Below, one piece after another: positions 1-64,000 of a DNA stretch of 64,000 nt. Location: positions 186,001 through 250,000 of the forward strand of contig NZ_BAAAWU010000001.1 in the NCBI RefSeq assembly GCF_039535235.1. Reading direction: 5' to 3'. This DNA comes from Streptomyces roseoviridis (GTDB lineage Bacteria > Actinomycetota > Actinomycetes > Streptomycetales > Streptomycetaceae). How positions within the stretch are numbered: position 1 is the first letter of the stretch; each line of letters opens with the position of its first letter. A program made the position numbers and the translations under genes. Below the pieces are notes generated by a model, which was given only the letters and a program-made list of their open reading frames with translations, did not search any database and had not been told where the DNA came from.

Positions 1-568
1 AGTGGTAGCCGTTCGCCGCGATCTGCGCCTCGACGACCTCTTCCTCGGAGATGCCCATCAGCTCGGCGAGTTCGGCGACGCGCGGGGCCCTGCCGAGCCG
101 CGAGCCCAGTTCCTCGTTGGCCTTCGCCAGCTCCACGCGCGCCTCCTGCAGGCGGCGCGGCACGTGGACCGCCCAGGTCGTGTCCCGGAAGAACCGCTTG
201 ATCTCCCCCACGATGTACGGCACGGCGAAGGTCGCGAACTCGACCTCACGGGAGAGGTCGAAGCGGTCGATCGCCTTGATGAGGCCGACGATGCCGACCT
301 GGACGATGTCCTCCATCTCGTCGCCCCGCGCGCGGAACCGGCCGGCCGCGTACCGGACGAGCGACATGTTCATCTCGATCAGGGTGTTGCGGACGTACTG
401 GTACTCCGCGGTTCCTTCCTCCCTGACCGCGAGTTCTCGGAAGAACACCTTCGACAGGGCGCGCGCGTCCTGGGGCGCGATCTCGTGGGGAGCCTCGAGC
501 ACGGGCAGGTCGTTGTACGTACCGCCTTCCGCGGTCGTCGTCATCGCCTTGACCATCTCGGTCCGCAC
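1..568 (-). CDS. Alternative RNA polymerase sigma factor, SigB/SigF/SigG family (3' end outside window)
   Basis: Directs RNA polymerase to stress or developmental promoters. The visible 189 codons contain sigma region 2: the core-binding segment DIVQVGIVGLIKAIDRFD and the -10 recognition segment FATFAVPYIVGEIKRFFRD, followed by the start of region 3 (HVPRRLQEARVELAKAN). This short layout without region 1 is that of SigB/SigF/SigG sigma factors. Region 4 lies beyond the left edge. The GTG at 568 is chosen because AGGAGG (577-582, read on the minus strand) sits eight bases upstream; an in-frame ATG at 556 has no such site. An anti-sigma-type ATPase is transcribed divergently from 763. Which paralogue this is cannot be decided from the fragment. 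Confidence 0.93.
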   Translation of the reverse strand, partial: MRTEMVKAMTTTAEGGTYNDLPVLEAPHEIAPQDARALSKVFFRELAVREEGTAEYQYVRNTLIEMNMSLVRYAAGRFRARGDEMEDIVQVGIVGLIKAIDRFDLSREVEFATFAVPYIVGEIKRFFRDTTWAVHVPRRLQEARVELAKANEELGSRLGRAPRVAELAELMGISEEEVVEAQIAANGYH

Positions 569-616
569 GGGGCCAACCTCCTGTTTCTCGACGAACGTTC
601 GCCTGTGACGCTTCGC

Positions 617-641
617 CTACCCGCCGTTCGCATGCCCACGC
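617..641 (-). promoter_or_regulatory. SigB-like promoter candidate for the sigma gene
   Basis: On the minus strand GCGT (638-641), a 15-base spacer and GGGTAG (617-622) fit the streptomycete SigB-type consensus GNNT-N14-16-GGGTAY except for the last base. It lies about 50 bases before the GTG at 568, so it could let a SigB-family factor transcribe this sigma gene. By-eye match only. Confidence 0.4.
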
Positions 642-762
642 TTCCTTTCTCACCGAGCCGCGTTCGTGAGGGCGCCGGGCGGGCGGCGGCGCATCGCCCG
701 GCGATCCGGGGGAAGGCGAAAAACGCCGGAAGCTTCACCAATCGGTAGGAAAGGGACTCGTG

Positions 763-1191
763 ATGAAGACTCGGGGCGACGCCCGGCCCAGTCCGTCGAC
801 ACCCGTGACCGCGTCCCCCGGCGCCGCGCGACTGGAGGAGGCCGTCGTACGCACGTCGGCGCAGGCACGACGATCCGTTCGCCGGGCCCTGGCCTCCCGC
901 CCGCCGGTCAGTCCCTCGCGGATGGACGACCTGATGCTGGTCGCCTCCGAGTTGGTGACCAACGCGCTGCGGCACGCGGGCGGGGTGACCGCCTTCGCGA
1001 TAGGCATAGCGCGCGACAGCGTCACCCTGTCCGTCAGCGACGCCAGTCCCCGGACGCCGCAGTACGCGCGTCACCGGGAGCTGCGGCCGGGCGGGTTCGG
1101 CTGGCCGATCGTGCTGCACCTGTGCCGCCGGGTCACGCTGGACGTCCGTCCGGACGGCAAGACCGTCCACGCGGTGGTGCCGCTCGACTGA
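763..1191 (+). CDS. ATP-binding protein, RsbW/SpoIIAB-type anti-sigma kinase-like (HATPase_c_2)
   Basis: A 142-residue single-domain GHKL ATPase of the kind that binds a sigma factor or phosphorylates a STAS antagonist. The N-box helix SELVTNALRHAGG holds the Mg/ATP asparagine; VSDASP and GGFGWPIV follow in the positions of the G1 and G2 boxes. G1 is weak (DASP rather than DxGxG), common among the many streptomycete members. ATG 763 is preferred to the adjacent GTG 760 because of its distance from AGGAAAGGG (747-755). It is divergent from the sigma gene, which hints at a functional link, but streptomycetes encode dozens of these proteins and the partner is unproven. Confidence 0.85.
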   Translation: MKTRGDARPSPSTPVTASPGAARLEEAVVRTSAQARRSVRRALASRPPVSPSRMDDLMLVASELVTNALRHAGGVTAFAIGIARDSVTLSVSDASPRTPQYARHRELRPGGFGWPIVLHLCRRVTLDVRPDGKTVHAVVPLD

Positions 1192-1268
1192 CGGCCCTCC
1201 GTCGGATCCCGGCCGGGACCCGTGTGGAGCGCGGACGCGTGCGGAGGTGCGGGTGGTGGTCCACGACG

Positions 1269-1309
1269 ACGCCCGGCCCGCTCCCCCGTGCGGGGTGCGG
1301 GCCGGGCGT
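1269..1309. terminator. Strong hairpin between convergent genes
   Basis: A perfect 13-bp inverted repeat (1269-1281 with 1297-1309) and a 15-base loop lie between the ATPase gene ending at 1191 and the minus-strand gene ending at 1416. There is no U-tract, as is usual in streptomycetes. It can serve both directions. Confidence 0.7.
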
Positions 1310-1415
1310 CTGGCGTCGGACGGCCTGTCCGACGGTTTTCTTGACGGGGTGTCGGTCGGGGCGAGCGAACGAAGCGACGGACGGACTGACGGGACGACGA
1401 ATACCGGATCGGACG

Positions 1416-1640
1416 TCAGTGAAGGTCCCGGCGCTCGTCTTCGGCGATGGTCGGGGCGACGGGCGGGACGACCATCCGGCGCCGGCGCAGGATGCTGGTG
1501 TACACCGCCGTGCCGATGATGCCCACCGCCATGAGGATCAGCCCCACGAGGTCGAGGTTCACCCCCTCGAGCTCCCAGTCGGAGGCAAAGGTGAAGATGG
1601 CCCCCACGGCGATCAGGATGATGCAGGCTCCGAGTCCCAT
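1416..1640 (-). CDS. Small two-helix membrane protein (DUF6458-like)
   Basis: A 74-residue protein with two hydrophobic segments, LGACIILIAVGAIFTFA near the start and LVGLILMAVGIIGTAVYTSI in the middle, then RRRR and a polar tail, suggesting an inner-membrane hairpin with a cytoplasmic C-terminus. The ATG at 1640 follows GGGAGG closely. The pattern resembles small actinobacterial membrane proteins of the DUF6458 group, whose role is unknown. It is convergent with the ATPase gene and is not in an obvious operon. Confidence 0.8.
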   Translation of the reverse strand: MGLGACIILIAVGAIFTFASDWELEGVNLDLVGLILMAVGIIGTAVYTSILRRRRMVVPPVAPTIAEDERRDLH

Positions 1641-1808
1641 GTTTCCTCCCTTGTCGGGCTGGACGGGTCTCGCGTACCCCGCGTCGCGGTCCTCATCCCC
1701 TTTGCGGCGCGGGGCCGTCGGCCGGCGGACCGGTCGCCCGTGTGCACGAAAGGATGAACGGCGGCCGTCGGCGGCGTTTCGCGCACGGACGGACGTCACC
1801 CTGCTGAC

Positions 1809-3965
1809 GTGCGTAAAGAGCGCGAGTTCACCGTCCCGTCGCAGCAGCGTCGCGTAGCGGCGCAGGCCCGGCCCGCCGGTCCGGCGCGTCCGCCGGCGCG
1901 GCGGTCGGCGGGGCGGCCGGCGACAGGAGCGGGGACGCGGGAACGGGTGCGGTACTGGGTCGACCGGACCGTCGTGAAGGGCATGACGGCCCTCGTCGGC
2001 TGGTTGGCGCTGGCCTGCCTGGCGGTCGTGGCGCCGGCGAGCGCCGTGCTGGTGTGGACGGACAGCAGGGCGCCGGCGACGCTGGAGGGGAAACTGGCGG
2101 CGGTGTGGCGCACCGTCGGGCAGACGCTGCGGCTCGGCGGCGAGGTCGGTCCGCCCTTGCGGATCGCGCTGTCGCTGCTGCTCGCCCTGGTGGCGCTGTT
2201 GTACGTGTCCACCCTCGTCGGACTCGTCACCACCGCGCTCACGGACCGGTTGACGGAACTTCAGCGCGGGCACTCCACAGTGGTGGAGGAGGGGCACACG
2301 CTCGTGCTCGGCTGGTCGGAGCAGACGCCCACGGTCGTGGCCGAGCTGGTCGCCGCGCACGCCCAGCGGCGAGGCGGTGCGGTCGTGGTCCTGGCGGACC
2401 GGGACAAGACCGAGATGGAGGAGGAGCTGCGGGGCGACGGGGCCGTCGCCGGGCGCGTGCGGCTGCTGTGCCGCCGGGGGCGTCCCTCCGATCCGGTCGC
2501 GCTCGCCCGGGTGAGCCCGGCGACGGCGGAGGCGGTCCTCGTCCTGCCGCCGGACGATCCGGCCGAGGACGCGCAGGTGGTGCGGACGCTGCTGGCGCTT
2601 CGGGCCGCGGTCGGCGACGGCTGCCCGGTCCGGGTGGTGGCGGCGGTGCGGGCGGGCCGCTTCCGGGCCGCGGCGGAACTGGCCGCCGGCGAGGGCTCGA
2701 CCGTCCTGGAGGTGGACGACATCGCGGCGCGGCTGCTGGTGCGGTGCGTCGGGGAACCCGGGCTCTCCTTCGCGCTGGAGGACCTCCTGGACTTCGCGGG
2801 CGCCGAGCTGCACACGCGGCGCGAACCCGGCCTGGCCGGCCGGTCGTTCGGTGAGCTGCGGGCGGGCGGCGCGGAAGTGTGCGTGGTCGGGATCGTACGG
2901 AGCGACGGGGAGCCGGTCCTGAACCCGGCGGCGGACACGGAGCTGGGCGAGGGGGACGGCCTGGTGGTGCTCGCGGAGGACGGCGACGTGACGGCCCGTC
3001 CGCCGGCCGGTGCCCCGCGGCCCGACCCGACGGTGATGGCGACGGCGCCGGTGCGCCCGCCACGGCCGTCCCGGGTGGTGGTGCTCGGCTGGAACCGCCG
3101 TGCCGCACGGGTGATCGAGGCACTCACCAGGGGCACGGCCCCGGGGTCGGTCGTGGAGGTGGTGACGGACGCGGAGGCGGCCACGGTCACGTCCGGTCCG
3201 GGCTGGGCGCTTGCGGCGGTCGCGGACGGGCCGGACACCGTGCCACCGGCCGTCACGGACGCGCCAAACACCATGCCACCGGCCGTCACGGACGCGCCAA
3301 ACACCATGCCGCCAGCCGCCACGGACGCGCCGGACACCATGCCGCCAGCCGCCACGGACGCGCCGGACACCGTGCCACCGGCCGCCACAGACGTCGTCGT
3401 GCACCGGGCCGACCCCACCACCGCCGCGGCGGTACGGCGGGTCGGCGCGGGTCACGACCGCGTGGTGGTCCTCGCTCCCGACCAGGGTCCGGATCCGGCG
3501 AGCCCCGACGACGAAACCCTCGTCACCCTGCTCCACCTTCGGGCGAGAGTGCGGCAGCAGGGACTGCGGACCGCCCTGGTCACCGAGCTGGCCGATGTCC
3601 GCAACCGGCCCCTGGCCCCGGTCGGCGCCGCGGCGGACGTGCTCCTCACCGGCCGGCTCGTCGGGCTGCTGATGGCCCAGATCTCCCAGAACGGCCATCT
3701 CGCCCCGGTCTTCGCCGAGTTGTTCTCGGGGCACGGCAACGCGGTGCGGCTTCGGCCGGCCGGAGACTTCGTCACCCCCGGCGCGCGGGCCACGTTCGCG
3801 ACGGTCGTGGCCTCGGCCGGACGTCAGGGCGCGTGCGCCATCGGTTACCGCGCCGCGGGGGCGGCGGACTCCGCTCCGTACCGCGGTGTGCGGCTGAACC
3901 CGCCGAAGGGCGAGGTGCGGTGCTGGGCCGACGGGGACGTGGTGATCGTGATCGCGGCGGAGTGA
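1809..3965 (+). CDS. CASTOR/POLLUX-like putative ion channel with two RCK-type domains
   Basis: A 718-residue membrane protein with a basic, alanine/proline-rich N-terminus, two membrane segments (about residues 57-82 and 117-142) and two Rossmann-like regulatory domains, starting at HTLVLGWSEQTPTVVAEL (about 163) and RVVVLGWNRRAARVIEAL (about 421). This matches bacterial relatives of the plant CASTOR/POLLUX channels, where the second domain gates ion flow. The second Rossmann domain is interrupted at residues 472-526 by five copies of an 11-residue Ala/Pro/Asp/Thr repeat. The GTG at 1809 has no good ribosome site, so the start may be up to about 45 codons downstream. A mechanosensitive channel gene follows after a hairpin. 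The ion and ligand are unknown. Confidence 0.85.
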   Translation: MRKEREFTVPSQQRRVAAQARPAGPARPPARRSAGRPATGAGTRERVRYWVDRTVVKGMTALVGWLALACLAVVAPASAVLVWTDSRAPATLEGKLAAVWRTVGQTLRLGGEVGPPLRIALSLLLALVALLYVSTLVGLVTTALTDRLTELQRGHSTVVEEGHTLVLGWSEQTPTVVAELVAAHAQRRGGAVVVLADRDKTEMEEELRGDGAVAGRVRLLCRRGRPSDPVALARVSPATAEAVLVLPPDDPAEDAQVVRTLLALRAAVGDGCPVRVVAAVRAGRFRAAAELAAGEGSTVLEVDDIAARLLVRCVGEPGLSFALEDLLDFAGAELHTRREPGLAGRSFGELRAGGAEVCVVGIVRSDGEPVLNPAADTELGEGDGLVVLAEDGDVTARPPAGAPRPDPTVMATAPVRPPRPSRVVVLGWNRRAARVIEALTRGTAPGSVVEVVTDAEAATVTSGPGWALAAVADGPDTVPPAVTDAPNTMPPAVTDAPNTMPPAATDAPDTMPPAATDAPDTVPPAATDVVVHRADPTTAAAVRRVGAGHDRVVVLAPDQGPDPASPDDETLVTLLHLRARVRQQGLRTALVTELADVRNRPLAPVGAAADVLLTGRLVGLLMAQISQNGHLAPVFAELFSGHGNAVRLRPAGDFVTPGARATFATVVASAGRQGACAIGYRAAGAADSAPYRGVRLNPPKGEVRCWADGDVVIVIAAE
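3222..3386 (+). repeat. In-frame 33-bp tandem repeat, five copies
   Basis: Five adjacent 33-bp units (3222-3254, 3255-3287, 3288-3320, 3321-3353, 3354-3386) encode variants of TDAPNTMPPAV. Units differ by a few substitutions and keep the frame exactly. The array lies inside the second Rossmann domain of the channel-like protein. Confidence 0.95.
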
Positions 3966-3972
3966 CCGGGAA

Positions 3973-4000
3973 CACCCGGCGCGGCGCGGGCCGCCGGGTG
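3973..4000 (+). terminator. Hairpin after the channel-like gene
   Basis: Nine-bp arms (3973-3981 and 3992-4000) and a 10-base loop start a few bases after the stop at 3965. This is likely a terminator separating the gene from the mscS-like gene at 4071. Confidence 0.6.
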
Positions 4001-4070
4001 GCGGGTGTTTGGCGGGCGCCACGGGGGTGAGGCGTGAGGACGACCGTTTCGACTCGTCTACTGGGGAGCC

Positions 4071-5186
4071 ATGGAGAGCGTCCTTCGACTGGTGATCGTC
4101 CTCGGCGGCTCCGCACTGGTGGCGCTGGCCGCCGTCCGCGCGGCCGACGTCCTGGCGCGGCAGGCCGACGCGCGCAGCCCCGAGACCCCGCTCTGGGGCC
4201 TGCTGCGGCGCTGCCGTACACCGCTGTTCGTCGTGCTGTTCACCACCCTGCTCGGGTGGACCTTCCGCGCGACGCGCTGGGCGCCCCTGGACGATCACGC
4301 CGACACGGTGTCCCACCTCCTCGTCCTGTGTCTCATCGGTGGCGGCGCGTGGCTGGCCGTACGGGTCGCCTCGGCCGTCGTCGAGTCCTCGTACGCGCGC
4401 TACGCGGGACGCTCGCACGACGTGGCCCGAGTGCGCCGGGTCCGGACGCAGGTGACGCTGATCATGCGGGTGGTGGCGGTCGCCGTCGGGGTGATCGCCG
4501 GGGCCGTCGCGCTCCTCACCTTCCCGGCGTTCCGTACCGTCGGGACGTCCCTGCTCGCCTCGGCGGGGATCATCGGCATCGTGGCGGGCGTCGCGGCGCA
4601 GTCGACGCTCGGCAACCTCTTCGCCGGTTTCCAGATCGCGTTCGGCGACATGGTCCGCATCGGCGACACGGTGGTCGTGAACGGGGAGTGGGGGACGGTG
4701 GAGGAGATAACCCTGACCTTCCTGACCGTGCGGACGTGGGACGAGCGCCGGGTCACGCTGCCCGTCTCGTACTTCACCTCGCGCCCGTTCGAGAACTGGT
4801 CGCGCGGCGGAGCGGAGATGACGGGCTCGGTCTTCTTCTACTGCGACCACTCCGTGCCGGTGGCGCCGATGCGGGCGCGGCTCAAGGAGTTCCTCGACAC
4901 CTGTCCGACGTGGGACGGCCGGGCCTGGGACCTCGCGGTCACGGACACCTCGCCCACCTGTGTGACGGTCCGGGCGATCGTCACGGCGAAGGACGCCGAC
5001 GACCTGTGGACCACCCGCTGCGCGGTGCGGGAGGAACTCATGGCCTGGCTCGTCCGGGAACACCCCGAGGCACTCCCCCGGATCCTGACCGCTCCGGCGG
5101 CGGCCCCGGCGGCCGAGACGGGCGAGGACGCGGGGGAACGCAGCTCGCGGCATGACGCCTCGTGGCGACTTCCTGACAAGGAGTGA
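4071..5186 (+). CDS. Mechanosensitive ion channel, MscS family
   Basis: A 371-residue membrane protein that should open under membrane tension. Hydrophobic helices occur near residues 5-25, 50-66, 80-105 and 127-150. The pore-lining helix is Gly/Ala-rich (SLLASAGIIGIVAGVAAQST), followed by NLFAGFQIAFGDMVRIGDTV and the beta-domain signature GEWGTVEEITLTFLTVRTWD, the hallmarks of MscS. The C-terminal domain runs to about residue 340 with a short polar tail. ATG 4071 is preceded by GGGGAG. It follows another channel-like gene, but a hairpin separates them. Confidence 0.93.
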   Translation: MESVLRLVIVLGGSALVALAAVRAADVLARQADARSPETPLWGLLRRCRTPLFVVLFTTLLGWTFRATRWAPLDDHADTVSHLLVLCLIGGGAWLAVRVASAVVESSYARYAGRSHDVARVRRVRTQVTLIMRVVAVAVGVIAGAVALLTFPAFRTVGTSLLASAGIIGIVAGVAAQSTLGNLFAGFQIAFGDMVRIGDTVVVNGEWGTVEEITLTFLTVRTWDERRVTLPVSYFTSRPFENWSRGGAEMTGSVFFYCDHSVPVAPMRARLKEFLDTCPTWDGRAWDLAVTDTSPTCVTVRAIVTAKDADDLWTTRCAVREELMAWLVREHPEALPRILTAPAAAPAAETGEDAGERSSRHDASWRLPDKE

Positions 5187-5260
5187 GGGATTCCGCATCC
5201 TGGCGGGCGGGGTGGGGCAGAACAGCGGACGGAGGACCACCCCTGACGCGAGGAGCACCC

Positions 5261-5935
5261 ATGTCCACCTGGCCACCGGCCGAAGAGCCGGTCTTCACCG
5301 CGGACTTCGCCTCCACGGAACAGTGGATCGCGGGCCGCAGCTGGGCCTATCCCGACGGAGGTCCGGTCAACCCGCAAGACAACAAGCTGGACCACCTGGT
5401 GGAGGATCCCGACTTCAGCCGCTCGGGGGTCTTCCGCGCCGAGCGCCGCCCCGACGGGCTGTGGGACACGGGCCTGCTGACGACGGAGGGGAGCCCCGAG
5501 GGCTTCGAGGTGCGCTCCGGGGACGTGCTGGAGGCGCGGGTGCGGCTGCCCGAGGAGACCGGTGCCTGGCCGGCCATCTGGACGTGGCGCGACGGCGGCC
5601 AGGAGATCGACGTCTTCGAGTACCACCCCGACAACGCCGATCTGCTGGAACTCTCCAACCGGGTGCGCGGCGCCCACCGCTACCACCGCGATCCGTCGGT
5701 GCGCCCCGGTGGCTGGATACGGCTGCGGACCGAGTTCGGCGCCCGCTCGGTGGTCTGGTGGCTCGACGACGTCGAGGTCTTCTCCGACGGCCGCGGGGTC
5801 GGACGGCGCTGGCACGCGTATCTGATCGTCAACCTCTCGGTGTGCGCCGGCCGCTATCACCCGGCGCCCGACGAGCACACGACCCGGATGTCCTACGAGG
5901 TGCGTGACCTGCGGGTGTTCCGGCCCGCGAGGTGA
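5261..5935 (+). CDS. GH16-like beta-glucanase fold protein without signal peptide
   Basis: A 224-residue protein with the glycoside hydrolase 16 core: GAWPAIWTW (about 101-109) followed by EIDVFE (115-120), the EIDxxE motif whose two glutamates are nucleophile and acid/base with an assisting aspartate. WWLDDVEVF and LIVNLSVCAG correspond to later strands of the jelly-roll. Family members are usually secreted, but no signal peptide is visible and no upstream extension looks like one; AGGAG at 5251-5255 fixes ATG 5261. Substrate is not predictable; family activities include beta-1,3- and mixed-linked glucan or galactan cleavage. Confidence 0.78.
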   Translation: MSTWPPAEEPVFTADFASTEQWIAGRSWAYPDGGPVNPQDNKLDHLVEDPDFSRSGVFRAERRPDGLWDTGLLTTEGSPEGFEVRSGDVLEARVRLPEETGAWPAIWTWRDGGQEIDVFEYHPDNADLLELSNRVRGAHRYHRDPSVRPGGWIRLRTEFGARSVVWWLDDVEVFSDGRGVGRRWHAYLIVNLSVCAGRYHPAPDEHTTRMSYEVRDLRVFRPAR

Positions 5936-6174
5936 CCGCGCCCCCGTCGTCAGCCGAGGTGCGGGGGGAATCCCGCACCGTGCCCGACCGTCCCGGACGG
6001 CGGACCGCCCAAACCGCGGCGGCCCGTCGAGGACCCCTCCTCGCCGGGGCACAGCGCAGCCGGTCCCGGTCCTCGGCGGCGCCGTGAGGTCCGGAACGGC
6101 TCGCTCGCCTGCCGTGCGGCGCTGCCCCTCGGATCCGAGCGCGCCGCCGACAGGGCCCCACCGCCCCCACCCGG

Positions 6175-6705
6175 TCACCACCAGTACGTCGGGTACTTCG
6201 TCGCGCCTCTGCGGATGCGGGAGAAGGCGTACTCCATCGTCACCAGGAGCAGCGTGGCGCCGAGGAGGAGCGGGACGAAGCGGGCCGGGGCCGGGGACTG
6301 GAGGACGATGACCACCGCGGTCGCGCAGGCGGGTGAGTGCGGGGTGCGGGCGAGGGTGGTGAGGGCCAGGGTGAGGCCCGCGGCCACGGCGGCGGCCCAG
6401 GCGGTGGCGCCCGCCACCGTGAGGGTGGCGTAGCCCGCGGCGGCGGCGAGGAGATGGCTGAGGACGACGCTGCGCGGCTGGGAGAGGGGGAGCGTCGGGG
6501 CGCTGTGCACGAGGGCGGCGCTGGCGGCCAGCGGCGGTATCAGAACGGGCTCGTGGAGGACGGCGCCGATGGCGACCAGGCCGAGCAGCACGACCGTCAC
6601 GGCACTGACGCTGTGGAGGGCCGCCGCGGGCGCCGGGCGGGCGGGGGCACGGCCGGTGATGCGGGGCTTCGCCGGCGTCTCGGGCTCGGCGGTGTCGGTG
6701 CTCAT
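6175..6705 (-). CDS. HPP family integral membrane protein
   Basis: A 176-residue protein with a polar N-terminal tail of about 30 residues and four to five membrane helices. The segment LIPPLAASAALVHSAPTLPLSQPRSVVLSHL resembles the Pro-rich core that names the HPP family, and TPHSPACATAVVIVL the second conserved loop (each quoted only in part of the family pattern). Some plant and cyanobacterial HPP proteins take part in nitrite transport, but no function is established here. The ATG at 6705 lacks a clear ribosome site. It is divergent from the aldo/keto reductase, with a perfect palindrome between them. Confidence 0.8.
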   Translation of the reverse strand: MSTDTAEPETPAKPRITGRAPARPAPAAALHSVSAVTVVLLGLVAIGAVLHEPVLIPPLAASAALVHSAPTLPLSQPRSVVLSHLLAAAAGYATLTVAGATAWAAAVAAGLTLALTTLARTPHSPACATAVVIVLQSPAPARFVPLLLGATLLLVTMEYAFSRIRRGATKYPTYWW

Positions 6706-6850
6706 GCGGGGTCTGTTCCGGGGGTAGGGCGGCCTCGGGCCGACGGGGGCGGGATCGGAAGGGCCGGCGTACGGACCCCGTGATCGACGGTCGGCCCGCC
6801 CTTGCGCCCAGGCCCGCGCCGCCCGGGTGGGGGCGGCACGACCGATCCGA

Positions 6851-6860
6851 TTGTATACAA
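6851..6860. promoter_or_regulatory. Perfect palindrome TTGTATACAA, GntR/FadR-type operator candidate
   Basis: The 10-bp palindrome lies between the divergent HPP gene (start 6705) and the aldo/keto reductase (start 6963). It is AT-rich in a very GC-rich context and fits the GntR/FadR-type half-site pattern TnGT...ACnA. No GntR gene is adjacent. Confidence 0.45.
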
Positions 6861-6962
6861 AACGTCGAAGGCCCCACCGGGCCGGGTGGCGCACCGCCAC
6901 CCCGCCGGTCGCTGCCCCGTCGCCCCTCCCGGCAACCGCCCGCCCTGTGGCAGGGTGAGCCC

Positions 6963-7946
6963 GTGACGACCACCCCTGTGACCTCCAGCGATGCCCCCGT
7001 ACCCGCCCACGGCACCGGCCGTGTCCTGCTCGGCTGCATGGGCCTCGGCGGGACCTGGGACACCGCCCCGTACACTCCCGCCGACGTCGACGCCGCCGAA
7101 GCGGCCGTCGAGGCGGCCCTGGAGAGCGGCATCACCGTCTTCGACCACGCCGACATCTACCGGCACGGCAAGGCGGAGGCCGTCTTCGGCGAGGTGCTCG
7201 CCCGCGCGCCGGGACTGCGCGACCGGATCACGCTCCAGTCCAAGTGCGGCATCCGGCCGGCCGACGGGGACCGGCCCGGAATGTACGACCTGCGCGGGCC
7301 CACCATCGTCCGGAAGGTGGAGGAGAGCCTCGCCCGGCTGCGCACGGACGTCCTCGACGTGCTGCTCCTGCACCGGCCCGATCCGCTGGCCGACCCGGCC
7401 GAGGTCGCCGCGGCCCTGGAGTCGCTGCACCGGCAGGGCCTCGTGCGCCGCTTCGGCGTCTCCAACATGAACGCCCACCAGATCGCCCGGCTCCAGGCCC
7501 ACCTGGAAGTGCCGCTGGTGGCCGACCAGCTGGAGATGAGCCTGCTGCGCCGGGACTGGCTGGAGGAGGGCGTGCTCGTCAACACGCCCGCGTCGGCCTC
7601 CGTCGGCTTCACCGCGGGCACGGTCGAGCACTGTCTGCACCACGGGATCGCCCTCCAGGCGTGGGGCCCGCTGGCCCAGGGGCGCTACACCGGTCGCCAG
7701 GAGACCCCGCAGGAGCAGTCCACGGCCGCGCTCGTCGCGGAGCTCGCGAAGGCCAAGGGCACCACACCGGAGACGGTCCTGCTGTGGTGGCTCCAGCGCC
7801 ACCCCGCGCGGATCTCCCCGGTCATCGGCACCACCAACCCGACCCGGATCCGCGCCTGCCGGGACGCGGCCGTCGCCGCGCCCGACCTCACCCACGAGGA
7901 GTGGTACCGCCTGTGGATCACCGCCCGGGGCGCCGCCCTCCCGTAG
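6963..7946 (+). CDS. Aldo/keto reductase
   Basis: A 327-residue NADPH-dependent oxidoreductase with a TIM-barrel fold. The catalytic tetrad is visible: Asp and Tyr in FDHADIYRHGKAE, Lys in LQSKCGIR and His in LLLHRPDPL. FGVSNMNAHQI and the late segment VIGTTNPTRI are the usual cofactor-binding region. The GTG at 6963 lies seven bases after CAGGGT, which may be a -10 element of a leaderless transcript; AGGGTGAG is alternatively a close ribosome site. The N-formylglutamate amidohydrolase follows after 182 bases. Substrate unknown. Confidence 0.9.
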   Translation: MTTTPVTSSDAPVPAHGTGRVLLGCMGLGGTWDTAPYTPADVDAAEAAVEAALESGITVFDHADIYRHGKAEAVFGEVLARAPGLRDRITLQSKCGIRPADGDRPGMYDLRGPTIVRKVEESLARLRTDVLDVLLLHRPDPLADPAEVAAALESLHRQGLVRRFGVSNMNAHQIARLQAHLEVPLVADQLEMSLLRRDWLEEGVLVNTPASASVGFTAGTVEHCLHHGIALQAWGPLAQGRYTGRQETPQEQSTAALVAELAKAKGTTPETVLLWWLQRHPARISPVIGTTNPTRIRACRDAAVAAPDLTHEEWYRLWITARGAALP

Positions 7947-8128
7947 CCGCCCCGGCGCCGGGGCCGGCCCCGCCGGTCACGGAACCGCCCGCGACGCGAC
8001 CGCCCGGCGCGGGCAGTCCCGACGCCTCCCCTCCACGGCCCACCGATGCCCGGCACCAGGCGCCCGACCACGCGGCCCCCGACCACCCGGCCACCCGGCT
8101 TCCGAACGACCGCAAGGAACCTCGCACC

Positions 8129-8953
8129 ATGAGCGATGCCCCCGCCCCCTTCGAACTGCTCCCGGGGGCACCGGACTCCCCCGTCCTGCTCCATGTACCG
8201 CACTCCTCCCGGGCCGTGCCGGCGGACGTGCGGGCCGGGATCGTCCTCGGCGACGCCGAACTGGAGCGCGAGCTCGACCACATCACCGACGCCCACACCG
8301 ACGCCATCGCCGCCGTCGCCGCGGCGTCGGCGGGCACCACTCCCTGGCGGTTCGTCAACCGGCTCTCGCGGCTGGTGGTCGACCCGGAGCGGTTCCCCGA
8401 CGAACGCGAGGAGATGCTCGCGGTCGGCATGGGCGCGGTGTACACGCGCACCACGCACCGGGCCGAGCTGCGGCCGGCCGGATTCGACCCGGCACCCCTC
8501 GTCGACCGGTACTTCGCCCCGTACGCGCAGGCCATGACCCGGGCCGTTGAGGCGCGCCTCGCGGCGACGGGCCACGCGGTGATCGTGGACGTGCACTCGT
8601 ACCCGACGGCGGCGCTCCCCTACGAGCTGCACGGCGACGGCCCCCGGCCGCCCGTCTGCCTCGGCACGGACGCCTTCCACACCCCGCCCACCCTGTCGGC
8701 CGCGGCACGGCGGGCCTTCGCCGGATTCGGCGGGGTGGGCACGGACAGCCCCTTCGCCGGAACGTACGTGCCCCTTGCGCACTACGGCCGGGACATCCGG
8801 GTCAGCGCCCTGATGGTGGAGATCCGCCGCGATCTGTACATGAGCGAGCCCGGCGGTCCGGCCGGCCCCGGCGCCCGGGCGCTCGGCGTCGCGCTCGCCG
8901 CCCTCGTCGACGCCGTGACCGACGAGATGCTCCGTCCGGGTCCCGCCGCGTAA
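8129..8953 (+). CDS. N-formylglutamate amidohydrolase family protein
   Basis: A 274-residue zinc-type amidohydrolase. The family releases formate from N-formyl-L-glutamate in histidine breakdown, though many actinobacterial members stand outside hut operons and have unknown substrates. Recognisable segments are LLHVPHSSRAVP near residue 20, HITDAHTD (about 52-59), NRLSRLVVDPERFPDE, VDVHSYP and MVEIRRDLYM near the C-terminus, all in family order. ATG 8129 has AAGGAA at 8114-8119. No other histidine-degradation gene is nearby. Confidence 0.85.
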   Translation: MSDAPAPFELLPGAPDSPVLLHVPHSSRAVPADVRAGIVLGDAELERELDHITDAHTDAIAAVAAASAGTTPWRFVNRLSRLVVDPERFPDEREEMLAVGMGAVYTRTTHRAELRPAGFDPAPLVDRYFAPYAQAMTRAVEARLAATGHAVIVDVHSYPTAALPYELHGDGPRPPVCLGTDAFHTPPTLSAAARRAFAGFGGVGTDSPFAGTYVPLAHYGRDIRVSALMVEIRRDLYMSEPGGPAGPGARALGVALAALVDAVTDEMLRPGPAA

Positions 8954-8963
8954 AATCGGTTAC

Positions 8964-9254
8964 GTGAGCGCAGCCAGGTACGAGCTGGTGTTCTCCGACG
9001 CGGTGGGCGCGGCCCGCGACGTCGTGGTCGTCGAGCGCACCGCCGCCACGGGACCGGGCGGACACCCGGTGTACACCGATCCGTCCGGCATCATCCGGGC
9101 GGAGATCAGCGACCGCGACGAGGTGCGCGTCCTCGCCTCCGGGGGCCACCAGGAACCCGCGCAGGCCGTGGTCGCCCGCCCGCTGCGGGAGACGCGGCAG
9201 GACGGGGCTCCGGGCGGCGGGGGCCGGAGCGACGGGCCCCGGGACGTCGCCTAA
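8964..9254 (+). CDS. Small conserved protein (DUF6296-like)
   Basis: A 96-residue protein starting MSAARYELVFSDAVGAARD, with TAATGPGGHPVYTDPSGI and EISDRDEVRVLASGGHQ as its ordered core and a Gly/Arg-rich tail. It resembles small streptomycete proteins grouped as DUF6296; function unknown. TAAAAT (8951-8956), overlapping the previous stop codon, lies seven bases before the GTG start and no ribosome site exists, so a leaderless transcript is likely. Confidence 0.75.
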   Translation: MSAARYELVFSDAVGAARDVVVVERTAATGPGGHPVYTDPSGIIRAEISDRDEVRVLASGGHQEPAQAVVARPLRETRQDGAPGGGGRSDGPRDVA

Positions 9255-9263
9255 GCTTCGCGG

Positions 9264-9593
9264 ATGACCACCATCGACCCCTCATCCGAGCAGTCCGGCC
9301 CCCGGTACGTGCGCGTCACCATCGAGCTCGTGGCCGAGATCACCGACGAGCAGGCGCTGAAGACCGCCGCGCTGGCCGAGGTCCGGGACGACGAGTACCT
9401 GGACGACGCCGAGCGTGCCCAGTCCGTCGAGGCGATCGAGCTGGACCCGTCCGGTTCCCTCGCCCACTTCATCGACCCGATCGCCCTCCTCGGCGACATC
9501 CCCGGCGTGGAGCTGACCTCCGCCACCTGGGAGTCCGCCCACACCGAGTACGACCCGGACGACGAGACCTGGGAGGAGCACCCGGTCGACTGA
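9264..9593 (+). CDS. Small acidic conserved hypothetical protein
   Basis: A 109-residue protein rich in Asp and Glu. It has a beta strand near the start (YVRVTIELVAEI), a helical middle (EQALKTAALAEV) and an acidic end (EYDPDDETWEEHPVD). No catalytic motif or membrane segment is visible and I do not recognise a family. TAAGCT (9252-9257) ends six bases before ATG 9264 and includes the preceding stop codon, suggesting its own leaderless transcript. Confidence 0.7.
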   Translation: MTTIDPSSEQSGPRYVRVTIELVAEITDEQALKTAALAEVRDDEYLDDAERAQSVEAIELDPSGSLAHFIDPIALLGDIPGVELTSATWESAHTEYDPDDETWEEHPVD

Positions 9594-9794
9594 CGGACCG
9601 GGTCCCACGGCCCGGTCGACCGACCGGGCCCCGGCCGCGCGGCCCGGCCCCCGCACGGGACCGGGCCCACCGTGGTCCCCGGGCCGCCGGCGGGGTTCCG
9701 GTGTCTTTCCCGGGCCCGCGGCCGCGCCGAACTCGACCGGAGCACCGCCCGGCTGGTAGGAGATCCCTGCACGTACGACTTGCGAGGGGGCACC

Positions 9795-12071
9795 ATGAAG
9801 CCGCTGGAGGCGGGGGATCCGGAATCGGTCGGCGACGGCAGATACCGGCTGGTCGGACGGCTCGGCCAGGGAGGCATGGGCGTCGTCTACCTCGGCCGTT
9901 CCCGCTCCGGCCGGGCCGTGGCCGTCAAGGTCGTCCGGCCCGATCTGAGCACCGACCCCGAGTTCGTACGCCGCTTCGCCCGCGAGGTCGCGGCGGCGCG
10001 CCAGGTCGGCGGCTTCCACACGGCCCCCGTGGTCGACGCGGACCCCGACGGGCACCCGGCCTGGCTGGTCACCGCGTACGTGCCCGGTCCGACCCTGCGG
10101 GCGGTGCTCGACCAGGTGGGCGCGCTGCCCGCGGACAGCCTGACCGTGCTGGCCGCCGGGCTCGCGGAGGCCCTGGAGGCGATCCACCGGGCCGGGGTGA
10201 TCCACCGGGACCTCAAGCCGGCCAACATCATCGTGGCCGAGGACGGGCCGCGCGTCATCGACTTCGGCATCGCGCGGGCCCTGGACGGCACGGCCGCGCT
10301 GACCCGGACCGGCCTCCAGGTCGGTACGCCGGGCTATCTCGCCCCCGAGCAGCTCACCGGCGGCACGATCACACCGGCCGTGGACATGTTCGCCCTGGGC
10401 ATCGTGCTGTGCCAGGCGGCGGGCGGCGCACCCTTCGGCGAGGGCACCTCGGCGGCCTGGCTCTACCGGGTCGTCCACGAGGAGCCCGAACTCTCCGCCG
10501 TCCCCGAGCCGCTGCGGGAGGCGGTCGCGGCCTGCCTGGCCAAGGACCCGGCGCGGCGGCCCACCCCGGCGGCCTTCCTGGACCGGCTGACCGTCCGCCA
10601 CCGCGAGGACGGCGGTTGGCTTCCCGACGAGGCCACGGCGCTGCTGTCGACGGTTCCGCAGCACCCGGAGACCGCCGTCGTACCCGAGGAGCGGGAAGCG
10701 GCCGGTGCCGTACGGGACGACACGCGGCGGCCCGACGGGACGGACGGGACGGACGGGACGGACGGGACGGACGGGACGGGCCGTGCGGACCGGACCGCAC
10801 CGGCGGCGCCGCCGACCGCGCGGAACGCAGAGCCGGGGCCCGTGGCCGGAGCCGAGGACGGGACCGGAGGCGGGCCCGTGGCCGGAGCCGAGGCCGGAGC
10901 CGGGGCCGGAGCCGGGAGCGAGCCGCCGACCGCCGCCGCGCCGCCCCCTGGACCCGCCCCGGTCCAGCCCCCGCCCCCGCCCACGGCCGTGCCCACGACG
11001 GCCGGACCCGCCACGCCGGTGCCCACGACGGCCGGACCCGCGACGTCCGTGCCGGAGGACGTGCCGGGACGGCGTGCGGAACGGCCTGCGGGCCGGCGCG
11101 GGCGGCGGGTGACCGTGGCCGCGGCACTGGTGGTGTGCGCGGCCGTCGCCGCGGGCCTGCTGGTCTGGCAGCCGTGGAAGGGCACCGAGGGCGGCGCCGA
11201 GCCCGGTGGCGGCACCTCCTCCCCCGCCGTCGCCTCGCCCGCCGCGTTCCCCGACACGACGCTGCTGGTCCGCCAGGACACCGCGCCCGGCTGGCCCTCC
11301 GACTGCCACGGGGTCATCGCGGTCCGTCCGGCGGGCACGGACCGGCCGCGGCGGCTCGTGCCGGACGGGACCTGCGACTACCTGCCGCAATGGGCGCCGG
11401 ACCGGGCCTCGTTCGCGTTCACGCGCGTGACGCCGGAGGAGACGGCGGTGTGGACCGCGAAGGCCGACGGTTCCGGCGCGCGGCGGATCGCCGCCATCTC
11501 CGGCGGACGGGTGTCCTGGTCGCCGGACGGCACCCGGCTCGCCGTGCTGCGGGTGGAGGACGGCGTGCAGCAGCTGTTCGAGGTGCGGGTGTCGGACGGC
11601 TCCGCCCGGCAGCTCACGGACGGGCCCGGGCGGGTCGAGGATCCCGCGTGGTCCCCGGACGGCACGCGGATCGCCGTCAGTCTGGAGGCGGGGAAGGGCA
11701 ACTGGCAGGTGCACACCGTGGATCCGTCGGCTCCGGACCGGGCGCCGCGCCAGGTGACCCGGCTGCCGCACCCGGCGCTCGACGCCGTGTGGTCGCCCGA
11801 CGGCCGCACCTTCGCCTACACCGCCGGTTCCTACCAGGGCCCGAACAAGGGTGACATCCGACTGGTGGGCACCGACGGGACCGGGGACCGGCCGCTGGTG
11901 GTGACGGCGGAGCACGAGATGGACCCGGCGTGGTCGGCGGACGGCGGCTGGCTGGCCTTCGTCCGCGGCCCGTACCAGAAGCCGGTCATCTGGGCGGTGC
12001 GCGCGGACGGCACGGGCGAGCGCCGGCTCACCACGGGCGACGTCCCGGAGGGGCATCCCGCCTGGCGGTGA
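9795..12071 (+). CDS. Membrane Ser/Thr protein kinase with extracytoplasmic PD40 beta-propeller
   Basis: A 758-residue PknB-type kinase. The catalytic domain covers about residues 17-270: glycine loop GRLGQGGMGVVY, Lys45, HRDLKPAN (Asp139), DFG (Asp156) and APEQ. A Pro/Ala/Gly-rich linker follows and contains five DGT repeats (314-328). One membrane helix (about 437-457, AAALVVCAAVAAGLLVW) leads to an outer domain with several PD40/TolB repeats such as SWSPDGTRLAVL, AWSPDGTRIAVS and VWSPDGRTFAYT, probably a sensor beta-propeller. ATG 9795 follows GAGGGGGC. Its ligand and phosphorylation targets are unknown. A long hairpin ends the gene. Confidence 0.93.
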   Translation: MKPLEAGDPESVGDGRYRLVGRLGQGGMGVVYLGRSRSGRAVAVKVVRPDLSTDPEFVRRFAREVAAARQVGGFHTAPVVDADPDGHPAWLVTAYVPGPTLRAVLDQVGALPADSLTVLAAGLAEALEAIHRAGVIHRDLKPANIIVAEDGPRVIDFGIARALDGTAALTRTGLQVGTPGYLAPEQLTGGTITPAVDMFALGIVLCQAAGGAPFGEGTSAAWLYRVVHEEPELSAVPEPLREAVAACLAKDPARRPTPAAFLDRLTVRHREDGGWLPDEATALLSTVPQHPETAVVPEEREAAGAVRDDTRRPDGTDGTDGTDGTDGTGRADRTAPAAPPTARNAEPGPVAGAEDGTGGGPVAGAEAGAGAGAGSEPPTAAAPPPGPAPVQPPPPPTAVPTTAGPATPVPTTAGPATSVPEDVPGRRAERPAGRRGRRVTVAAALVVCAAVAAGLLVWQPWKGTEGGAEPGGGTSSPAVASPAAFPDTTLLVRQDTAPGWPSDCHGVIAVRPAGTDRPRRLVPDGTCDYLPQWAPDRASFAFTRVTPEETAVWTAKADGSGARRIAAISGGRVSWSPDGTRLAVLRVEDGVQQLFEVRVSDGSARQLTDGPGRVEDPAWSPDGTRIAVSLEAGKGNWQVHTVDPSAPDRAPRQVTRLPHPALDAVWSPDGRTFAYTAGSYQGPNKGDIRLVGTDGTGDRPLVVTAEHEMDPAWSADGGWLAFVRGPYQKPVIWAVRADGTGERRLTTGDVPEGHPAWR
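10734..10778 (+). repeat. In-frame 9-bp tandem repeat, five copies
   Basis: Five exact copies of GACGGGACG encode (Asp-Gly-Thr)5 in the disordered linker between kinase domain and membrane helix. Such repeats can change copy number by slippage without breaking the frame. Confidence 0.95.
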
Positions 12072-12115
12072 CGGGCAGGGTCCGTGAGGCCGCGCGAGCG
12101 GGCGGGGCGCTGCCG

Positions 12116-12157
12116 GAAGCGGCGGTACGGCCCCGCTGCGGGCCGTACCGCCGCTTC
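12116..12157. terminator. Perfect 18-bp hairpin between convergent genes
   Basis: Arms 12116-12133 and 12140-12157 are perfectly complementary around a six-base loop. The hairpin lies between the kinase (ends 12071) and the chitosanase (minus strand, ends 12205) and should terminate both. Confidence 0.85.
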
Positions 12158-12204
12158 GCCCGTCGCCGGAGCCGGGCGGCTCAGCGCGCGGGGCAGGACG
12201 CGGC

Positions 12205-13434
12205 TCAGCTCGTGAGGGAGAACGCGTCGCCGTAGACGCTCCAGTACAGCGGCGTGTTCAGGCCGAGGTTGCCCTCGTTCAGGAAGCGGCGCTGGGCCGT
12301 GCTCACGCGGGTGGTGTCGCTGTGCGCCTCCTCCTTGCGCATCTCCTCCTCACGCGCGTCGAGGAAGGCGTGGAGGTACGTCCGCTCGTCGCCGCCGCGC
12401 GACGGCGGGAGGGCCCGGGACTGGGCCACGGCGCGGATGCTGCGGAAGCCGGACTCGCCGTGCATCACGGCGGCGTCGTAGTAGGCGAACTGGCCGAGCG
12501 TGCGCAGGCCGTCCGTCTTCGCCTGCGAGACGGCGGGGTTGAAGTAGACCCGGTCCCGCTCCTCCTCCTGGGTCTGCTGGAAGACCGTGTCCTGGGCGGC
12601 CCGGCGCCAGGCGTCGGGGAAGCCGGGGTCCAGGCCCTCGTGGGAGTCGGTTCCGTCGACCCGGCGCAGGGCGGGCAGGTAGGGCGCGAGCGGGTTGCCG
12701 GGCTTCTTGGCGGTGTACCGCTCGACCAGTTCGAGCATGTCGCCCGTACCGGAACAGAAGCCGATGATGCCGGCGGTGTAGCCGCGCCCGTCGTCGATGT
12801 CCTCGATGTAGGCGAACTGGGCCCGCCAGTCGAGGGAGGAGTTCTCGAAGGTGGAGACCAGCTTCATCGCGATCTCCTTCTTGACCGGGTCGTCGAGGCC
12901 CGTGCCGGTGGACGGCGGGGTGGTGGAGCCGGTGCCGTACGCCTCGACCTCCCACAGCGAGTAGCCGTACGGCGTGCCGCGCTGGGTGCCGAAGACGCGC
13001 AGGTAGCGGCCGGTGCCGTTGACCGTGAGGTCGTCGGTGCCGCCGTCGCCCGCCGTGGTGGAGTGGATCGGACGCCAGGTCGAGCCGTCGTCGGAGAGCT
13101 CGACGCGGTACGCCTTGGCATAGGCGGCCTCCCACGTCAGGACGACCCGTTTGACGGCGGTGCCCGCGCCGAGGTCGATCCTGATCCACTGGTTGTCGAC
13201 GCCTTCGGCGCTCGCCCAGCGGGTGGAGGCGGAGCCGTCGACGGCCTTGGTGCCGGTGAGGGTGCTGTTCTCCGTGGAGGAGGTCGTGACGGGGCGGCCC
13301 TGGGCGAGGTTGCCGGCCGCGGCGGTGGCGGTCGCGGAGACGACCGCCGCGGGGAGCAGCGTCCCGGCGGTCGCGGCGGCGGCGACGAGCGCGGCGGTGC
13401 GGCGGCGCCGGCGCGCGGTGAGGGTGGCGGGCAT
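12205..13434 (-). CDS. Secreted chitosanase, GH46, with N-terminal CBM32/F5-8C module
   Basis: A 409-residue secreted enzyme that should cleave chitosan. An Arg-rich signal peptide spans about residues 1-40. A discoidin/CBM32 module follows (about 41-167; AVDGSASTRWAS, QWIRIDLGA, YLRVFGTQRG), then a Ser/Thr/Pro linker and the GH46 domain (about 180-409). The catalytic Glu and Asp of the Streptomyces N174 enzyme (E22, D40) align by eye with E197 in TFENSSLDW and D215 in EDIDDGRGYT, at the same spacing of 18 residues. ATG 13434 has a GGAG site. A palindrome at 13461-13475 lies just upstream, consistent with chitosan-responsive repression. The CBM32 fusion is unusual for a streptomycete GH46 enzyme. 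Confidence 0.93.
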   Translation of the reverse strand: MPATLTARRRRRTAALVAAAATAGTLLPAAVVSATATAAAGNLAQGRPVTTSSTENSTLTGTKAVDGSASTRWASAEGVDNQWIRIDLGAGTAVKRVVLTWEAAYAKAYRVELSDDGSTWRPIHSTTAGDGGTDDLTVNGTGRYLRVFGTQRGTPYGYSLWEVEAYGTGSTTPPSTGTGLDDPVKKEIAMKLVSTFENSSLDWRAQFAYIEDIDDGRGYTAGIIGFCSGTGDMLELVERYTAKKPGNPLAPYLPALRRVDGTDSHEGLDPGFPDAWRRAAQDTVFQQTQEEERDRVYFNPAVSQAKTDGLRTLGQFAYYDAAVMHGESGFRSIRAVAQSRALPPSRGGDERTYLHAFLDAREEEMRKEEAHSDTTRVSTAQRRFLNEGNLGLNTPLYWSVYGDAFSLTS

Positions 13435-13460
13435 GTCACTCCACTTCTCGAAGAGACTAA

Positions 13461-13475
13461 TAGGAAAGCTTCCTA
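13461..13475. promoter_or_regulatory. Palindromic operator upstream of the chitosanase gene
   Basis: Six-bp perfect arms (TAGGAA/TTCCTA) with a three-base centre lie 27 bases upstream of the chitosanase start, in the position of its promoter. Streptomycete chitosanase genes are known to be repressed by CsnR, a ROK-family protein, at a palindrome of this AGGAAAGCTTTCCT kind. The regulator gene is not in the window. Confidence 0.6.
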
Positions 13476-13651
13476 ACTTTCTCTCCGGCTGACAGTAGGG
13501 GGCGCTCCGGAGCGGCGCAAGGGCGCGGCCGGACGGGGAAGTTGACGGGACGTCGGATACCGCGGCCGGCAGGGAGCCGCCGCAACGCCCCGGAACCGCC
13601 TTGACCTGGGGACGGGACAGAGCACGTCGCATACGTGCCCGGCCCCGGGCC

Positions 13652-13734
13652 GGGTGCACACGCGCGGCGCCCCGAGTCGGGCGCGCACGCGCAGCCGTCC
13701 CGAGTCGGGTGCACACGCGCGGCCGCCCCGGGCC
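13652..13734. repeat. Three tandem copies of a 27-28-bp unit
   Basis: In the 329-base gap 13435-13763 three near-identical units begin at 13652, 13679 and 13707, each with GGGTGCACACGCGCGGC or a close variant. They lie between the protease end and the chitosanase promoter. No coding potential is apparent and nothing else is seen in this gap apart from the operator and the terminator. Confidence 0.75.
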
Positions 13735-13754
13735 GAAGTGGTCCCGGGGCGGCC
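13721..13754 (-). terminator. Hairpin terminator of the S1 protease gene
   Basis: Perfect 12-bp arms (13721-13732 and 13743-13754) with a 10-base loop begin nine bases after the protease stop codon. The outer arm overlaps the last copy of the tandem repeat. Confidence 0.8.
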
Positions 13755-13763
13755 GAGGGGCGG

Positions 13764-15122
13764 TCAGGCGCGCTGCCAGAGCGCCGGGACGTTCGGCGGT
13801 TCCCAGCCGGCCTGGGCCTGGTGGCCCTGGAGGCAGCGGTAGCTCGCGCCGCCGTACGTGACGACGTCACCGGCCTTGTACACCGTGCCGGCCTTCCAGG
13901 TGCCGCCCGGCTCCGGCTCGCCCGGACCGGGGCCGGGGCCCGGGTCGGAACCGGTGGTGCGCAGCGTCAGCCCGTAGTTCTGGAGGATCGGGTTGAGCGG
14001 CTGGAAGAAGGTCGTGCCGCCGCTGGAGCAGTTGCCGGAGCCGCCCGAGGTGACGCCCTGCGCCTGGCTGCCGGAGATGTAGGAGCCACCGGAGTCGCCC
14101 GGCTCGGCGCACACCGTCGTACGGGTCACGCCCGAGATGGTGCCCTCGGGGTAGGTGACGCTGGTGTTGTGCTGCTGGATGGTTCCGCAGTGCCATCCCG
14201 TGGTGGAGCCGGAGCGGCACACGGAGGCGCCCACGGGCTGCAGGACCGAGCCCGTCACCTGGACGTTCGCGCCGCCGGCGCCCTTGACGTACGGCGTGGC
14301 GGTCCAGTTGGTGTTGGTGGCCACCCAGGCCATGTCGTTGCCGGGGAAGACGGAGGCCTGGAAGCTGCCCTGGGCGGCCTGGTTGTAGCCGCTGGTGGCC
14401 GTGCCGGCGCGGCCGCAGTGACCGGCGGTCGCGAAGCCCTGGGTGGTGCCGCGGGTGATCGCGAAGCCGACCGAACACCGGCCGCCGCCGCCCATGTAGT
14501 AGGCGTCGCCGCCCCGGATGTCGTAGAGCGGGCGGGGCGCCTCGGTGGTGGGGACGACGCGCACCAGCTCGCGGGGCACGCCCGTGGCGGCGAGCAGCCG
14601 GGCCCCGGCGCCCGGGCGGGCCTCCTCGACGACGATCCGGTTGGCACGGACGTCGACGTAGCGGACGGGGGTGTCGGCTCCGGCGGTGCGGTCGAGGGTG
14701 TTCCGGGCCTGCTCCAGGGCGGTCAGACCGTGCGTCACGACCACGGCGCGGGCGCCGGTGGCCCGTATCGCCGCCGTGTCGGCGGCCCGGGTGGTGGCCA
14801 CGGTGAGCGTGGCGGCCTCGGGCCCGTCGACCCAGGCGCCGGCGAACGCGCCGCCGAGCGCCTGGCGGAGGCGCGCGGCCGTCGCGCCGGCCTCGGCCTC
14901 GTGGGCGAGGCGGCTGAGCGCCTGGGGACGGGTCAGGCCCAGGTCCCGCTCCATGGCCCGGAGCAGCTCGGGCGGGGCGGCGTCCGTCCGGAGGGTCGCG
15001 GCGGCGGACGCGGGCGGGGCCGGCTGGGGTGCCGCGGTGGCGGAACCGGCCTGAAGGCCGGCCAGTGCCAGCCCGGCGGCGACCAGCGCGGTCCAGGCCG
15101 CGCGGGCGGGTCGTCGGAGCAT
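13764..15122 (-). CDS. Secreted S1 serine protease, streptogrisin type, with C-terminal CBM5/12
   Basis: A 452-residue preproenzyme. Signal peptide about 1-31 ending SATA-A, an alpha-lytic-protease-type prodomain to about residue 198, and the chymotrypsin-like catalytic domain from DIRGGDAYYM. The triad is visible as His235 (ATAGHCG), Asp263 (GNDMAWV) and Ser344 (GDSGGS). Cysteine pairs are in the usual places. A Gly/Pro/Glu linker leads to a chitin-binding CBM5/12 module (about 407-452; TWKAGTVYKAGDVVTYGG, YRCLQGHQAQ). This layout is that of streptogrisin C. It degrades extracellular protein, possibly on chitinous material. ATG 15122 has a GAGGAG site. Confidence 0.94.
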   Translation of the reverse strand: MLRRPARAAWTALVAAGLALAGLQAGSATAAPQPAPPASAAATLRTDAAPPELLRAMERDLGLTRPQALSRLAHEAEAGATAARLRQALGGAFAGAWVDGPEAATLTVATTRAADTAAIRATGARAVVVTHGLTALEQARNTLDRTAGADTPVRYVDVRANRIVVEEARPGAGARLLAATGVPRELVRVVPTTEAPRPLYDIRGGDAYYMGGGGRCSVGFAITRGTTQGFATAGHCGRAGTATSGYNQAAQGSFQASVFPGNDMAWVATNTNWTATPYVKGAGGANVQVTGSVLQPVGASVCRSGSTTGWHCGTIQQHNTSVTYPEGTISGVTRTTVCAEPGDSGGSYISGSQAQGVTSGGSGNCSSGGTTFFQPLNPILQNYGLTLRTTGSDPGPGPGPGEPEPGGTWKAGTVYKAGDVVTYGGASYRCLQGHQAQAGWEPPNVPALWQRA

Positions 15123-15358
15123 GGGAGGTCTCCTCGGTGTGGTGGGGGAACTGACGGCACCGTAGGAACGGGGGCGTGTCCGGGGGGAGTTGTCAGTCGG
15201 CCCTCTGCCTCGCGTTATGGGCGGTGCGGTGTGCGGCCCGGCCGAGGTCTCCGACCCGGTGGGGGCGACCAGGCCCGTGCCGCACCGACCGACGGAGGCC
15301 GCGGGGGCAGCGGCGGCCGGCCCGGCGCCGCCACGAGCACCGCGCGCCGCCGTGGATC

Positions 15359-15567
15359 GCGCACCCGAGGGGTGTCTCCGTCCGCGCACCCGAGGGGCCC
15401 CTCTCCTTCCGCGCACCCGAGGGGCCCTCTCCGCCCGAGGAGCCGTCCCGCTCCTCCTCCGCCCGGGGGGCCGCCCGCGTCCTCCTCGCCCGAGGAGCCG
15501 TCCGGTCCTCCTCCGCCCGGGGGGCCGCCCCCGCTCCGCGTCCTCCTCGCCCGGGGAGCCGCCCCCG
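15359..15567. repeat. Imperfect GC-rich tandem repeats in a gene-free stretch
   Basis: The gap 15123-15600 has no convincing gene. GCGCACCCGAGGGG occurs at 15359, 15384 and 15411. From about 15427 to 15567 a unit of roughly 28 bases made of CTCCTCCGCCCGGGG and GCCG blocks recurs about five times with variation. Many units can fold into short hairpins. The array lies downstream of the LysR gene and upstream of the protease gene. Confidence 0.65.
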
Positions 15568-15600
15568 CAGTGGTCCCCCCGCCGGGGCGGCCAGGGCCCG

Positions 15601-16536
15601 TCACGGGCCGGCGGAGGGTGCCGGGGCGTGGGCCGCGCTGCGGGACAGGGCCTCGGCGTGGGCGGCGCGGGCGTGGCCGAGGACGGCGGAAGCGCGGTTC
15701 GCCGCGCGGCCCTCCGGGTGCCAGCCGAGGAGGTGGCGCCAGATCAGCGGGGCGCCGGCCAGCGGGCGGGTGACCAGGCCCGGCGTCGCGGGGAAGGTGG
15801 CCCGGCACAGGCCGACCGCCCGGCCCACCTGGACCAGGTGGACGCACGAGGCGGTGTCCGTCTCGTACACGCAGGCGGGGGTGAACCCGGCGCGCACGCA
15901 CGCGGCGGCGAAGCAGTCGCCGAAGCAGCCGTCGCCGGGGACGTCGGTCCACGCCTCCGTGGCGAGTTCGGCGAGTGCGATCTCGGTCCGGGAGGCGAGC
16001 GGATGGGAGGCGGCGAGCATCACGTACACCGGGTCGCGGGCGACCTCGGTCCAGGCGAGCCGTCCGGCTTCGGGCGGGCTGCTCTCGCCGCAGACCCCGA
16101 CCAGCGCGAAGTCCAGCCGGCCGGCGACGACCCCGCCGGCGATCTCCCGCTCGGACCAGGAGGTGTACGTGGTGACGGGCGCGCCCTCGCCGGTGCGGGC
16201 GAGCCGGTCGACGAGGCCGCCGAGCAGTGGTCCGTGGGTGCCGCCGAGGCGGTGCCCCCTCGCGCCCTCGCGGGCGAAGCGCACGGCCTCCTCCTGGAGC
16301 TCGCAGACGGCGGGGAGCACGACCCGGGCGCGGTCGAGGACGAGGTCGCCGAGCGGGGTGGCCCGCACTCCGTCCCGGCCGCGCTCGAACAGCGTTCCGC
16401 CCAGGGCCCGTTCGATGCGTTTGAGCTGGGCGCTGAGGGCGGGCTGGGCCAGGCCGAGGGCGGTGGCGGCCCGGGTGAGGCTGCCGGCGTCGGCGATGGC
16501 CCGGATCGTCTTCAGGTGCCGCAACTCCAAGTCCAT
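15601..16536 (-). CDS. LysR-family transcriptional regulator
   Basis: A 311-residue regulator. The N-terminal winged helix-turn-helix is textbook (about 1-62; LKTIRAIADAGSLTRAATAL, QPALSAQLKRIERALG). An effector domain of periplasmic-binding type follows, containing several cysteines (VCGESSP, GDGCFGDCFAAACV) that could respond to oxidation or metals, though this is speculative. It is divergent from the arginase-like gene across 116 bases, the classic arrangement for a LysR regulator and its target. Confidence 0.9.
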   Translation of the reverse strand: MDLELRHLKTIRAIADAGSLTRAATALGLAQPALSAQLKRIERALGGTLFERGRDGVRATPLGDLVLDRARVVLPAVCELQEEAVRFAREGARGHRLGGTHGPLLGGLVDRLARTGEGAPVTTYTSWSEREIAGGVVAGRLDFALVGVCGESSPPEAGRLAWTEVARDPVYVMLAASHPLASRTEIALAELATEAWTDVPGDGCFGDCFAAACVRAGFTPACVYETDTASCVHLVQVGRAVGLCRATFPATPGLVTRPLAGAPLIWRHLLGWHPEGRAANRASAVLGHARAAHAEALSRSAAHAPAPSAGP

Positions 16537-16652
16537 GCCGAGAGCTTGCCGCCCTGGACCGCGAAGGTCCAGACCAACGACGGGGCCGGAGACCGCCGGG
16601 GCGCGGGCGGGTCCGTTGCGGCCGGCTCCGGGGGACGGCCAGGATGACCCGC

Positions 16653-17558
16653 ATGCGGAACATCGTGATCGTCGACGCCCCGTCCAACCTCGGGCTGCGG
16701 CCGCCGGCCCCCGGCACCGTGCCCGGCTGCCACAAACTGGCGGGGGCGCTCCGCGAGAACGGGATCGTGCGGAGACTGGGGACGTCCGAGGGCGGGGTCG
16801 TGGTACCGCCCCGCTACGACCTGGGCGACTGGCGGGAGGGCGACGGGGTCTTCCACGCGGCGGCCCTCGCCCGGTACACCGTCCGGCTCGCCGACCGCGT
16901 CGAACGCCACGTGGCCGCCGGGGACTTCGCGCTCGTCCTCGGCGGCGACTGTTCGGTGCAGCTGGGCGCCGCCCTCGCGCTGCGCCGGCTCGGCCGGTAC
17001 GGCCTGGCCTCCGTCGACGCGTCCCCGGACTTCCGCCATCCGGGCAACTCGGACCGGGTCGGCGCGGCCGCGGGCGAGGAGCTCGCCCTGGCGACCGGCC
17101 GCGGCCAGGCCGACCTGACCGATCTGGAGGGACGGCGCCCCTACCTGCGGGACGAGGACGTCCGGCTCCTCGGCACGCGCGACGCCTTCCTTGACGACCC
17201 CGAGCTCGTGGAGCTGCGGGCGCTGAAGGTGCCCGTCGCCACGGTGTCCGAGCTGCGGGAGTGGGGCCCCGCCGACCTGGGGGCCGCGACCGCCCTCAGT
17301 CTGGAGACACCGGCCCTGGACGGCTTCTGGGTGCACCTGGACGCGGACGTCCTGGATCCGACGGTGATGCCGGCCGTGGACAGCCCCGACCCGGACGGCC
17401 TGCTGCCGGACGAACTCCTCGCCCTGCTGCGGCCGCTGGTGCGCTCCCCGCGCTGCGTCGGGCTCGACGTCACGATCTACGACCCGGATCTCGACCCCGA
17501 CGGCACCGCCGGCGCGCTCCTCACCGATCTCGTCGTGGCGTCCTTCGGGGAGAGCTGA
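16653..17558 (+). CDS. Arginase/agmatinase-fold protein with altered metal ligands
   Basis: A 301-residue ureohydrolase-fold protein. True arginases bind two manganese ions through GGDHS, DAHxD and DxDxxDP. Here these read GGDCS, DASPD and DADVLDP, so both histidine ligands are replaced (His to Cys, His to Ser) while the aspartates remain. It may bind one metal, use other metals, or be non-hydrolytic. ATG 16653 is preferred to ATG 16644 because CAGGAT (16640-16645), with TTGCGG 18 bases further up (16616-16621), forms a plausible leaderless promoter; 16644 would lie inside it. Likely regulated by the divergent LysR protein. Substrate unknown. Confidence 0.8.
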   Translation: MRNIVIVDAPSNLGLRPPAPGTVPGCHKLAGALRENGIVRRLGTSEGGVVVPPRYDLGDWREGDGVFHAAALARYTVRLADRVERHVAAGDFALVLGGDCSVQLGAALALRRLGRYGLASVDASPDFRHPGNSDRVGAAAGEELALATGRGQADLTDLEGRRPYLRDEDVRLLGTRDAFLDDPELVELRALKVPVATVSELREWGPADLGAATALSLETPALDGFWVHLDADVLDPTVMPAVDSPDPDGLLPDELLALLRPLVRSPRCVGLDVTIYDPDLDPDGTAGALLTDLVVASFGES

Positions 17559-17606
17559 GCCTCCTCCGGTCCGCTCACTACCTCGGCTTCGTCGGCATGG
17601 CCGCCC

Positions 17607-18203
17607 TCATCGGCTGTCGGCGTCTCGGCCGAGTACCCAGGTGACCTGTGCAGGGACCGAAGGCAGCCCCCAGGGCTCCACTGCGCCCGTGACCAGGTCG
17701 GCGAGGAACTGGACCGCACCGCCGCTGTAGTGCCACCATCCACCGCTGCGGGAGGCGACGGTGACCGTCCATTCCCCGGGTCCGGCCGGACTGGTCGACC
17801 ACAGGAAGAAGTCGCCCTGAAGAGAGGTCGCCCAGGGGAGCACACCCCCTGGTGCGGGATACGGGCGCAGCGGGACGACGAGCTCCGCGTCCTCGCACCA
17901 CTCGGCGACGATGTCCAGATCGTCCCGCACTCCTTGCACCCACGCCTGCTCCTGACCGGGAACCGGCGCGGCAACCCGGAGAAAGTCGCCCAGGTCGAAC
18001 GTCGGGTAGAGGGTGCACAGCAGTGTGAAGTCCGCAGGGAGGGCCAGTCCCAGCTCCGCCTCCACCAGACCCCAGTCCACGCCGGCCGAAGCAGGCAGCC
18101 GATGCGCAGCAAGCCCGGGTACGGCCCGCTCCAGACATGCGACCGCATCAGCAGCTCCGGTCAGTCGGAAGGGCGGTGCCTGAGTCCCGATGAGGTCGTC
18201 CAC
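17607..18203 (-). CDS. SUKH-like (SMI1/KNR4 superfamily) protein
   Basis: A 198-residue cytoplasmic protein. The segment VEAELGLALPADFTLLCTLYPTFDLGDFLRV is the typical SUKH start (the first lines of the family: ALPADF followed by a hydrophobic strand and DF), and WVQGVRDDLDIV, PLRPYP, LPWATSLQGDFFLW and FLADLVTG continue the fold. SUKH proteins often neutralise polymorphic toxins, but many stand alone with unknown roles. No toxin gene is adjacent. The start is a GTG at 18203 with a poor ribosome site. Confidence 0.78.
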   Translation of the reverse strand: MDDLIGTQAPPFRLTGAADAVACLERAVPGLAAHRLPASAGVDWGLVEAELGLALPADFTLLCTLYPTFDLGDFLRVAAPVPGQEQAWVQGVRDDLDIVAEWCEDAELVVPLRPYPAPGGVLPWATSLQGDFFLWSTSPAGPGEWTVTVASRSGGWWHYSGGAVQFLADLVTGAVEPWGLPSVPAQVTWVLGRDADSR

Positions 18204-18308
18204 CCGCTCAGATTCTCAGACCGGTCGCGTATGACGCTCAGGGCCTCGGGAGCGGAAGGGGGCAAGCCGTCGGGGACGTGGGCGCCGTGCGGCGGGACGG
18301 GGTGACCG

Positions 18309-18340
18309 GGGCGCCGGTCCGCGTGCGGGTTCCGGCGCCC
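18309..18340 (-). terminator. Hairpin terminator after rpmG
   Basis: Nine-bp perfect arms (18309-18317 and 18332-18340) with a 14-base loop lie 12 bases beyond the rpmG stop. Confidence 0.6.
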
Positions 18341-18352
18341 TTGGCGTGCTGG

Positions 18353-18517
18353 TCAGCGCGTCTCGCGGAACTCCACGTGGGCGCCGGCGACGGGGTCGTA
18401 CTTGCGCAGGACCAGACGGTCGGGGTCGTTCCGGCGGTTCTTGCGGGTCACGTAGGTGACACCGGTGCCCGCCGTGGACCGGAGGGTGATCACGGGGCGG
18501 TGGGTGGTGCGTGGCAT
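18353..18517 (-). CDS. rpmG: 50S ribosomal protein L33, zinc-free (C-) form
   Basis: A 54-residue L33. [20 protein letters not shown] and [12 protein letters not shown] are diagnostic. Both CxxC zinc knuckles of the zinc form are absent, so this is the C- paralogue that can replace zinc-binding L33 under zinc limitation. In S. coelicolor C- ribosomal paralogues are repressed by Zur; I see no clear Zur box upstream. AAGGAG directly precedes ATG 18517. It stands alone, without rpmB, rpsN or rpmE paralogues beside it. Confidence 0.95.
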
Positions 18518-18719
18518 GGTGCTCCTTCCGGCTGCGCCCGCCGTCGGGTCGGTCGACCGTTCGGTTGATTCGGGCATGTCAGCCTCGTCGGGTGCAACAC
18601 CGGTCCCGGCCGGCGCATTCCCTTCCCGGCGGCGCCCCTCCAGGCCCCCTCCCCCGCAGCGCCCGTGCAGGTCCCGGCCGGTGCCCGAGGGCCTGGACGC
18701 GGGCCTCTACGGTGGCGGG

Positions 18720-19102
18720 ATGAACGACGCCCTGCCTTCCGACGTGGCGGCCGCCCTCGATCTCCTGCTGGACCCGGACGACCCCGTGCACGCCGAACTG
18801 CGCCGCCAGGTCCCGCACCTGAGGACGGCCGGGCGGTGCTCCTGCGGCTGCGGCACCACCGACTTCTCCATCGACACGGCGACCGTCCCCGCCGCCCCGA
18901 CGGCCCCGGTACGGGGTCGGTGGCATCGCGGATCTTCCAGGCGGAGGACGGGACGCTCCTGGGTGACCTCGTCCTCTTCGCCCGGCGCGGTCATCTGTCC
19001 TGGCTGGAGGTCTGCGACCTCACCGACGTGGACGGCGAGCTCAAGCCGTCCCTCGGTCTCGCCCTGCGCTGCCTCGGCCGCCCGGCGCCCCGGACCTGCT
19101 GA
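18720..19102 (+). pseudogene. Conserved small protein gene with an apparent -1 frameshift
   Basis: From ATG 18720 the frame reads MNDALPSDVAAALDLLLDPD and RCSCGCGTTDFSIDTATVP, a well-formed start with a CxCxC cluster. Near 18910 this frame turns into Arg-rich nonsense, while the frame one base back continues smoothly with VASRIFQAEDGTLLGDLVLF, HLSWLEVCDLTDVDGE and a stop at 19102. A single-base loss in the PTAPVRG region, or a sequencing error in a GC run, explains it. The intact protein would be about 127 residues. TACGGT (18708-18713) six bases before ATG suggests a leaderless promoter. Function unknown. Confidence 0.75.
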
Positions 19103-19169
19103 CCTCCATCAGCCGGTAGGGTGCCGGGCGGGCGACGGGATCGTCGCGTCGTGCACGGGGAGAAGACAA

Positions 19170-21080
19170 TTGATCAGTGGTCAGCAGCCGGGCCGAGCCG
19201 GTGCCTCCGCGGTGTTCCAGCCGCTCGCCGCCGACGATCCGAGGACGGTCGCCGGTTACCGGCTGGCCGCCCGCCTCGGAGCCGGCGGCATGGGAAAGGT
19301 GTACCTGTCGTACACGCCCGGCGGCCGTCCGGTCGCGGTCAAGGTGATCCGGCCCGAGTTCGGCGAGGACGCCGAGTTCCGGCGCCGGTTCGCCCAGGAG
19401 GTCCGCTCGGCGCAGCGCGTGCAGGGCCTGTACACCGCGCCCGTCATCGACGCCGACGCCGAGGGCGCGCAGCCGTGGCTGGCCACCGCCTACGTGCCGG
19501 GCCCCTCGCTCGCCGACGCCGTCGTGACGCACGGGGCGCTGCCGGTGGAGACGGTGCTGCTGCTGGTCGCCGGGATGGCCGAGGCCCTGCACGTCATCCA
19601 CGGGGCGGGGCTCGTGCACCGGGACCTCAAGCCGTCGAACGTGCTGCTCGCCGCGGACGGCCCCCGGGTGATCGACTTCGGGATCGCGCACGCCGCCGAC
19701 GCCACCTCGCTCACGGGCAGCGGCGTCACCATCGGCACGCCTTCCTTCATGGCGCCCGAGCAGGCGGCGGGGCGGCGGGTGACGCCGGCCACGGACATCT
19801 TCGCGCTCGGTCAGGTCGCGGTGTACGCGGCGACGGGCCTGCCGGCCTTCGGCGAGGGCACCTCGCACGGCGTGCTGTACCGGATCGTGCACGAGGAGCC
19901 GGACCTCAGCGGCGTCCCGGAGCGGCTCACGGAGCTGGTCTCCCGCTGTCTGACGAAGGACCCCGAGGCACGGCCGTCCGTCCCCGAGGTCATCCGGCTC
20001 TGCCAGGCGGCCAACGCGGCGACGGTGCTGCGGCGGCCCGAGGACTGGCTGCCCGGGGCGGTCTCCGCCGACATCACGGCACGGGCGGCGACGCCCGCCC
20101 CGGCGCAGACACCGCCGCCGCCCGCGACGGCCCCCTCGGTGGGCCACACCCCGACCGCGCCCGCCTCGGCCCCGCCGTCCCCCGCCACCCCTCCCCCGAC
20201 GGCTCCGTCGCACCCTGCGCCCGTCCCGCCGGGGGCTCCGCACGCGCCGCACGCGCCGCACGCGTACGGGCACGGCCAGGCGCCCACCCACCCGCAGGGC
20301 CTCCACGGCCACCCCCCGGCTCCCGGCCACGCCTACGCGCCGACGCAGGGGCCGGTCCCGGCAGCCGGCTCGCCCGCCGGTCCGGCGCACCCGAATCCGT
20401 ACGGGGCTTCGGGGCCGTTCCCCGGGACGGCGTTCCCGGCGGCCGCGCCCGGCCGGGGAGCGCCGTCCGCCGGCTCGGGCAAGCGGACGCTGCTCGCCGT
20501 ACTCGCCGCCGCGCTGGTCTTCGGCCTGGGCGGCGCCGGCACCGCGTACGTCCTGCTCAAGGACAAGGAGCAGCAGACCACGGCGGGCGCCGACGGCGAT
20601 CCGGGCGGGCAGAAGGACTCGGGCGGATCGTCGGCCGGTGCGTCGGGAGGCTCGGCCGGGGCGACGGCGGCCGGGAAGCCGTCCGCCCGGACCGGGCCGA
20701 AGCCCGCCGTGTTCCAGGACATCGACCTGACGGCCGGCTACCACCTGACGCTGGGCGACGAGGTCGTACGGCCCCAGGACGGCGAGGACGGCGGTTACGA
20801 GCTCTCCTATGACACCGGCGGGTACCTGGACGCGGAGACCACCGGCGGCAACCTGGTGCTCCTGGACCCCGGGCAGGAGGGCTCGCTCGCCACCTGCCGT
20901 GCCGAGACCCGCTTCACCAAGGAGGTCTACGTGAACAAGCTGTCCAAAGGCCGGCAGGTGTGCGTGACCACGGGGTCGGGCCACATGGGTCTCGTCACCG
21001 TCAAGGGCTTCTCGCCGGAGGGCTCGCCGAGCACGTACATGACGCTGGACCTGACGGTCTGGCGCAACGGGGCGGCCTGA
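19170..21080 (+). CDS. Membrane Ser/Thr protein kinase with C-terminal extracytoplasmic domain
   Basis: A 636-residue PknB-type kinase. Kinase domain about 30-285: GAGGMGKVYLS, Lys58, HRDLKPSN (Asp152), DFG (Asp169) and APEQAAG. A long Pro/Ala/His linker follows (about 315-455), then one membrane helix (about 457-475; LAVLAAALVFGLGGAGTAYVLL) and an outer domain of about 125 residues with many beta strands and two cysteines, not recognised as PASTA or NHL. The start is a TTG at 19170, chosen because GGGGAGAAG ends just upstream and the conserved region begins soon after. It follows the frameshifted gene closely. Confidence 0.92.
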   Translation: MISGQQPGRAGASAVFQPLAADDPRTVAGYRLAARLGAGGMGKVYLSYTPGGRPVAVKVIRPEFGEDAEFRRRFAQEVRSAQRVQGLYTAPVIDADAEGAQPWLATAYVPGPSLADAVVTHGALPVETVLLLVAGMAEALHVIHGAGLVHRDLKPSNVLLAADGPRVIDFGIAHAADATSLTGSGVTIGTPSFMAPEQAAGRRVTPATDIFALGQVAVYAATGLPAFGEGTSHGVLYRIVHEEPDLSGVPERLTELVSRCLTKDPEARPSVPEVIRLCQAANAATVLRRPEDWLPGAVSADITARAATPAPAQTPPPPATAPSVGHTPTAPASAPPSPATPPPTAPSHPAPVPPGAPHAPHAPHAYGHGQAPTHPQGLHGHPPAPGHAYAPTQGPVPAAGSPAGPAHPNPYGASGPFPGTAFPAAAPGRGAPSAGSGKRTLLAVLAAALVFGLGGAGTAYVLLKDKEQQTTAGADGDPGGQKDSGGSSAGASGGSAGATAAGKPSARTGPKPAVFQDIDLTAGYHLTLGDEVVRPQDGEDGGYELSYDTGGYLDAETTGGNLVLLDPGQEGSLATCRAETRFTKEVYVNKLSKGRQVCVTTGSGHMGLVTVKGFSPEGSPSTYMTLDLTVWRNGAA

Positions 21081-21230
21081 CCACCCGCACTCCCCCACAC
21101 TCCCCCGCCTCCCCCGACGTTCCCCGACCTTCCCCGGATTCCTCCGAGCTTCCCTCAACTTCCCTTTCGACCCCGTCATCCGCGTACACTAGGGAGCGAC
21201 AGCGGAAACAAGAGCGGGGACGAGGAAGTG

Positions 21231-21710
21231 ATGGGGCGGTTCCACACGGTCGAGCAGGTCGCGGATCTGCTCGGCCTGCACGTCAAGACGGTCCGCGGCT
21301 ACGTCCGCGACGGGCGGCTGCCGGCCACGCGGGTCGGGCGGCAGTACCGGATCCGCCAGGAGGACCTGGACGCCTTCACGGGCTCGCCCGGCCCGACACC
21401 GGCGGCGTCCGCCTCCGAGGGCGCCCCGGCCGCCCCCGCTCCCCCGGCGCCGCACGCGGACGTGTCGAGCATCGTGCAGGTCGACGGGGTGGACCGGCGG
21501 ACGGCCGACCGGCTGGCGAACGCCGTCATGGCCACCGCGCTGGGGCGGCACGGACGCGCGGGCGGCGCGGACGCGGACCGGTGCCGGCTGCGGGTCGAGA
21601 CCGTCTTCGACGAGGAGCGCGCGTCCCTCAAGTTCGTCGTCCTCGGCGACCTCGCCACCACCGCCGGTCTGCTCAAGGTGATCGACGCACTGATCGGAGA
21701 CGCACGGTGA
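21231..21710 (+). CDS. Helix-turn-helix protein (BldC/MerR-type DNA-binding domain) with C-terminal extension
   Basis: A 159-residue protein. The first 55 residues are an excisionase-type winged helix (FHTVEQVADLLGLHVKTVRG, RLPATRVGRQYRIRQEDLD) as in BldC. A Pro/Ala linker leads to a second domain of about 85 residues (SSIVQVDGVDRRTADRLANA, FDEERASLKFVVLGDL) of unknown type. Its stop overlaps the GTG of the DUF4180 gene (GTGA), so the two are translationally coupled. GAGG before ATG 21231 decides the start. Confidence 0.88.
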   Translation: MGRFHTVEQVADLLGLHVKTVRGYVRDGRLPATRVGRQYRIRQEDLDAFTGSPGPTPAASASEGAPAAPAPPAPHADVSSIVQVDGVDRRTADRLANAVMATALGRHGRAGGADADRCRLRVETVFDEERASLKFVVLGDLATTAGLLKVIDALIGDAR

Positions 21711-22075
21711 ACACACTGCGGGACATCCACGGCACGTCCGTCCTGGTCTGCCCGCCGGACGGGCCCGCGCTGCTCGGCGAGCGGGACGCGACCGACCTAA
21801 TCGGCGAGGGCTCGTACAGCGGGGCGGCCTGGGTGGCGGTGCCGGTCGAGCGGTTCACCGAGGACTTCTTCCGGCTGAGCACGCGGGTGGCCGGGGACAT
21901 CGTGCAGAAGTTCGCCCAGTACCGGATGGGACTCGTCGTCCTGGGCGACATCTCCGCCCACCTGGAGGGGAGTTCCGCGCTGCGGGACTTCGTCCGCGAG
22001 TGCAACAGGGGCGGGCAGATCTGGTTCGTCCCGGATGCCGAGGCCCTCGCGGCACGGTTCACTCCGGCGGACTGA
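21707..22075 (+). CDS. DUF4180 domain protein
   Basis: A 122-residue cytoplasmic protein. The segments ATDLIGEGSYSGAAWVAVPV, EDFFRLSTRVAGDIVQKF, YRMGLVVLGDIS and SSALRDFVRECNRGGQIWFV match the small DUF4180 family, whose biochemical role is unknown. The GTG start at 21707 overlaps the stop of the HTH gene by four bases, so the pair is probably a regulator and its partner or effector. Confidence 0.88.
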   Translation: MNTLRDIHGTSVLVCPPDGPALLGERDATDLIGEGSYSGAAWVAVPVERFTEDFFRLSTRVAGDIVQKFAQYRMGLVVLGDISAHLEGSSALRDFVRECNRGGQIWFVPDAEALAARFTPAD

Positions 22076-22340
22076 AGGCGGGTCCCCGGAGTTCCGTCGC
22101 GCCAAGCCGCACGGCGCCGGGGCAGAGCAGGGCCACGCCGACGGAGTCGGCCGTGACGGCTTGCTCCTCCGGGTCGCGTCCCGTTCGCACGACCGGCCGT
22201 CGAGGGAGTCCCGGCGGCGGCCGTCGCGGGACCTAAGCACGTTCAGGCACACCCGGGAGACGTCGGCGGCGAGCCGGCCGCCCGGGTTCTCCACGCCGTC
22301 GACTCTCCCGCGCTCAACGCCCCATGGGAACACGGGCTCT

Positions 22341-22412
22341 CGTCCCTCGGGGACGGGTCATCCCTCAGGGACGGGTCATCCCTCAGGGACGGGTCATCCC
22401 TCGGGGACGGGT
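22341..22412. repeat. Four 18-bp tandem repeats containing a stop codon
   Basis: Units 22341-22358, 22359-22376, 22377-22394 and 22395-22412 are near identical and each holds TCCCTCAGGGA or TCCCTCGGGGA. On the minus strand they read Pro-Val-Pro-Glu-Gly followed by TGA in three copies and CGA in the most distal one, so the coding end of the DUF4440 gene, with its stop, has been multiplied. Nothing further is seen in the rest of the gap 22076-22340. Confidence 0.9.
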
Positions 22413-22780
22413 GTTCCCTGGTGGTAGTAGAGGCGCCAGCCGGTCTCGCCCTCGCCCTTGCGCCAGATCGAACTGCGGCGCGCCCTGCGGCCGTCGAAGA
22501 GGGTCTCGAACGTCAGGTGGACGAGGCCGGGGGCGAGGAGCACGCCGCGCATGCCGGACACCTCGAAGCGCGGACCGTCCGCCGCGCCGCCGTCGAGCCC
22601 GGGGAGGGCGGCGAGCATCTCCTCGTACGTCCAGTGCCGTCCCGAGGCGCCGACCTCGGTGAACTCGGGGTCGTGGAGGCGGCGGGCCTCGGCCGCGTCG
22701 GTCCGGACCGCGGGGTCGAGCAGGCGCAGTTCGCCCTCGATGGCGGCGGCGACCGCGGCGCTCTCACTGCTGTCGATCAT
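22394..22780 (-). CDS. DUF4440 / NTF2-like protein
   Basis: A 128-residue SnoaL/NTF2-fold protein. AIEGELRLLDPAVRTDAAEA, LLHDPEFTEVGASGRHWT-type strand, LHLTFETLF and SSIWRKGEGETGWRLYYHQ are the usual order for DUF4440 proteins, a cone-shaped fold used by many isomerases, cyclases and orphan proteins. No catalytic residue can be assigned. Its last codons and stop form one unit of an 18-bp tandem repeat. Confidence 0.82.
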   Translation of the reverse strand: MIDSSESAAVAAAIEGELRLLDPAVRTDAAEARRLHDPEFTEVGASGRHWTYEEMLAALPGLDGGAADGPRFEVSGMRGVLLAPGLVHLTFETLFDGRRARRSSIWRKGEGETGWRLYYHQGTPVPEG

Positions 22781-22875
22781 GGGCGCATCCTCTCGCGGCC
22801 GGCGATCCGGAGCAAGGAATTCGGTACCGACGGGTAGGCGGACGGCCGGTCTTGCTATACCTTCCGTCCAACAGC

Positions 22876-22898
22876 TTGCTAGACAACGTGTCTAACAA
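22876..22898. promoter_or_regulatory. Palindromic TetR-type operator before the AurF-like operon
   Basis: TTGCTAGAC (22876-22884) and GTCTAACAA (22890-22898) are nine-base inverted arms with one mismatch and a five-base centre. The site lies 40 bases before the start at 22938, in promoter position. No TetR gene is in the window next to it. Confidence 0.6.
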
Positions 22899-22937
22899 GC
22901 GTCCGTTCCCGCCCCGAGGTCATCGAGGAGCCGCACC

Positions 22938-23852
22938 ATGGAAAGCAGCACCGTCCGGCCGGCGGACCAGGCCCTGCAGCCCGAGCGCGACGCGGCCCGC
23001 CGGCTGCTCGAATCCTCCGCCAAGCTCTCCTACGACCCCGCCACCGAGGTGGACTGGGAGACCCCGCTCGACGAGGACTTCCACGGGATGAGCCCCGAGT
23101 GGAGCACCCTCTACGGCACCCGCTACTGGCAGGAGCTGACCGAGGCCCAGCGCAAGGAGCTGACCCGGCAGGAGTCGGCGTCGGTGGCCAGCACCGGCAT
23201 CTGGTTCGAGATGATCCTGCAGCAGATGGTGCTCCGGGACATGTACGCCAAGGACCCGACCGACCCGCGCTTCCAGTGGGCCCTGACCGAGATCGCCGAC
23301 GAGTGCCGGCACTCGATCATGTTCGGCCGCGGCGCGGCCAAGCTCGGCGCCCCCGCCTACCGCCCGCCGCGGTTCGTCCTCGAACTGGGGCGCGCCTTCA
23401 AGACGCTGGCCGTCGGCGAGGCCGCGTACGCCTCCATCCTCGTCGCCGAGGAGGTCCTCGACGTCATGCAGCGCGACTGGATGCGTGACGAGCGGGTCGT
23501 CCCCTTCGTGCGGACCATCAACAACATCCATGTCGTCGAGGAGTCGCGGCACATGAAGTTCGCGCGCGAGGAGACCCGCGCCCGGCTGCGCAAGGCGGGC
23601 CCGCTGCGCCGCCACCTCCAGGCGCTGGTGGTCTCCATCGCCTCGTACTTCATCGTCACCAGCATGGTCAACCGCGAGGTGTACGCGAACGCCGGGCTCG
23701 ACGTGGAGCGGGCGCTCGCCGAGGCCAAGGCCAACGAGCACCACAAGGCCCTGATGCGGTCGAGCTGTTCGGGCCTGATGGAGTTCCTGGCCTCGGCCCG
23801 GCTGCTCACCCGCCCCGCCGTCGCCGTCTACCGGCGCGCCCACCTCATCTGA
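22938..23852 (+). CDS. AurF-like diiron oxygenase
   Basis: A 304-residue all-helical, ferritin-like oxygenase. Two carboxylate/histidine motifs that bind iron are visible, EIADECRHSIMF (about 115-126) and HVVEESRHMKFA (about 197-208), with further glutamates in RQESASVASTGIWFEMIL and LVAEEVLDVM. AurF itself oxidises an aryl amine to a nitro group; close actinobacterial relatives next to FprB-type reductases (for example Rv0885-Rv0886 in M. tuberculosis) have no firm substrate. GAGGAG precedes ATG 22938. The FprB-like gene 54 bases downstream probably supplies electrons. Confidence 0.88.
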   Translation: MESSTVRPADQALQPERDAARRLLESSAKLSYDPATEVDWETPLDEDFHGMSPEWSTLYGTRYWQELTEAQRKELTRQESASVASTGIWFEMILQQMVLRDMYAKDPTDPRFQWALTEIADECRHSIMFGRGAAKLGAPAYRPPRFVLELGRAFKTLAVGEAAYASILVAEEVLDVMQRDWMRDERVVPFVRTINNIHVVEESRHMKFAREETRARLRKAGPLRRHLQALVVSIASYFIVTSMVNREVYANAGLDVERALAEAKANEHHKALMRSSCSGLMEFLASARLLTRPAVAVYRRAHLI

Positions 23853-23906
23853 GCCGCAGACCCCGCCCGAACCGCCCGCCCCGGAGCCCCGCGAGCTGAC
23901 GACGAC

Positions 23907-25553
23907 ATGACCTACGCCATCACCCAGACCTGCTGCAACGACGCCACCTGTGTGGCCGTCTGCCCGGTCAACTGCATCCACCCGACGCCCGACGAGCCGG
24001 ACTTCGGCCGCACCGAGATGCTGTACATCGACCCCCGGGCCTGCATCGACTGCGGCGCCTGCGCCGACGCCTGCCCGGTCGACGCGATCTTCCCGGCGGA
24101 CTCGCTCGCCGCCGGGCAGGAGGAGTACGCCGCGGTCAACGCCGCCTTCTACGAGCAGCGGGCGCCGCGCCCCGCGCCCGAGGGCGGGCCCGTCTTCCAC
24201 GCCTGGGGCGCACCCTCCTTCCCGCGCACCCTGCCCGCCGACTTCGCACCGCTGCGGGTCGCCGTCGTCGGCACCGGCCCCGCCGGCATGTACGCGGCCG
24301 AGGACCTGCTGCTGCACACCAACGCCGAGGTGACCCTGGTCGACCGGCTGCCGGTGGCCGGCGGCCTCGTGCGGTACGGGGTGGCGCCGGACCACCCCGC
24401 GACGAAGCGGATCGGCGACACCTTCGCCCGCTTCCACACGCACCCGCGGGTACGGATGTACCTCGGCGTCGACGTCGGCACGGACGTCACGGCGGAGGAA
24501 CTGGCCGCGCACCACCACGCCGTCGTGTACGCGGTCGGGGCAGCGGCCGACCGGCGCCTCGGCATCCCGGGCGAGGACCTGCCGGGAAGCGTCTCGGCCA
24601 CCCGGTTCGTCGCCTGGTACAACGCCCACCCCGAGGTCGCGCCCGACGCGATCGACCTGTCGGGCACCGAACGGGTCGTGGTGGTCGGCAGCGGCAACGT
24701 CGCCCTGGACGTCGCCCGCATCCTGGTCGCCGACCCCGAGGCGCTGGCGGCGACGGACATCGCGGACCACGCGCTCGCCGCGCTGCGGGCCTCCGCCGTG
24801 CGCGAGGTGGTGCTGCTCGCGCGGCGGGGCCCCGAGGACGTCTCCTGCACCGCGCCCGAACTCCTCGCCCTCGGGCGGCTGCCGGGCGTGCGCCTGGTCG
24901 TCGACGACCACGACCCCCGGATCCGGGCGGCCGTGGCCGACGCGGCGCCGCACGAGAAGGCGGCGCTCCTGCGGGACGCGGTGTACGAGCGCGTGGACTG
25001 GTCCGCGCCCGTGCCGCGGGGGCCGGAGCGGCGGATCGTCTTCCGGTTCCACTCCGCGCCCGAGGAGGTCCTCGGCGGCGCGGTGCGCGTGACGGGCGGC
25101 GCCGGTCCGGTCGGGATCCCGGCGGGAGTGGTGCTGCGGGCGGTCGGCTACCGCGGGCTGCCGGTCGCGGGGCTGCCGTTCGACGAGGAGACCGGGACGG
25201 TGCCGCACCGCGGCGGGCGGGTCGAGGGACGGCCCGGCAGCTATGTCGTCGGCTGGATCAAACGCGGCCCCTCGGGCGGCATCGGAGCCAACCGCACCTG
25301 CGCCGCCGAGACCGTCGGCACGCTCCTGGCGGACGCCGTCGACGGCGCCCTGCCGGCGCCCACGGGCACCGCGCGCGCCTTCGACCGGCTCGCCCGCGGT
25401 CGCGCCCGGCACGTGGTCGACGCGCGGGGCCTCGCGGCCATCGAGCGGGCGGAACGGGCCAGGGGCGAGGAGGCGGGCCGGCCCCGGGTGAAGCTGGGGA
25501 CGGTGCCGGAACTGGTCGCCGCCGCCCGCGCACGCCGGCGGCTGCTGCGCTGA
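23907..25553 (+). CDS. fprB: Ferredoxin fused to ferredoxin-NADP reductase (FprB-like)
   Basis: A 548-residue electron-transfer flavoprotein. An N-terminal 7Fe/8Fe ferredoxin domain (about 1-70) carries the cysteine clusters CCNDATCVAVCPVNC and CIDCGACADACP. The reductase part starts at VAVVGTGPAGMYAAEDLL (FAD) and continues with the NADP site VVVVGSGNVALDVARIL and the adrenodoxin-reductase-type end GWIKRGPSGGIGANRTCA. This fusion is that of mycobacterial FprB. It follows the diiron oxygenase in the same direction and is very likely its reductase. Confidence 0.93.
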   Translation: MTYAITQTCCNDATCVAVCPVNCIHPTPDEPDFGRTEMLYIDPRACIDCGACADACPVDAIFPADSLAAGQEEYAAVNAAFYEQRAPRPAPEGGPVFHAWGAPSFPRTLPADFAPLRVAVVGTGPAGMYAAEDLLLHTNAEVTLVDRLPVAGGLVRYGVAPDHPATKRIGDTFARFHTHPRVRMYLGVDVGTDVTAEELAAHHHAVVYAVGAAADRRLGIPGEDLPGSVSATRFVAWYNAHPEVAPDAIDLSGTERVVVVGSGNVALDVARILVADPEALAATDIADHALAALRASAVREVVLLARRGPEDVSCTAPELLALGRLPGVRLVVDDHDPRIRAAVADAAPHEKAALLRDAVYERVDWSAPVPRGPERRIVFRFHSAPEEVLGGAVRVTGGAGPVGIPAGVVLRAVGYRGLPVAGLPFDEETGTVPHRGGRVEGRPGSYVVGWIKRGPSGGIGANRTCAAETVGTLLADAVDGALPAPTGTARAFDRLARGRARHVVDARGLAAIERAERARGEEAGRPRVKLGTVPELVAAARARRRLLR

Positions 25554-25661
25554 GCCGGAGGGTAGGGGGGTGCGGGGCCCGTCCCCGTGCCCCGTCCACC
25601 GCCTCCTCTCGCTCGTACCCGCGGCGTGGCATCCGAGAAGGACCGGGAGGTCCCGATATGA

Positions 25662-26615
25662 GTGCCAAGCATGAGCGAGCAAGCACACGAGAAGTCACGC
25701 GAGGGATCAGCCGTGGTGGTGGGCGTCGACGGTTCCGAGCACAGTCTGCGGGCCCTGGAATGGGCCCTGCGCGCGGCGCGGAGCCTGCGGGCGCCGCTCA
25801 CCGTCGCCCATGTGCGCTCCGAGGCGCTCCAGCTCGGCAGCGCCCGGATCGACTCCCTGGGCCCGGCGCCCGACCTGCCCGACACCGTCCTGGTCGCCGT
25901 CGCCGCGCAGGCCGGCCCGCCGGCCGAGGGTCTGGACGTGCGCTACGCCTCGCTCGACGGCTCCGTGGCGGACGCGCTGGCCGAGGCGGCCCGCGACGCG
26001 CGACTGCTCGTGGTCGGCTCGCGGGGGCGGGGCGGCTTCGCCAGCCTGCTGCTCGGCTCGACCGGTCGCACCCTGGCCGGTTCGGCGCCCTGCCCGGTGG
26101 TCGTCGTGCCGCACGAGGCGCGGTCCGCGTCCCTGGAGAGCGGGGCCGGGGCGGGCCGGGTGCTGCTCGGTCTGCACCCCGAGGAGACCTCGGACGAGGT
26201 GGTCGACTTCGCCTTCCGGGCCGCGCGGCTGCGCGGGGTGCCCCTGGAGGTGGTGACCGCCTATCCGGTGCCGCCCTCGCCCGCCCTGCTGATCGGCGCG
26301 CCCGCACCGGCCCTCCAGGTCCCGCCCCCGCTGCCGGACGAGACGCCGGAGCTGGTCGAGGCGACGACCCGCCGCCAGGAGGAGCGGCTTCGTCCCTTCG
26401 CCGGTCGGTTCCCGGAGGTGGAGGTGGTCCCGGTCGTCACGCCCGCCGACGCGGCCGGCCGGCTGGTGGAGGACTCCCGGGACGCCGGCCTCCTGGTCGT
26501 GGGCCGGCACCGCCGGCACCGGGTCGAGACCCTGCTGGTCGGATCGGTCGCGCACGCGGTGCTGCACCACGCGGCCTGCCCGGTCGCCGTGGTGCCGCCG
26601 GGCCGGACGTCCTGA
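25662..26615 (+). CDS. Universal stress protein with tandem UspA domains
   Basis: A 317-residue cytoplasmic protein with two UspA repeats, about 16-150 and 165-312. Each ends with the ATP-binding pattern: VVGSRGRGGFASLLLGST then APCPVVVV in the first, VVGRHRRHRVETLLVGSV then ACPVAVV in the second, where the G-x2-G-x9 motif is degenerate. Tandem USPs in actinobacteria respond to hypoxia and stationary phase. The start is unclear: GTG 25662 is in frame 11 bases after GGGAGG, ATG 25671 is in frame but distant, and ATG 25658, ideally spaced, is in another frame. Confidence 0.9.
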   Translation: MPSMSEQAHEKSREGSAVVVGVDGSEHSLRALEWALRAARSLRAPLTVAHVRSEALQLGSARIDSLGPAPDLPDTVLVAVAAQAGPPAEGLDVRYASLDGSVADALAEAARDARLLVVGSRGRGGFASLLLGSTGRTLAGSAPCPVVVVPHEARSASLESGAGAGRVLLGLHPEETSDEVVDFAFRAARLRGVPLEVVTAYPVPPSPALLIGAPAPALQVPPPLPDETPELVEATTRRQEERLRPFAGRFPEVEVVPVVTPADAAGRLVEDSRDAGLLVVGRHRRHRVETLLVGSVAHAVLHHAACPVAVVPPGRTS

Positions 26616-26805
26616 GCACCGTGGGCGGACCGGGAGCGGGGCCCGGCGGTGCGCCGTCGTACGAGCCGGGACCGCGCCCGAGCACGAGCGGGCGGAAATG
26701 CTCCCGCTTCACCTCTTCGGGTGATGGCGGATGTGGAGAAACGTGTCTTCCTCCCGACCGACCGCGAACCTCGATGCACGGGGACCGATCCAGTGGAGCG
26801 TGTCC

Positions 26806-27201
26806 ATGCATCTGATCCGACGCGGCGATCCGCACCTTGCCGTCCGGTCGAGCGAGGGCCTGACCACGGTCGAGCTGTACGGCGAGCTCGACCTGGTGCT
26901 GGTGCAGCGCGTCCGGCCCGAAATCGACGTGCTGGCCCGCGAGGCGGCCGCACTCGCCGTCGACCTGCGCCACGTCACGTTCTGCGACGCGTCGGGGCTC
27001 GGGCTCCTGGTGCGCTGCGCGCAGCGCGTGCGGGAGCGGGGCGCGGCCTGGCGCCTGGTGTGCGACCAGCCGATGATCCTGCGCCTGGTGCGGCTCGCCG
27101 GGCTCGACGACGTCCTGCGGCCGTCGCCGCCCGTCCCGCCGCCGGGGGGCGGTGGGACGGGTGCTCCGCGTGCGGGCCTGCCGGGACGGCTGCCGGTGTG
27201 A
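26806..27201 (+). CDS. STAS-domain anti-sigma factor antagonist
   Basis: A 131-residue SpoIIAA/RsbV-like protein. The STAS fold runs through about residue 105: TTVELYGELDLV, LAVDLRHVTFCDASGLGLLV, with the phosphorylatable Ser in DASG, and a C-terminal Pro/Gly tail. It would release a sigma factor by binding an RsbW-type kinase when unphosphorylated. GGAG seven bases before ATG 26806 fixes the start. Its kinase and phosphatase partners could be encoded here (763, 50812) but streptomycetes have many candidates. Confidence 0.87.
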   Translation: MHLIRRGDPHLAVRSSEGLTTVELYGELDLVLVQRVRPEIDVLAREAAALAVDLRHVTFCDASGLGLLVRCAQRVRERGAAWRLVCDQPMILRLVRLAGLDDVLRPSPPVPPPGGGGTGAPRAGLPGRLPV

Positions 27202-27245
27202 CCGGCGGGGCCGTGCCGGGCCGCCCCCGCGCGGGCCGGGCGGCC

Positions 27246-27998
27246 TCAGGCGGGAAGCAGCTCCCCCGCGCCCCCGTGCTCGCGCGTCTCGCCCGGGAAG
27301 CCGGCGGACGGGAGCGTGGAGGGCAGCGGGGCGGAGAGCCCGGTCTGCGGACGCAGGCCGGGCAGCCGCAGCTCGATGATGCCGCGCACGGCCGACCACT
27401 CCTCGTCGAGGATGGAGTAGAACGCGGTGTCGCGGACCACTCCGTCCATGCCGCGCGAGTGGGCCCGGCGGACGCCTTCGCAGGTGGCGCCGAGCCGTTC
27501 GATCGCGACCCGGGAGCGCGTGTTGCGGGCATCGGCGCGCAGCGAGATCCGGCGCACGCCCCAGGTCTCGAAGGCGTGCCGCAGCATGAGGTACTTGGCC
27601 TCGGTGTTGACGCCGGTGCCGCGCGCCTCCGCCGAGATCCAGGTGTTCCCGATCTCGGCCGCGTCGGGCACGGCGCTGAGCGGGTCCCCGTGCGGCACGC
27701 CGGTGGTCGGCGGCCACACCAGGGGCCCGCGCCAGTAGTCGAGTTCCAGGAAGCGGGTGGACCCGAGGACCCGGTCGGTCAGCGGGTTCACCAGGGCGAA
27801 GGGCAGCGCCTTGCCCGCCGCCTGTTCGGCGAGGGCACGGGCGATGTAGTCGCAGGAGGCGTCAAGGCCGTGGGGCACGGCGGTGTAGGCGTAGGACGCA
27901 CGATCCAGTGCGCCCGCCCAGGCGATGCCCTCGGCGTGGCGCATGGCCAGCGGCTCCAGGCGCACGGTGCGCCCGGCAAGGACTACGGGTACTGGCAC
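27246..27998 (-). CDS. GNAT N-acetyltransferase, RimJ/RimL type
   Basis: A 250-residue acetyltransferase. The family order is visible: LAGRTVRLEPLAMRHAEGI at the start, FALVNPLTDRVLGSTRFLEL, the acetyl-CoA loop AEARGTGVNTEAKYLML (an R-G-x-G-x-N/G variant), WGVRRISLRADARNTRS and ERLGATCEGVRR. Family members acetylate protein N-termini, antibiotics or small amines. The GTG at 27998 has GAGG close upstream. An unusual Pro/Gly tail of about 35 residues follows the domain. Confidence 0.88.
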   Translation of the reverse strand: MPVPVVLAGRTVRLEPLAMRHAEGIAWAGALDRASYAYTAVPHGLDASCDYIARALAEQAAGKALPFALVNPLTDRVLGSTRFLELDYWRGPLVWPPTTGVPHGDPLSAVPDAAEIGNTWISAEARGTGVNTEAKYLMLRHAFETWGVRRISLRADARNTRSRVAIERLGATCEGVRRAHSRGMDGVVRDTAFYSILDEEWSAVRGIIELRLPGLRPQTGLSAPLPSTLPSAGFPGETREHGGAGELLPA

Positions 27999-28255
27999 GG
28001 AACCTCGGGTCTTTCACGGGCAGGGGTCATCGCACGCCGGATCGCGGCGGGATGAAGGGGTGAGGTTCGCGCCCGATGCCGACCACTTCGCCGAAGGGCA
28101 GGCGACTGAAACGGTTCGTCACCGGTGCGAGGAGGAACAGTATGCAGCCCCGAGCGCTCGGAGAACAGAACCCCACACGAACCCGCGCACACAGCTGGGT
28201 GAATGTCCGGTTCACCCCGATCCCGCGTTCGACCGGACGAGGTCCCGCCGACGCC

Positions 28256-28957
28256 CTAGGAAGCGGCGTCCGCGCAGGTGGGATGCCCCCAGCCGTCCGC
28301 GTTCTTCATGATCGTCTCGCCCTTGCCGTACGACTGTCCACAGCGGCACCTGCCGGGGAAGCGGGCCTTGAGGGTGGGCCCGGAGGAACCCGATCCCGCG
28401 CGCTTCGGCCGGGCGCCGCCGGCGGAGGCCCTGGAGGTGCGCCTGGCCGCCGGGCGGACGGAGCCGGGCTCGGGCGGCGGCAGCGGTGAGCCGGCGGCGG
28501 ACCCGGCGGGCTCCTGGGTGCGGGCGCTGTGGCTGGCGGCCCGGTCGGCGGCGTCGTTGAGCGGGTCGCCGTCGACCTGGTGGGCGGGCGTGTAGACGAA
28601 CTCCACGCGACGGTCGGCGAGCAGTTCGTCGATCGCCACCACCAGTTCCTTGTTGGCGACGGGGGTGCCCGCGGAGGTCTTCCAGCCCTTGCGGCGCCAG
28701 CCCGGGAGCCAGGTGGTGACCGCCTTCATCGCGTACTGCGAGTCCATCCGCACCTCGGCGGGGACGGCGGGGTCCAGGCGCTCCAGGAGCCTGAGGAGCG
28801 CGGTGAGTTCGGCCACGTTGTTGGTCGCGGTGCCGAGCGGCCCGGCCTCCCAGTGGGCGACCTCGCCGCCCTCGGTCCCGATGACCCACGCCCAGGCCGC
28901 GGGCCCGGGGTTCCCCTTGGAGGCGCCGTCACACGCCGCGATGATCTTCTCTGTCAT
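28256..28957 (-). CDS. rnhA: RNase HI with C-terminal cysteine (zinc-ribbon-like) domain
   Basis: A 233-residue enzyme that cuts the RNA strand of RNA-DNA hybrids. The four acidic catalytic residues are visible: Asp in ACDGASKGNPGPA, Glu in NNVAELTAL, Asp in RMDSQYAMK and Asp in DPLNDAADRAA. After about residue 145 a Pro/Ser/Arg linker leads to RCRCGQSYGKGETI and WGHPTC, a CxC...C module like the small zinc-binding tails found on many actinobacterial DNA-processing proteins. Its ATG overlaps the stop of the sugar kinase (ATGA), so the two are co-translated. Confidence 0.93.
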   Translation of the reverse strand: MTEKIIAACDGASKGNPGPAAWAWVIGTEGGEVAHWEAGPLGTATNNVAELTALLRLLERLDPAVPAEVRMDSQYAMKAVTTWLPGWRRKGWKTSAGTPVANKELVVAIDELLADRRVEFVYTPAHQVDGDPLNDAADRAASHSARTQEPAGSAAGSPLPPPEPGSVRPAARRTSRASAGGARPKRAGSGSSGPTLKARFPGRCRCGQSYGKGETIMKNADGWGHPTCADAAS

Positions 28958-29946
28958 CCCTCGATCCTGACATGCCCCGGAACCGGCCGGGGACCACCGT
29001 CCGGGGAGCCCAGCCGTGCCACCTCGGCGAGGAGGGCGTCGCGGCCGATGGCCTCGGTACGGGTGGCGGGCACGGTGCAGGCGAAGGCGCCGGCCACCGT
29101 GCCGTGCAGGGCGCACGTGACCGGGTCCGCTCCGGCGAGCCAGGCGTACAGGAAACCCGCGGCGAAGGCGTCGCCGGCGCCGTTGCTGTCGACGACGGGG
29201 CCGGGCGGGGTGACGGCGGGGACGTGGTGCAGGTCCTCGTCCGGGCCGGTGAGCAGGAGGGCGCCGGCGGCGCCCGCGGTGCCGACGACGACGGAGGCGC
29301 GGCCGCGGACGGCGATCTCCCGCAGGGTGCGTTCGGGGTCGTCGAGGGCCGTGGTGGAGAGGAACACGATGTCGGCGGCGAAGGCGAAGGACTGGTGGTA
29401 GGCGGCGCTGCCGTCCCAGTCGTGCAGGTCGGTCGAGATCGTCACGCCCGCCTCGCGCAGCAGCGGGAGGGTGTGGGCGCAGGGCTGGGTGAGGGAGACG
29501 TGGGCGTGCCGGCTGCGGGCGGCGAGCGCCTTGACGGTGTGCGGGGGCAGCCGGTCGTCGTCGTGGCCGCGGGTGGCGTCGTAGAGGGAGAGCCGGCGCC
29601 CGTCGGGGCCGACGAGGTTGACGGCCCGCTTGGTGCCGGCGGGCTGCCGCACCTCGGTGAGCGGGATGCCCTGGTCGCGGTGGAGGGCGCGTACGAGGTC
29701 GCCCTCGGGGTCGGCGCCGACGAGGTCGAGGTGATGGGTGCGCAGCCCCAGGCGGTGCAGCCCGAGCGCGACGAAGTCCCCGGTCTGCCCGGCCCGCGTC
29801 TCGATGCCGGGCCGGATCATGTGGCTGTCGGCGTAGGGCAGGGGCAGTTCCGGCACGTACACGATGGTGTCGACCCCGGCGCCGCCGAGGACGAGGACGT
29901 CGATGTCGGGCCCGGGCCCGGGGCCGCTGTCAGGGGAGCTGCTCAT
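28954..29946 (-). CDS. PfkB/ribokinase-family carbohydrate kinase
   Basis: A 330-residue cytoplasmic kinase. The ribokinase signatures are clear: VLVLGGAGVDTIVYV near the start, GQTGDFVALGLHRLGL, and the C-terminal DSNGAGDAFAAGFLYAWL whose Asp is the catalytic base in the anion hole. Substrates may be a sugar, nucleoside or related compound. ATG 29946 follows TTGACT by six bases and TTGCAG lies 18 bases further up, a plausible leaderless promoter. The downstream RNase HI gene overlaps it by four bases. Confidence 0.88.
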   Translation of the reverse strand: MSSSPDSGPGPGPDIDVLVLGGAGVDTIVYVPELPLPYADSHMIRPGIETRAGQTGDFVALGLHRLGLRTHHLDLVGADPEGDLVRALHRDQGIPLTEVRQPAGTKRAVNLVGPDGRRLSLYDATRGHDDDRLPPHTVKALAARSRHAHVSLTQPCAHTLPLLREAGVTISTDLHDWDGSAAYHQSFAFAADIVFLSTTALDDPERTLREIAVRGRASVVVGTAGAAGALLLTGPDEDLHHVPAVTPPGPVVDSNGAGDAFAAGFLYAWLAGADPVTCALHGTVAGAFACTVPATRTEAIGRDALLAEVARLGSPDGGPRPVPGHVRIEG

Positions 29947-30027
29947 ACGGGCAGTCAACAGCGGCCGCCCCACTCCCTGCAAGGGCTTCCATGAACTTGC
30001 AGCAAGCGGCTCGGGGCGCCCCCGGGC

Positions 30028-31722
30028 TCAGGAGGCCGGGTGGCTGGCGACGACCTTGCCGTTCTGGTCGGCGGCCAGGTAGCCGGCGGCGCTGTACGCG
30101 TTGATGAGGTAGAAGCGCACGGTGGGACGGTCCCGGTTGAAGGTCCAGCGTTCGGCGATGACGTAACGCATCGTCGGCTTGTCGACCTTGAGCTCGCGTG
30201 CGCCCCGCTCCATCAGTCCCGGCAGGGTGTCCCAGGGCAGGGCCGCGGCGTCGAAGGGCTGCTCGTCCGGGTCGTCGCCGATGGTGCCGCCGGGGCCGGT
30301 GTTGCGTGCGACGCCGTTGCGGTACTCGTACCGGTCGTAGGTCTTCGCGCCGGGCCCGGTCGGGATGGAGGCGAGGGCGTACTCCTCGTACACGGTGAGT
30401 TCCACCATGGCCGTACGGCCGCCGGCGGCCTCGCCGAAGGCCCTGATCACGCTCCGGACATGAGCCGGGGTCAGCAGATCGCCGCGGGCCGCCTCGGTCC
30501 CGCTCCCGGCCCCGCTGCCGGTCCCGGCCGAGCCGTCGCCGGTGGAGCCGCCCGGTGCGCGGCTCGGCGTCGAGGAGGCCGGGCTTCGCTGGGCGCCGGT
30601 CTCCTTCTCCGTACCGCCGCCGTCGCCGGGCAGCAGGTTCACGACGCCGACCACGGCCACCGCCGCGAGCGCCACCGCCGCGGCCACCGGCCCGGCCCGC
30701 CGGGCGGACCGGCCCCGGCGGGCGACGGTGGCACCCGGCGGGACGGTGGCACCCGGCGGGACGGCCTGCGGCTGCGCCTGCCAGGCGAGCGGGGTGGCGG
30801 GGGTCGCGTAGGCGGGGTGGGCGTACGGAGCGCCGAAGCCGGCCTGGGGCGGGGACGGCACGGCCCCGACGGCGCCGGAGGTCTGCGCCTCGGCCTCGGC
30901 GAGCAGCCGGTCGAGCAGCGCCCCGTCCGGCCGCGCGGCCGGGTCGCGGACCAGGACGCGCGCGAGGACGGGTGCCAGTGGCCCCGACCGCACCGGCGCG
31001 GGGATGGGGTCGTCGAGGACGGCCACCACCGTCGCCAGGCTGGTGGCGCGCCGCAGCGGATGATGGCCCTCGGCCGCCACGTAGAGGAGCATGCCCAGCG
31101 ACCACAGGTCGGAGGCCGGGTTGCCCTCCTCGCCGCGGACCCGCTCGGGCGCGATGAAGTCGGCCGAGCCGATCAGGTCCCCGGTGGACGTCAGCCGCGT
31201 GGCCTCGCTGAAGTCGGCGATGCCGAAGTCCGTGAGGACGGCGCCGCCGTCGGGGCGGAGCAGCACGTTGGCGGGCTTCACGTCCCGGTGCTGGATGCCG
31301 GCGGCGTGCGCGGCTCGCAGCGCGGACAGCACCTGGCGGCCGAGGGTGACGACCTCGGCGACCGGCATCGGGCCCCCGGCGATCCGGTCGTGCAGCGAGC
31401 GGCCCTCGACGAGTTCCATCACGATCCACGGGTGCGAGCCGTCACCGGGTTCGACGATGTGATGGACGGTCACGACGTGCGGGTGCGACAGCCGGGCCAG
31501 CGCCCGGGCCTCGCGGACGGCCCGCTCGCGCAGCTGCGCGGCGAAGCCGGGATCGGCCTCCTCGACCGCCGGGTCGGGCGGCCGTACCTCCTTGAGCGCG
31601 ACGTCCCGGTCGAGCGCCACGTCCCGCGCCCGCCACACCGTGCCCATGCCGCCGCTGCCCAGCCGGGCGATCAGCCGGAAACGGCCGTCGACCAGGGGTC
31701 TGCCACCCTCACTCGTACTCAT
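30028..31722 (-). CDS. Membrane Ser/Thr protein kinase
   Basis: A 564-residue PknB-type kinase. Kinase domain about 14-275: LGSGGMGTVWRARD, Lys44, HRDVKPAN (Asp147), DFG (Asp165) and APERVRG. A Pro/Ala linker with a duplicated VPPGAT leads to a membrane helix (about 345-365; VAAAVALAAVAVVGVVNLL) and an outer domain from about 410 (LLTPAHVRSVIRAFGEAAGG) with mixed alpha/beta character that I do not recognise. ATG 31722 has TACCAT seven bases upstream, suggesting a leaderless transcript; ATG 31731 is an alternative. Confidence 0.92.
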   Translation of the reverse strand: MSTSEGGRPLVDGRFRLIARLGSGGMGTVWRARDVALDRDVALKEVRPPDPAVEEADPGFAAQLRERAVREARALARLSHPHVVTVHHIVEPGDGSHPWIVMELVEGRSLHDRIAGGPMPVAEVVTLGRQVLSALRAAHAAGIQHRDVKPANVLLRPDGGAVLTDFGIADFSEATRLTSTGDLIGSADFIAPERVRGEEGNPASDLWSLGMLLYVAAEGHHPLRRATSLATVVAVLDDPIPAPVRSGPLAPVLARVLVRDPAARPDGALLDRLLAEAEAQTSGAVGAVPSPPQAGFGAPYAHPAYATPATPLAWQAQPQAVPPGATVPPGATVARRGRSARRAGPVAAAVALAAVAVVGVVNLLPGDGGGTEKETGAQRSPASSTPSRAPGGSTGDGSAGTGSGAGSGTEAARGDLLTPAHVRSVIRAFGEAAGGRTAMVELTVYEEYALASIPTGPGAKTYDRYEYRNGVARNTGPGGTIGDDPDEQPFDAAALPWDTLPGLMERGARELKVDKPTMRYVIAERWTFNRDRPTVRFYLINAYSAAGYLAADQNGKVVASHPAS

Positions 31723-31729
31723 GGGCGGC

Positions 31730-31752
31730 ATGGTAGGCGCTGCCGGTGACAG
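31730..31752 (-). promoter_or_regulatory. Weak PafBC-type (RecA-NDp-like) promoter candidate before the third kinase
   Basis: On the minus strand CTGTCACCG, eight bases, TACCAT. The core TGTCA, the eight-base spacer and TAnnnT fit the actinobacterial motif tTGTCRgtg-N8-TAnnnT, but the first base and the last three of the upstream block differ. TACCAT ends seven bases before ATG 31722. Confidence 0.3.
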
Positions 31753-31822
31753 CCCCGGCGGACACCCTCCCCCGGCAGCCGCCGGGCGCACCCGGGGTCC
31801 GCCCGGCGGCTGCGGGTGGCCG

Positions 31823-33151
31823 TCAGTCCTCGCCCGGGAGGCTGTCCATGAAGGAGCTGACGGAGAAGACCGCGCGGCCGGGGCCGGCCGGTCCGTAGCC
31901 GGGAGGCGAGCTCAGGCCGTGGGACTCCATGGTCGCGCGGTAGGCGTCGAGGAGCCGGATGTGGTACTCCAGCGGCGCGCCCGCCGGGTTGGCCTTGCCG
32001 AGCGGAGTGGTGGGCTCGGGGCACCAGGTGGTGAAGCGTGGCGTGATGCCTCGGGACATGAAGTACTCCAGGCCCTCGGTGGTCGAGGCGATCGCCTCGT
32101 CGACCGTGGTGAAGCCGAAGGGCTCGGCCATCTCCACGCCCGCCACGAAGTTGGGGATGACGTTGCGGGGGCCGAAGACCTCCGCCGAGTCGAGGATGCG
32201 CCGGTGCCACTCGTCCCGGCCCACGTAGCGCTCCTTGCCCGGGCAGTACAGCTCGAAGAGCCGACGGTCCCACACCTCGTAGTTGGGGTGGTAGATCTGG
32301 ATGCCGTAGTCCTTGAAGCGCTGGACGTCGGCCTTGGGCAGGGCCTGGGCGACGACCTTGCCGATCCAGCGGCCGGGGAAGCGCTCCTCGATGGCCTGGG
32401 CGTACTGGCCGTAGAAGTCGGCCTCGTCCTTGCCGGCGACACGGGAGGTGACGGCGCCTCCGGTGAGGGTGTACGCGGTCGAGGCGCCGGCGGTGTCGTA
32501 CTTGTCGATGATCTCCAGCGCCTCCAGCACCTCCTCCACCGGCTTCACGCCGGTGTAGGGGCGTCCGGCGGCCTTGTGCTGGCGCCAGTTGTGGTTGATG
32601 TCGCAGTACTGGCACTCCTCCTTGGCGCCGAAGTACTGGCAGACGCGGAAGACGGTCAGATAGACGAGGTAGCCCCACTGGATCGTGGGGGCGACCTCCA
32701 TCACCGACTTTCCGTTGGAGAGGGTGTGCCGGTAGTACTCCGGCATCGGCGGCAGGCCGACGTCGGCGATGCGGCGCCCGTCGAGGTAGAGCCCGAGCAG
32801 GCCGTCGTCGCCCGCCGCGACCCGGTACGGCGAGCCGGGGTTCACGCGGACGGACACCACGGTGCGGCGCAGCTCGTAGGGGCCGCCGGTGAGGACGATC
32901 TCCTCCGGCGGCCGGCGGAGGGCGGCCTGGCCGAGCTCCGGCAGGGTGCGGTGGTCGAAGGAGAAGATGAAGTACGACTTCGGCTTGACCTCGCCGGAGG
33001 CCTCGTCGCCGGACTCGGTGAGCGCCGAGTCGTCGAACGCGATGCCGCCCCGCAGGAGGTCCTCCTTGATCACCGCCTCCTTCGGGACGTGGGGGAAGCG
33101 GTGCATGAGGTCTTCGACCTCGTCGGTGCGGCGGATCATGCGCGAGTACAT
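31823..33151 (-). CDS. Radical-SAM-like protein with a CX8CX2C cluster
   Basis: A 442-residue cytoplasmic protein. The putative iron-sulfur motif is RVCQYFGAKEECQYCDIN (Cys171, Cys180, Cys183), spaced CX8CX2C instead of the canonical CX3CX2C. Barrel-like segments follow: YTLTGGAVTS (a GGE-type position), QIYHPNYEVWDRRLFEL, PNFVAGVEMAEPFGFTTVDE and TPRFTTWCPEP, which is the strand order of radical SAM enzymes. About 155 residues precede the cluster, more than usual. Reaction and substrate are unknown. GAGGAG touches ATG 33151, so ATG 33139 is an equally good start. Confidence 0.78.
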   Translation of the reverse strand: MYSRMIRRTDEVEDLMHRFPHVPKEAVIKEDLLRGGIAFDDSALTESGDEASGEVKPKSYFIFSFDHRTLPELGQAALRRPPEEIVLTGGPYELRRTVVSVRVNPGSPYRVAAGDDGLLGLYLDGRRIADVGLPPMPEYYRHTLSNGKSVMEVAPTIQWGYLVYLTVFRVCQYFGAKEECQYCDINHNWRQHKAAGRPYTGVKPVEEVLEALEIIDKYDTAGASTAYTLTGGAVTSRVAGKDEADFYGQYAQAIEERFPGRWIGKVVAQALPKADVQRFKDYGIQIYHPNYEVWDRRLFELYCPGKERYVGRDEWHRRILDSAEVFGPRNVIPNFVAGVEMAEPFGFTTVDEAIASTTEGLEYFMSRGITPRFTTWCPEPTTPLGKANPAGAPLEYHIRLLDAYRATMESHGLSSPPGYGPAGPGRAVFSVSSFMDSLPGED

Positions 33152-33309
33152 CTCCTCGGTCGTGCGGTCGCGTGCGCGGGGCCACCGACCACCCTAGGAC
33201 GGTGCCGCCGGGACCGGCATCCGACCCCGGTCGCGGCCGGGCTCCGCCGACGGGCGGAGCGGGCGCGTCGCGGGAACCGGAGCCGAGCCGGTCCCGGCCG
33301 GGGCGGTCC

Positions 33310-34221
33310 CTAGAAGTTGCCGTAGTTGACCTGCCAGGTCGGCAGGCCCATCCGGCGCCAGACGGCGACGACCCGGTCCCGGTCGTCGAGGGAGACGCGG
33401 ACCGCGTAGCGGTGGCGGACGTGCGCGTCGAAGAGCTCGGCCTTGACGAGGTCGTCGGAGCGGCCGTCGCCGGAGGGCCGCATCCACAGCTCGTCGTACG
33501 GGACCGCGTACCGCTCCAGCCACGCCTCCGTCATCTCCCGGTGGTCCTCGCTGCGGCCGGAGAGCAGCACGATCCGGTCCCGGTGGGAGCCGCGGAAGGC
33601 GCGCAGGGCGTCGCGGACGGGGACGTTGAGGACGTCGAGGTCGCACCGGCTGAAGTCGTACGGCCCGCGGTCGCCGCGCAGGGCGAGGGTGCCGTCGATG
33701 TCGCAGAGGACGGCGGAGGGAAGCGCGGTGTCGGGCACGTAGGGGGTGGCGGCGGGTCGGTCGTTGAGCCAGTCGTCGGTGAGCCGCCAGCCGCCCCGGG
33801 TGGCCTTGGCGTGCTTGTCGGCGAGGATGCGGATGATCTCCTCGCCGACGGGCCGCGCGCGGGCGGCGTCGCGGCGGACGCACTCGTCGACGGGCACGCC
33901 GGTGAAGTCGTGCACGACGAAGGTGGCCTCGCGGCCGGCGAGGGCGGCCTTGAGCCGCCGCGGGATGTGCGGGGTGAGGTGGGTGTTGTCGACGACGACG
34001 TCGAAGCCGTCGTCGACGGCGGCGCGGACGGCGACGTCCTGGATGCCGAGGACGGTCTGCTCGTGGGCGTGCGAGCGGTCGCCGCCGGGCAGGTCGAGCA
34101 TGGTGCGCAGGTCGTCGAGGTTGACGCGGCGCATCCGGCCCTCGGACCGCTCCTGGAGGGCGCGCGCTGCGGTCGTCTTGCCGGAGGCCGGCAGTCCGGT
34201 CATGACGTGGACCAGGGGCAC
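33310..34221 (-). CDS. Polynucleotide kinase/phosphatase, T4 Pnkp-like
   Basis: A 303-residue RNA end-healing enzyme, close to the 301 residues of T4 Pnkp. The N-terminal kinase has the P-loop GLPASGKTT (9-17, Lys15 as in T4 Pnkp). The C-terminal phosphatase of the HAD superfamily has LCDIDGTLA (Asp174, Asp176) and LLSGRSEDHREMTEAWL. It should put phosphate on 5'-OH ends and remove 2',3'-cyclic phosphate or 3'-phosphate. The GTG at 34221 begins two bases after the ligase stop, with GAGGAG inside the ligase's last codons, so the two enzymes are coupled. Confidence 0.93.
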   Translation of the reverse strand: MPLVHVMTGLPASGKTTAARALQERSEGRMRRVNLDDLRTMLDLPGGDRSHAHEQTVLGIQDVAVRAAVDDGFDVVVDNTHLTPHIPRRLKAALAGREATFVVHDFTGVPVDECVRRDAARARPVGEEIIRILADKHAKATRGGWRLTDDWLNDRPAATPYVPDTALPSAVLCDIDGTLALRGDRGPYDFSRCDLDVLNVPVRDALRAFRGSHRDRIVLLSGRSEDHREMTEAWLERYAVPYDELWMRPSGDGRSDDLVKAELFDAHVRHRYAVRVSLDDRDRVVAVWRRMGLPTWQVNYGNF

Positions 34222-34223
34222 GG

Positions 34224-35441
34224 TCAGTTCTCCTCGTCGGTGGTGAAGGGGTCGGCGGCCTCGGGGCGCAGCGCGCGCCAGACGAGGAGGTCGGTGGGGC
34301 GCCCGTCGAGGCGCAGGAAGAGGGCGGAGCGCAGCCGGGCGTCCGGCAGCTCCTTGACGGCCCGCGCGAACGCGCCGCGGTCGGAGGCGAGGGGCGCGAG
34401 CGAGGTCCAGGCGTCGTCGATGGCGCGGGTACGGGCGGCGAAGTCGTCCTCGAGGCGGGCGATCACGGACCGCACCCAGGCGTCGAACTCGTCGGGCACC
34501 TGCTCCAGGAGGGCGTCGAGGGGGCGCCCGCCCTGGGAGCGGATGCCGCCGAGTTCCGCCATGGACAGGCCGAGGCCCTGGGCGAGGACCTTGGCGGACG
34601 TGCCGGCGAAGCGCTGGATGCCGTGGCCGCGCCAGATGTCGCGTTCGGTGACTCCGGTGAGGACCTTGTGGAGCCGTACGTACTCGGCGATCTTGGCCTT
34701 GGCCCGGACGCCCGAGGCGAAGCGGAGGACGAAGCCCTCCGCGTCGGTGCCGGTGGCGGGGCTGCCGTCGGGCCGCGTGCTGGACTCCGTCAGTTTGAGC
34801 AGCACGTCGAGCGGCACGGGCGGGTGCACGGTGACGACGGATCCGATGCCCTGCCAGGCGCTCGCGGCCTCGGTGAGCGGTGTCTCGGTGCCGTCGGGGC
34901 GGAACGCGGCGAGCAGCACGAGGTCCCGGCGGTCGCCGTAGTCGACGACGATGCGGTTCTGCGGGTAGACGATCTCGGCGAGGTACGTCGTCCCGGGCAC
35001 GAGCGCCGACGTGTCGGCCGCGTCCAGGCGGCGCTGCGCCCAGGTGGCCTGGGTGCTGGTGAAGGAGCCCTTGGAGGCGACCCGCCACCGGTCCGCGTAG
35101 TGGAAGACCACGCCGAGGCTGCCGTCCACCTTCTCGTACACCTCGAAGGGCTCGTCGGGGAGCGCGGGGGCGTAGGGACGGCCGGTCGCGTGCTCGGAGA
35201 CGTTGAAGAACTTGGGCAGCGGCAGGGCGACGATCCGACCGGTGCGGTCGTCGGCGACGAGCCCCCGGCAGCGGGTGGTGACCTGGTTCCAGACGCCTTC
35301 GTACTGACAGGTCCGCGTGTACGTGTAGATCGACAGCGGCAGCTCGGGGTGTGACTTGCGGGTCACGTGCCCGGCTTCGACGGCTGCCGCCAGCTCGTGC
35401 GGCGGCAGCAGCGTGTCGAGAGTCAGGGGCGCCTGGCTCAT
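34224..35441 (-). CDS. RNA ligase, T4 Rnl1-like
   Basis: A 405-residue ATP-dependent RNA ligase. RCRGLVAD (about 58-65) precedes the nucleotidyl-transfer motif I EKVDGSLG with Lys104 as the predicted AMP-accepting lysine; T4 Rnl1 has its lysine at 99 in a similar place. Motif III-like TYLAEIVYPQNRIVVDY, motif IV DAEGFVLRF and motif V RAKAKIAEYVRLHK follow in order. The C-terminal 130 residues are helical, as in Rnl1. It should join the RNA ends healed by the Pnkp-like enzyme downstream. GGGAGGG precedes ATG 35441. Confidence 0.92.
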   Translation of the reverse strand: MSQAPLTLDTLLPPHELAAAVEAGHVTRKSHPELPLSIYTYTRTCQYEGVWNQVTTRCRGLVADDRTGRIVALPLPKFFNVSEHATGRPYAPALPDEPFEVYEKVDGSLGVVFHYADRWRVASKGSFTSTQATWAQRRLDAADTSALVPGTTYLAEIVYPQNRIVVDYGDRRDLVLLAAFRPDGTETPLTEAASAWQGIGSVVTVHPPVPLDVLLKLTESSTRPDGSPATGTDAEGFVLRFASGVRAKAKIAEYVRLHKVLTGVTERDIWRGHGIQRFAGTSAKVLAQGLGLSMAELGGIRSQGGRPLDALLEQVPDEFDAWVRSVIARLEDDFAARTRAIDDAWTSLAPLASDRGAFARAVKELPDARLRSALFLRLDGRPTDLLVWRALRPEAADPFTTDEEN

Positions 35442-35685
35442 GGGGTTTCCCTCCCGGTTTCGAGGAGGCTCATTCTTCTGTGCCCCGGCAGCCCTGACCA
35501 GCGAATTAGCTCGCGCTCCGGTCGAGTTGGCCGGTGTGCCACCGCCGGGTGCCCGGTGCGGCGGCGAAGGGCCCTCGCCCGGGACCCCCCGTCGCGGCGT
35601 CACGGCCGCCGGGCCCGGGCCCCGGCGAAGGGGGCCGGGCGCGGCCGTCCGGGGAGGGGTCCGGCATCCGGGCCGGTGCCCGGGG
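35442..35685. other. Gene-free stretch between divergent RNA ligase and small gene
   Basis: No open frame here has a start with a ribosome site or recognisable protein sequence. It must hold the promoter of the RNA ligase on the minus strand; I see no clear -35/-10 pair, operator or large hairpin apart from generally GC-rich inverted repeats. Confidence 0.5.
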
Positions 35686-35708
35686 CTGTCCGAGGGGCCC
35701 CGTAGACT
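35686..35708 (+). promoter_or_regulatory. Weak PafBC-type promoter candidate
   Basis: CTGTCCGAG (35686-35694), eight bases, TAGACT (35703-35708). The spacing and the -10-like hexamer fit tTGTCRgtg-N8-TAnnnT, but the R position is C, a core deviation. It precedes the small gene at 35751. Confidence 0.3.
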
Positions 35709-35750
35709 CGCCGCCCGAAGACCGTCCGGAAAGCCCAGGAAGCGAGCGCA

Positions 35751-35918
35751 ATGAATTACGCGGACACGACCGCCCCGATCTACTCCGAGCTCATACGTGA
35801 GCAGGGGGACGTTCCCGGGGACGTGCGCCGGACCGCCGAGGAGGTGCTGCGCGACCTCAGCCGTGTGATCCAGATGCCGCCGGCCGGGCTCGGTCCGACC
35901 GGAGCGCCGATGCAGTAG
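35751..35918 (+). CDS. Small hypothetical protein
   Basis: A 55-residue protein too short for standard gene calls. It begins MNYADTTAPIYSELIREQGD and has a helical middle (RRTAEEVLRDLSRVIQ) and a Pro/Gly tail. AGGAAG precedes ATG 35751 at good distance, and a TAGACT -10-like element lies 43 bases upstream. The amphipathic helices look real rather than random. Function unknown; it could be the shortened N-terminal part of a longer gene, since decayed coding sequence follows. Confidence 0.6.
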   Translation: MNYADTTAPIYSELIREQGDVPGDVRRTAEEVLRDLSRVIQMPPAGLGPTGAPMQ

Positions 35919-36176
35919 CACGCGGGCCACGGGCACGACGGACGCGGGAGAGCCAGGGCACGAGCGCGTCCGCCGCGGCGACGACGCCGGGGCCGAGGAG
36001 TACCGCGCCCGCATCGGCAGAGAGCTCGGCGGGGCGCTGCCGGCCGCGCTGCGCGAGGAGGCGGGCGCCGGGGCGGTGCCGGCCGACCGGCCCGCGGGCC
36101 CGGGCACGTCGCCGCCTCGCTCGGCGACGGGGGCCTTCGGTGGTCGGAGTGGGCCTGTCCCCCGCCAGGGCCGCGG

Positions 36177-36356
36177 ACCGAGTGGTGGGCGCACGACATG
36201 GACGTCGGCTTCCACCCCCTCCGGCCCGAGGCGGTCGCCACGGCTCTGCGCGAGGCCGGGATGCGCATCGAGGCCGGACCGGAGCGGGCACCGTACCGAC
36301 ACGAGGCGCGGACGCGGCGCTGCTCCCTGCCGGCCCGCCACGCCGAGGGACGCTCC
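36177..36356 (+). pseudogene. C-terminal relic of a SAM-dependent methyltransferase
   Basis: The plus frame through 36180 reads EWWAHDMDVGFHPLRPEAV, ATALREAGMRIEAGPERAPY and HEARTRRCSLPARH. This is the ending of a common streptomycete class I methyltransferase family, where such tails read roughly VGFHF-P-AALREAGFEVEA-ERxPY-E-TRRAYLLARRP. The upstream part with the SAM-binding motifs is missing; 35919-36176 contains only short fragments in shifting frames. It appears to be a gene decayed by deletion and frameshifts. Confidence 0.55.
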
Positions 36357-36425
36357 GGACGCGTGACGCCCGGCCCACCGGGTGCGGGAGGGGCGGGGCC
36401 GGCCCGTGGCGGTGGACGGCGCCGT

Positions 36426-38441
36426 TCAGCCGTGGCGGGCGCCGAGCGTACGCCAGAGGAAGGTGTGCTCCAGGGCGCTGTTGTAGGCGGTCTGTTCGTG
36501 GTCGGTGGCCCCGGCGTGGCCGCCGACCAGGGTCTCGTGGAGCAGCACCCGGTGGCCGAGCTCGCGCAGCCGCGCGGCGGTCTTGCGGGCGTGGCCGGGG
36601 TGGACGCGGTCGTCGCGGGTCGAGGTGGTGAGCAGCACGGGCGGGTAGGGCCGGCCGGCGGCGAGACGGTGGTACGGCGAGAGCTCGGCGAGGTGCGGCC
36701 GGTCGGCCGGGTCGTCGGGGTCCCCGTACTCGGCGGTCCAGCTGGCCCCGGCGAGCAGCGTGTGGAAGCGCAGCATGTCGAGCAGCGGGACGTGCGCCAC
36801 GATCGCGCCGAAGAGTTCGGGGCTGCGGACGAGCATCGCGCCCATGAGCAGGCCGCCGTTGCTGGCGCCGGTGATGCCGAGGCGTGCGGGGGTGGTGATG
36901 CCGCGGTCGACGAGGTCACGGGCGACGGCCTCGAAGTCCTCGTAGGCGCGGGGCCGGTCGGCCTTGAGGGCGCTGCGGTGCCAGCGGGGGCCGTACTCGC
37001 CGCCGCCGCGGATGCCGGCCACCACGTAGGTGCCGCCGCGGGCGAGCCACGCGCGGCCGCGGACGCTGTCGTACGAGGGGGTGAGGGAGACCTCGAAGCC
37101 CCCGTACCCGGTGAGCAGGGTGGGGCCGGGGAGGCCGCCACCGCCGACGACGGTGTACGGGACGCGGGTGCCGTCGGCGGAGCGGGCGAAGTACTGGCGC
37201 GCGGTCAGGCCCGTGGCGTCGAAGCGTTCGGGCGCCTGCTTGATGCGTTCGCCGGGCTTCCCGATCTCGCCGCGGTGCAGGGTGGGCGGCTGGAGGTGGC
37301 CGGTGAGCGAGAGGAAGTACTCGTCGCCGGTGTCCGGGTCGGTGTCGGTGAGGGCGGCGGAGGTGAGCGGCGGGACGTCGGCGAGCTCGCCGCGCTCCCA
37401 GCGGCCGCCGGAGGCGTCGGGCGTGAGGACGTGCATCCGGCTGGCGACGTCCTCCATGGTCTCGACGACGAGGTGGTTGCGGGTCCAGGCGTGCCCGGCG
37501 AGGGCGGTGCGCTCGTCGGGGGTGAACAGGACGTCGGGCTCGCGCGCTCCGGCCAGGAAGTCGTCGAACCGGAAGGCGAGCAGGGAGCCGGCGGGCTGCC
37601 CGAGCCAGGGGGTCTTGGGGGTGACGAGGAGCCAGGACCGGTGGACGGAGCTGTCGGCGTCGTCGGGGACGTCGATCCGGCGCAGTGCGCCGTCGGCGGT
37701 GAGCAGATGGGTGTCGTGGTGCCAGAAGTCGCGGTAGCGGACGACGAAGTCGCGCTCGAAACCCTCGGTCGGGTCGTGCCAGGCGGAGACGGCGAGGTCG
37801 GACTCCGCCCCCTCGTACACGAGTTCGGCGTCGGTGAGGGGGGTGCCGCGGCGCCAGCGGCGGACGGTGCGCGGGTAGCCGGAGACGGTCAGGGAGCCGG
37901 GGCCCTCGTCGGTGCCGACGAAGACGTGGTCCTCGTCGATCCAGCCGATGTCGGTCTTCGCCTCGGGCAGCCGGAAGCCGTCCGCGACGAAGGCCCGGTC
38001 CTCCAGGTCGTACTCGCGCACGACGACGGCGTCCCCGCCGCCCCGCGCGAGACTGATCAGCGCCCGTCGGAAGGCGGGCCGCAGCACCTGCGCCCCGGCC
38101 CAGGTCCAGTCCTCGCCCTCCGCCTCGGCCAGCGCATCGAGGTCGAGCAGTTCGTCCCAGGAGGGTTCGTCGGCGCGGTACTCCTCCAGGGTCGTGCGCC
38201 GCCAGACGCCGCGGGTGTGCTCGGCGCCCTGCCAGAAGTTGTAGAGGTACGGGCCCCGGCGAGTGGTGTACGGGATGCGGTCGGGCGCGTCGAGCACCTC
38301 GCGCAGCTCGGCCACGAGCCCGGCGAACTCCTCTCCGCGCGCGAGCTCGGCCTCGGTCTCGGCGTTGCGCTCGCGCACCCAGGCGAGCGCCCGCTCGCCG
38401 TCGACGTCTTCCAGCCACTCATAGGGGTCGGTGTCGCTCAC
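36426..38441 (-). CDS. Prolyl oligopeptidase-family serine peptidase (S9)
   Basis: A 671-residue cytoplasmic peptidase. The N-terminal part begins DPYEWLEDVDGERALAWV, the standard POP opening, followed by a beta-propeller to about residue 410. The alpha/beta hydrolase domain carries the nucleophile in GITGASNGGLLMGAM, Asp in TSTRDDRVHPGHA and His in VGGHAGATD. It should cut short peptides after proline or related residues. No signal peptide. The GTG at 38441 has GGAGGAG nine bases upstream. It is divergent from the PRC-barrel gene. Confidence 0.93.
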   Translation of the reverse strand: MSDTDPYEWLEDVDGERALAWVRERNAETEAELARGEEFAGLVAELREVLDAPDRIPYTTRRGPYLYNFWQGAEHTRGVWRRTTLEEYRADEPSWDELLDLDALAEAEGEDWTWAGAQVLRPAFRRALISLARGGGDAVVVREYDLEDRAFVADGFRLPEAKTDIGWIDEDHVFVGTDEGPGSLTVSGYPRTVRRWRRGTPLTDAELVYEGAESDLAVSAWHDPTEGFERDFVVRYRDFWHHDTHLLTADGALRRIDVPDDADSSVHRSWLLVTPKTPWLGQPAGSLLAFRFDDFLAGAREPDVLFTPDERTALAGHAWTRNHLVVETMEDVASRMHVLTPDASGGRWERGELADVPPLTSAALTDTDPDTGDEYFLSLTGHLQPPTLHRGEIGKPGERIKQAPERFDATGLTARQYFARSADGTRVPYTVVGGGGLPGPTLLTGYGGFEVSLTPSYDSVRGRAWLARGGTYVVAGIRGGGEYGPRWHRSALKADRPRAYEDFEAVARDLVDRGITTPARLGITGASNGGLLMGAMLVRSPELFGAIVAHVPLLDMLRFHTLLAGASWTAEYGDPDDPADRPHLAELSPYHRLAAGRPYPPVLLTTSTRDDRVHPGHARKTAARLRELGHRVLLHETLVGGHAGATDHEQTAYNSALEHTFLWRTLGARHG

Positions 38442-38592
38442 GCCCGGTACTCCTCCTGCTCGCCGTGGTGCCCGCGTCGGGTGGTCCAGGATTCCATCCG
38501 CCCCGGGCGCGTCGGCAGCGGGCCTCACCCCGGAAGGATTCGCTTCAACGGTCAACAGGTCACGACTCAACCAAAACAGCGGGGATTTGCAC

Positions 38593-38617
38593 GTTTTCTG
38601 CCGTTTTGTTCGGTAAG
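38593..38617 (+). promoter_or_regulatory. SigB-like promoter candidate before the PRC-barrel gene
   Basis: GTTT (38593-38596), 14-15 bases, CGGTAA (38611-38616) approximates the streptomycete SigB pattern GNNT-N14-16-GGGTAY in four of six -10 positions. It lies about 40 bases before ATG 38654 in a noticeably AT-rich patch. Confidence 0.3.
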
Positions 38618-38653
38618 CCGCAGGGGGACCACGACAACGCCAGGAGGGTAAAC

Positions 38654-39541
38654 ATGATCGCCCAGGAACAGATCCCCGCTGTGCTGGACCATCCGGTCTA
38701 CGACCCCGAGGGCAAGAAGATCGGCGACGCCAAGCACGTGTTCGTCGACGACGCCAGCGGCCGCCCCGAATGGGTCACCGTCAAGACCGGCATGTTCGGC
38801 ACCAGCGAGTCCTTCGTCCCGATCAAGGACGCGTCGCTCGTCGACGGCCACCTGGAGGTGCCCTACCCGAAGGACCGCATCAAGGGCGCGCCGCACGTGG
38901 ACGTCGACGGCGGCGGACACCTCGACGCGAGCGAGGAGCAGCGCCTCTACGAGTACTACGGCATCGCGTGGGACGAGGCGTGGCAGCAGGCCAACGAGCC
39001 CGGTGAGGGCGGCTGGGCACACGGTACCGCCGGAGCGGCCGGAGCGGCCGGCACCGCCGGTATGACGGGCCGGGAGCGGGCCGGCTTCGCGGACGACGAG
39101 GCGGGGACGGCCATGGCGGGCCGCTCGATGGGCGACGACGCGATGACGCGGTCCGAGGAGGAGATGCACGTCGGCACCGAACGCGTCGAGACCGGGCACG
39201 TCCGGCTGCGCAAGTACGTCGTCACCGAAGAGGTCCAGCAGACCGTTCCGGTCCGCCACGAGGAGGTGCGCCTGGAGCGGGAGCCCATCACGGAGGCCAA
39301 CCGCGAAGAGGCCCTCTCCGGACCCGACATCTCCGAGGCCGAGCACGAGGTCGTCCTCCACGAGGAGCGCCCCGTCGTCGAGACCAGGGCCGTCCCCAAG
39401 GAGCGGGTGCGCCTGCGGACGGACGAGGTCACCGACGAGGAGACGGTTTCCGGCGAGATCCGCAAGGAACGCATCGACGTGGAGACCGACGAGACCGGGA
39501 TGACCCGGGGCCGTGACACGGGCGAGGGCCGCGGCATCTGA
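38654..39541 (+). CDS. PRC-barrel and DUF2382 protein
   Basis: A 295-residue hydrophilic protein. A PRC-barrel occupies about residues 8-85 (VYDPEGKKIGDAKHVFVDD, WVTVKTGMFGTSESFVPI), a Gly/Ala linker follows, and DUF2382 covers about 170-280 (RLRKYVVTEEVQQTVPVRHE, EREPITEANREEALSG, RPVVETRAVPKERVRL). DUF2382 proteins are common stress-linked proteins in actinobacteria and cyanobacteria. GGAGGG precedes ATG 38654. Codon use is normal. Function unknown beyond the stress association. Confidence 0.9.
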   Translation: MIAQEQIPAVLDHPVYDPEGKKIGDAKHVFVDDASGRPEWVTVKTGMFGTSESFVPIKDASLVDGHLEVPYPKDRIKGAPHVDVDGGGHLDASEEQRLYEYYGIAWDEAWQQANEPGEGGWAHGTAGAAGAAGTAGMTGRERAGFADDEAGTAMAGRSMGDDAMTRSEEEMHVGTERVETGHVRLRKYVVTEEVQQTVPVRHEEVRLEREPITEANREEALSGPDISEAEHEVVLHEERPVVETRAVPKERVRLRTDEVTDEETVSGEIRKERIDVETDETGMTRGRDTGEGRGI

Positions 39542-39802
39542 CACCGCCGCACCCACCGCACGGACCGCGACCGTACGCAGCAGGACGGATCCGGCCCCAC
39601 CGGACCGGCCGGCCGAGGAGGGTTCCGCCCCCCGAAGCCGCGCCGGCCCGGTGCGGCCGTCCGCCGTACCCGGCACCACGGGCGCCGAGGTCACAGGACG
39701 GGGCCGGGCGCAAACCCGGGGTGCCTCCGTGCGCCCGGTGGATTCGCTCTCCCAGGTGGAAACGGGTCCCGGGCGAGCCGCAGGCCCGGCGACGACCCTT
39801 GA

Positions 39803-40816
39803 ATGTCCCTCATGAGGCTGACGAGGACGCTGTGCGCGGCGGCACTGCTGGCGGTGACGGCCGCGGGACCCGGCGCCCCCGCCGTGCGCGTGAACCCCCC
39901 GAAGATTCCCACCGTCTTCCTCGGCGACGCCTCCGTCGCCGGGTGGGGCATCGCCCCCGTCGACCCGGGCGCGCTGCTCTGCGTCCGGGCCCGGGAGAAC
40001 CTGCCGGACGTCATCGAGGACCAACTGGCCGACCAGGCCATCCTCCTGGACATCACCGCCGACGTGTCCTGCGCCGGCGCCGCGCTGCACCACGTCTGGG
40101 AGGAGCAGGACCTCGGCGGCGGCACGAGCGCCGTACCGCAGAAGCGGGCGCTGACGAAGGAGACGCAGCTGGTCGTCGCCGGGCTCGGCGCCGGGACCGC
40201 GGGCCTCGGGCAGGTGCTCAAGCAGTGCTCGCAGCGGTTGCGCGGCAGCGAGGGCTCCCATCTGCCCGACCCGCCCGTAGACGCCACCTCACCCACCACG
40301 ACGTGCGGAACGTACTTCGCCCGGGGCGCGGGCGCGGACTGGCTGGAACGGCGCTTCGAACAGACCGGCAAGGACCTCGACAAGCTGTTCTCCGAGATCG
40401 GCAGCGAGTCGCCCTCGGCCCGGACGGTCCTCGTGGGCTATCCGCGCCTCGTCCCCGAGGACCGCAAGCGCTGCCGCACCGCGCTTCCCGGCGGCGCCGG
40501 ACGACCGCTCGCCGACGTGCCGGAGTCCGCGTGGGGCTTCCTCGACACCAAGGTGCAGGCCCGGCTCAACTCCCTGATGGCGGCCAAGGCGAAGGAGCAC
40601 AAGGCCCACTTCGTCGACCTCTACGCGGCGACCGGCGCGGCCACCGCCTGCGACGGCGCCGACCGGGCCGTCGGCGGTCTGCTCGAACCCTCCGGCGTGA
40701 CCCTGCTCCACCAGACGCTGCCGTGGCTGCTCGCCGCCGACGAGACCGGCCGCGACGGCAACGGCGACACCGTCGCCCAGTCGATCGCGGCGATGTACGG
40801 GCGCGGCCCCGCCTGA
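39803..40816 (+). CDS. Secreted SGNH/GDSL-hydrolase-like protein lacking the catalytic serine
   Basis: A 337-residue exported protein with signal peptide about 1-28 (TRTLCAAALLAVTAAGPGAP). The first block of the SGNH fold reads FLGDASVAGWGIAP; in active GDSL esterases this is GDSxxxG, so the nucleophile serine is alanine. A block like QLVVAGLGAGTAG follows, and near the end EPSGVTLLHQTLPWLL stands where the catalytic DxxH would be, with only His kept. Cysteines are frequent, as in secreted streptomycete members. It may bind rather than cleave esters. ATG 39803 or 39812 may be the start; neither has a good ribosome site. Confidence 0.7.
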   Translation: MSLMRLTRTLCAAALLAVTAAGPGAPAVRVNPPKIPTVFLGDASVAGWGIAPVDPGALLCVRARENLPDVIEDQLADQAILLDITADVSCAGAALHHVWEEQDLGGGTSAVPQKRALTKETQLVVAGLGAGTAGLGQVLKQCSQRLRGSEGSHLPDPPVDATSPTTTCGTYFARGAGADWLERRFEQTGKDLDKLFSEIGSESPSARTVLVGYPRLVPEDRKRCRTALPGGAGRPLADVPESAWGFLDTKVQARLNSLMAAKAKEHKAHFVDLYAATGAATACDGADRAVGGLLEPSGVTLLHQTLPWLLAADETGRDGNGDTVAQSIAAMYGRGPA

Positions 40817-40984
40817 TCCACCACGCCGGGCACGTCCCGTCGGCGACCGCCGCGGCCTCACCCGAGTGCTTCGTCCTCACCCGGGTAGCCGGAGTCCTGG
40901 GCCCCTCACCGCTTCTCGCCCTTTTGCCGGATATGAATGATTTCCGGATGATAAGTTCGGTGAGTCAGGCCGGGAGGGCCGCCC

Positions 40985-42397
40985 ATGGCCCGTACCGCAG
41001 GACAAGGCGTGGAAAGGCGGTCTTTCACCGTGTCTCGACCGAGAATCCTCGTGGTGGGCGCCGGTTTCGCCGGGGTCGCGTGCGTGCGGCGCCTCGAACG
41101 GCGGCTGACCGGGCGAGAGGCCGCGATCTCGCTGCTCTCGCCCTTCTCGTACCAGCTGTATCTGCCCCTGCTCCCCCAGGTGGCCTCCGGGGTGCTCACT
41201 CCGCAGTCGGTGGCCCTGTCCCTGCGGCGCAGCGAGCGGCACCGCACGCGGATCATCCCCGGCGGCGCGGTCGGCATCGACACGGACGCCAAGGTCTGCG
41301 TGGTGCGGTCCCTCACCGGAGGGCTGGAGACGGAGCCGTACGACCACCTCGTCCTGGCCCCCGGCAGCGTCACCCGCACCTTCGACATCCCCGGACTCAC
41401 CGAGCACGCCCGCGGCATGAAGACCCTCGCCGAGGCGGTGTACATCCGCGACCACGTGATCGCCCAGCTGGACCTCGCCGACGCGAGCCAGGACGAGGCG
41501 GAGCGGGCCGCACGGCTGCAGTTCGTGGTGGTGGGCGGCGGCTACGCGGGGACCGAGACGGCGGCCTGTCTGCAGATGCTGACCCACAACGCGGTCAAGC
41601 GGTATCCGCGGCTCGACCCCCGGCTCATCAAGTGGCACCTGGTGGACATCGCGCCCACGCTGATGCCCGAACTGGGGCCGAAGCTGGGCTCGGCGGCGCT
41701 CGAGATCCTGCGGCGGCGCGGGATCGAGGTCTCGCTCGGGGTGTCGGTGGCCTCCGTGGACGAGAAGACGGTGACGCTCACGGACGGCCGGGTGCTGCCC
41801 AGCCGCACCCTGATCTGGACGGCCGGGGTCGCGGCGAGCCCGCTGATCGGGACCCTCGGCGCCGAGACGCTCAAGGGCCGGCTCGTGGTCGGCCCGGACA
41901 TGGCGGTGCCGAACCTGCCCGGTGTGTACGCGCTGGGCGACGCGGCCGCGGTGCCGGACCTCGCCAAGGGCGAGGAGGGCGCGGTCTGCCCGCCGACCGC
42001 CCAGCACGCCATGCGCCAGGGCAAGGTGATCGCCGACAACCTGGTCGCGACCCTGCGGGGCGAGAAGACCCGTCCGTACGTCCACAAGGACCTGGGACTC
42101 GTGGTGGACCTCGGCGGTCTGGACGGCGTCTCCAAGCCGCTGGGCGTGGAACTCCACGGCATGCCGGCCCAGGCGGTCGCCCGCGCCTACCACTGGGCGG
42201 CGCTGCGCACCAACGTGGCGAAGACCCGGGTGATGACGAACTGGCTGCTCAACGCGGTGGCCGGTGACGACTTCGTCCGCACCGGCTTCCTGGCCTCGAA
42301 GTCCGGCTCGCTGCGGGACTTCGAGTACACGGACGCCTATCTGTCGCCCGACCAGGTCCGCGCCCACACCGCCTCACTGCGCGCCGCCGCCTCCTGA
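40985..42397 (+). CDS. Type II NADH dehydrogenase / NAD(P)/FAD-dependent oxidoreductase
   Basis: A 470-residue flavoprotein of the NDH-2 family, which passes electrons from NADH to quinone at the membrane surface. FAD motif ILVVGAGFAGVACVRRLE, NADH motif FVVVGGGYAGTETAACL, second FAD motif VYALGDAAAVP, and the quinone-side segment CPPTAQHAMRQGKVIADNL are all present. The C-terminal region (about 395-440) is amphipathic rather than clearly membrane-spanning. GGGAGGG precedes ATG 40985. Alternatives are related ferredoxin or sulfide reductases, less likely. Confidence 0.88.
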   Translation: MARTAGQGVERRSFTVSRPRILVVGAGFAGVACVRRLERRLTGREAAISLLSPFSYQLYLPLLPQVASGVLTPQSVALSLRRSERHRTRIIPGGAVGIDTDAKVCVVRSLTGGLETEPYDHLVLAPGSVTRTFDIPGLTEHARGMKTLAEAVYIRDHVIAQLDLADASQDEAERAARLQFVVVGGGYAGTETAACLQMLTHNAVKRYPRLDPRLIKWHLVDIAPTLMPELGPKLGSAALEILRRRGIEVSLGVSVASVDEKTVTLTDGRVLPSRTLIWTAGVAASPLIGTLGAETLKGRLVVGPDMAVPNLPGVYALGDAAAVPDLAKGEEGAVCPPTAQHAMRQGKVIADNLVATLRGEKTRPYVHKDLGLVVDLGGLDGVSKPLGVELHGMPAQAVARAYHWAALRTNVAKTRVMTNWLLNAVAGDDFVRTGFLASKSGSLRDFEYTDAYLSPDQVRAHTASLRAAAS

Positions 42398-42595
42398 GGC
42401 CCGTCCGGACCTGCGCGCGCCCACCAGCGGGTACGCCGCCGCGGCGGACAGCTGCACCCCCGCGGCGGCGAGGAGCGCGCCCGGCAGGGAGCCTTCGGCG
42501 AGCGGTCCCGCCACGGCCGCCCCCAGGGCGAACGCGGTGATCTTGACACTGGCTCCGGTGGTGAACACCTGGGCGCGCAGCCGTTCCGCGAGGCG
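42374..42595 (-). pseudogene. C-terminal remnant of a major facilitator transporter
   Basis: On the minus strand the frame ending at 42374 reads ERLRAQVFTTGASVKITAFA, LGAAVAGPLAEG and LLAAAGVQLSAAAAYPLVGA, which is the last part of a 12-helix MFS efflux transporter (R-A-x-VFT loop and the final two helices). Upstream of about 42600 the similarity stops abruptly, so about five sixths of the gene is gone. Its 3' end overlaps the NADH dehydrogenase gene by 24 bases. Confidence 0.7.
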
Positions 42596-42991
42596 GCCGG
42601 GGCGCTGCGGCCGGTGTTCGCCGCGGACGGCGTCGACGCGGCGGCGCTGACGCTCAACGCGCTGCTCGCCGAGCGGACCGGTCCCCTGCGGCTCACCACC
42701 CACGGCGGCGCGAGCCCCTGGCATCCCCACGTGGACCGGGACGACGACGCGCCGTGGGCGGAGTGGTTCCTCGCGTCGTCCTGCCTGTCCCTGGCCGTGC
42801 TGCTGTGGGACCGGGGCCGCGCGCCCGGCGGCGTGTGCGCGTCGGCCACGTGCGAGGACGTGTTCGTTCCCCTGGGCGGCGGCAGGGAGCGCCGGCGTTA
42901 CTGCTCGCGCCGGTGCGCCACCCGCGAGCGGGTCGCGGCGCACCGGCGGGCCGGGGCGGCGGGGTCCGCTCAGATGTCGATCACGCGGTAG
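42596..42991 (+). pseudogene. CGNR zinc-finger regulator lacking its N-terminal part
   Basis: The plus frame reads LRPVFAADGVDAAALTLNAL, WHPHVDRDDDAPWAEWF and the CGNR finger GVCASATCEDVFV, RRRYCSRRCATRERVAAH. Intact members have about 60 more residues before this point. No start codon with a ribosome site exists at the junction (the first candidate is GTG 42614), so the gene is probably dead. It begins exactly where the divergent MFS remnant stops. Confidence 0.65.
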
Positions 42992-43437
42992 GCGATCGTG
43001 TAGATGCCGCCGGAGCCCTCCAGGGAGCGGTACTGCACCTCGGCGCCGGCCTCGCTTCCGGTGACGAGGGTGGCGCCCAGCTTGTCGGCGCCGAAGGTGT
43101 CCTTGTCCCACAGGGTGAGGGTGCGGGCCTGCTGACGGCCGAGGATCAGCGCGTTGTTGCTGTTGCCGTCGGTCATCGAGCGGACGTAGCCGGCGCCCAT
43201 CGTCTGGTACGTGATGCCGTTGCCGGGCCACACCTTCACCTGGTTGCCGTTGGCGTCCGTGATGTTGAGGTAGGCCTCGTCGTGGTTGCCCTCGCTGTTC
43301 TTGTGGCAGGTCAGCTCCAGGAGTTCGATCTTCACGTAGTCGATCGGCTCGGCCTGGGCGGTGCCGGCGAAGACGCCGAGGCTGCCGAGTCCGAGCAGTG
43401 CGGCGGCGGCCATCCGGACGGTGCGGCTCTTGCTCAT
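42970..43437 (-). CDS. Small secreted protein of unknown function
   Basis: A 155-residue exported protein with a classical signal peptide (about 1-29; VRMAAAALLGLGSLGVFAG, cleavage after AQA). The mature part is beta-rich: VKIELLELTCHKNSEG, EAYLNITDANGNQVKVWPG, TLTLWDKDTFGADKLGATLV and GIYTIAYRVIDI. The LWDKDxxGADxLG stretch resembles a calcium-binding C2-like strand pair, but this is uncertain. One cysteine only. Upstream, TGACGTCA (43457-43464) and GTGACGTC (43471-43478) form a repeated site in promoter position. Confidence 0.8.
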   Translation of the reverse strand: MSKSRTVRMAAAALLGLGSLGVFAGTAQAEPIDYVKIELLELTCHKNSEGNHDEAYLNITDANGNQVKVWPGNGITYQTMGAGYVRSMTDGNSNNALILGRQQARTLTLWDKDTFGADKLGATLVTGSEAGAEVQYRSLEGSGGIYTIAYRVIDI

Positions 43438-43603
43438 GGTGAATCCCCCAGGTTCATGACGTCACATCAGGTGACGTCCGGTGTGCGGCCCCGCCGCTCC
43501 GGCGGGCCTTCGGTGCCGTTCCCCTCGGCACGTCCCCTACTGTGCCCGGCCCGCCGAGGCCCGTTCTACGCGCGTTCCACTGGACGGAACAGCGTGCCCC
43601 TGG

Positions 43604-44281
43604 TCACACCGGCAGGCCCCGGGCGAGACCGCGGGCCAGTGCGCCGGCGGCCTCGGCGACCGCGTCGGCCAGCGGTTCGAGGCGCCGCCCGGCGCGGACC
43701 ACGGCGGCCAGCGCGGCCACGGTCCGGCCGTCCGGCGACCGTACGGGCAGGGCCGCGCAGCACACCCCGGCCATCACGTCCTCCCGGTCGAGGACCGCGC
43801 CCGCGCCGCGCGGCCCGCGCAGTGCCCGTCCCGCCGCCGTGTCGAGGCGGAAGGCGGTCCCGTCACGCAGCGGGAGCACGGGCTCCGGCTCCCCGGGCAC
43901 CGAACTCACCGTCAGCGCCTGGTCCTCCCGCATCACCACCAGCAGCACGCTCGCCCCGGTCGCGGCCCGCAGCCGGTGCAGCGGCAGCCGGGCGGCGGCC
44001 CGCAGGCCCGGGTGCGGCTCCCAGGCGAGACCGAGCCGGTAGAGCTGCGGGCCGACCCGGTAGCGCCGGTCGCGGCGCTCGACGGCGCCGAGGGCCACGA
44101 GCTGGTCGAGCAGCCGGTGCGCGGTCCCCTTGGGCACCCCGCAGGCGCGGGCGAGTTCGGTGACGCCCACCGCGTCGTCGCCGTGTCTTCGCAGGGCCTC
44201 CAGGAGCGCGAAGGCCCCTTCGAGGACCCCCCTGCCCCGGCTCGCCGTGCACGTGTCCCCCGCCGTCGTGGTCGTCGGCAT
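43604..44281 (-). CDS. IclR-family transcriptional regulator
   Basis: A 225-residue regulator. The N-terminal winged helix is clear (GAFALLEALRRHGDDAVGVT, ARACGVPKGTAHRLLDQLVA, RRYRVGPQLYRLG). The effector domain follows with VLLVVMREDQALTVSSVPG and AGVCCAALPVRSPDGRTVAA, the usual ligand-pocket order. GGGGGGA precedes ATG 44281. No divergent catabolic gene is adjacent, so its target is unknown. Confidence 0.9.
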   Translation of the reverse strand: MPTTTTAGDTCTASRGRGVLEGAFALLEALRRHGDDAVGVTELARACGVPKGTAHRLLDQLVALGAVERRDRRYRVGPQLYRLGLAWEPHPGLRAAARLPLHRLRAATGASVLLVVMREDQALTVSSVPGEPEPVLPLRDGTAFRLDTAAGRALRGPRGAGAVLDREDVMAGVCCAALPVRSPDGRTVAALAAVVRAGRRLEPLADAVAEAAGALARGLARGLPV

Positions 44282-44448
44282 GTCCCGTGTCCCCCCTGGA
44301 CCTGTCCCGCCCGGCCGTCGTCCCCCGATGGCGCGGCCCCGGACGCCGGGGACACCTTGCGGCAGAACGGACGTACCGGCCAAGGCTTTCGCACGGCGTG
44401 GCGCGCTCCCGGAGCGGTGTCGCCCGGTGCCCGGTCACGTGTTACCGG

Positions 44449-45231
44449 TCAGCCGGCGACGACCTCGGCCGGCCCCATGACGACGACGGGCTCGCGGGCC
44501 GGGTCCAGGGCGCGCAGCAGTTCCGTCATGTTCTCGCGCGGCAGGGAGACACAGGCCTGGGTGGGGCCGCCGTGGTCGACGTGGATCCAGACCCCGCCGC
44601 CCTTCTCCGGGCCGAGCGGACGCTCCTTGTTGAGCGGGGTGGTGCCCGGGACCCGGTTGTAGTCGATGGCGACGACGTAGTCGAAGGAGCCCTCCAGGGG
44701 TTCGCCGAGGAATCCGGTGCCGGAGAGCGCGAACTCCTCGTCCTGGTCGTACGGGATGCGCGCCCCGGGATCGGGGAGCCGGCCGCCCGCGTCGCCGAGG
44801 CGGAACACGCCGATGGGCGAACGCAGGTCGCCTGCCACGTGGTTCTCGGTCCAGCCGCGCAGGGCGTTGTGGCCGGTCCAGGGTCCGGCCGTGCGGTGCC
44901 AGCGGCCGGCCGGGTCCCGTTCGTACAGCACGGCGACGGCCACGTCCGCGTCGACGCCCTCGCCGCTCACGACGAGGGCCTGGGTGGTGCCGTCGGGGAT
45001 GCGGGCCTGGGTGCGGGGGCCGACGCCGGGGATGCGCGCGGGGGCGCGGCCGGCGTCGTCGCGCCCCTCCCCCTGTGGCGGCGCGGGTGCGGCGGACGCC
45101 TTCGCGGGTGCCTTGGCGGGCGCCGCGGCCGGCGGCGGGGCCGGGGCGCATCCGGCAAGCACCAGGACCGCGGACAGGGCGCAGGTCAGCACCGTGGCGG
45201 TGCCCTCGCGGACGGGCATGCGGACGGGCAT
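44449..45231 (-). CDS. Lipoprotein with L,D-transpeptidase (YkuD-like) domain
   Basis: A 260-residue envelope protein. Signal peptide and lipobox VLVLAGC (Cys about 28) anchor it outside the membrane. After an Ala/Pro/Lys linker the domain shows VAGDLRSPIGVFRLGDAGG, FDYVVAIDYNR, and the catalytic region VWIHVDHGGPTQACVSL. The cysteine nucleophile is present; the residue before it is Ala rather than the Gly of the usual S/T-x-G-C motif. Such proteins make 3-3 peptidoglycan cross-links or attach proteins. GGAGGTGG eight bases before ATG 45231 fixes the start. Confidence 0.85.
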   Translation of the reverse strand: MPVRMPVREGTATVLTCALSAVLVLAGCAPAPPPAAAPAKAPAKASAAPAPPQGEGRDDAGRAPARIPGVGPRTQARIPDGTTQALVVSGEGVDADVAVAVLYERDPAGRWHRTAGPWTGHNALRGWTENHVAGDLRSPIGVFRLGDAGGRLPDPGARIPYDQDEEFALSGTGFLGEPLEGSFDYVVAIDYNRVPGTTPLNKERPLGPEKGGGVWIHVDHGGPTQACVSLPRENMTELLRALDPAREPVVVMGPAEVVAG

Positions 45232-45402
45232 GGGTGGGCCACCTCCGAGGTTCGGGGCAATGCGCGCATCCGTACCCGGTCCGTGCGCACACGTGTCGCC
45301 CCGGCCGGGTCTCCTCACCCGTCCGGGCCCATGACCGGCGGGCAGGGCTCCGCCCGGGCGGAGAAGTTGACGCGCCATGGGGTGCGGCGGTCTCCTGCTC
45401 CG

Positions 45403-45885
45403 GTGAACAATTCACCCGCGAACGCCCTTCGCATCGAACGGATCGACCCCGCCGGCCCGGGCGCCGTGTCCGCGCTCCTGGCGGACTGGCGGCTGGTCCA
45501 CGACACGGTCGTCCCCACCGCCCCGCTCTCCGCCGACGAGGTGCGTGAGCGGGCCGGCCGCAACCGGCTCGACGTCGCCTACGCGGACGGCACCGTCGTC
45601 GGCTGCTCCACCGTCCGTCCACCGGACGCGGAGACCCCGGCCGCCACGGTCATCTCCCGCGTCCTGCCCCCGTACCGCGGCCGGGGCTACGGGACGGCGC
45701 TGTACGAGCGGGGCCTGGCGCACGCGAGGACGCTGAGCGACGCCGGCGTGGAGACCGTCGTGCTGGCGAGCAACACGGAGGGGCTGCGGTTCGCGCTGGC
45801 CCGCGGCTTCGTCGAGATCGAGCGGTACGTGCTGCCGGGGGACACCGTGCCGTTCGTGACCCTGCGCCTCGCCGACGGGCGGTGA
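45403..45885 (+). CDS. GNAT N-acetyltransferase
   Basis: A 160-residue single-domain acetyltransferase. The acetyl-CoA loop is RVLPPYRGRGYGTALYERGL (R-G-x-G-Y-G), with VVLASNTEGLRFALARGFVE as the next helix-strand pair. Substrate unknown. The GTG at 45403 has no clear ribosome site, so translation may start elsewhere, but the conserved fold needs nearly all of this frame. Confidence 0.85.
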   Translation: MNNSPANALRIERIDPAGPGAVSALLADWRLVHDTVVPTAPLSADEVRERAGRNRLDVAYADGTVVGCSTVRPPDAETPAATVISRVLPPYRGRGYGTALYERGLAHARTLSDAGVETVVLASNTEGLRFALARGFVEIERYVLPGDTVPFVTLRLADGR

Positions 45886-45907
45886 GGCCGGAGGACGGTG
45901 AACCCGG

Positions 45908-45961
45908 AGGCGGCGGGCCCGGAAGGCGGCGGGCCCGGAAGGCGGCGGGCCCGGAAGGCGG
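45908..45961. repeat. Three 16-bp tandem repeats downstream of the GNAT gene
   Basis: Three exact copies of AGGCGGCGGGCCCGGA (45908-45923, 45924-45939, 45940-45955) and a partial fourth. They contain GGGCCC palindromes and follow the stop at 45885 closely. Confidence 0.9.
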
Positions 45962-46009
45962 TGAGGCCGGGCCCGCCCCCGCAGCCCGCCCCCGGGACGA
46001 CCGGAGCAT

Positions 46010-46026
46010 TCTGACGAGTCGTCAGA
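46010..46026. promoter_or_regulatory. Perfect 17-bp palindrome, TetR-type operator candidate
   Basis: TCTGACGA, one base, TCGTCAGA: eight-base arms without mismatch, 54 bases before the start at 46080. The TGAC...GTCA core is typical for TetR-family operators in actinobacteria. No TetR gene is next to it in the window. Confidence 0.65.
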
Positions 46027-46079
46027 TGCGCTCCGTCCGGACTCTGGGAACCTCACGGTCCCGGCGCTACCCTCCGCGC

Positions 46080-47159
46080 ATGATTCCGACCGTGGTGTGG
46101 GGAACGGGAAACGTCGGGCGCGCGGCCATCCGGGCCGTCGACGCCCACCCGGCGCTCGACCTCTCGGCCGTCCTCGTGGCGAACCGTGCCAAGGTCGGCC
46201 GTGACGCGGGCGAGCTCGCCGGCCTCGGGCGCGAGCTGGGGATCGCGGCGCGGGACGACGCCGCCGCCGTCCTCGCGGGCCGGCCGGGCGCCGTGGTGTA
46301 CGCGGCGTCGGGTGACCTGCGCCCCGACGAGGCGCTCGCCGACGTGGTGCGGGCGGTACGGGCCGGGGCGGTCGTCGTGACGCCCTCGCTGTACCCGCTG
46401 TACGACCAGCGCGGCGCACCGCCGGAGTTCCGCGAGCCGGTCCTGGCGGCGGTGCGGGAGGGCGGCGGCTCGCTGTTCGCCTCGGGGGTGGACCCGGGGT
46501 GGGGCAACGACGTGCTGCCGCTGCTGGTGAGCGGGCTCGGCAGCACCGTGGAGGCGATCCGCTGCCAGGAGATCTTCGACTACTCGACGTACGAGCAGGA
46601 GGAGTCGGTCCGTCTCCTCGTCGGCATGGGGCAGCCCATGACGTACGAGCCGCCGATGCTGCTGCCGTCGGTGCCGGCGATGGTGTGGGGCGGTCAGCTG
46701 CGGCTGATGGCCCGGGCGCTGGGCGTCGAGCTCGACGAGATCCGCGAGACGCTGGAGCGGCGTCCGCTGGAGACGACGGTGCGGACCCGCACGATGGGCG
46801 AGTTCCGGGCCGGCACCCAGGGCGCGGTCCGCTTCGAGGTGCAGGGGGTCGTCGACGGCGAGCCGCTGCTGGTGATCGAGCACGTCACCCGGATCCACCC
46901 GGACTGCGCGCCGGACTGGCCGGTGCCGCCGGACGGTTCGGGGGCGCACCGGGTGATCGTGGAGGGCCGGCCGCGGATCGAGGTCACGGTCGAGGCGACG
47001 GACGAGGGCGAGAACCGCTCCGCGGGCGGCAACGCGACCGCCGTGGGCCGTCTGGTGGGAGCGATCGACTGGCTCGTGGCGGCGGAGCCGGGACTCTACG
47101 ACGCGCTGGACGTGCCGTTGCGCCCGGCGGTGGGGAAGCTGGGAAGGAGACCGCGGTGA
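46080..47159 (+). CDS. DapB-like NAD(P)-dependent dehydrogenase
   Basis: A 359-residue Rossmann protein. PTVVWGTGNVGRAAIRAV binds NAD(P), and GDLRPDEALADVVRAVRAG, GSLFASGVDPGWGNDVLPLL and EIFDYSTYEQEESVRLLVG are typical of the group often annotated as dihydrodipicolinate reductase or 2,4-diaminopentanoate dehydrogenase. It is not the biosynthetic DapB, which is much shorter. TACCCT ends six bases before ATG 46080, suggesting a leaderless transcript. The downstream gene overlaps by four bases. Substrate unknown; possibly an amino or oxo acid. Confidence 0.85.
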   Translation: MIPTVVWGTGNVGRAAIRAVDAHPALDLSAVLVANRAKVGRDAGELAGLGRELGIAARDDAAAVLAGRPGAVVYAASGDLRPDEALADVVRAVRAGAVVVTPSLYPLYDQRGAPPEFREPVLAAVREGGGSLFASGVDPGWGNDVLPLLVSGLGSTVEAIRCQEIFDYSTYEQEESVRLLVGMGQPMTYEPPMLLPSVPAMVWGGQLRLMARALGVELDEIRETLERRPLETTVRTRTMGEFRAGTQGAVRFEVQGVVDGEPLLVIEHVTRIHPDCAPDWPVPPDGSGAHRVIVEGRPRIEVTVEATDEGENRSAGGNATAVGRLVGAIDWLVAAEPGLYDALDVPLRPAVGKLGRRPR

Positions 47160-47635
47160 TCATCGACATTCCCGAGGGCCAGGAGCCGATCGGTTACGTG
47201 TGGGGCGACATGGTGCCCGGGATCGGGATGGCGGCGGCGAACTTCTCGCTGTCGGTGTACGCGCACACGACGCTCGGGCTGCGCGAGTTCGAGGCGGCGC
47301 GGCTGCGGATCGCCCAGATCAACGGGTGCCGGTTCTGTCTGGACTGGCGGACGGACCGGGACGGGGAGAAGGTCGAGGAGGACTTCGCGGACGCGGTGCT
47401 CGCCTGGCGGACGACGGGGGCCTTCGACGAGCGGACCCGGCTCGCGGCGGAGTACGCGGAGCGGTACGCGCTGGACCACCACCGCCTGGACGAGGAGTTC
47501 TGGGCGCGGATGACCGCGGCGTACAGCCAGGTGGAGATCGTGGAGCTGACCATGAGTCTGGGCTCGTGGCTGGCGTTCGGGCGGCTCAACCGGGTGCTGG
47601 GGCTCGACACGGTGTGCGTGCTGCCGGGGCACTGA
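47156..47635 (+). CDS. Carboxymuconolactone decarboxylase/AhpD-family protein
   Basis: A 159-residue all-helical protein. The redox pair is in QINGCRFCLDWRTDRDGE (CxxC), as in AhpD, with ERYALDHHRLDEEFWARM following. It may act as a peroxidase partner or as a small decarboxylase-fold protein. Its GTG overlaps the stop of the DapB-like gene (GTGA) and GGAAGGAG precedes it, so the two are one operon; such pairs recur in actinobacteria. Confidence 0.88.
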   Translation: MIIDIPEGQEPIGYVWGDMVPGIGMAAANFSLSVYAHTTLGLREFEAARLRIAQINGCRFCLDWRTDRDGEKVEEDFADAVLAWRTTGAFDERTRLAAEYAERYALDHHRLDEEFWARMTAAYSQVEIVELTMSLGSWLAFGRLNRVLGLDTVCVLPGH

Positions 47636-47663
47636 GACGACGCGCTCGGGCGGAGCCCGTCGT

Positions 47664-47699
47664 GACGGGGCCGGCCGGGGTTGTCAGGCCGGTCCCGTC
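47664..47699. terminator. Hairpin between convergent genes
   Basis: Arms of 13 bases (47664-47676 and 47687-47699) pair with one G-U, around a 10-base loop. The hairpin lies between the AhpD-like gene (ends 47635) and the cholesterol oxidase gene (ends 47721). Confidence 0.7.
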
Positions 47700-47720
47700 G
47701 GGTCCGTACCGCCGCGGGCG

Positions 47721-49442
<1,722 letters not shown>

Positions 49443-49534
49443 TCACGCGAAACCGCCGGGTAACTTGTGGCCGGAACGGGCTGGAATCAGGCCGATCGCG
49501 CTCACCGCGGAACGGGCGGTCGCAGGGGCGGCGT

Positions 49535-49783
49535 TCAGCCGGTTGCCGTCAGACCGGCCACCAGGACGGCCGCGAGCGCGGCCCAGGCCACGGCGCCGGG
49601 ACCGGCCGCGCGCCAGCCCGCGACGGCGAGCAGGAGCCCCGCGAGGAGGCCGGCGGCGAGGGCACGCCGGTCGCGGGTGAAGGAGAGGGCGCGGCGGGCG
49701 GTCCCGGGGACGCGCCGTTCGCGCAGGGCGAGCCGGCAGACGAGCAGCGCCGCCGCGACGGCCGCCGTCAGGGCCAGGATCAT
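49535..49783 (-). CDS. Small membrane protein
   Basis: An 82-residue protein with two or three hydrophobic segments (LALTAAVAAALLVCRLAL at the start and LAAGLLAGLLLAVAGW, VAWAALAAVLVAGL later) separated by a basic loop RERRVPGTARRALSFTRDRR. No known motif. The ATG at 49783 has no strong ribosome site, and the gene is unconfirmed by context, but the alternating hydrophobic/basic pattern supports it. Confidence 0.55.
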   Translation of the reverse strand: MILALTAAVAAALLVCRLALRERRVPGTARRALSFTRDRRALAAGLLAGLLLAVAGWRAAGPGAVAWAALAAVLVAGLTATG

Positions 49784-49885
49784 GCCGCACCGCCTCTCCC
49801 CCGCTGCCGGCCCCTGGGGCCGGTCTGCCGGACCCGGGGCCGGTCGCTGCCGACCAGTGTCCCCGGGTTCGGCGGCGGGCGCGCG

Positions 49886-50650
49886 TCAGGCGGCCAGGAA
49901 GGCCTCGATGGCGTCGGCGAGGTCCTTCGGGGTCTCCTCGGGCGCGTAGTGCCCGGCGTCGGGCAGCACCGTGAGCCGGGCGTTGGGGTACCAGCGCAGC
50001 CAGGTCGCCTCCATCGCCTCCGCGCCGAGCGCCGGGTCGTGGGCGCCGACGACGAGGAGGACGGGCGCCGGGTTGTCGCGGACCCGCTCGTGGAAGTCCG
50101 TGCGCGACCAGGAGTCCAGGTAGGCGCGGAAGGCGGTGGCCGAGGAGCGCCGCAGGGAGCGGTCCACGAGGCCGGACAGCCAGGCGTCGCCGTACCGTCC
50201 GCCGGTGGTGTTGTCGATGATGGCCCGGCGGTTGGCCGCGCTCTCGGCGGCCCCGGCGAACAGCTCCCAGGTCTCCGCGTCGAGCGGGAAGCCCGCCGCG
50301 GACACCGGCGAGATGCCGACGATCGAGCGCACCCGCCCGGGTGCGTCGAGCAGCATCAGCTGGGCCGCCTTGGCCCCCATGGAGTGGCCCACCACGGAGA
50401 ACTCTTCCCAGCCGAGGTCGTCGGCGACGGCGAGGGCGTCCGCCGCGACCTCCTCCATGGTGTACGCGCCGTCGGCGTCCATCGCCTCCCCGTAGCCGCG
50501 GCAGTCGAGGAAGGCGTACGAGCCGGTGTCCCGGTCGAGGTGTTCCCGCAGCGGCGCGAAGCTGGTGCGGTCGCCGAACCAGTTGTGCAGTACCAGGGCG
50601 CGGCGCGGACCGCTGCCCTCCACGTCGTACGGAAGAACCCGGCCCGTCAT
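49886..50650 (-). CDS. Alpha/beta hydrolase
   Basis: A 254-residue cytoplasmic hydrolase. LVLHNWFGDRTSFAPLREHL begins the fold, FLDCRGYGEAMD follows, the nucleophile elbow is VVGHSMGAKAAQLML, the acid is in VVGAHDPALGAEAM and the His in DAGHYAPEETP. The Asn in HNWFG replaces the more common Gly of the oxyanion turn. Substrate unknown. AGGGGG precedes ATG 50650. Confidence 0.9.
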   Translation of the reverse strand: MTGRVLPYDVEGSGPRRALVLHNWFGDRTSFAPLREHLDRDTGSYAFLDCRGYGEAMDADGAYTMEEVAADALAVADDLGWEEFSVVGHSMGAKAAQLMLLDAPGRVRSIVGISPVSAAGFPLDAETWELFAGAAESAANRRAIIDNTTGGRYGDAWLSGLVDRSLRRSSATAFRAYLDSWSRTDFHERVRDNPAPVLLVVGAHDPALGAEAMEATWLRWYPNARLTVLPDAGHYAPEETPKDLADAIEAFLAA

Positions 50651-50811
50651 CAAGCCCCCTGGTCGAGAGGTGTGGGTGGGCCGCGCGCGGGCGCGGCGGC
50701 CGAGCACCGAGTCTCGCGAGCGGCGCCGAGCGGGGTCAATGCCCCCGAGGAGTGGTTCACCTGTGCGCACTCCGGATGCGTGGCCCTCACGGCGGGGAGC
50801 ATGCTGGCTGT

Positions 50812-53388
50812 GTGACCTCGTACGGCGCGGCAGGCCCCGCCCCGTCGGCCTCGCCCGGGCCCCGGCGGGGCGCCGGCGCCGACGGGCCGGCGGGGGACGG
50901 GCCGGCGCCGGAGGCCCTGACGGCGGACGCCCTGCCGGTGGTGCTCGCCGAGTCCGTGCTGCGGGCGGTCGAGGCGGCCGGCGGTTACGCGGGCGGGGTC
51001 TATCTGCGCTCCGGCACGCCGGGGCTGCTGCGGCTCGCCGTGCTCGCGGGCCTGCCCTCCTCGCTGTTCCGCCCCTGGTGGCGGATGCACGAGAACCGGC
51101 CCTTCCCCGTGGCGGAGGCCCACCGGTCGGGGCAGCCGGTGCACCTCGGGGACGTCGAGGAGGCCATGCGGCTCTTTCCGCAGCTCGTGGCGAGCCTTCC
51201 CTTCCCCTTCGCCTCTTTGTACATCCCCGTGGTCCGCGGCCGTGAGCGCTACGGCGTCCTGGTGGTGCTGCGGACGCCGACGCCCGGGATGCCGGTCGAC
51301 GCGCCGGACCGCGGCCGCATGCTCGCGGAGGCCCGCCGCCTCGGCCTGGCCCTCGACGACCTCGCCGCGGGCGGGACCCGCGTGGAGTGGCCCGGCGAAC
51401 CGGTCTCCGTCCAGCTGCCCGTCCGGACCGGTCCGCCGGTGCGGATCGGTTACTTCGACTGGAACCTGGACACCGGCACCGTCACGGCCGACGCCGGCCT
51501 GCGGGCGATCCTCGGGGAGGACGCGCCGTCCCCCTGGAGCGTCGAGGCGCTCACCGCCCGGCTCGTGCCCGAGGACACCTACGCCCTGTGGGCGCTGGCC
51601 CGGCAGGCGGCGGGCTCGGGCGGCCCGGCCGCCCGCAGGATCAGGCTGAAGGGGCCGGACGGCGGGCTGCACCTCCTCGAGGTGACCGCCCGCCCGGTCG
51701 CGCACGGCCCCGCCGGGAACGTGCTCACCGGCTCCCTGGTCGACCTCGGCACCGGCCTCCTCGGCTCCGACGCCACCGACCGGCTGCCCCGCGCGATCCT
51801 GGCCATCGACCGGCTCGGGCGGATCACGTACGTCAACGCGCGCACGGAGTCCCTGCTCGGCCTGCCGCGCGACACCCTGGCCGGACGGGCGCTCTGGGAG
51901 GCCCTGCCGTGGTTCGCCCACCCGTACCACGAGGAGCAGCTGCGCGGGGCGCTCCTGTCCGACGAGCCGATCCACTTCCTGGCGCATCCGGGGCACGGCG
52001 CGTGGCTGTCGGTGTCCCTGTATCCGGGGCAGGACGGGGTGACCCTGGTGCTCGTCCCGGAGAAGAACGACCCGGCGGGCCGGCCACCCGGCGTCGGGAG
52101 CGTGAGGCGGGCCGACAAGGCCGACGAGGCCGCGGAAGCCGACGGGCTGACCTCTCCGGAGGGCAGGGCCGCGGCGCTCTACCGCCCGGTTGCGCTCGCC
52201 ATCGCCCTGTCGGAGGCCGTGACGGCACGCCAGGTGTCGGCGGTGGTCACCGAGGAGCTGCTGCCGGCCTTCGGCGGCCGGCAACTGGCGATCTACCTGC
52301 TGAGCGAACGGCATCTGTACCTGGCGTGGGAGACGGGTTTCCCGCCGGGCTTCCTGGAGCCCTTCGACGGGGTCGGCCTGGACGCCCACGTGCCCGGTGT
52401 GGAGACGCTCACCTCCGGCCGGCCGCTGTTCTTCGAGTCGATGGACCAGCTCGGCGCCGCGTACCCGGGGCTGCCGCTGGACGCGCACACGGGGGCGCGG
52501 GCGTTCCTGCCGCTGATCGCCTCGGGCCGGCCAGTGGGCTCGTGCATCCTCGGCTTCGACGCGCCGCGCGGCTTCACTGCCGAGGAGCGCACGGTGCTGA
52601 CGGCGCTCGCGGGCCTGATCGCCCAGGCGTTGGAGCGGGCGCAGCGCTACGACTCCGAGTCGGCGCTCGCCCGGGGGCTGCAGGACGCGCTCCTCCCCCA
52701 CCGGCTGCCGGTGCACGAGGGGGTGGAGACGGTGGGCCGTTACCTGCCGGGCACCCAGGGCATGGACGTGGGCGGCGACTGGTACGACGTGATCGAGACG
52801 GACGACGGCCGCCTCGCCCTCGTCATCGGGGACGTCCAGGGGCACGGGGTGGCCGCCGCGGCGACCATGGGCCAGCTGCGCAGCGCGGTGCGGGCGTTCG
52901 CGCTGGGCGGGCACGCGCCCGAGGACGTGGTGCGGGGCACCAACCGGCTGCTCATCGACCTCGATCCGGGGCAGTTCGCGAGCTGCTGCTACGTCGTCCT
53001 CGACCCCGAGACCGGTGAGGCGCACGCCGCACGGGCCGGGCACCCGCAGCCGCTGCTGCGCAGGACAGACGGCTCCACGGTCGGGGTGGACCTCGCGGGC
53101 GGAGTGGTGCTGGGGGTCGACGACAGCGCCACGTATCCGGTGACCCGGCTGCGCCTCGGACCGGGCGAGGTGCTCGCCCTGTTCACGGACGGCCTGGTGG
53201 AGCGGCCGGACACGGACATCGACGAGGGCATCGAGCGGCTGCGCCGTGCCCTGGCCGCCACCGGCTCGGCGCCGCTGCCGGAGACCGCCGACCGGCTGAT
53301 CCGCGAGGCCCGGCAGTCCGCGGACCGGCCCGACGACATCGCCCTGCTCCTGGCGGCCCGCTGGGGGACGCGCGCGCACCGGGCGTGA
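50812..53388 (+). CDS. SpoIIE-type PP2C phosphatase with GAF and PAS sensor domains
   Basis: An 858-residue soluble sensor phosphatase. A GAF-like domain (about 30-175) is followed by two PAS domains (about 210-305 and 320-420; [20 protein letters not shown]), a second GAF domain (about 455-605) and the PP2C/SpoIIE domain (about 620-855) with [23 protein letters not shown] and [13 protein letters not shown], which hold the metal-binding Asp residues. It should dephosphorylate STAS-domain antagonists in response to a signal bound by the GAF/PAS part. No kinase domain is attached, unlike some paralogues. Start is GTG 50812. Confidence 0.93.
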
Positions 53389-53494
53389 CGGGTGTGTCGT
53401 CACCCGGGTGGGTGTGCGGCGCTGGTCGTGCGGGCGGCGTGCGGGGAGGCTGGGCGCACCGGGGGAAGACTGGCAGGACGTCCGAGGAGGACAC

Positions 53495-53749
53495 GTGCAG
53501 CAGGACAAGCAGCCGGACTACGGGCCCGTGGTGTTCCGCGACCGGTCCGCCGGGTTCGCGTTTCTGACCCGGTCGACGGCGAGCAGCGACCAGACCATCG
53601 AGTGGGACGACGGCAACACCTACCCGGTGGTGGACGTCGAGATCTCCTCCGAGAGCCACCCGTTCTACACGGGCAAGGCGCGCACGGTGGACAGCGAGGG
53701 CCGGATCGCGAAGTTCGAGCGGCGCTACGGGGAGGGCGACGGTTCCTGA
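53495..53749 (+). CDS. rpmE2: 50S ribosomal protein L31, type B (zinc-free)
   Basis: An 84-residue L31 of type [41 protein letters not shown] and KFERRYG are diagnostic. The zinc-binding cysteines of type A L31 are missing. Such paralogues replace the zinc form when zinc is scarce and are Zur-regulated in streptomycetes; no clear Zur box is visible. GAGGAGG precedes the GTG at 53495. It stands apart from the L33 paralogue at 18353. Confidence 0.95.
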
Positions 53750-53762
53750 GCGGGCGGGGCCG

Positions 53763-53785
53763 TTGTCAGTGCTGCCCCCTAGAGT
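53763..53785 (+). promoter_or_regulatory. PafBC-type DNA-damage promoter (RecA-NDp motif)
   Basis: TTGTCAGTG (53763-53771), exactly eight bases, TAGAGT (53780-53785). This matches the actinobacterial motif tTGTCRgtg-N8-TAnnnT at every fixed position. It precedes the alpha/beta hydrolase at 53840 and lies within 15 bases of the L31 stop. Confidence 0.75.
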
Positions 53786-53839
53786 GACCGGGACCGGTGG
53801 GGAGCCGGTCCTACGGGGTGTCACGGGAGGCGGAGCACC

Positions 53840-54601
53840 ATGCGCGAGCTGTTTCTGGCGGAGGCGGGGGGATGCGTCCGGTGGATCGATCTGCCCGGCG
53901 GGGCGACGGGGCTGGCGCGGGTGTACGTGCACGGCCTCGGCTGCAGCGGCGCGTCCGACTTCGCGCACGTCGCGGTGCGTCCGGAGCTCGCCGGACGGCG
54001 TTCGCTCCTCGTCGACCTGCTGGGCTTCGGTCTGAGCGACCGGCCGCGCTCCTTCGACTACCGCATGGAGTCACAGGCGGCGGCCGTCGCCCGGATCCTC
54101 GACCACGAGGGCCTGTCCGGGGTCGAGCTGGTCGGGCACTCGATGGGCGGGGCGGTCGCGATCCGGCTGGCCGCGTCGCGCCCGGATCTGGTGGACCGGC
54201 TGGTGGTGGCCGAGCCCAATCTGTACGCGGGAGGGGGCGCGTTCTCCTCTCCCGTCGCCGCCCAGGACGAGGAGTCCTTCGTGCGGGAGGGCTTCGCCGC
54301 GATGGTCGCCGGTCAGGACCGTGCGGACTACGCGGCGCGGCTGCGGCTCGCCGATCCGCTGGCCGTGCACCGCAGCTCGGTGGCGCTGGTGGAGGGCTCG
54401 GTGCCGGCGGAGGGCGAGCTGCTGTTCGCCCTCCAGCGGCCGCGGGCCTTCCTGGTGGGCGAGCTCAGCCTGCCGGACGCGGACGCCGAGAAGGCCGCGG
54501 CGCAGGGCATACCGGTGTTCGAGGTGCCGGCCGCCGGGCACAACATGACGATCGACAATCCGGAGGGCTTCGCCCTGGCTCTCGCCCGCGCCCTTACCTG
54601 A
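53840..54601 (+). CDS. Alpha/beta hydrolase under a DNA-damage-type promoter
   Basis: A 253-residue hydrolase. ARVYVHGLGCSGASDF is the oxyanion turn, LLVDLLGFGLSDRP the strand-4 region, VELVGHSMGGAVAIRLA the nucleophile elbow with Ser, VFEVPAAGHNMTIDNPEGF the His region; the acid is probably the Glu or Asp before it. Substrate unknown. GGGAGGCGGAG precedes ATG 53840. The promoter-like motif upstream suggests induction by DNA damage. Confidence 0.9.
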   Translation: MRELFLAEAGGCVRWIDLPGGATGLARVYVHGLGCSGASDFAHVAVRPELAGRRSLLVDLLGFGLSDRPRSFDYRMESQAAAVARILDHEGLSGVELVGHSMGGAVAIRLAASRPDLVDRLVVAEPNLYAGGGAFSSPVAAQDEESFVREGFAAMVAGQDRADYAARLRLADPLAVHRSSVALVEGSVPAEGELLFALQRPRAFLVGELSLPDADAEKAAAQGIPVFEVPAAGHNMTIDNPEGFALALARALT

Positions 54602-54689
54602 ACCGGCCCCGGCCGTGCCGCCGCCCCCGGGCCGGTGGTGCGGCGGCGGGGGCGGTGGGCGGTGGTTCGGCGCGGGCCGTGCGGACGGA

Positions 54690-55187
54690 TCAGGCCTCGA
54701 CGACGCCGGACTTGGCGACGCGGATGTCGGCGCTGGTGCGGCCGGAGGCGGAGCCCAGCTTCTCGATCTTGTCGACGATCTCCTGGCCCTTGACGACCTC
54801 GCCGAAGACGACGTGCTTGCCGTCGAGCCAGTTGGTGACGATGGTGGTGATGAAGAACTGGGAGCCGTTGGTGTTGCGGCCCGCGTTCGCCATCGACAGC
54901 AGGTACGGGCGGTCGTGCTTCAGCTGGAAGTTCTCGTCCGCGAACTTCTCGCCGTAGATGCTCTTGCCGCCGGTGCCGTTCTCGTTGGTGAAGTCACCGC
55001 CCTGGAGCATGAACTGGGGGATGACGCGGTGGAAGGGGGAGCCGGCGTAGCCGAAGCCGTGCTGGCCGGTGGCGAGCTCGCGGAAGTTGCGGGCGGTCTT
55101 CGGGACGACCTCGTCGAAGAGCTTGAATTCGATCCGGCCGGCCTCTTCGCCGTTGATGGTGATGTCGAAGTAGACGTTGTCGCTCAT
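54690..55187 (-). CDS. Cyclophilin-type peptidyl-prolyl isomerase
   Basis: A 165-residue cytoplasmic cyclophilin. [59 protein letters not shown] and [19 protein letters not shown] are all family signatures, including the active-site Arg in FHRVIP and the Gln/Phe pair. No signal peptide, so it acts in the cytoplasm. AGGA eight bases before ATG 55187 favours that start over GTG 55193. Confidence 0.97.
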
Positions 55188-55282
55188 GGGCACATCCTGT
55201 CATTCCCCGAGCGTCACGCGCACACGGGGCGTGCCCCGCACGGCCGCGAAGGGGCTGTACGGGGCACGGGCGGGGGCGGAGG

Positions 55283-55504
55283 TCAGAGGAGCCCGCCGGC
55301 CTGCGGGGCCTGGAGGCCGCCTCCGGCGCCCTCGACGGTCTCGCCCACGAGGGAGCCGACGGCCTGGTCCTCCTGGAGGAGGCCGGTGACCTTGTCGGCG
55401 GGGCCGCCGGCCTCGGCGGCGGAGGCGTCCTGGGGCGGGCTGACGAGGGCGGTGACGACGCCTGCGGCGAGGGAGGCGATGGCGAGCATGCTGCGCTTCT
55501 TCAT
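55283..55504 (-). CDS. Small secreted hypothetical protein
   Basis: A 73-residue exported peptide. A signal sequence (MKKRSMLAIASLAAGVVTAL, cleavage near DASA-A) precedes a mature part of about 45 residues rich in Gly, Val and Gln (LLQEDQAVGSLVGETVEG). No cysteine. Streptomycetes secrete several small proteins of this sort that affect aerial growth, but I cannot assign it. Confidence 0.7.
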   Translation of the reverse strand: MKKRSMLAIASLAAGVVTALVSPPQDASAAEAGGPADKVTGLLQEDQAVGSLVGETVEGAGGGLQAPQAGGLL

Positions 55505-55686
55505 GCCCTGGTCAACTACCGAGGGGCCTTGAGGTTACGGCGGCCGTGGCACCGATTCCGTACCCCCACCGGACGCACGAGGGAACGATTCCGAATACCC
55601 GCCCTTCGGGCGGAACCATTCATTCCAGGCGGATGTCTCTCCCAGTGACACCACTGTCCCCGTCGCAGAACGAATCGGGGGACGCC

Positions 55687-56211
55687 ATGTTCCATCGCCA
55701 GACCCTCGCGGCCGCGGCCGCGGGCATCCTTCTCACCGCCGGGATCGGCGCCACCGCCCCCGCGGGGGCCACGGCCCCTGCCTCCCGAACGACGACCGCC
55801 CCGGCCACGGCCCGGGTCGTCGACGTCCGCTGGGGCGGCCACTCCACCTTCGACCGGCTCGTGATCGACGTCCGGGGCACGATGCCCCCGGTGAGCGTCA
55901 AGCCGGTGAAGGAGCTGCGTTACGACGGCTCGGGCAACAAGGTGCCGCTCGCCGGGAAGTACTTCCTGGAGATCCGGCTCTCCCCGGCCGTCGCCCACAA
56001 CGAGGCCGGCGCCTCCGTCTACCAGGGACCCCGGCTGCTCAAGATCCACCTTCCCGCGCTCAAGGGCGTCGCCCTCACCGGCGACTTCGAGGGCGTGGTC
56101 ACCGTCGGAGCCGCCTTCGCCGCCAAACCCGTCTACAAGACCTTCGTGCTGCACCACCCCGAGCGCTTCGTGCTCGATGTCGCCCGTCCCGCACCCGTCT
56201 GCCGCGGGTGA
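55687..56211 (+). CDS. Secreted protein with AMIN-like beta domain
   Basis: A 174-residue exported protein. Signal peptide about 1-28 (LAAAAAGILLTAGIGATAPA). The mature domain reads VVDVRWGGHSTFDRLVIDVR, FLEIRLSPAVAHNEAG, LKGVALTGDFEGVVTVGAAF and FVLHHPERFVLDV, the strand order of AMIN-like domains, which bind cell-wall or membrane surfaces in some envelope proteins. No enzymatic motif. ATG 55687 has only a weak GGGGGA site upstream. Confidence 0.8.
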   Translation: MFHRQTLAAAAAGILLTAGIGATAPAGATAPASRTTTAPATARVVDVRWGGHSTFDRLVIDVRGTMPPVSVKPVKELRYDGSGNKVPLAGKYFLEIRLSPAVAHNEAGASVYQGPRLLKIHLPALKGVALTGDFEGVVTVGAAFAAKPVYKTFVLHHPERFVLDVARPAPVCRG

Positions 56212-56261
56212 TCCCGTCCGCCCACGGGGCGGTGGCCGTCCTCGCGGCGGCCACCGTCCCT

Positions 56262-57194
56262 TCAGTGCGGGCCGGGGCCCGCCGGCCCGCCCTCCCGGGG
56301 CCCGCGGTCGAGCCGGCGCAGGACGAGCCGCTCGTGGACGAGCCGCCCCACGAGGGCGGCGCCGTAGACGACGAATCCGACACCGACGAGCCAGGACTGC
56401 AGGACCAGGACCGTGCCGAACTGCCCGTAGGTGACGGCGTTGGAGGCGATGAGGGGGGAGAAGACGAGCTGGGAGAAGATCCGCAGGCCGAACAGCCCCA
56501 AGGCGGTGAGCAGCGAGCCGGGCAGCAGGGCGCGCCAGCGGATGCGGCCGCAGAGCAGGAAGCGCTGCGACCACCAGAAGAACAGGAAGGTGCCGGTGAG
56601 GTCGCCGAGTGCGACGAGGACGGCGCCGCGGGCCGAGGAGCGCCCGGGGACGGTCGTGGCGACGAAGAGCAGCAGGGCGGCGACCAGGACGGCGAGCCAG
56701 ACGACGTGCCGCCACATGGTGTGCCAGCGGGCTGTGGGCAGGCCCCAGACGCGTTCGTAGCCGGTCTGCACGGCCGATCCGAAGGTGACGCCGAAGGCGG
56801 CGAGCGCGGCGAGACCGAAGGCGGTGGTGCGCTGGAGGGCCTGCCCCGGCTGCCCGAAGAGCCGTTCGACCTCTTCCTGGGAGACCTCGGAGACGCCGAG
56901 GCCCTGGACGAGCCAGCGGGCGAAGCCCTGACCGCTCGCGAGGTCGGCGGCGGCGACCACGATCAGCAGGGGCACGAGGGTGAGCAGGCTGAGGGCGGCG
57001 AACCCCATGGCGCGGTGCATGAGTTCCATCTCGCGCCCCCGGTTCCAGGTGAGCCCGACCGGTGAGGACATCAGGCGCACATGGAGCCGGTGGAACCAGT
57101 GTCCGTGCTCGGCGGGGGCACCGTCGCGCGGCGCACCGGAAGTGGGGGGCATGCCTCGTCGAGTACCCGCCGGTGGGCCGATTCCGTCCGGCAT
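56262..57194 (-). CDS. YihY/BrkB-family membrane protein
   Basis: A 310-residue integral membrane protein with six or so helices: FAALSLLTLVPLLIVVAAAD, TAFGLAALAAFGVTFGSAV, HVVWLAVLVAALLLFVATTV, ALGDLTGTFLFFWWSQRFLL, LLPGSLLTALGLFGLRIFS and LVLQSWLVGVGFVVYGAALV. This is the YihY/BrkB fold, originally linked to serum resistance in Bordetella but of unknown activity. It is not RNase BN, despite older annotations. The start is uncertain: ATG 57194 or ATG 57152. Confidence 0.85.
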   Translation of the reverse strand: MPDGIGPPAGTRRGMPPTSGAPRDGAPAEHGHWFHRLHVRLMSSPVGLTWNRGREMELMHRAMGFAALSLLTLVPLLIVVAAADLASGQGFARWLVQGLGVSEVSQEEVERLFGQPGQALQRTTAFGLAALAAFGVTFGSAVQTGYERVWGLPTARWHTMWRHVVWLAVLVAALLLFVATTVPGRSSARGAVLVALGDLTGTFLFFWWSQRFLLCGRIRWRALLPGSLLTALGLFGLRIFSQLVFSPLIASNAVTYGQFGTVLVLQSWLVGVGFVVYGAALVGRLVHERLVLRRLDRGPREGGPAGPGPH

Positions 57195-57279
57195 GCGGCC
57201 GAACGGGTGCGGAGGCGGAGCACGCCGGTGCCCGCCGGGCCGATCGGGGGCGGCCCGAACGGGCCGGCGGGCGGACCGT

Positions 57280-57657
57280 TCAGGAACGGGCGAAGGGGCG
57301 GCCCGTGCGGGTGCAGTGGTCGGGGGCCTGGTCGTCGGCGGGGTACGGGGCGCCGGTGGCCTGGAGGGCGGCGCTCACCAGGGTCGCCAGCAGGTCGATG
57401 TCCGATCCCGTGTCCAGACGGACCGTCACCCAGCCCGAGCCGGCGCGCAGTCGCAGCGCGGTCGATCCCAGGAGGGCCGGCCGCAGCCGGGCGACCATGG
57501 CGCGGGTGAGGTGGACGTCGGCTTCGTTCTCACCGTGGAAGTGCACGATCTGCTGCGTCGCGGTGCGCAGTCCGAGCTCGGCGCCGCAGGCCGCGCGGTC
57601 GGCGATCAGCGAGGGCCAGCTCATCAGGCGTTCACTGGCGTGCCTGGCTGTGTTCAT
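57280..57657 (-). CDS. DUF5519 (luciferase-named) family protein
   Basis: A 125-residue cytoplasmic protein. TATQQIVHFHGENEADVHLT, VARLRPALLGSTALRLRAGS and GWVTVRLDTGSDIDLLATLV match the DUF5519 group, which databases name luciferase family although it is unrelated to bacterial LuxA. The VHFHGENEADVHLT segment contains two histidines and acidic residues that could bind a metal. No ribosome site is visible before ATG 57657. Confidence 0.78.
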   Translation of the reverse strand: MNTARHASERLMSWPSLIADRAACGAELGLRTATQQIVHFHGENEADVHLTRAMVARLRPALLGSTALRLRAGSGWVTVRLDTGSDIDLLATLVSAALQATGAPYPADDQAPDHCTRTGRPFARS

Positions 57658-57894
57658 ACCGAGGAGCGTGCCGCTCCGCGGGGACCTGCACAAGCGTCCT
57701 GGCGAAAGAATTCCGCCGAGGCCTGAAATCGTCGACTCGCCTCGCGTCACGGACCGTTCACGGACCGGCGCCGCCGGCCGGGCGGCCTCGTCCGCGAGGG
57801 CGCCCCGCCCCCGTCCCGCCCCCGTCCCGCCCCCGTTCCGCCCCCGTCCCGCCGACGTCGCGTCCGTCCCGCGCGGCCTCCTGACCGGAAGGCG

Positions 57895-57917
57895 TTGTCA
57901 GGGGGCGGCGCTACGGT
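57895..57917 (+). promoter_or_regulatory. PafBC-type DNA-damage promoter (RecA-NDp-like motif)
   Basis: TTGTCAGGG (57895-57903), exactly eight bases, TACGGT (57912-57917). One position differs from tTGTCRgtg-N8-TAnnnT. TACGGT ends seven bases before ATG 57925, so the transcript is likely leaderless. Confidence 0.65.
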
Positions 57918-57924
57918 GACGGGC

Positions 57925-58455
57925 ATGATCGACACGGAAGACCGCACCTTTCCCGAAGCCCTCGCCGACGTGGCCGGGGTCTCCTTCGCCCACGCCGACG
58001 GCGACGGCTACGGCGTGGACTACGAGCCGTACGCCGCCTTCCCGAGCGCCGAGGAGACCACGGAGTGGATCCGGGCGTGGACGGGGAACCAGGAGCTCGA
58101 CGGCGACGCCTTCCTGCCCTTCGGCATGGACGGGACGGGCGGCCAGGTGGCCTTCCACCGGGTCCGCCCGGGGCGGCCGCCGGCAGAGCAGCCGGTGGTG
58201 TTCCTCGGCTCGGAGGGCGAGGTGCGGGTGCTCGCCCGGGACCTCTCCGGATTCCTCTGGCTCCTCGCCGACGGTTACGGCCCGCTCGACTTCGTCTGGT
58301 CCGAGCGGCGCGCGCCGCGTCCGCACGCCGGGCTCGCCGCGATCGCCGCGCGCCACGGCGGCGTCGGCTCGCGCCGTCCGGCGGCGGAGACCGTGGCGGC
58401 CGCCGCGGCCGAGTTCCCCGCCTTCGAGGACGAGACCTTCGCGTTGTGCCGGTAG
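57925..58455 (+). CDS. SUKH-like (SMI1/KNR4 superfamily) protein under a DNA-damage-type promoter
   Basis: A 176-residue cytoplasmic protein. AFPSAEETTEWIRAWTGNQE, DGDAFLPFGMDGTGGQVAFH, VVFLGSEGEVRVLARDLSGF and LWLLADGYGPLDF are the fold pattern seen in SMI1/KNR4 family proteins of streptomycetes. No toxin is adjacent. The promoter motif and leaderless start suggest induction by DNA damage. Function unknown. Confidence 0.75.
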   Translation: MIDTEDRTFPEALADVAGVSFAHADGDGYGVDYEPYAAFPSAEETTEWIRAWTGNQELDGDAFLPFGMDGTGGQVAFHRVRPGRPPAEQPVVFLGSEGEVRVLARDLSGFLWLLADGYGPLDFVWSERRAPRPHAGLAAIAARHGGVGSRRPAAETVAAAAAEFPAFEDETFALCR

Positions 58456-58460
58456 GGGTG

Positions 58461-58554
58461 CCTCGCCGCGCGAGGCGGTCGCGCGGGGCCGTGGCCGAGC
58501 GGCGTGCGCCTCGCCGCGCGAGGCGGTCGCGCGGGGCCGTGGCCGAGCGGCGTG
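58461..58554. repeat. 46-bp exact duplication, each copy with a hairpin
   Basis: 58461-58506 and 58509-58554 are identical 46-base sequences. Each begins CCTCGCCGCGCGAGG, a six-base perfect hairpin. They lie between the SUKH-like gene (ends 58455) and the MoxR gene (start 58612) and may act as a double terminator. Confidence 0.9.
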
Positions 58555-58611
58555 CCGGTCGCTAGGCTGCCCCTACTGATGGGTAACCGAGGGAACTCCG
58601 GGGGGACGGCT

Positions 58612-59481
58612 GTGACGACCGGGTACTTCAGCTCCGTGGACGACGTCGCCTCGCGGCTCGCCGGCACCGGCTATCTGGCCTCGCCCGCCGTCGCCACCAC
58701 GGTGTTCCTCGCCGACCGCCTGGGCAAGCCGCTGCTCGTCGAAGGGCCGGCCGGGGTGGGCAAGACGGAGCTGGCCAAGGCGGTGGCCGAGGTCGCGGGA
58801 GCGCGGCTGGTGCGGCTCCAGTGCTACGAGGGCGTCGACGAGGCCCGCGCACTGTACGAGTGGAACCACGCCAAGCAGCTGCTGCGGATCACCGCGGGCC
58901 GGGACGAGAGCTGGGACGAGACCCGCACCGACATCTTCGGCGAGGAGTTCCTTCTCTCCCGTCCGCTGCTGACCGCGATCCGTTCCGAGGAGCCGACCGT
59001 GCTGCTGGTCGACGAGACGGACAAGGCCGACGTGGAGGTCGAGGGGCTGCTCCTGGAGGTGCTGAGCGACTTCCAGGTGACCGTGCCCGAGCTCGGGACC
59101 ATCACCGCCACCCGCCGTCCCTTCGTCGTGCTCACCTCCAACGCGAGCCGCGAGCTCTCCGAGGCTCTGCGCCGCCGGTGCCTCTTCCTCCACATCGGCT
59201 TCCCCGAGGAGGACCTGGAGCGCCGGATCGTACGGAGCAAGGTGCCGGGCATCGACGAGGCCCTCGCGGCGTCGGTGGTGCGGGTGGTCGGCGCGCTGCG
59301 CGCGATGGACCTGCGCAAGGCCCCCTCGGTCGCAGAGACCGTCGACTGGGCCCGCACGCTCCTCGCGCTCGGCGCGGACACCCTCTCGGAGGCGGTCGTG
59401 CGGGACAGCCTGGGGGTGATCCTCAAGCACCGGGAGGACATCCTGACGGCCGCCGCCGAGCTCGGCCTGGAGGCGGTGTGA
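58612..59481 (+). CDS. MoxR-family AAA+ ATPase
   Basis: A 289-residue AAA+ chaperone-like ATPase. Walker A GPAGVGKT (45-52), Walker B LLVDETDKAD, sensor 1 FVVLTSNASRELSEALRRRC with the arginine finger, and the helix-2 insert LRITAGRD-DETRTDIFGEEF are present. MoxR proteins help assemble or activate complexes together with VWA-domain partners. GTG 58612 is chosen for GGGGGA upstream; ATG 58579 is an alternative. The downstream VWA gene overlaps it by four bases. Confidence 0.93.
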   Translation: MTTGYFSSVDDVASRLAGTGYLASPAVATTVFLADRLGKPLLVEGPAGVGKTELAKAVAEVAGARLVRLQCYEGVDEARALYEWNHAKQLLRITAGRDESWDETRTDIFGEEFLLSRPLLTAIRSEEPTVLLVDETDKADVEVEGLLLEVLSDFQVTVPELGTITATRRPFVVLTSNASRELSEALRRRCLFLHIGFPEEDLERRIVRSKVPGIDEALAASVVRVVGALRAMDLRKAPSVAETVDWARTLLALGADTLSEAVVRDSLGVILKHREDILTAAAELGLEAV

Positions 59482-60890
59482 CCGCGGCTCCCCAGGAGGT
59501 CGCCGCGACGGCTCCCCGGGAGGTCACCGCCCGGCTCACCGGCCTGGTCGGGGCGCTGCGGGCGCACGGCCTCGGCATCGGCACGGGCGAGACCGTGGAC
59601 GCCGGCCTCGCCCTGGAGGCCGTCGGCTTCGACGACCCGGAGCGGATGCGCGCGGCGCTCGCCGCGACCCTGCTGCACGGCGAGGCCCAGCGTCGCGTGT
59701 TCGACCGGGTCTTCGACCTCTACTTCCCGCCCTCCGAGGGGCGGCCGCAGGAGCCGGGGCCTCGGACCGGCGAGGACCCGGCGGCCGACGCGGCCCGGCT
59801 GCGCGACCGCCTTGCCGCGGCGCTCGCCGGGGGCGACGACGCGGCGCTGAACCTGCTGGCGCGCGAGGCCGTCGGCGGGCTCGGCGGCTACGGTGCCTCA
59901 CCCGGGTCCGACGGCTGGTCCTCGCACCGGACGCTGTCCCGGCTCCGGCCGGAGACGCTGCTCGCCCGGGTCCGCGCGCTGCGGGAGGGCGGCGGCGCGG
60001 CGGAGCCGGAGTTCGCCGACCGGCTGACCGACGACGAGATCCGGCGGCGCATCGAGGACTTCCGGGAACGGGTGCGGACGGAGGCGCGCCGCCGGGTCGC
60101 CGAGCGGCAGGGCCGTGACCGGGTGGCCCGGCGGGCCGTCGCCGCGACCCCGGACCGGGTGGACTTCCTGCTGGCCGGACGGGCCCAGCTGGACGAGCTC
60201 CGACGTACGGTGCGCCCGCTCGCCCGCAGGCTCGCGACCCGGCTCGCCGCACGCCGCCGCCGGGCCGCGCGCGGGGAGATCGACCTGCGGCGCACGCTGA
60301 GGCGTTCGCTGTCGACGGGGGGCGTACCGGTGCGGCCCGTGCTGCGGCGGCGTCGGCCGGGACGGCCGGAGCTGGTGCTGCTGTGCGACGTGTCGGGCTC
60401 GGTGGCGGGCTTCGCGCAGTTCACGATGCTGCTGGTGCGGGCGCTGCACGACCAGTTCGGCCGGGTGCGGGTGTTCGCCTTCGTCAACCGGGTCGACGAG
60501 GTGACGGGCCTGGTCGCCCGCGGCGGGGCCGATCCGGCGGGGCTCGGCGAGCGGATCCTGGCCGAGGCGACGGTGACCGGCTGGCACGGGCAGAGCGACT
60601 ACGGGACGGCGCTCGGCGAGTTCGCCGAGCGGTACGCCGACGCGCTGGGCCCCCGGACCGTCGTGTTCGTGCTCGGCGACGCCCGCACCAACCACAGCGA
60701 CCCGAACCCGGCCGCCCTGAAGCGCATCGCGGACCGGGCCCGCCGGGTGTACTGGCTCAACCCGGAACAGCCCGCCCTGTGGTCCACCGGCGATTCGGCC
60801 GCCCACGCCTACGCGGAGCTCGTGGACATGCGGCCCTGCCGCAACGCGCGGCAGCTCGCCGAGCTGATCGGCCGGCTGCTCCCGGTCTAG
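59478..60890 (+). CDS. CoxE-like VWA-domain protein
   Basis: A 470-residue cytoplasmic protein. The N-terminal 290 residues are helical and Arg-rich (RRRIEDFRERVRTEARRRV); the C-terminal VWA domain starts at LVLLCDVSGSVAGFAQFTML (about 298), with the MIDAS motif DVSGS, and includes GWHGQSDYGTALGEF and FVLGDARTNHSDPNPA. This is the partner type of MoxR ATPases, named after CoxE/CoxD in carbon monoxide dehydrogenase maturation. Its own target is unknown because no dehydrogenase is nearby. GTG overlaps the MoxR stop (GTGA). Confidence 0.9.
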   Translation: MTAAPQEVAATAPREVTARLTGLVGALRAHGLGIGTGETVDAGLALEAVGFDDPERMRAALAATLLHGEAQRRVFDRVFDLYFPPSEGRPQEPGPRTGEDPAADAARLRDRLAAALAGGDDAALNLLAREAVGGLGGYGASPGSDGWSSHRTLSRLRPETLLARVRALREGGGAAEPEFADRLTDDEIRRRIEDFRERVRTEARRRVAERQGRDRVARRAVAATPDRVDFLLAGRAQLDELRRTVRPLARRLATRLAARRRRAARGEIDLRRTLRRSLSTGGVPVRPVLRRRRPGRPELVLLCDVSGSVAGFAQFTMLLVRALHDQFGRVRVFAFVNRVDEVTGLVARGGADPAGLGERILAEATVTGWHGQSDYGTALGEFAERYADALGPRTVVFVLGDARTNHSDPNPAALKRIADRARRVYWLNPEQPALWSTGDSAAHAYAELVDMRPCRNARQLAELIGRLLPV

Positions 60891-60968
60891 GAGCCCGCGT
60901 GGCGGGGTGCCCCGGCGATCATGCCTCCTGAGCAGGGGGATCCGGGCGCACCGGGTAGCGTGACCCGC

Positions 60969-61553
60969 ATGGAACTTCTGGGTGAGATCACGGCCGGCCG
61001 TCCCCTGCTCGTCCTCGCGGTCAAGGAGGAGGCGCAGCACCTCGACACCGACCTGCCGGTGCTCCTGACCGGCATGGGCAAGGTCAACGCGGCGACCGCG
61101 CTCGCCACCGTCCTCGCCCGCGGGCCGCGTCCTTCCGAGGTCGTCAACCTGGGCACGGCGGGCGCCCTGCGCCCCGGCTGGACCGGCACCCACGTGGTCG
61201 GCACGGTGCTCCAGCACGACCTGGACTCCGAGCTGCTCGCCACCCTCACCGGCGAGACGTACGGGGCGCCGCTCACCCTGCCGGACGGCGGTGACGTGGT
61301 CCTCGCGACCGGTGACGCGTTCATAGCGGACGAGGCGGCGCGGGAGCGGCTCGCCCTGCGGGCCACGCTGGTGGACATGGAGGGGTACGCGCTGGCGAGC
61401 GCGGCCGCGCTCGCCGGGGTGCCGCTGCGGATGGTGAAGCACGTGAGCGACGAGGCCGGTGAGGGAGCGGCCCGCAGCTGGCGCGAGTCCGTCGCCGCGT
61501 GCGCGCGGGCCCTGGCCGACTGGGCCGAGGCCCACACGCCCTACCGCGGCTGA
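60969..61553 (+). CDS. MTA/SAH-type nucleosidase (PNP/UDP superfamily)
   Basis: A 194-residue enzyme. VVNLGTAGALRPGWTGTHVV, VLATGDAFIADEAARERL, LVDMEGYALASAAALAGV and MVKHVSDEAGEG follow the nucleoside phosphorylase/hydrolase pattern, including the M-E-x-x-A nucleoside-binding site. It may cleave methylthioadenosine, S-adenosylhomocysteine or another nucleoside. TAGCGT ends seven bases before ATG 60969, suggesting a leaderless start. Confidence 0.85.
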   Translation: MELLGEITAGRPLLVLAVKEEAQHLDTDLPVLLTGMGKVNAATALATVLARGPRPSEVVNLGTAGALRPGWTGTHVVGTVLQHDLDSELLATLTGETYGAPLTLPDGGDVVLATGDAFIADEAARERLALRATLVDMEGYALASAAALAGVPLRMVKHVSDEAGEGAARSWRESVAACARALADWAEAHTPYRG

Positions 61554-61807
61554 CCGGATCCGGTTCCGTCCCGGCGCCCGCCCGTCCGGGTCCTCCGGCC
61601 ACCGCTCCCCGCGCTCCGACCCTCCGGCCACCGCGTGCCGGGTCCTCGCTGCCCCCGGCGCTCCGCGCGGTCCGGTCGGCCGCCCGCCGCCCGGGCGCGG
61701 GACGGGCAGGGCCCTGCGCGGTCCCGGTGAGTCCCCGGACCCCGTCACGGGACCCAACGCCCCCTCGGGAGGGGAGCGTTCGGCCCTCGCCGGTGGCCGG
61801 CCGCCCC
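61554..61807. other. Gene-free stretch before the leader promoter
   Basis: No gene is seen. The sequence is rich in CCGGCC/CCGG blocks with scattered short inverted repeats, some of which may terminate the nucleosidase gene. A repeated CTCCGGCCACCGC occurs at about 61598 and 61622. Confidence 0.5.
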
Positions 61808-61838
61808 TTGACACCGCGTCGCGGCCCCGGCCTAAGCT
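61808..61838 (+). promoter_or_regulatory. HrdB-type promoter candidate for the leader operon
   Basis: TTGACA (61808-61813) and TAAGCT (61833-61838) with a 19-base spacer (18 if CTAAGC is used). It lies about 45 bases before the leader peptide start. Confidence 0.55.
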
Positions 61839-61884
61839 GGTCCGGATCTCTTCCGTACCTTCGGCGGAACTCCTGGAGGCCCCC

Positions 61885-62010
61885 GTGCAGGCACCGGTCG
61901 CCGCGGCGCGCCGCGGCCGTCGTACGGTGCCCGCGGGGGCGCTGCTGAGCTGCCGGCGGCATGTCGACTTCTGCCGCACCGCCTCGGCCATCTGTCCTTC
62001 CGCGCGCTGA
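61885..62010 (+). CDS. Cysteine-containing leader peptide
   Basis: A 41-residue peptide too short for standard calls. It ends SCRRHVDFCRTASAICPSAR, a variant of the actinobacterial leader-peptide signature RRHVDLxRxASAxC that precedes sulfur and other metabolic operons. Three cysteine codons fall in the last 18 codons. GGAGG (61875-61879) five bases before GTG 61885, a promoter upstream, and a strong hairpin right after the stop make a cysteine-responsive attenuator plausible. The downstream genes are two flavin monooxygenases of families used in organosulfur desulfurisation. Confidence 0.82.
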   Translation: MQAPVAAARRGRRTVPAGALLSCRRHVDFCRTASAICPSAR

Positions 62011-62018
62011 TCCCCGCC

Positions 62019-62046
62019 CCGCCGCCGCGTTCCCGCGCGGCGGTGG
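62019..62046 (+). terminator. Attenuator hairpin candidate after the leader peptide
   Basis: Eight perfect base pairs (62022-62029 with 62036-62043) around a six-base loop, extended by a G-U and two G-C pairs to 62019-62046. It starts eight bases after the leader stop codon, where ribosome position would decide whether it forms. The remaining gap to 62267 shows nothing else clear. Confidence 0.6.
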
Positions 62047-62267
62047 CGGGTCGTCGCCTGCCGCGTGAGCACCGACCGCGCCCCCTCCTCCCCTCTCCGT
62101 ACCGTCACGCCGCCGCCTGGCCCGTCGTGGTCTCGGAACTCCGGCGTGCGCCGACGCGTGCCGACGCCTGTCGGCGGGTGTCGGTGAGTGGACGAGTGGC
62201 GTCGGGTGGAGTCGGACCGCGCCCGGCGAGGGCTCGCCGTGCCGCCCCAGCCCCCGGAAGGACCGCC

Positions 62268-63524
62268 ATGCCCCACCCCGCCCTGCACCTGGCCGTCGAG
62301 ATCGACGGCGACGGTGCCCATCCCGCCGCCTGGCGCCGGGCCGCGCACCGGCCCGGCGAGCTCCTGACACCGCGCCGGGTCGCCAAGGTCGCGGCCGTCG
62401 CCGAGAACTCCGGCTTCACCCTGGTCACGCTGGACGACGGCATCCTGCCGCCCGCGTCCGCCGCCGCGGGCGGGCCCGCCGGACGGCTCGGTGCCGTGGA
62501 GCGGGCCGCGTTCGTCGCCGCGTCCACGAGTGTGCTCGGGGTGGCCCCGGTCGTCGCGACCACCTATGCCGAACCGTTCCACGTCTCCACCCGCCTCGCC
62601 TCGCTCGACCACGTCTCGTCCGGCCGGGCCGGCTGGGTCGTGGGCGTGGAGGAGGGCCCGGACGCCGCCCGCGCGTGGGGCCGGCCCCCGGTCGAGGGTG
62701 CGTCGGCGCTGCGCCGGGAGGCTCTGGACGGGCTCCGGGTGGTGCGGGACCTGTGGGACTCGTGGGAGGACGACGCCGTCATCCGCTCGGTCGCCACGAG
62801 CCGCTATCTGGACCGCGGGCGGCTGCACCCCATCGACTTCACCGGCGAGACGTACAGCGTGAAGGGCCCCGCGATCGTGCCCCGTCCGCCGCAGGGCAGG
62901 CCCGTGGTCCTCGCACCCGCCGGTCTCGTCCCGCCGGAGCTCGTCGACGTCGCCCTCGTCGAAGGCACCTCCCCCGCGCTCCTCGGCGAGGCGGCGGCCG
63001 CCTCCGGCGCGCCGCTGGCCTTCGCCGAGATCGAGGTGGCCCTGGACACCCCGGACGAGCCGGCCGCCGAACGGATCGGCGACCTGGAGCGGTACGCGGC
63101 GTGGGAGGCGGCACCGGGGCAGCCGTCCGGCCGCCTGCGCTACACCGGCTCCGCGGCGGGACTCGCCGACCTCCTGGAGGAGTTGAGCGATGTGGTGGAC
63201 GGCGTGCGGCTGCATCCGCTGGTCCTCGACGAGGACCTGGCGGTGCTGTCGCGCCTGGTCCTGCCCGAGCTGTTCGTCCGGCGCGTCGCCGCGCGCCCGC
63301 TGCCGGGCACCACCCTCCGTACCGCGCTCGGACTCCCCCGCCCCGAGAGCCGCTTCACCACCGCACCACCCGCCACGCGCACCACACCAGGCGCATCAGC
63401 GACACCCGCCGCACCGGCCACACCGGCCACACCGACCGCATCCGCCGCATCCGCCGCATCCGCCGCATCCGCCGCATCCGCCAAGGGGATCCTTTCCACC
63501 GTCGCCCCGGAGGGGAACCGATGA
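62268..63524 (+). CDS. LLM-class flavin-dependent monooxygenase
   Basis: A 418-residue luciferase-like oxidoreductase. LTPRRVAKVAAVAENSGFTL, VVATTYAEPFHVSTRLASLD, SSGRAGWVVGVEEGPDAARA and DLWDSWEDDAV are family blocks, with the FMN phosphate site around the last. It is closest in pattern to the NtaA/SnaA/DszA group that attacks sulfur or nitrogen compounds. The C-terminal tail (about 365-418) is a low-complexity Thr/Pro/Ala region with five ASA repeats. GGAAGGA precedes ATG 62268; the next gene overlaps by four bases. Confidence 0.88.
   Translation: MPHPALHLAVEIDGDGAHPAAWRRAAHRPGELLTPRRVAKVAAVAENSGFTLVTLDDGILPPASAAAGGPAGRLGAVERAAFVAASTSVLGVAPVVATTYAEPFHVSTRLASLDHVSSGRAGWVVGVEEGPDAARAWGRPPVEGASALRREALDGLRVVRDLWDSWEDDAVIRSVATSRYLDRGRLHPIDFTGETYSVKGPAIVPRPPQGRPVVLAPAGLVPPELVDVALVEGTSPALLGEAAAASGAPLAFAEIEVALDTPDEPAAERIGDLERYAAWEAAPGQPSGRLRYTGSAAGLADLLEELSDVVDGVRLHPLVLDEDLAVLSRLVLPELFVRRVAARPLPGTTLRTALGLPRPESRFTTAPPATRTTPGASATPAAPATPATPTASAASAASAASAASAKGILSTVAPEGNR
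63438..63482 (+). repeat. In-frame 9-bp tandem repeat, five copies
   Basis: Five exact copies of GCATCCGCC encode (Ala-Ser-Ala)5 (residues 391-405) in the C-terminal tail of the monooxygenase. The TCC/GCA codons stand out from surrounding GC-ending usage. Confidence 0.93.
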
Positions 63525-64000
63525 CCCGGACCGACCCGCACGACGTTCCCCGCCCCGACGCGCGGCTGCACTTCGGCGTCTTCTTCCAGGGCGTCAACCA
63601 CTGGACCGTCTGGTCCCACCCGGAGAGCGGCTCGCAGATCGACCCGGCCTCGTTCCGGCGCGTCGCGCAGACCGCCGAACGCGGTCTCTTCGACGCCTTC
63701 TTCCTCGGTGACGGGCTACGGCTGCGCGAGACCGGCGGGCGGATCCACGAGCTGGACGTCGCCGGGCGCCCCGACTCGCTCGCGCAGCTGTCCGCGCTGG
63801 CCGCCGTCACCCACAGGATCGGCCTGGTCTCGACCTCCAACACCACCTTCAACGAGCCCGGCGACCTCGCCCGCCGGCTCGCGAGCCTCGACCTGCTGTC
63901 GGACGGCCGGGCCGGCTGGAACGTCGTGACCACCGACAACGCCTGGACGGGTGCCAACTTCCGGCGCGGCGGCTTCCTCGACCACGCCGACCGCTACCGC
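63521..64000 (+). CDS. NtaA/SnaA/DszA-type flavin monooxygenase (3' end outside window)
   Basis: The first 160 codons of a second luciferase-like monooxygenase. LHFGVFFQGVNHWTVWSHPE at the start, FDAFFLGDGLRL, GLVSTSNTTFNEPGDLARRL and SDGRAGWNVVTTDNAW are typical of the nitrilotriacetate/dibenzothiophene-sulfone monooxygenase family. ATG 63521 overlaps the stop of the upstream gene (ATGA). Together with the leader peptide this suggests an organosulfur scavenging operon that continues to the right. Confidence 0.9.
   Translation, partial: MTRTDPHDVPRPDARLHFGVFFQGVNHWTVWSHPESGSQIDPASFRRVAQTAERGLFDAFFLGDGLRLRETGGRIHELDVAGRPDSLAQLSALAAVTHRIGLVSTSNTTFNEPGDLARRLASLDLLSDGRAGWNVVTTDNAWTGANFRRGGFLDHADRYR

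Follow-up and report, generated by a model that had tools for sequence, protein, structure and literature searches.

What is the role of a short reading frame of 41 codons that stands in front of a pair of luciferase-like monooxygenase (LLM) genes in Streptomyces roseoviridis? It lies toward the end of the 64,000-nucleotide stretch of DNA analysed here (the window). A preliminary description had read it as a cysteine-rich leader peptide on which ribosomes stall when cysteine is low, thereby preventing an attenuator hairpin and turning on both genes. We observed the promoter, the GGAGG, the GTG-initiated frame and the hairpin where that description had placed them (Table 1), and the leader is real. 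The analysis presented here indicates that a cysteine-responsive attenuator probably controls LLM1 and LLM2 at the level of translation. This mechanism is better supported than the one based on the hairpin.

Table 1. Positions in the window of the leader elements and of the genes behind them
Feature	Position	Strand	Remarks
Promoter-like TTGACA-N19-TAAGCT	61808-61838	+	TTGACA 61808-61813, TAAGCT 61833-61838, spacer 19
Leader Shine-Dalgarno GGAGG	61875-61879	+	Found in 5/5 leaders of the ortholog group
Leader peptide ORF	61885-62010	+	GTG start 61885, 41 aa, stop TGA 62008-62010
Conserved core RRHVDFCRTASAIC	61954-61995	+	R-2, H0, D+2 and R+5 conserved in set A
UGU, putative control codon (H+11)	61993-61995	+	UGU in 130/134 and 61/62 leaders
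Anti-Shine-Dalgarno GUCCUUCCG	61994-62002	+	Complementary to 62255-62263; family-wide peak here
Strong hairpin 3' of the leader stop	62013-62050	+	RNAfold
Stretch rich in C and poor in G; Rho may load here	62070-62114	+	C minus G = 21 in 45 nt
Shine-Dalgarno of first monooxygenase, CGGAAGGAC	62255-62263	+	
LLM1, luciferase-like monooxygenase	62268-63524	+	PF00296; TIGR03860 below cut-off
LLM2, NtaA/DmoA-family FMN monooxygenase	63521-64000 (continues to about 64885)	+	TIGR03860

A conserved leader precedes the monooxygenase genes

The predicted promoter is positioned about 46 nt upstream of the GTG, with the GGAGG in between; a generic promoter scan, the pattern of which covers spacers of 16-18 only, gave no promoter. 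The 41-residue leader peptide ends in SCRRHVDFCRTASAICPSAR, and its three Cys codons, TGC at 61951, TGC at 61972 and TGT at 61993, are seven codons apart. A gap of 244 nt separates the leader stop from the Shine-Dalgarno sequence (SD) of LLM1, and the 221-nt leader folds more strongly than expected by chance (z -2.8, 200 shuffles). LLM1 and LLM2 overlap in ATGA, and LLM2 scores 387.5 bits against TIGR03860 (cut-off 279.7). Both enzymes presumably take sulfur from organic compounds. A short tandem repeat, ATCCGCCGC, at 63430-63485 of LLM1 gives the protein an Ala/Ser-rich tail, as judged by eye.

A search for LLM1 over 41 genomes, including that of S. roseoviridis, gave two close orthologs (77% and 64%), and a scan of named genomes added two full-length relatives (71% and 67%) as well as two fragments at contig ends (69% and 68%). 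As the preliminary description had expected, the frame is kept in relatives: a leader with the core RRHVD[FY]CRT[AS]SA[IV]CPS is present at five of the seven loci with an LLM1 at least 64% identical, S. roseoviridis included. No leader was found, also upon re-inspection, in the stretches inspected next to the two fragments, L073 (69%, residues 1-259) and L077 (68%, residues 1-191). All five leaders of the ortholog group are preceded by TTGACA-N19-TANNNT with identical spacing, and they start with GTG or ATG at a conserved position. By comparison to the nearest ortholog, L036, 4 of 17 core codons differ, all of them synonymously. A set of 110 LLM loci ran from the closest to distant ones, with some entries duplicated between the two sources. 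Leaders were present in the 800 nt upstream for 37 of these loci, compared to a single one on the opposite strand, which resembles the leader of a divergent gene.

Two neighborhoods contain additional genes. In S. plumbidurans (L065, 6568-8600), LLM2 is followed by a third LLM gene and a DUF1684 gene and then by another leader-like ORF. In the OV320 genome (L066, 14-946), a TauD-family dioxygenase gene is located about 3 kb upstream of the leader.

The leader matches, at the cut-off, a family found largely before sulfur genes

Against the NCBIfam model NF042934 (cut-off 27), the leader scores 26.7 bits as a 41-residue peptide and 27.8 bits from an inner start at 61927, and a genome-wide profile search with this model placed the leader and its neighbors above the cut-off. 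As the family description expects, the short ORF precedes a metabolic gene and runs in the same direction. At E<=0.01, NF042934 matched 25 of 25 relatives, S. roseoviridis included, and none of 14 control genomes; at E<=10, there were matches in 10 of the 14 controls, none of them above the cut-off. Wider sampling gave matches in 45 of 60 genomes across the class (E<=1e-4) and in 5 of 60 across the phylum (E<=0.001). No match to a curated Rfam family was obtained, the two matches seen being at chance level and far under the gathering score.

The S. roseoviridis genome contains ten NF042934 places at E<=0.01, of which seven reach the cut-off. A Pfam check of the genes behind eight of these ten, this locus included, identified mostly sulfur genes. 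Sulfite reductase followed by PAPS-reductase-domain genes, a sulfatase, a cysteine dioxygenase and a rhodanese are among them; the remaining identified genes are cysteine synthase, flavin reductase, an SDF symporter and LLM, with the symporter and the flavin reductase not being sulfur genes on family alone. Behind a ninth place, an oxygenase-like gene was recognized by eye. Two proposals of the preliminary description hold up here: a conserved leader of the RRHVDLxRxxSAxC kind before the LLM pair, through the NF042934 match and the orthologs, and the theme of sulfur and cysteine, through the genes behind the other leaders of this genome. Judged by its sequence, the leader looks like a member of a known actinobacterial kind of cysteine-shortage switch. 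In this high-GC actinomycete, an unstudied pair of monooxygenases would become linked to the cysteine regulon.

One cysteine codon of the leader is almost invariably UGU

Codon usage was analyzed in two sets of leaders, with residues numbered from the His of the core (H0). Set A was collected with a protein-level H-x-D pattern and comprises 152 leaders, two of them false; 140 were left after removal of near duplicates, and 138 of these have at least 12 residues counted from H. Set B is independent and class-wide, with 67 loci, of which 62 yielded a leader and five were unmatched by the collecting pattern. In set A, R-2, H0 and D+2 are present in 138 of 138 leaders and R+5 in 137, with variable synonymous codons; H and D were required by the pattern. 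The preliminary description had called the Phe in place of Leu at H+3 and the long N terminus unusual. Phe is indeed found in only 9 of 138 leaders of set A and 6 of 62 class-wide, but Phe or Tyr is common to all five leaders of the ortholog group. As to the N terminus, its start position is conserved across this group and its sequence is not.

Position H+11 is a Cys in 134 of the 138 leaders, encoded by TGT in 130 and by TGC in four. The remaining Cys codons of the same leaders are TGC in 92 cases and TGT in 26, and TGT makes up 17% of the 138 Cys codons in 38 ORFs of the window. Fisher's test gives p below 1e-38 for leaders that are related to one another; in a subset of 31 leaders limited to 70% similarity, H+11 is TGT in 28, TGC in two and not a Cys in one. 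Set B agrees, with TGT 61 and TGC 1 at H+11 and TGC 58 and TGT 11 elsewhere, and its third base is T at a frequency of 0.98 at H+11 versus at most 0.27 at 18 other core codons. Within the stretch counted, a single Cys is present in 68 of 140 and 30 of 62 leaders, respectively.

Some leaders depart from this pattern. The subgroup RRHIDLLRVCSA has a Cys at H+7 and none at H+11 (C1:7059028-7059072 in the S. roseoviridis genome, L022; also L038, L065, L080 and L095), and an Rrf2-like regulator gene lies on the other strand beside L022, as seen by eye. Poly-Cys leaders of the KRRAVDLCRVAGCCCCCCSC type, from another family of the class (L234, L235 and L310), share the core of single-Cys leaders. Two leaders from a poly-Cys family of the class, kept outside the counts, have TGT in one case and TGC in the other at H+11.

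ARAGORN, run on the loci of 68 tRNA matches, called two tRNA-Cys genes in the S. roseoviridis genome, both with the anticodon GCA, and left one weak match near 3591506 uncalled. Since both tRNA-Cys genes found are GCA, UGU and UGC share one tRNA species as far as detected, and isoacceptors do not account for the choice of UGU. Our explanation is that UGU would be read through G-U wobble. We rejected UGU as a by-product of SD pairing: of 49 strong duplexes, 21 include the third base and 28 leave it unpaired, and all 28 of the latter carry UGU. Similarly, we rejected a frameshift at UGU into the next gene, with the frame of LLM1 relative to the leader varying among the five orthologs; downstream of UGU, a +1 reading would continue beyond 20 codons in 91% of 138 leaders versus 76-83% for other frames or places. 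A downstream ACA that could pair with UGU is not enriched 3' of the stop (21% versus 29-37% in other stretches).

The putative control codon adjoins a stretch complementary to the downstream Shine-Dalgarno sequence

The anti-SD begins within the UGU, and its nine nucleotides are complementary to the SD of LLM1. The eight-nucleotide part 61995-62002 pairs with the SD at a probability of 0.91 in the free fold of the S. roseoviridis leader, and P is 0.95 in both L065 and L066, making three of the five orthologs. Eight matching letters are present in L036, L065 and L066, and an interrupted match in L037; despite complementary letters, the folds of L036 (P 0.02) and L037 (P 0.07) do not favor the pairing.

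Across the family, at least six bases complementary to the SD occur in 0.24-0.27 of 90 set A loci at offsets 0 to +6 from the UGU and in 0.09 or less at other offsets. With permuted SD partners, 0 of 500 permutations were as good as the own partners in either set A (n=88) or set B (n=30), the SDs having been assigned by rule for only part of the loci, 88 of those in set A and 30 of the 62 of set B. When each group of similar segments in set A contributed a single locus (n=29), the result was weaker (16 of 500, z -1.9), and in this subset a second place, at offset -60, reaches 0.17. The pairs differ between operons, for example CCGTCCTG with CAGGACGG before the cysteine dioxygenase gene. A plain count of anti-SD motifs by position gave no peak, which appears only in the locus-matched test. 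Gap lengths and distances from stop to gene vary among loci.

When a mask stood in for the stalled ribosome, 15 of 79 loci gained more than 0.2 in SD accessibility and one lost accessibility, compared to four and one for a control mask. For S. roseoviridis, the mask released the SD from 0.04 to 0.80 in one fold, with only 0.01-0.35 in others. L066 showed clear release and L036 none; in L037 there was little if any, and in S. roseoviridis and L065 the release was partial and varied with the stretch folded. With the anti-SD scrambled in silico, SD accessibility went no further than from 0.00 to 0.02.

We infer the following sequence of events, including its direction. With ample Cys-tRNA, the leader would be completed, the anti-SD (61994-62002) would pair with the SD of LLM1 (62255-62263), and LLM1 and LLM2 would be translated poorly. 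With scarce Cys-tRNA, the ribosome would halt when the UGU (61993-61995) occupies the A site, and the anti-SD would lie under the leading edge of the ribosome, which would leave the SD free and allow the monooxygenases to be made. The RxHVD[L/F/Y]xR nascent chain probably aids the halt. The "putative leader peptide" family would thereby gain a testable mechanism in which these bases are named.

The conservation of RxHVDLxR together with UGU suggests a sensor at one UGU that is assisted by the nascent chain. It is possible, and we advance this with some reserve, that a two-key cysteine sensor operates class-wide in Actinomycetes, with an RxHVDLxR chain 6-13 residues before a single obligatory UGU, read by the sole tRNA-Cys species through G-U wobble, and a halt over an anti-SD matched to its operon. 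If this is true, a small drop in Cys-tRNA would halt the ribosome exactly over the anti-SD. A near-fixed synonymous codon at one site of a control peptide, with one tRNA serving both codons, would be informative about how the sensitivity of attenuators depends on codon-anticodon strength.

Alternative mechanisms

The main rival is Rho-dependent attenuation, in which Rho, once the leader has been completed, would load onto the C-rich RNA that follows the stop codon and end transcription unless hindered by a ribosome at the UGU near the stop. Rho is encoded in the S. roseoviridis genome, and the C-rich stretch of this locus is extreme, being matched by 0.1% or less of 45-nt segments on either strand. 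Stretches of 45 nt in which C exceeds G by 15 or more were found within 120 nt 3' of the stop for 66 of 140 leaders. Among ordinary stretches clear of other genes, the share was 18.4% for 223 stretches upstream of genes and 9.7% for 236 downstream of genes. In set B, 24 of 62 leaders had such a stretch versus 2% upstream of leaders; the loci in these counts are not independent. For mycobacterial cys leaders, the part of Seliverstov 2005 that deals with Rho (PMC1262725) proposes it as a weak prediction. Yet Rho leaves the locus-specific complementarity to the SD unexplained, and a ribosome at the UGU covers little of the C-rich stretch. We consider Rho an unlikely explanation, and Rho and translation attenuation could both act.

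Alternatively, the leader could be an arrest peptide, with a small sulfur metabolite bound to it in the exit tunnel and the Cys codon only part of the arrest site. This would account for the leaders with a single Cys and for amino acids that are conserved, while their synonymous codons vary freely, at a constant distance from the halt codon. The near-constant Cys at H+11, taken with the sulfur genes, makes Cys-tRNA the simplest signal, and the search model itself favors conserved residues; we regard this possibility as quite improbable.

In attenuation of the trp type, the post-stop hairpin would act as a terminator blocked by stalling at the Cys codons. S. roseoviridis has a strong hairpin at the right place: a slightly interrupted stem of 16 pairs (-34.2 kcal/mol, RNAfold) encloses the 11-bp helix noted previously, and the 45 nt 3' of the stop give z -4.5 versus 60 dinucleotide shuffles. 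Strong post-stop hairpins are also mildly enriched among the leaders (40 of 140 versus 25.3 in shuffles, with a maximum of 38 in 20). The conservation in relatives that the preliminary description would lead one to expect of the hairpin fails in the nearest ortholog, L036, in which the corresponding 45 nt have no excess structure (z -0.3), and structure behind the stop is weak family-wide (mean z -0.27 for 45 nt and -0.50 for 60 nt). A terminator scan found no terminator-like site and no U-tract behind the hairpin, and a T-tract (6 of 8) no more than 120 nt from the stop is present in only 11 of 140 leaders. Nor is it supported that stalling at the Cys codons prevents the hairpin, as had been proposed. 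In folds with the ribosome masked (three footprints), its probability stayed at 0.85 with the ribosome at any of the three Cys codons, and a ribosome on the leader stop codon removed it (P 0.003 or less). This indifference counts against the earlier model. The terminator scan, L036 and the masked folds led us to reject the hairpin as a terminator, and attenuation of the trp type is highly improbable. The hairpin probably serves as a structural spacer that shortens the 244-nt gap and lies between the anti-SD and the SD.

That the peptide works in trans or stays unexpressed is scarcely credible, given its place before sulfur genes, the codon choice at one site and the SD complementarity, all of which are cis features.

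Comparison with known systems

Cysteine attenuators are of a kind already known. The literature searched gave no paper on RRHVDL-type strings, on the NCBIfam name or on a UGU rule in such leaders, and no description of a family-wide locus-matched anti-SD; the UGU rule and this anti-SD may nevertheless have been published. Cys leader peptides before cys operons, without terminators, are treated in the relevant part of Seliverstov 2005 for Mycobacterium and others (PMC1262725), and passages of PMC4633059 (Shell 2015) and PMC9094748 deal with cysteine-rich uORFs in mycobacteria. As in S. roseoviridis, the mycobacterial cys-operon leaders have Cys codons near the stop and no clear terminator, according to the parts of PMC1262725 and PMC4633059 concerned; unlike the present leader, they are from other genera and contain runs of Cys codons. 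Cysteine-dependent attenuation by polycysteine uORFs of M. smegmatis (Canestrari 2020) is cited in passages of PMC9031893 and PMC13236596, the latter citing it as translation attenuation. For S. lividans, the relevant part of PMC8079986 lists eight leader peptides, none of them for cysteine. The alphaproteobacterial uORFC-8-2 before cysS, as portrayed in the corresponding part of PMC8632094, is likewise proposed to sense cysteine through the ribosome, but has tandem Cys codons, predominantly UGC, and an intrinsic terminator with a U run.

The leader shares its peptide core and its place before sulfur genes with NF042934 (putative leader peptide, cis_reg_atten), and differs in the Phe for Leu at H+3, the long N terminus and the three spaced Cys codons; the model is silent on UGU and on an anti-SD. 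Attenuators of the trp type have an intrinsic terminator with a U-tract and a hairpin that responds to a ribosome on the sensing codons, whereas the scan gave no such terminator for the present leader and its hairpin does not respond in folding. In TnaC and other arrest peptides, the spacing between a conserved nascent chain and a halt site close to the stop is fixed. The present leader is similar, but its halt is proposed at a sense UGU codon. The polycysteine uORF attenuators of M. smegmatis likewise have Cys codons in a uORF and, as computed here for our locus, leader RNA that masks the next ribosome site. In M. smegmatis, stalled ribosomes reportedly unmask the ribosome site of the next gene. 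The M. smegmatis attenuators are leaderless and their uORFs carry an adjacent run of Cys codons, whereas the S. roseoviridis leader, by its predicted promoter and GGAGG, is not leaderless and spaces its three Cys codons.
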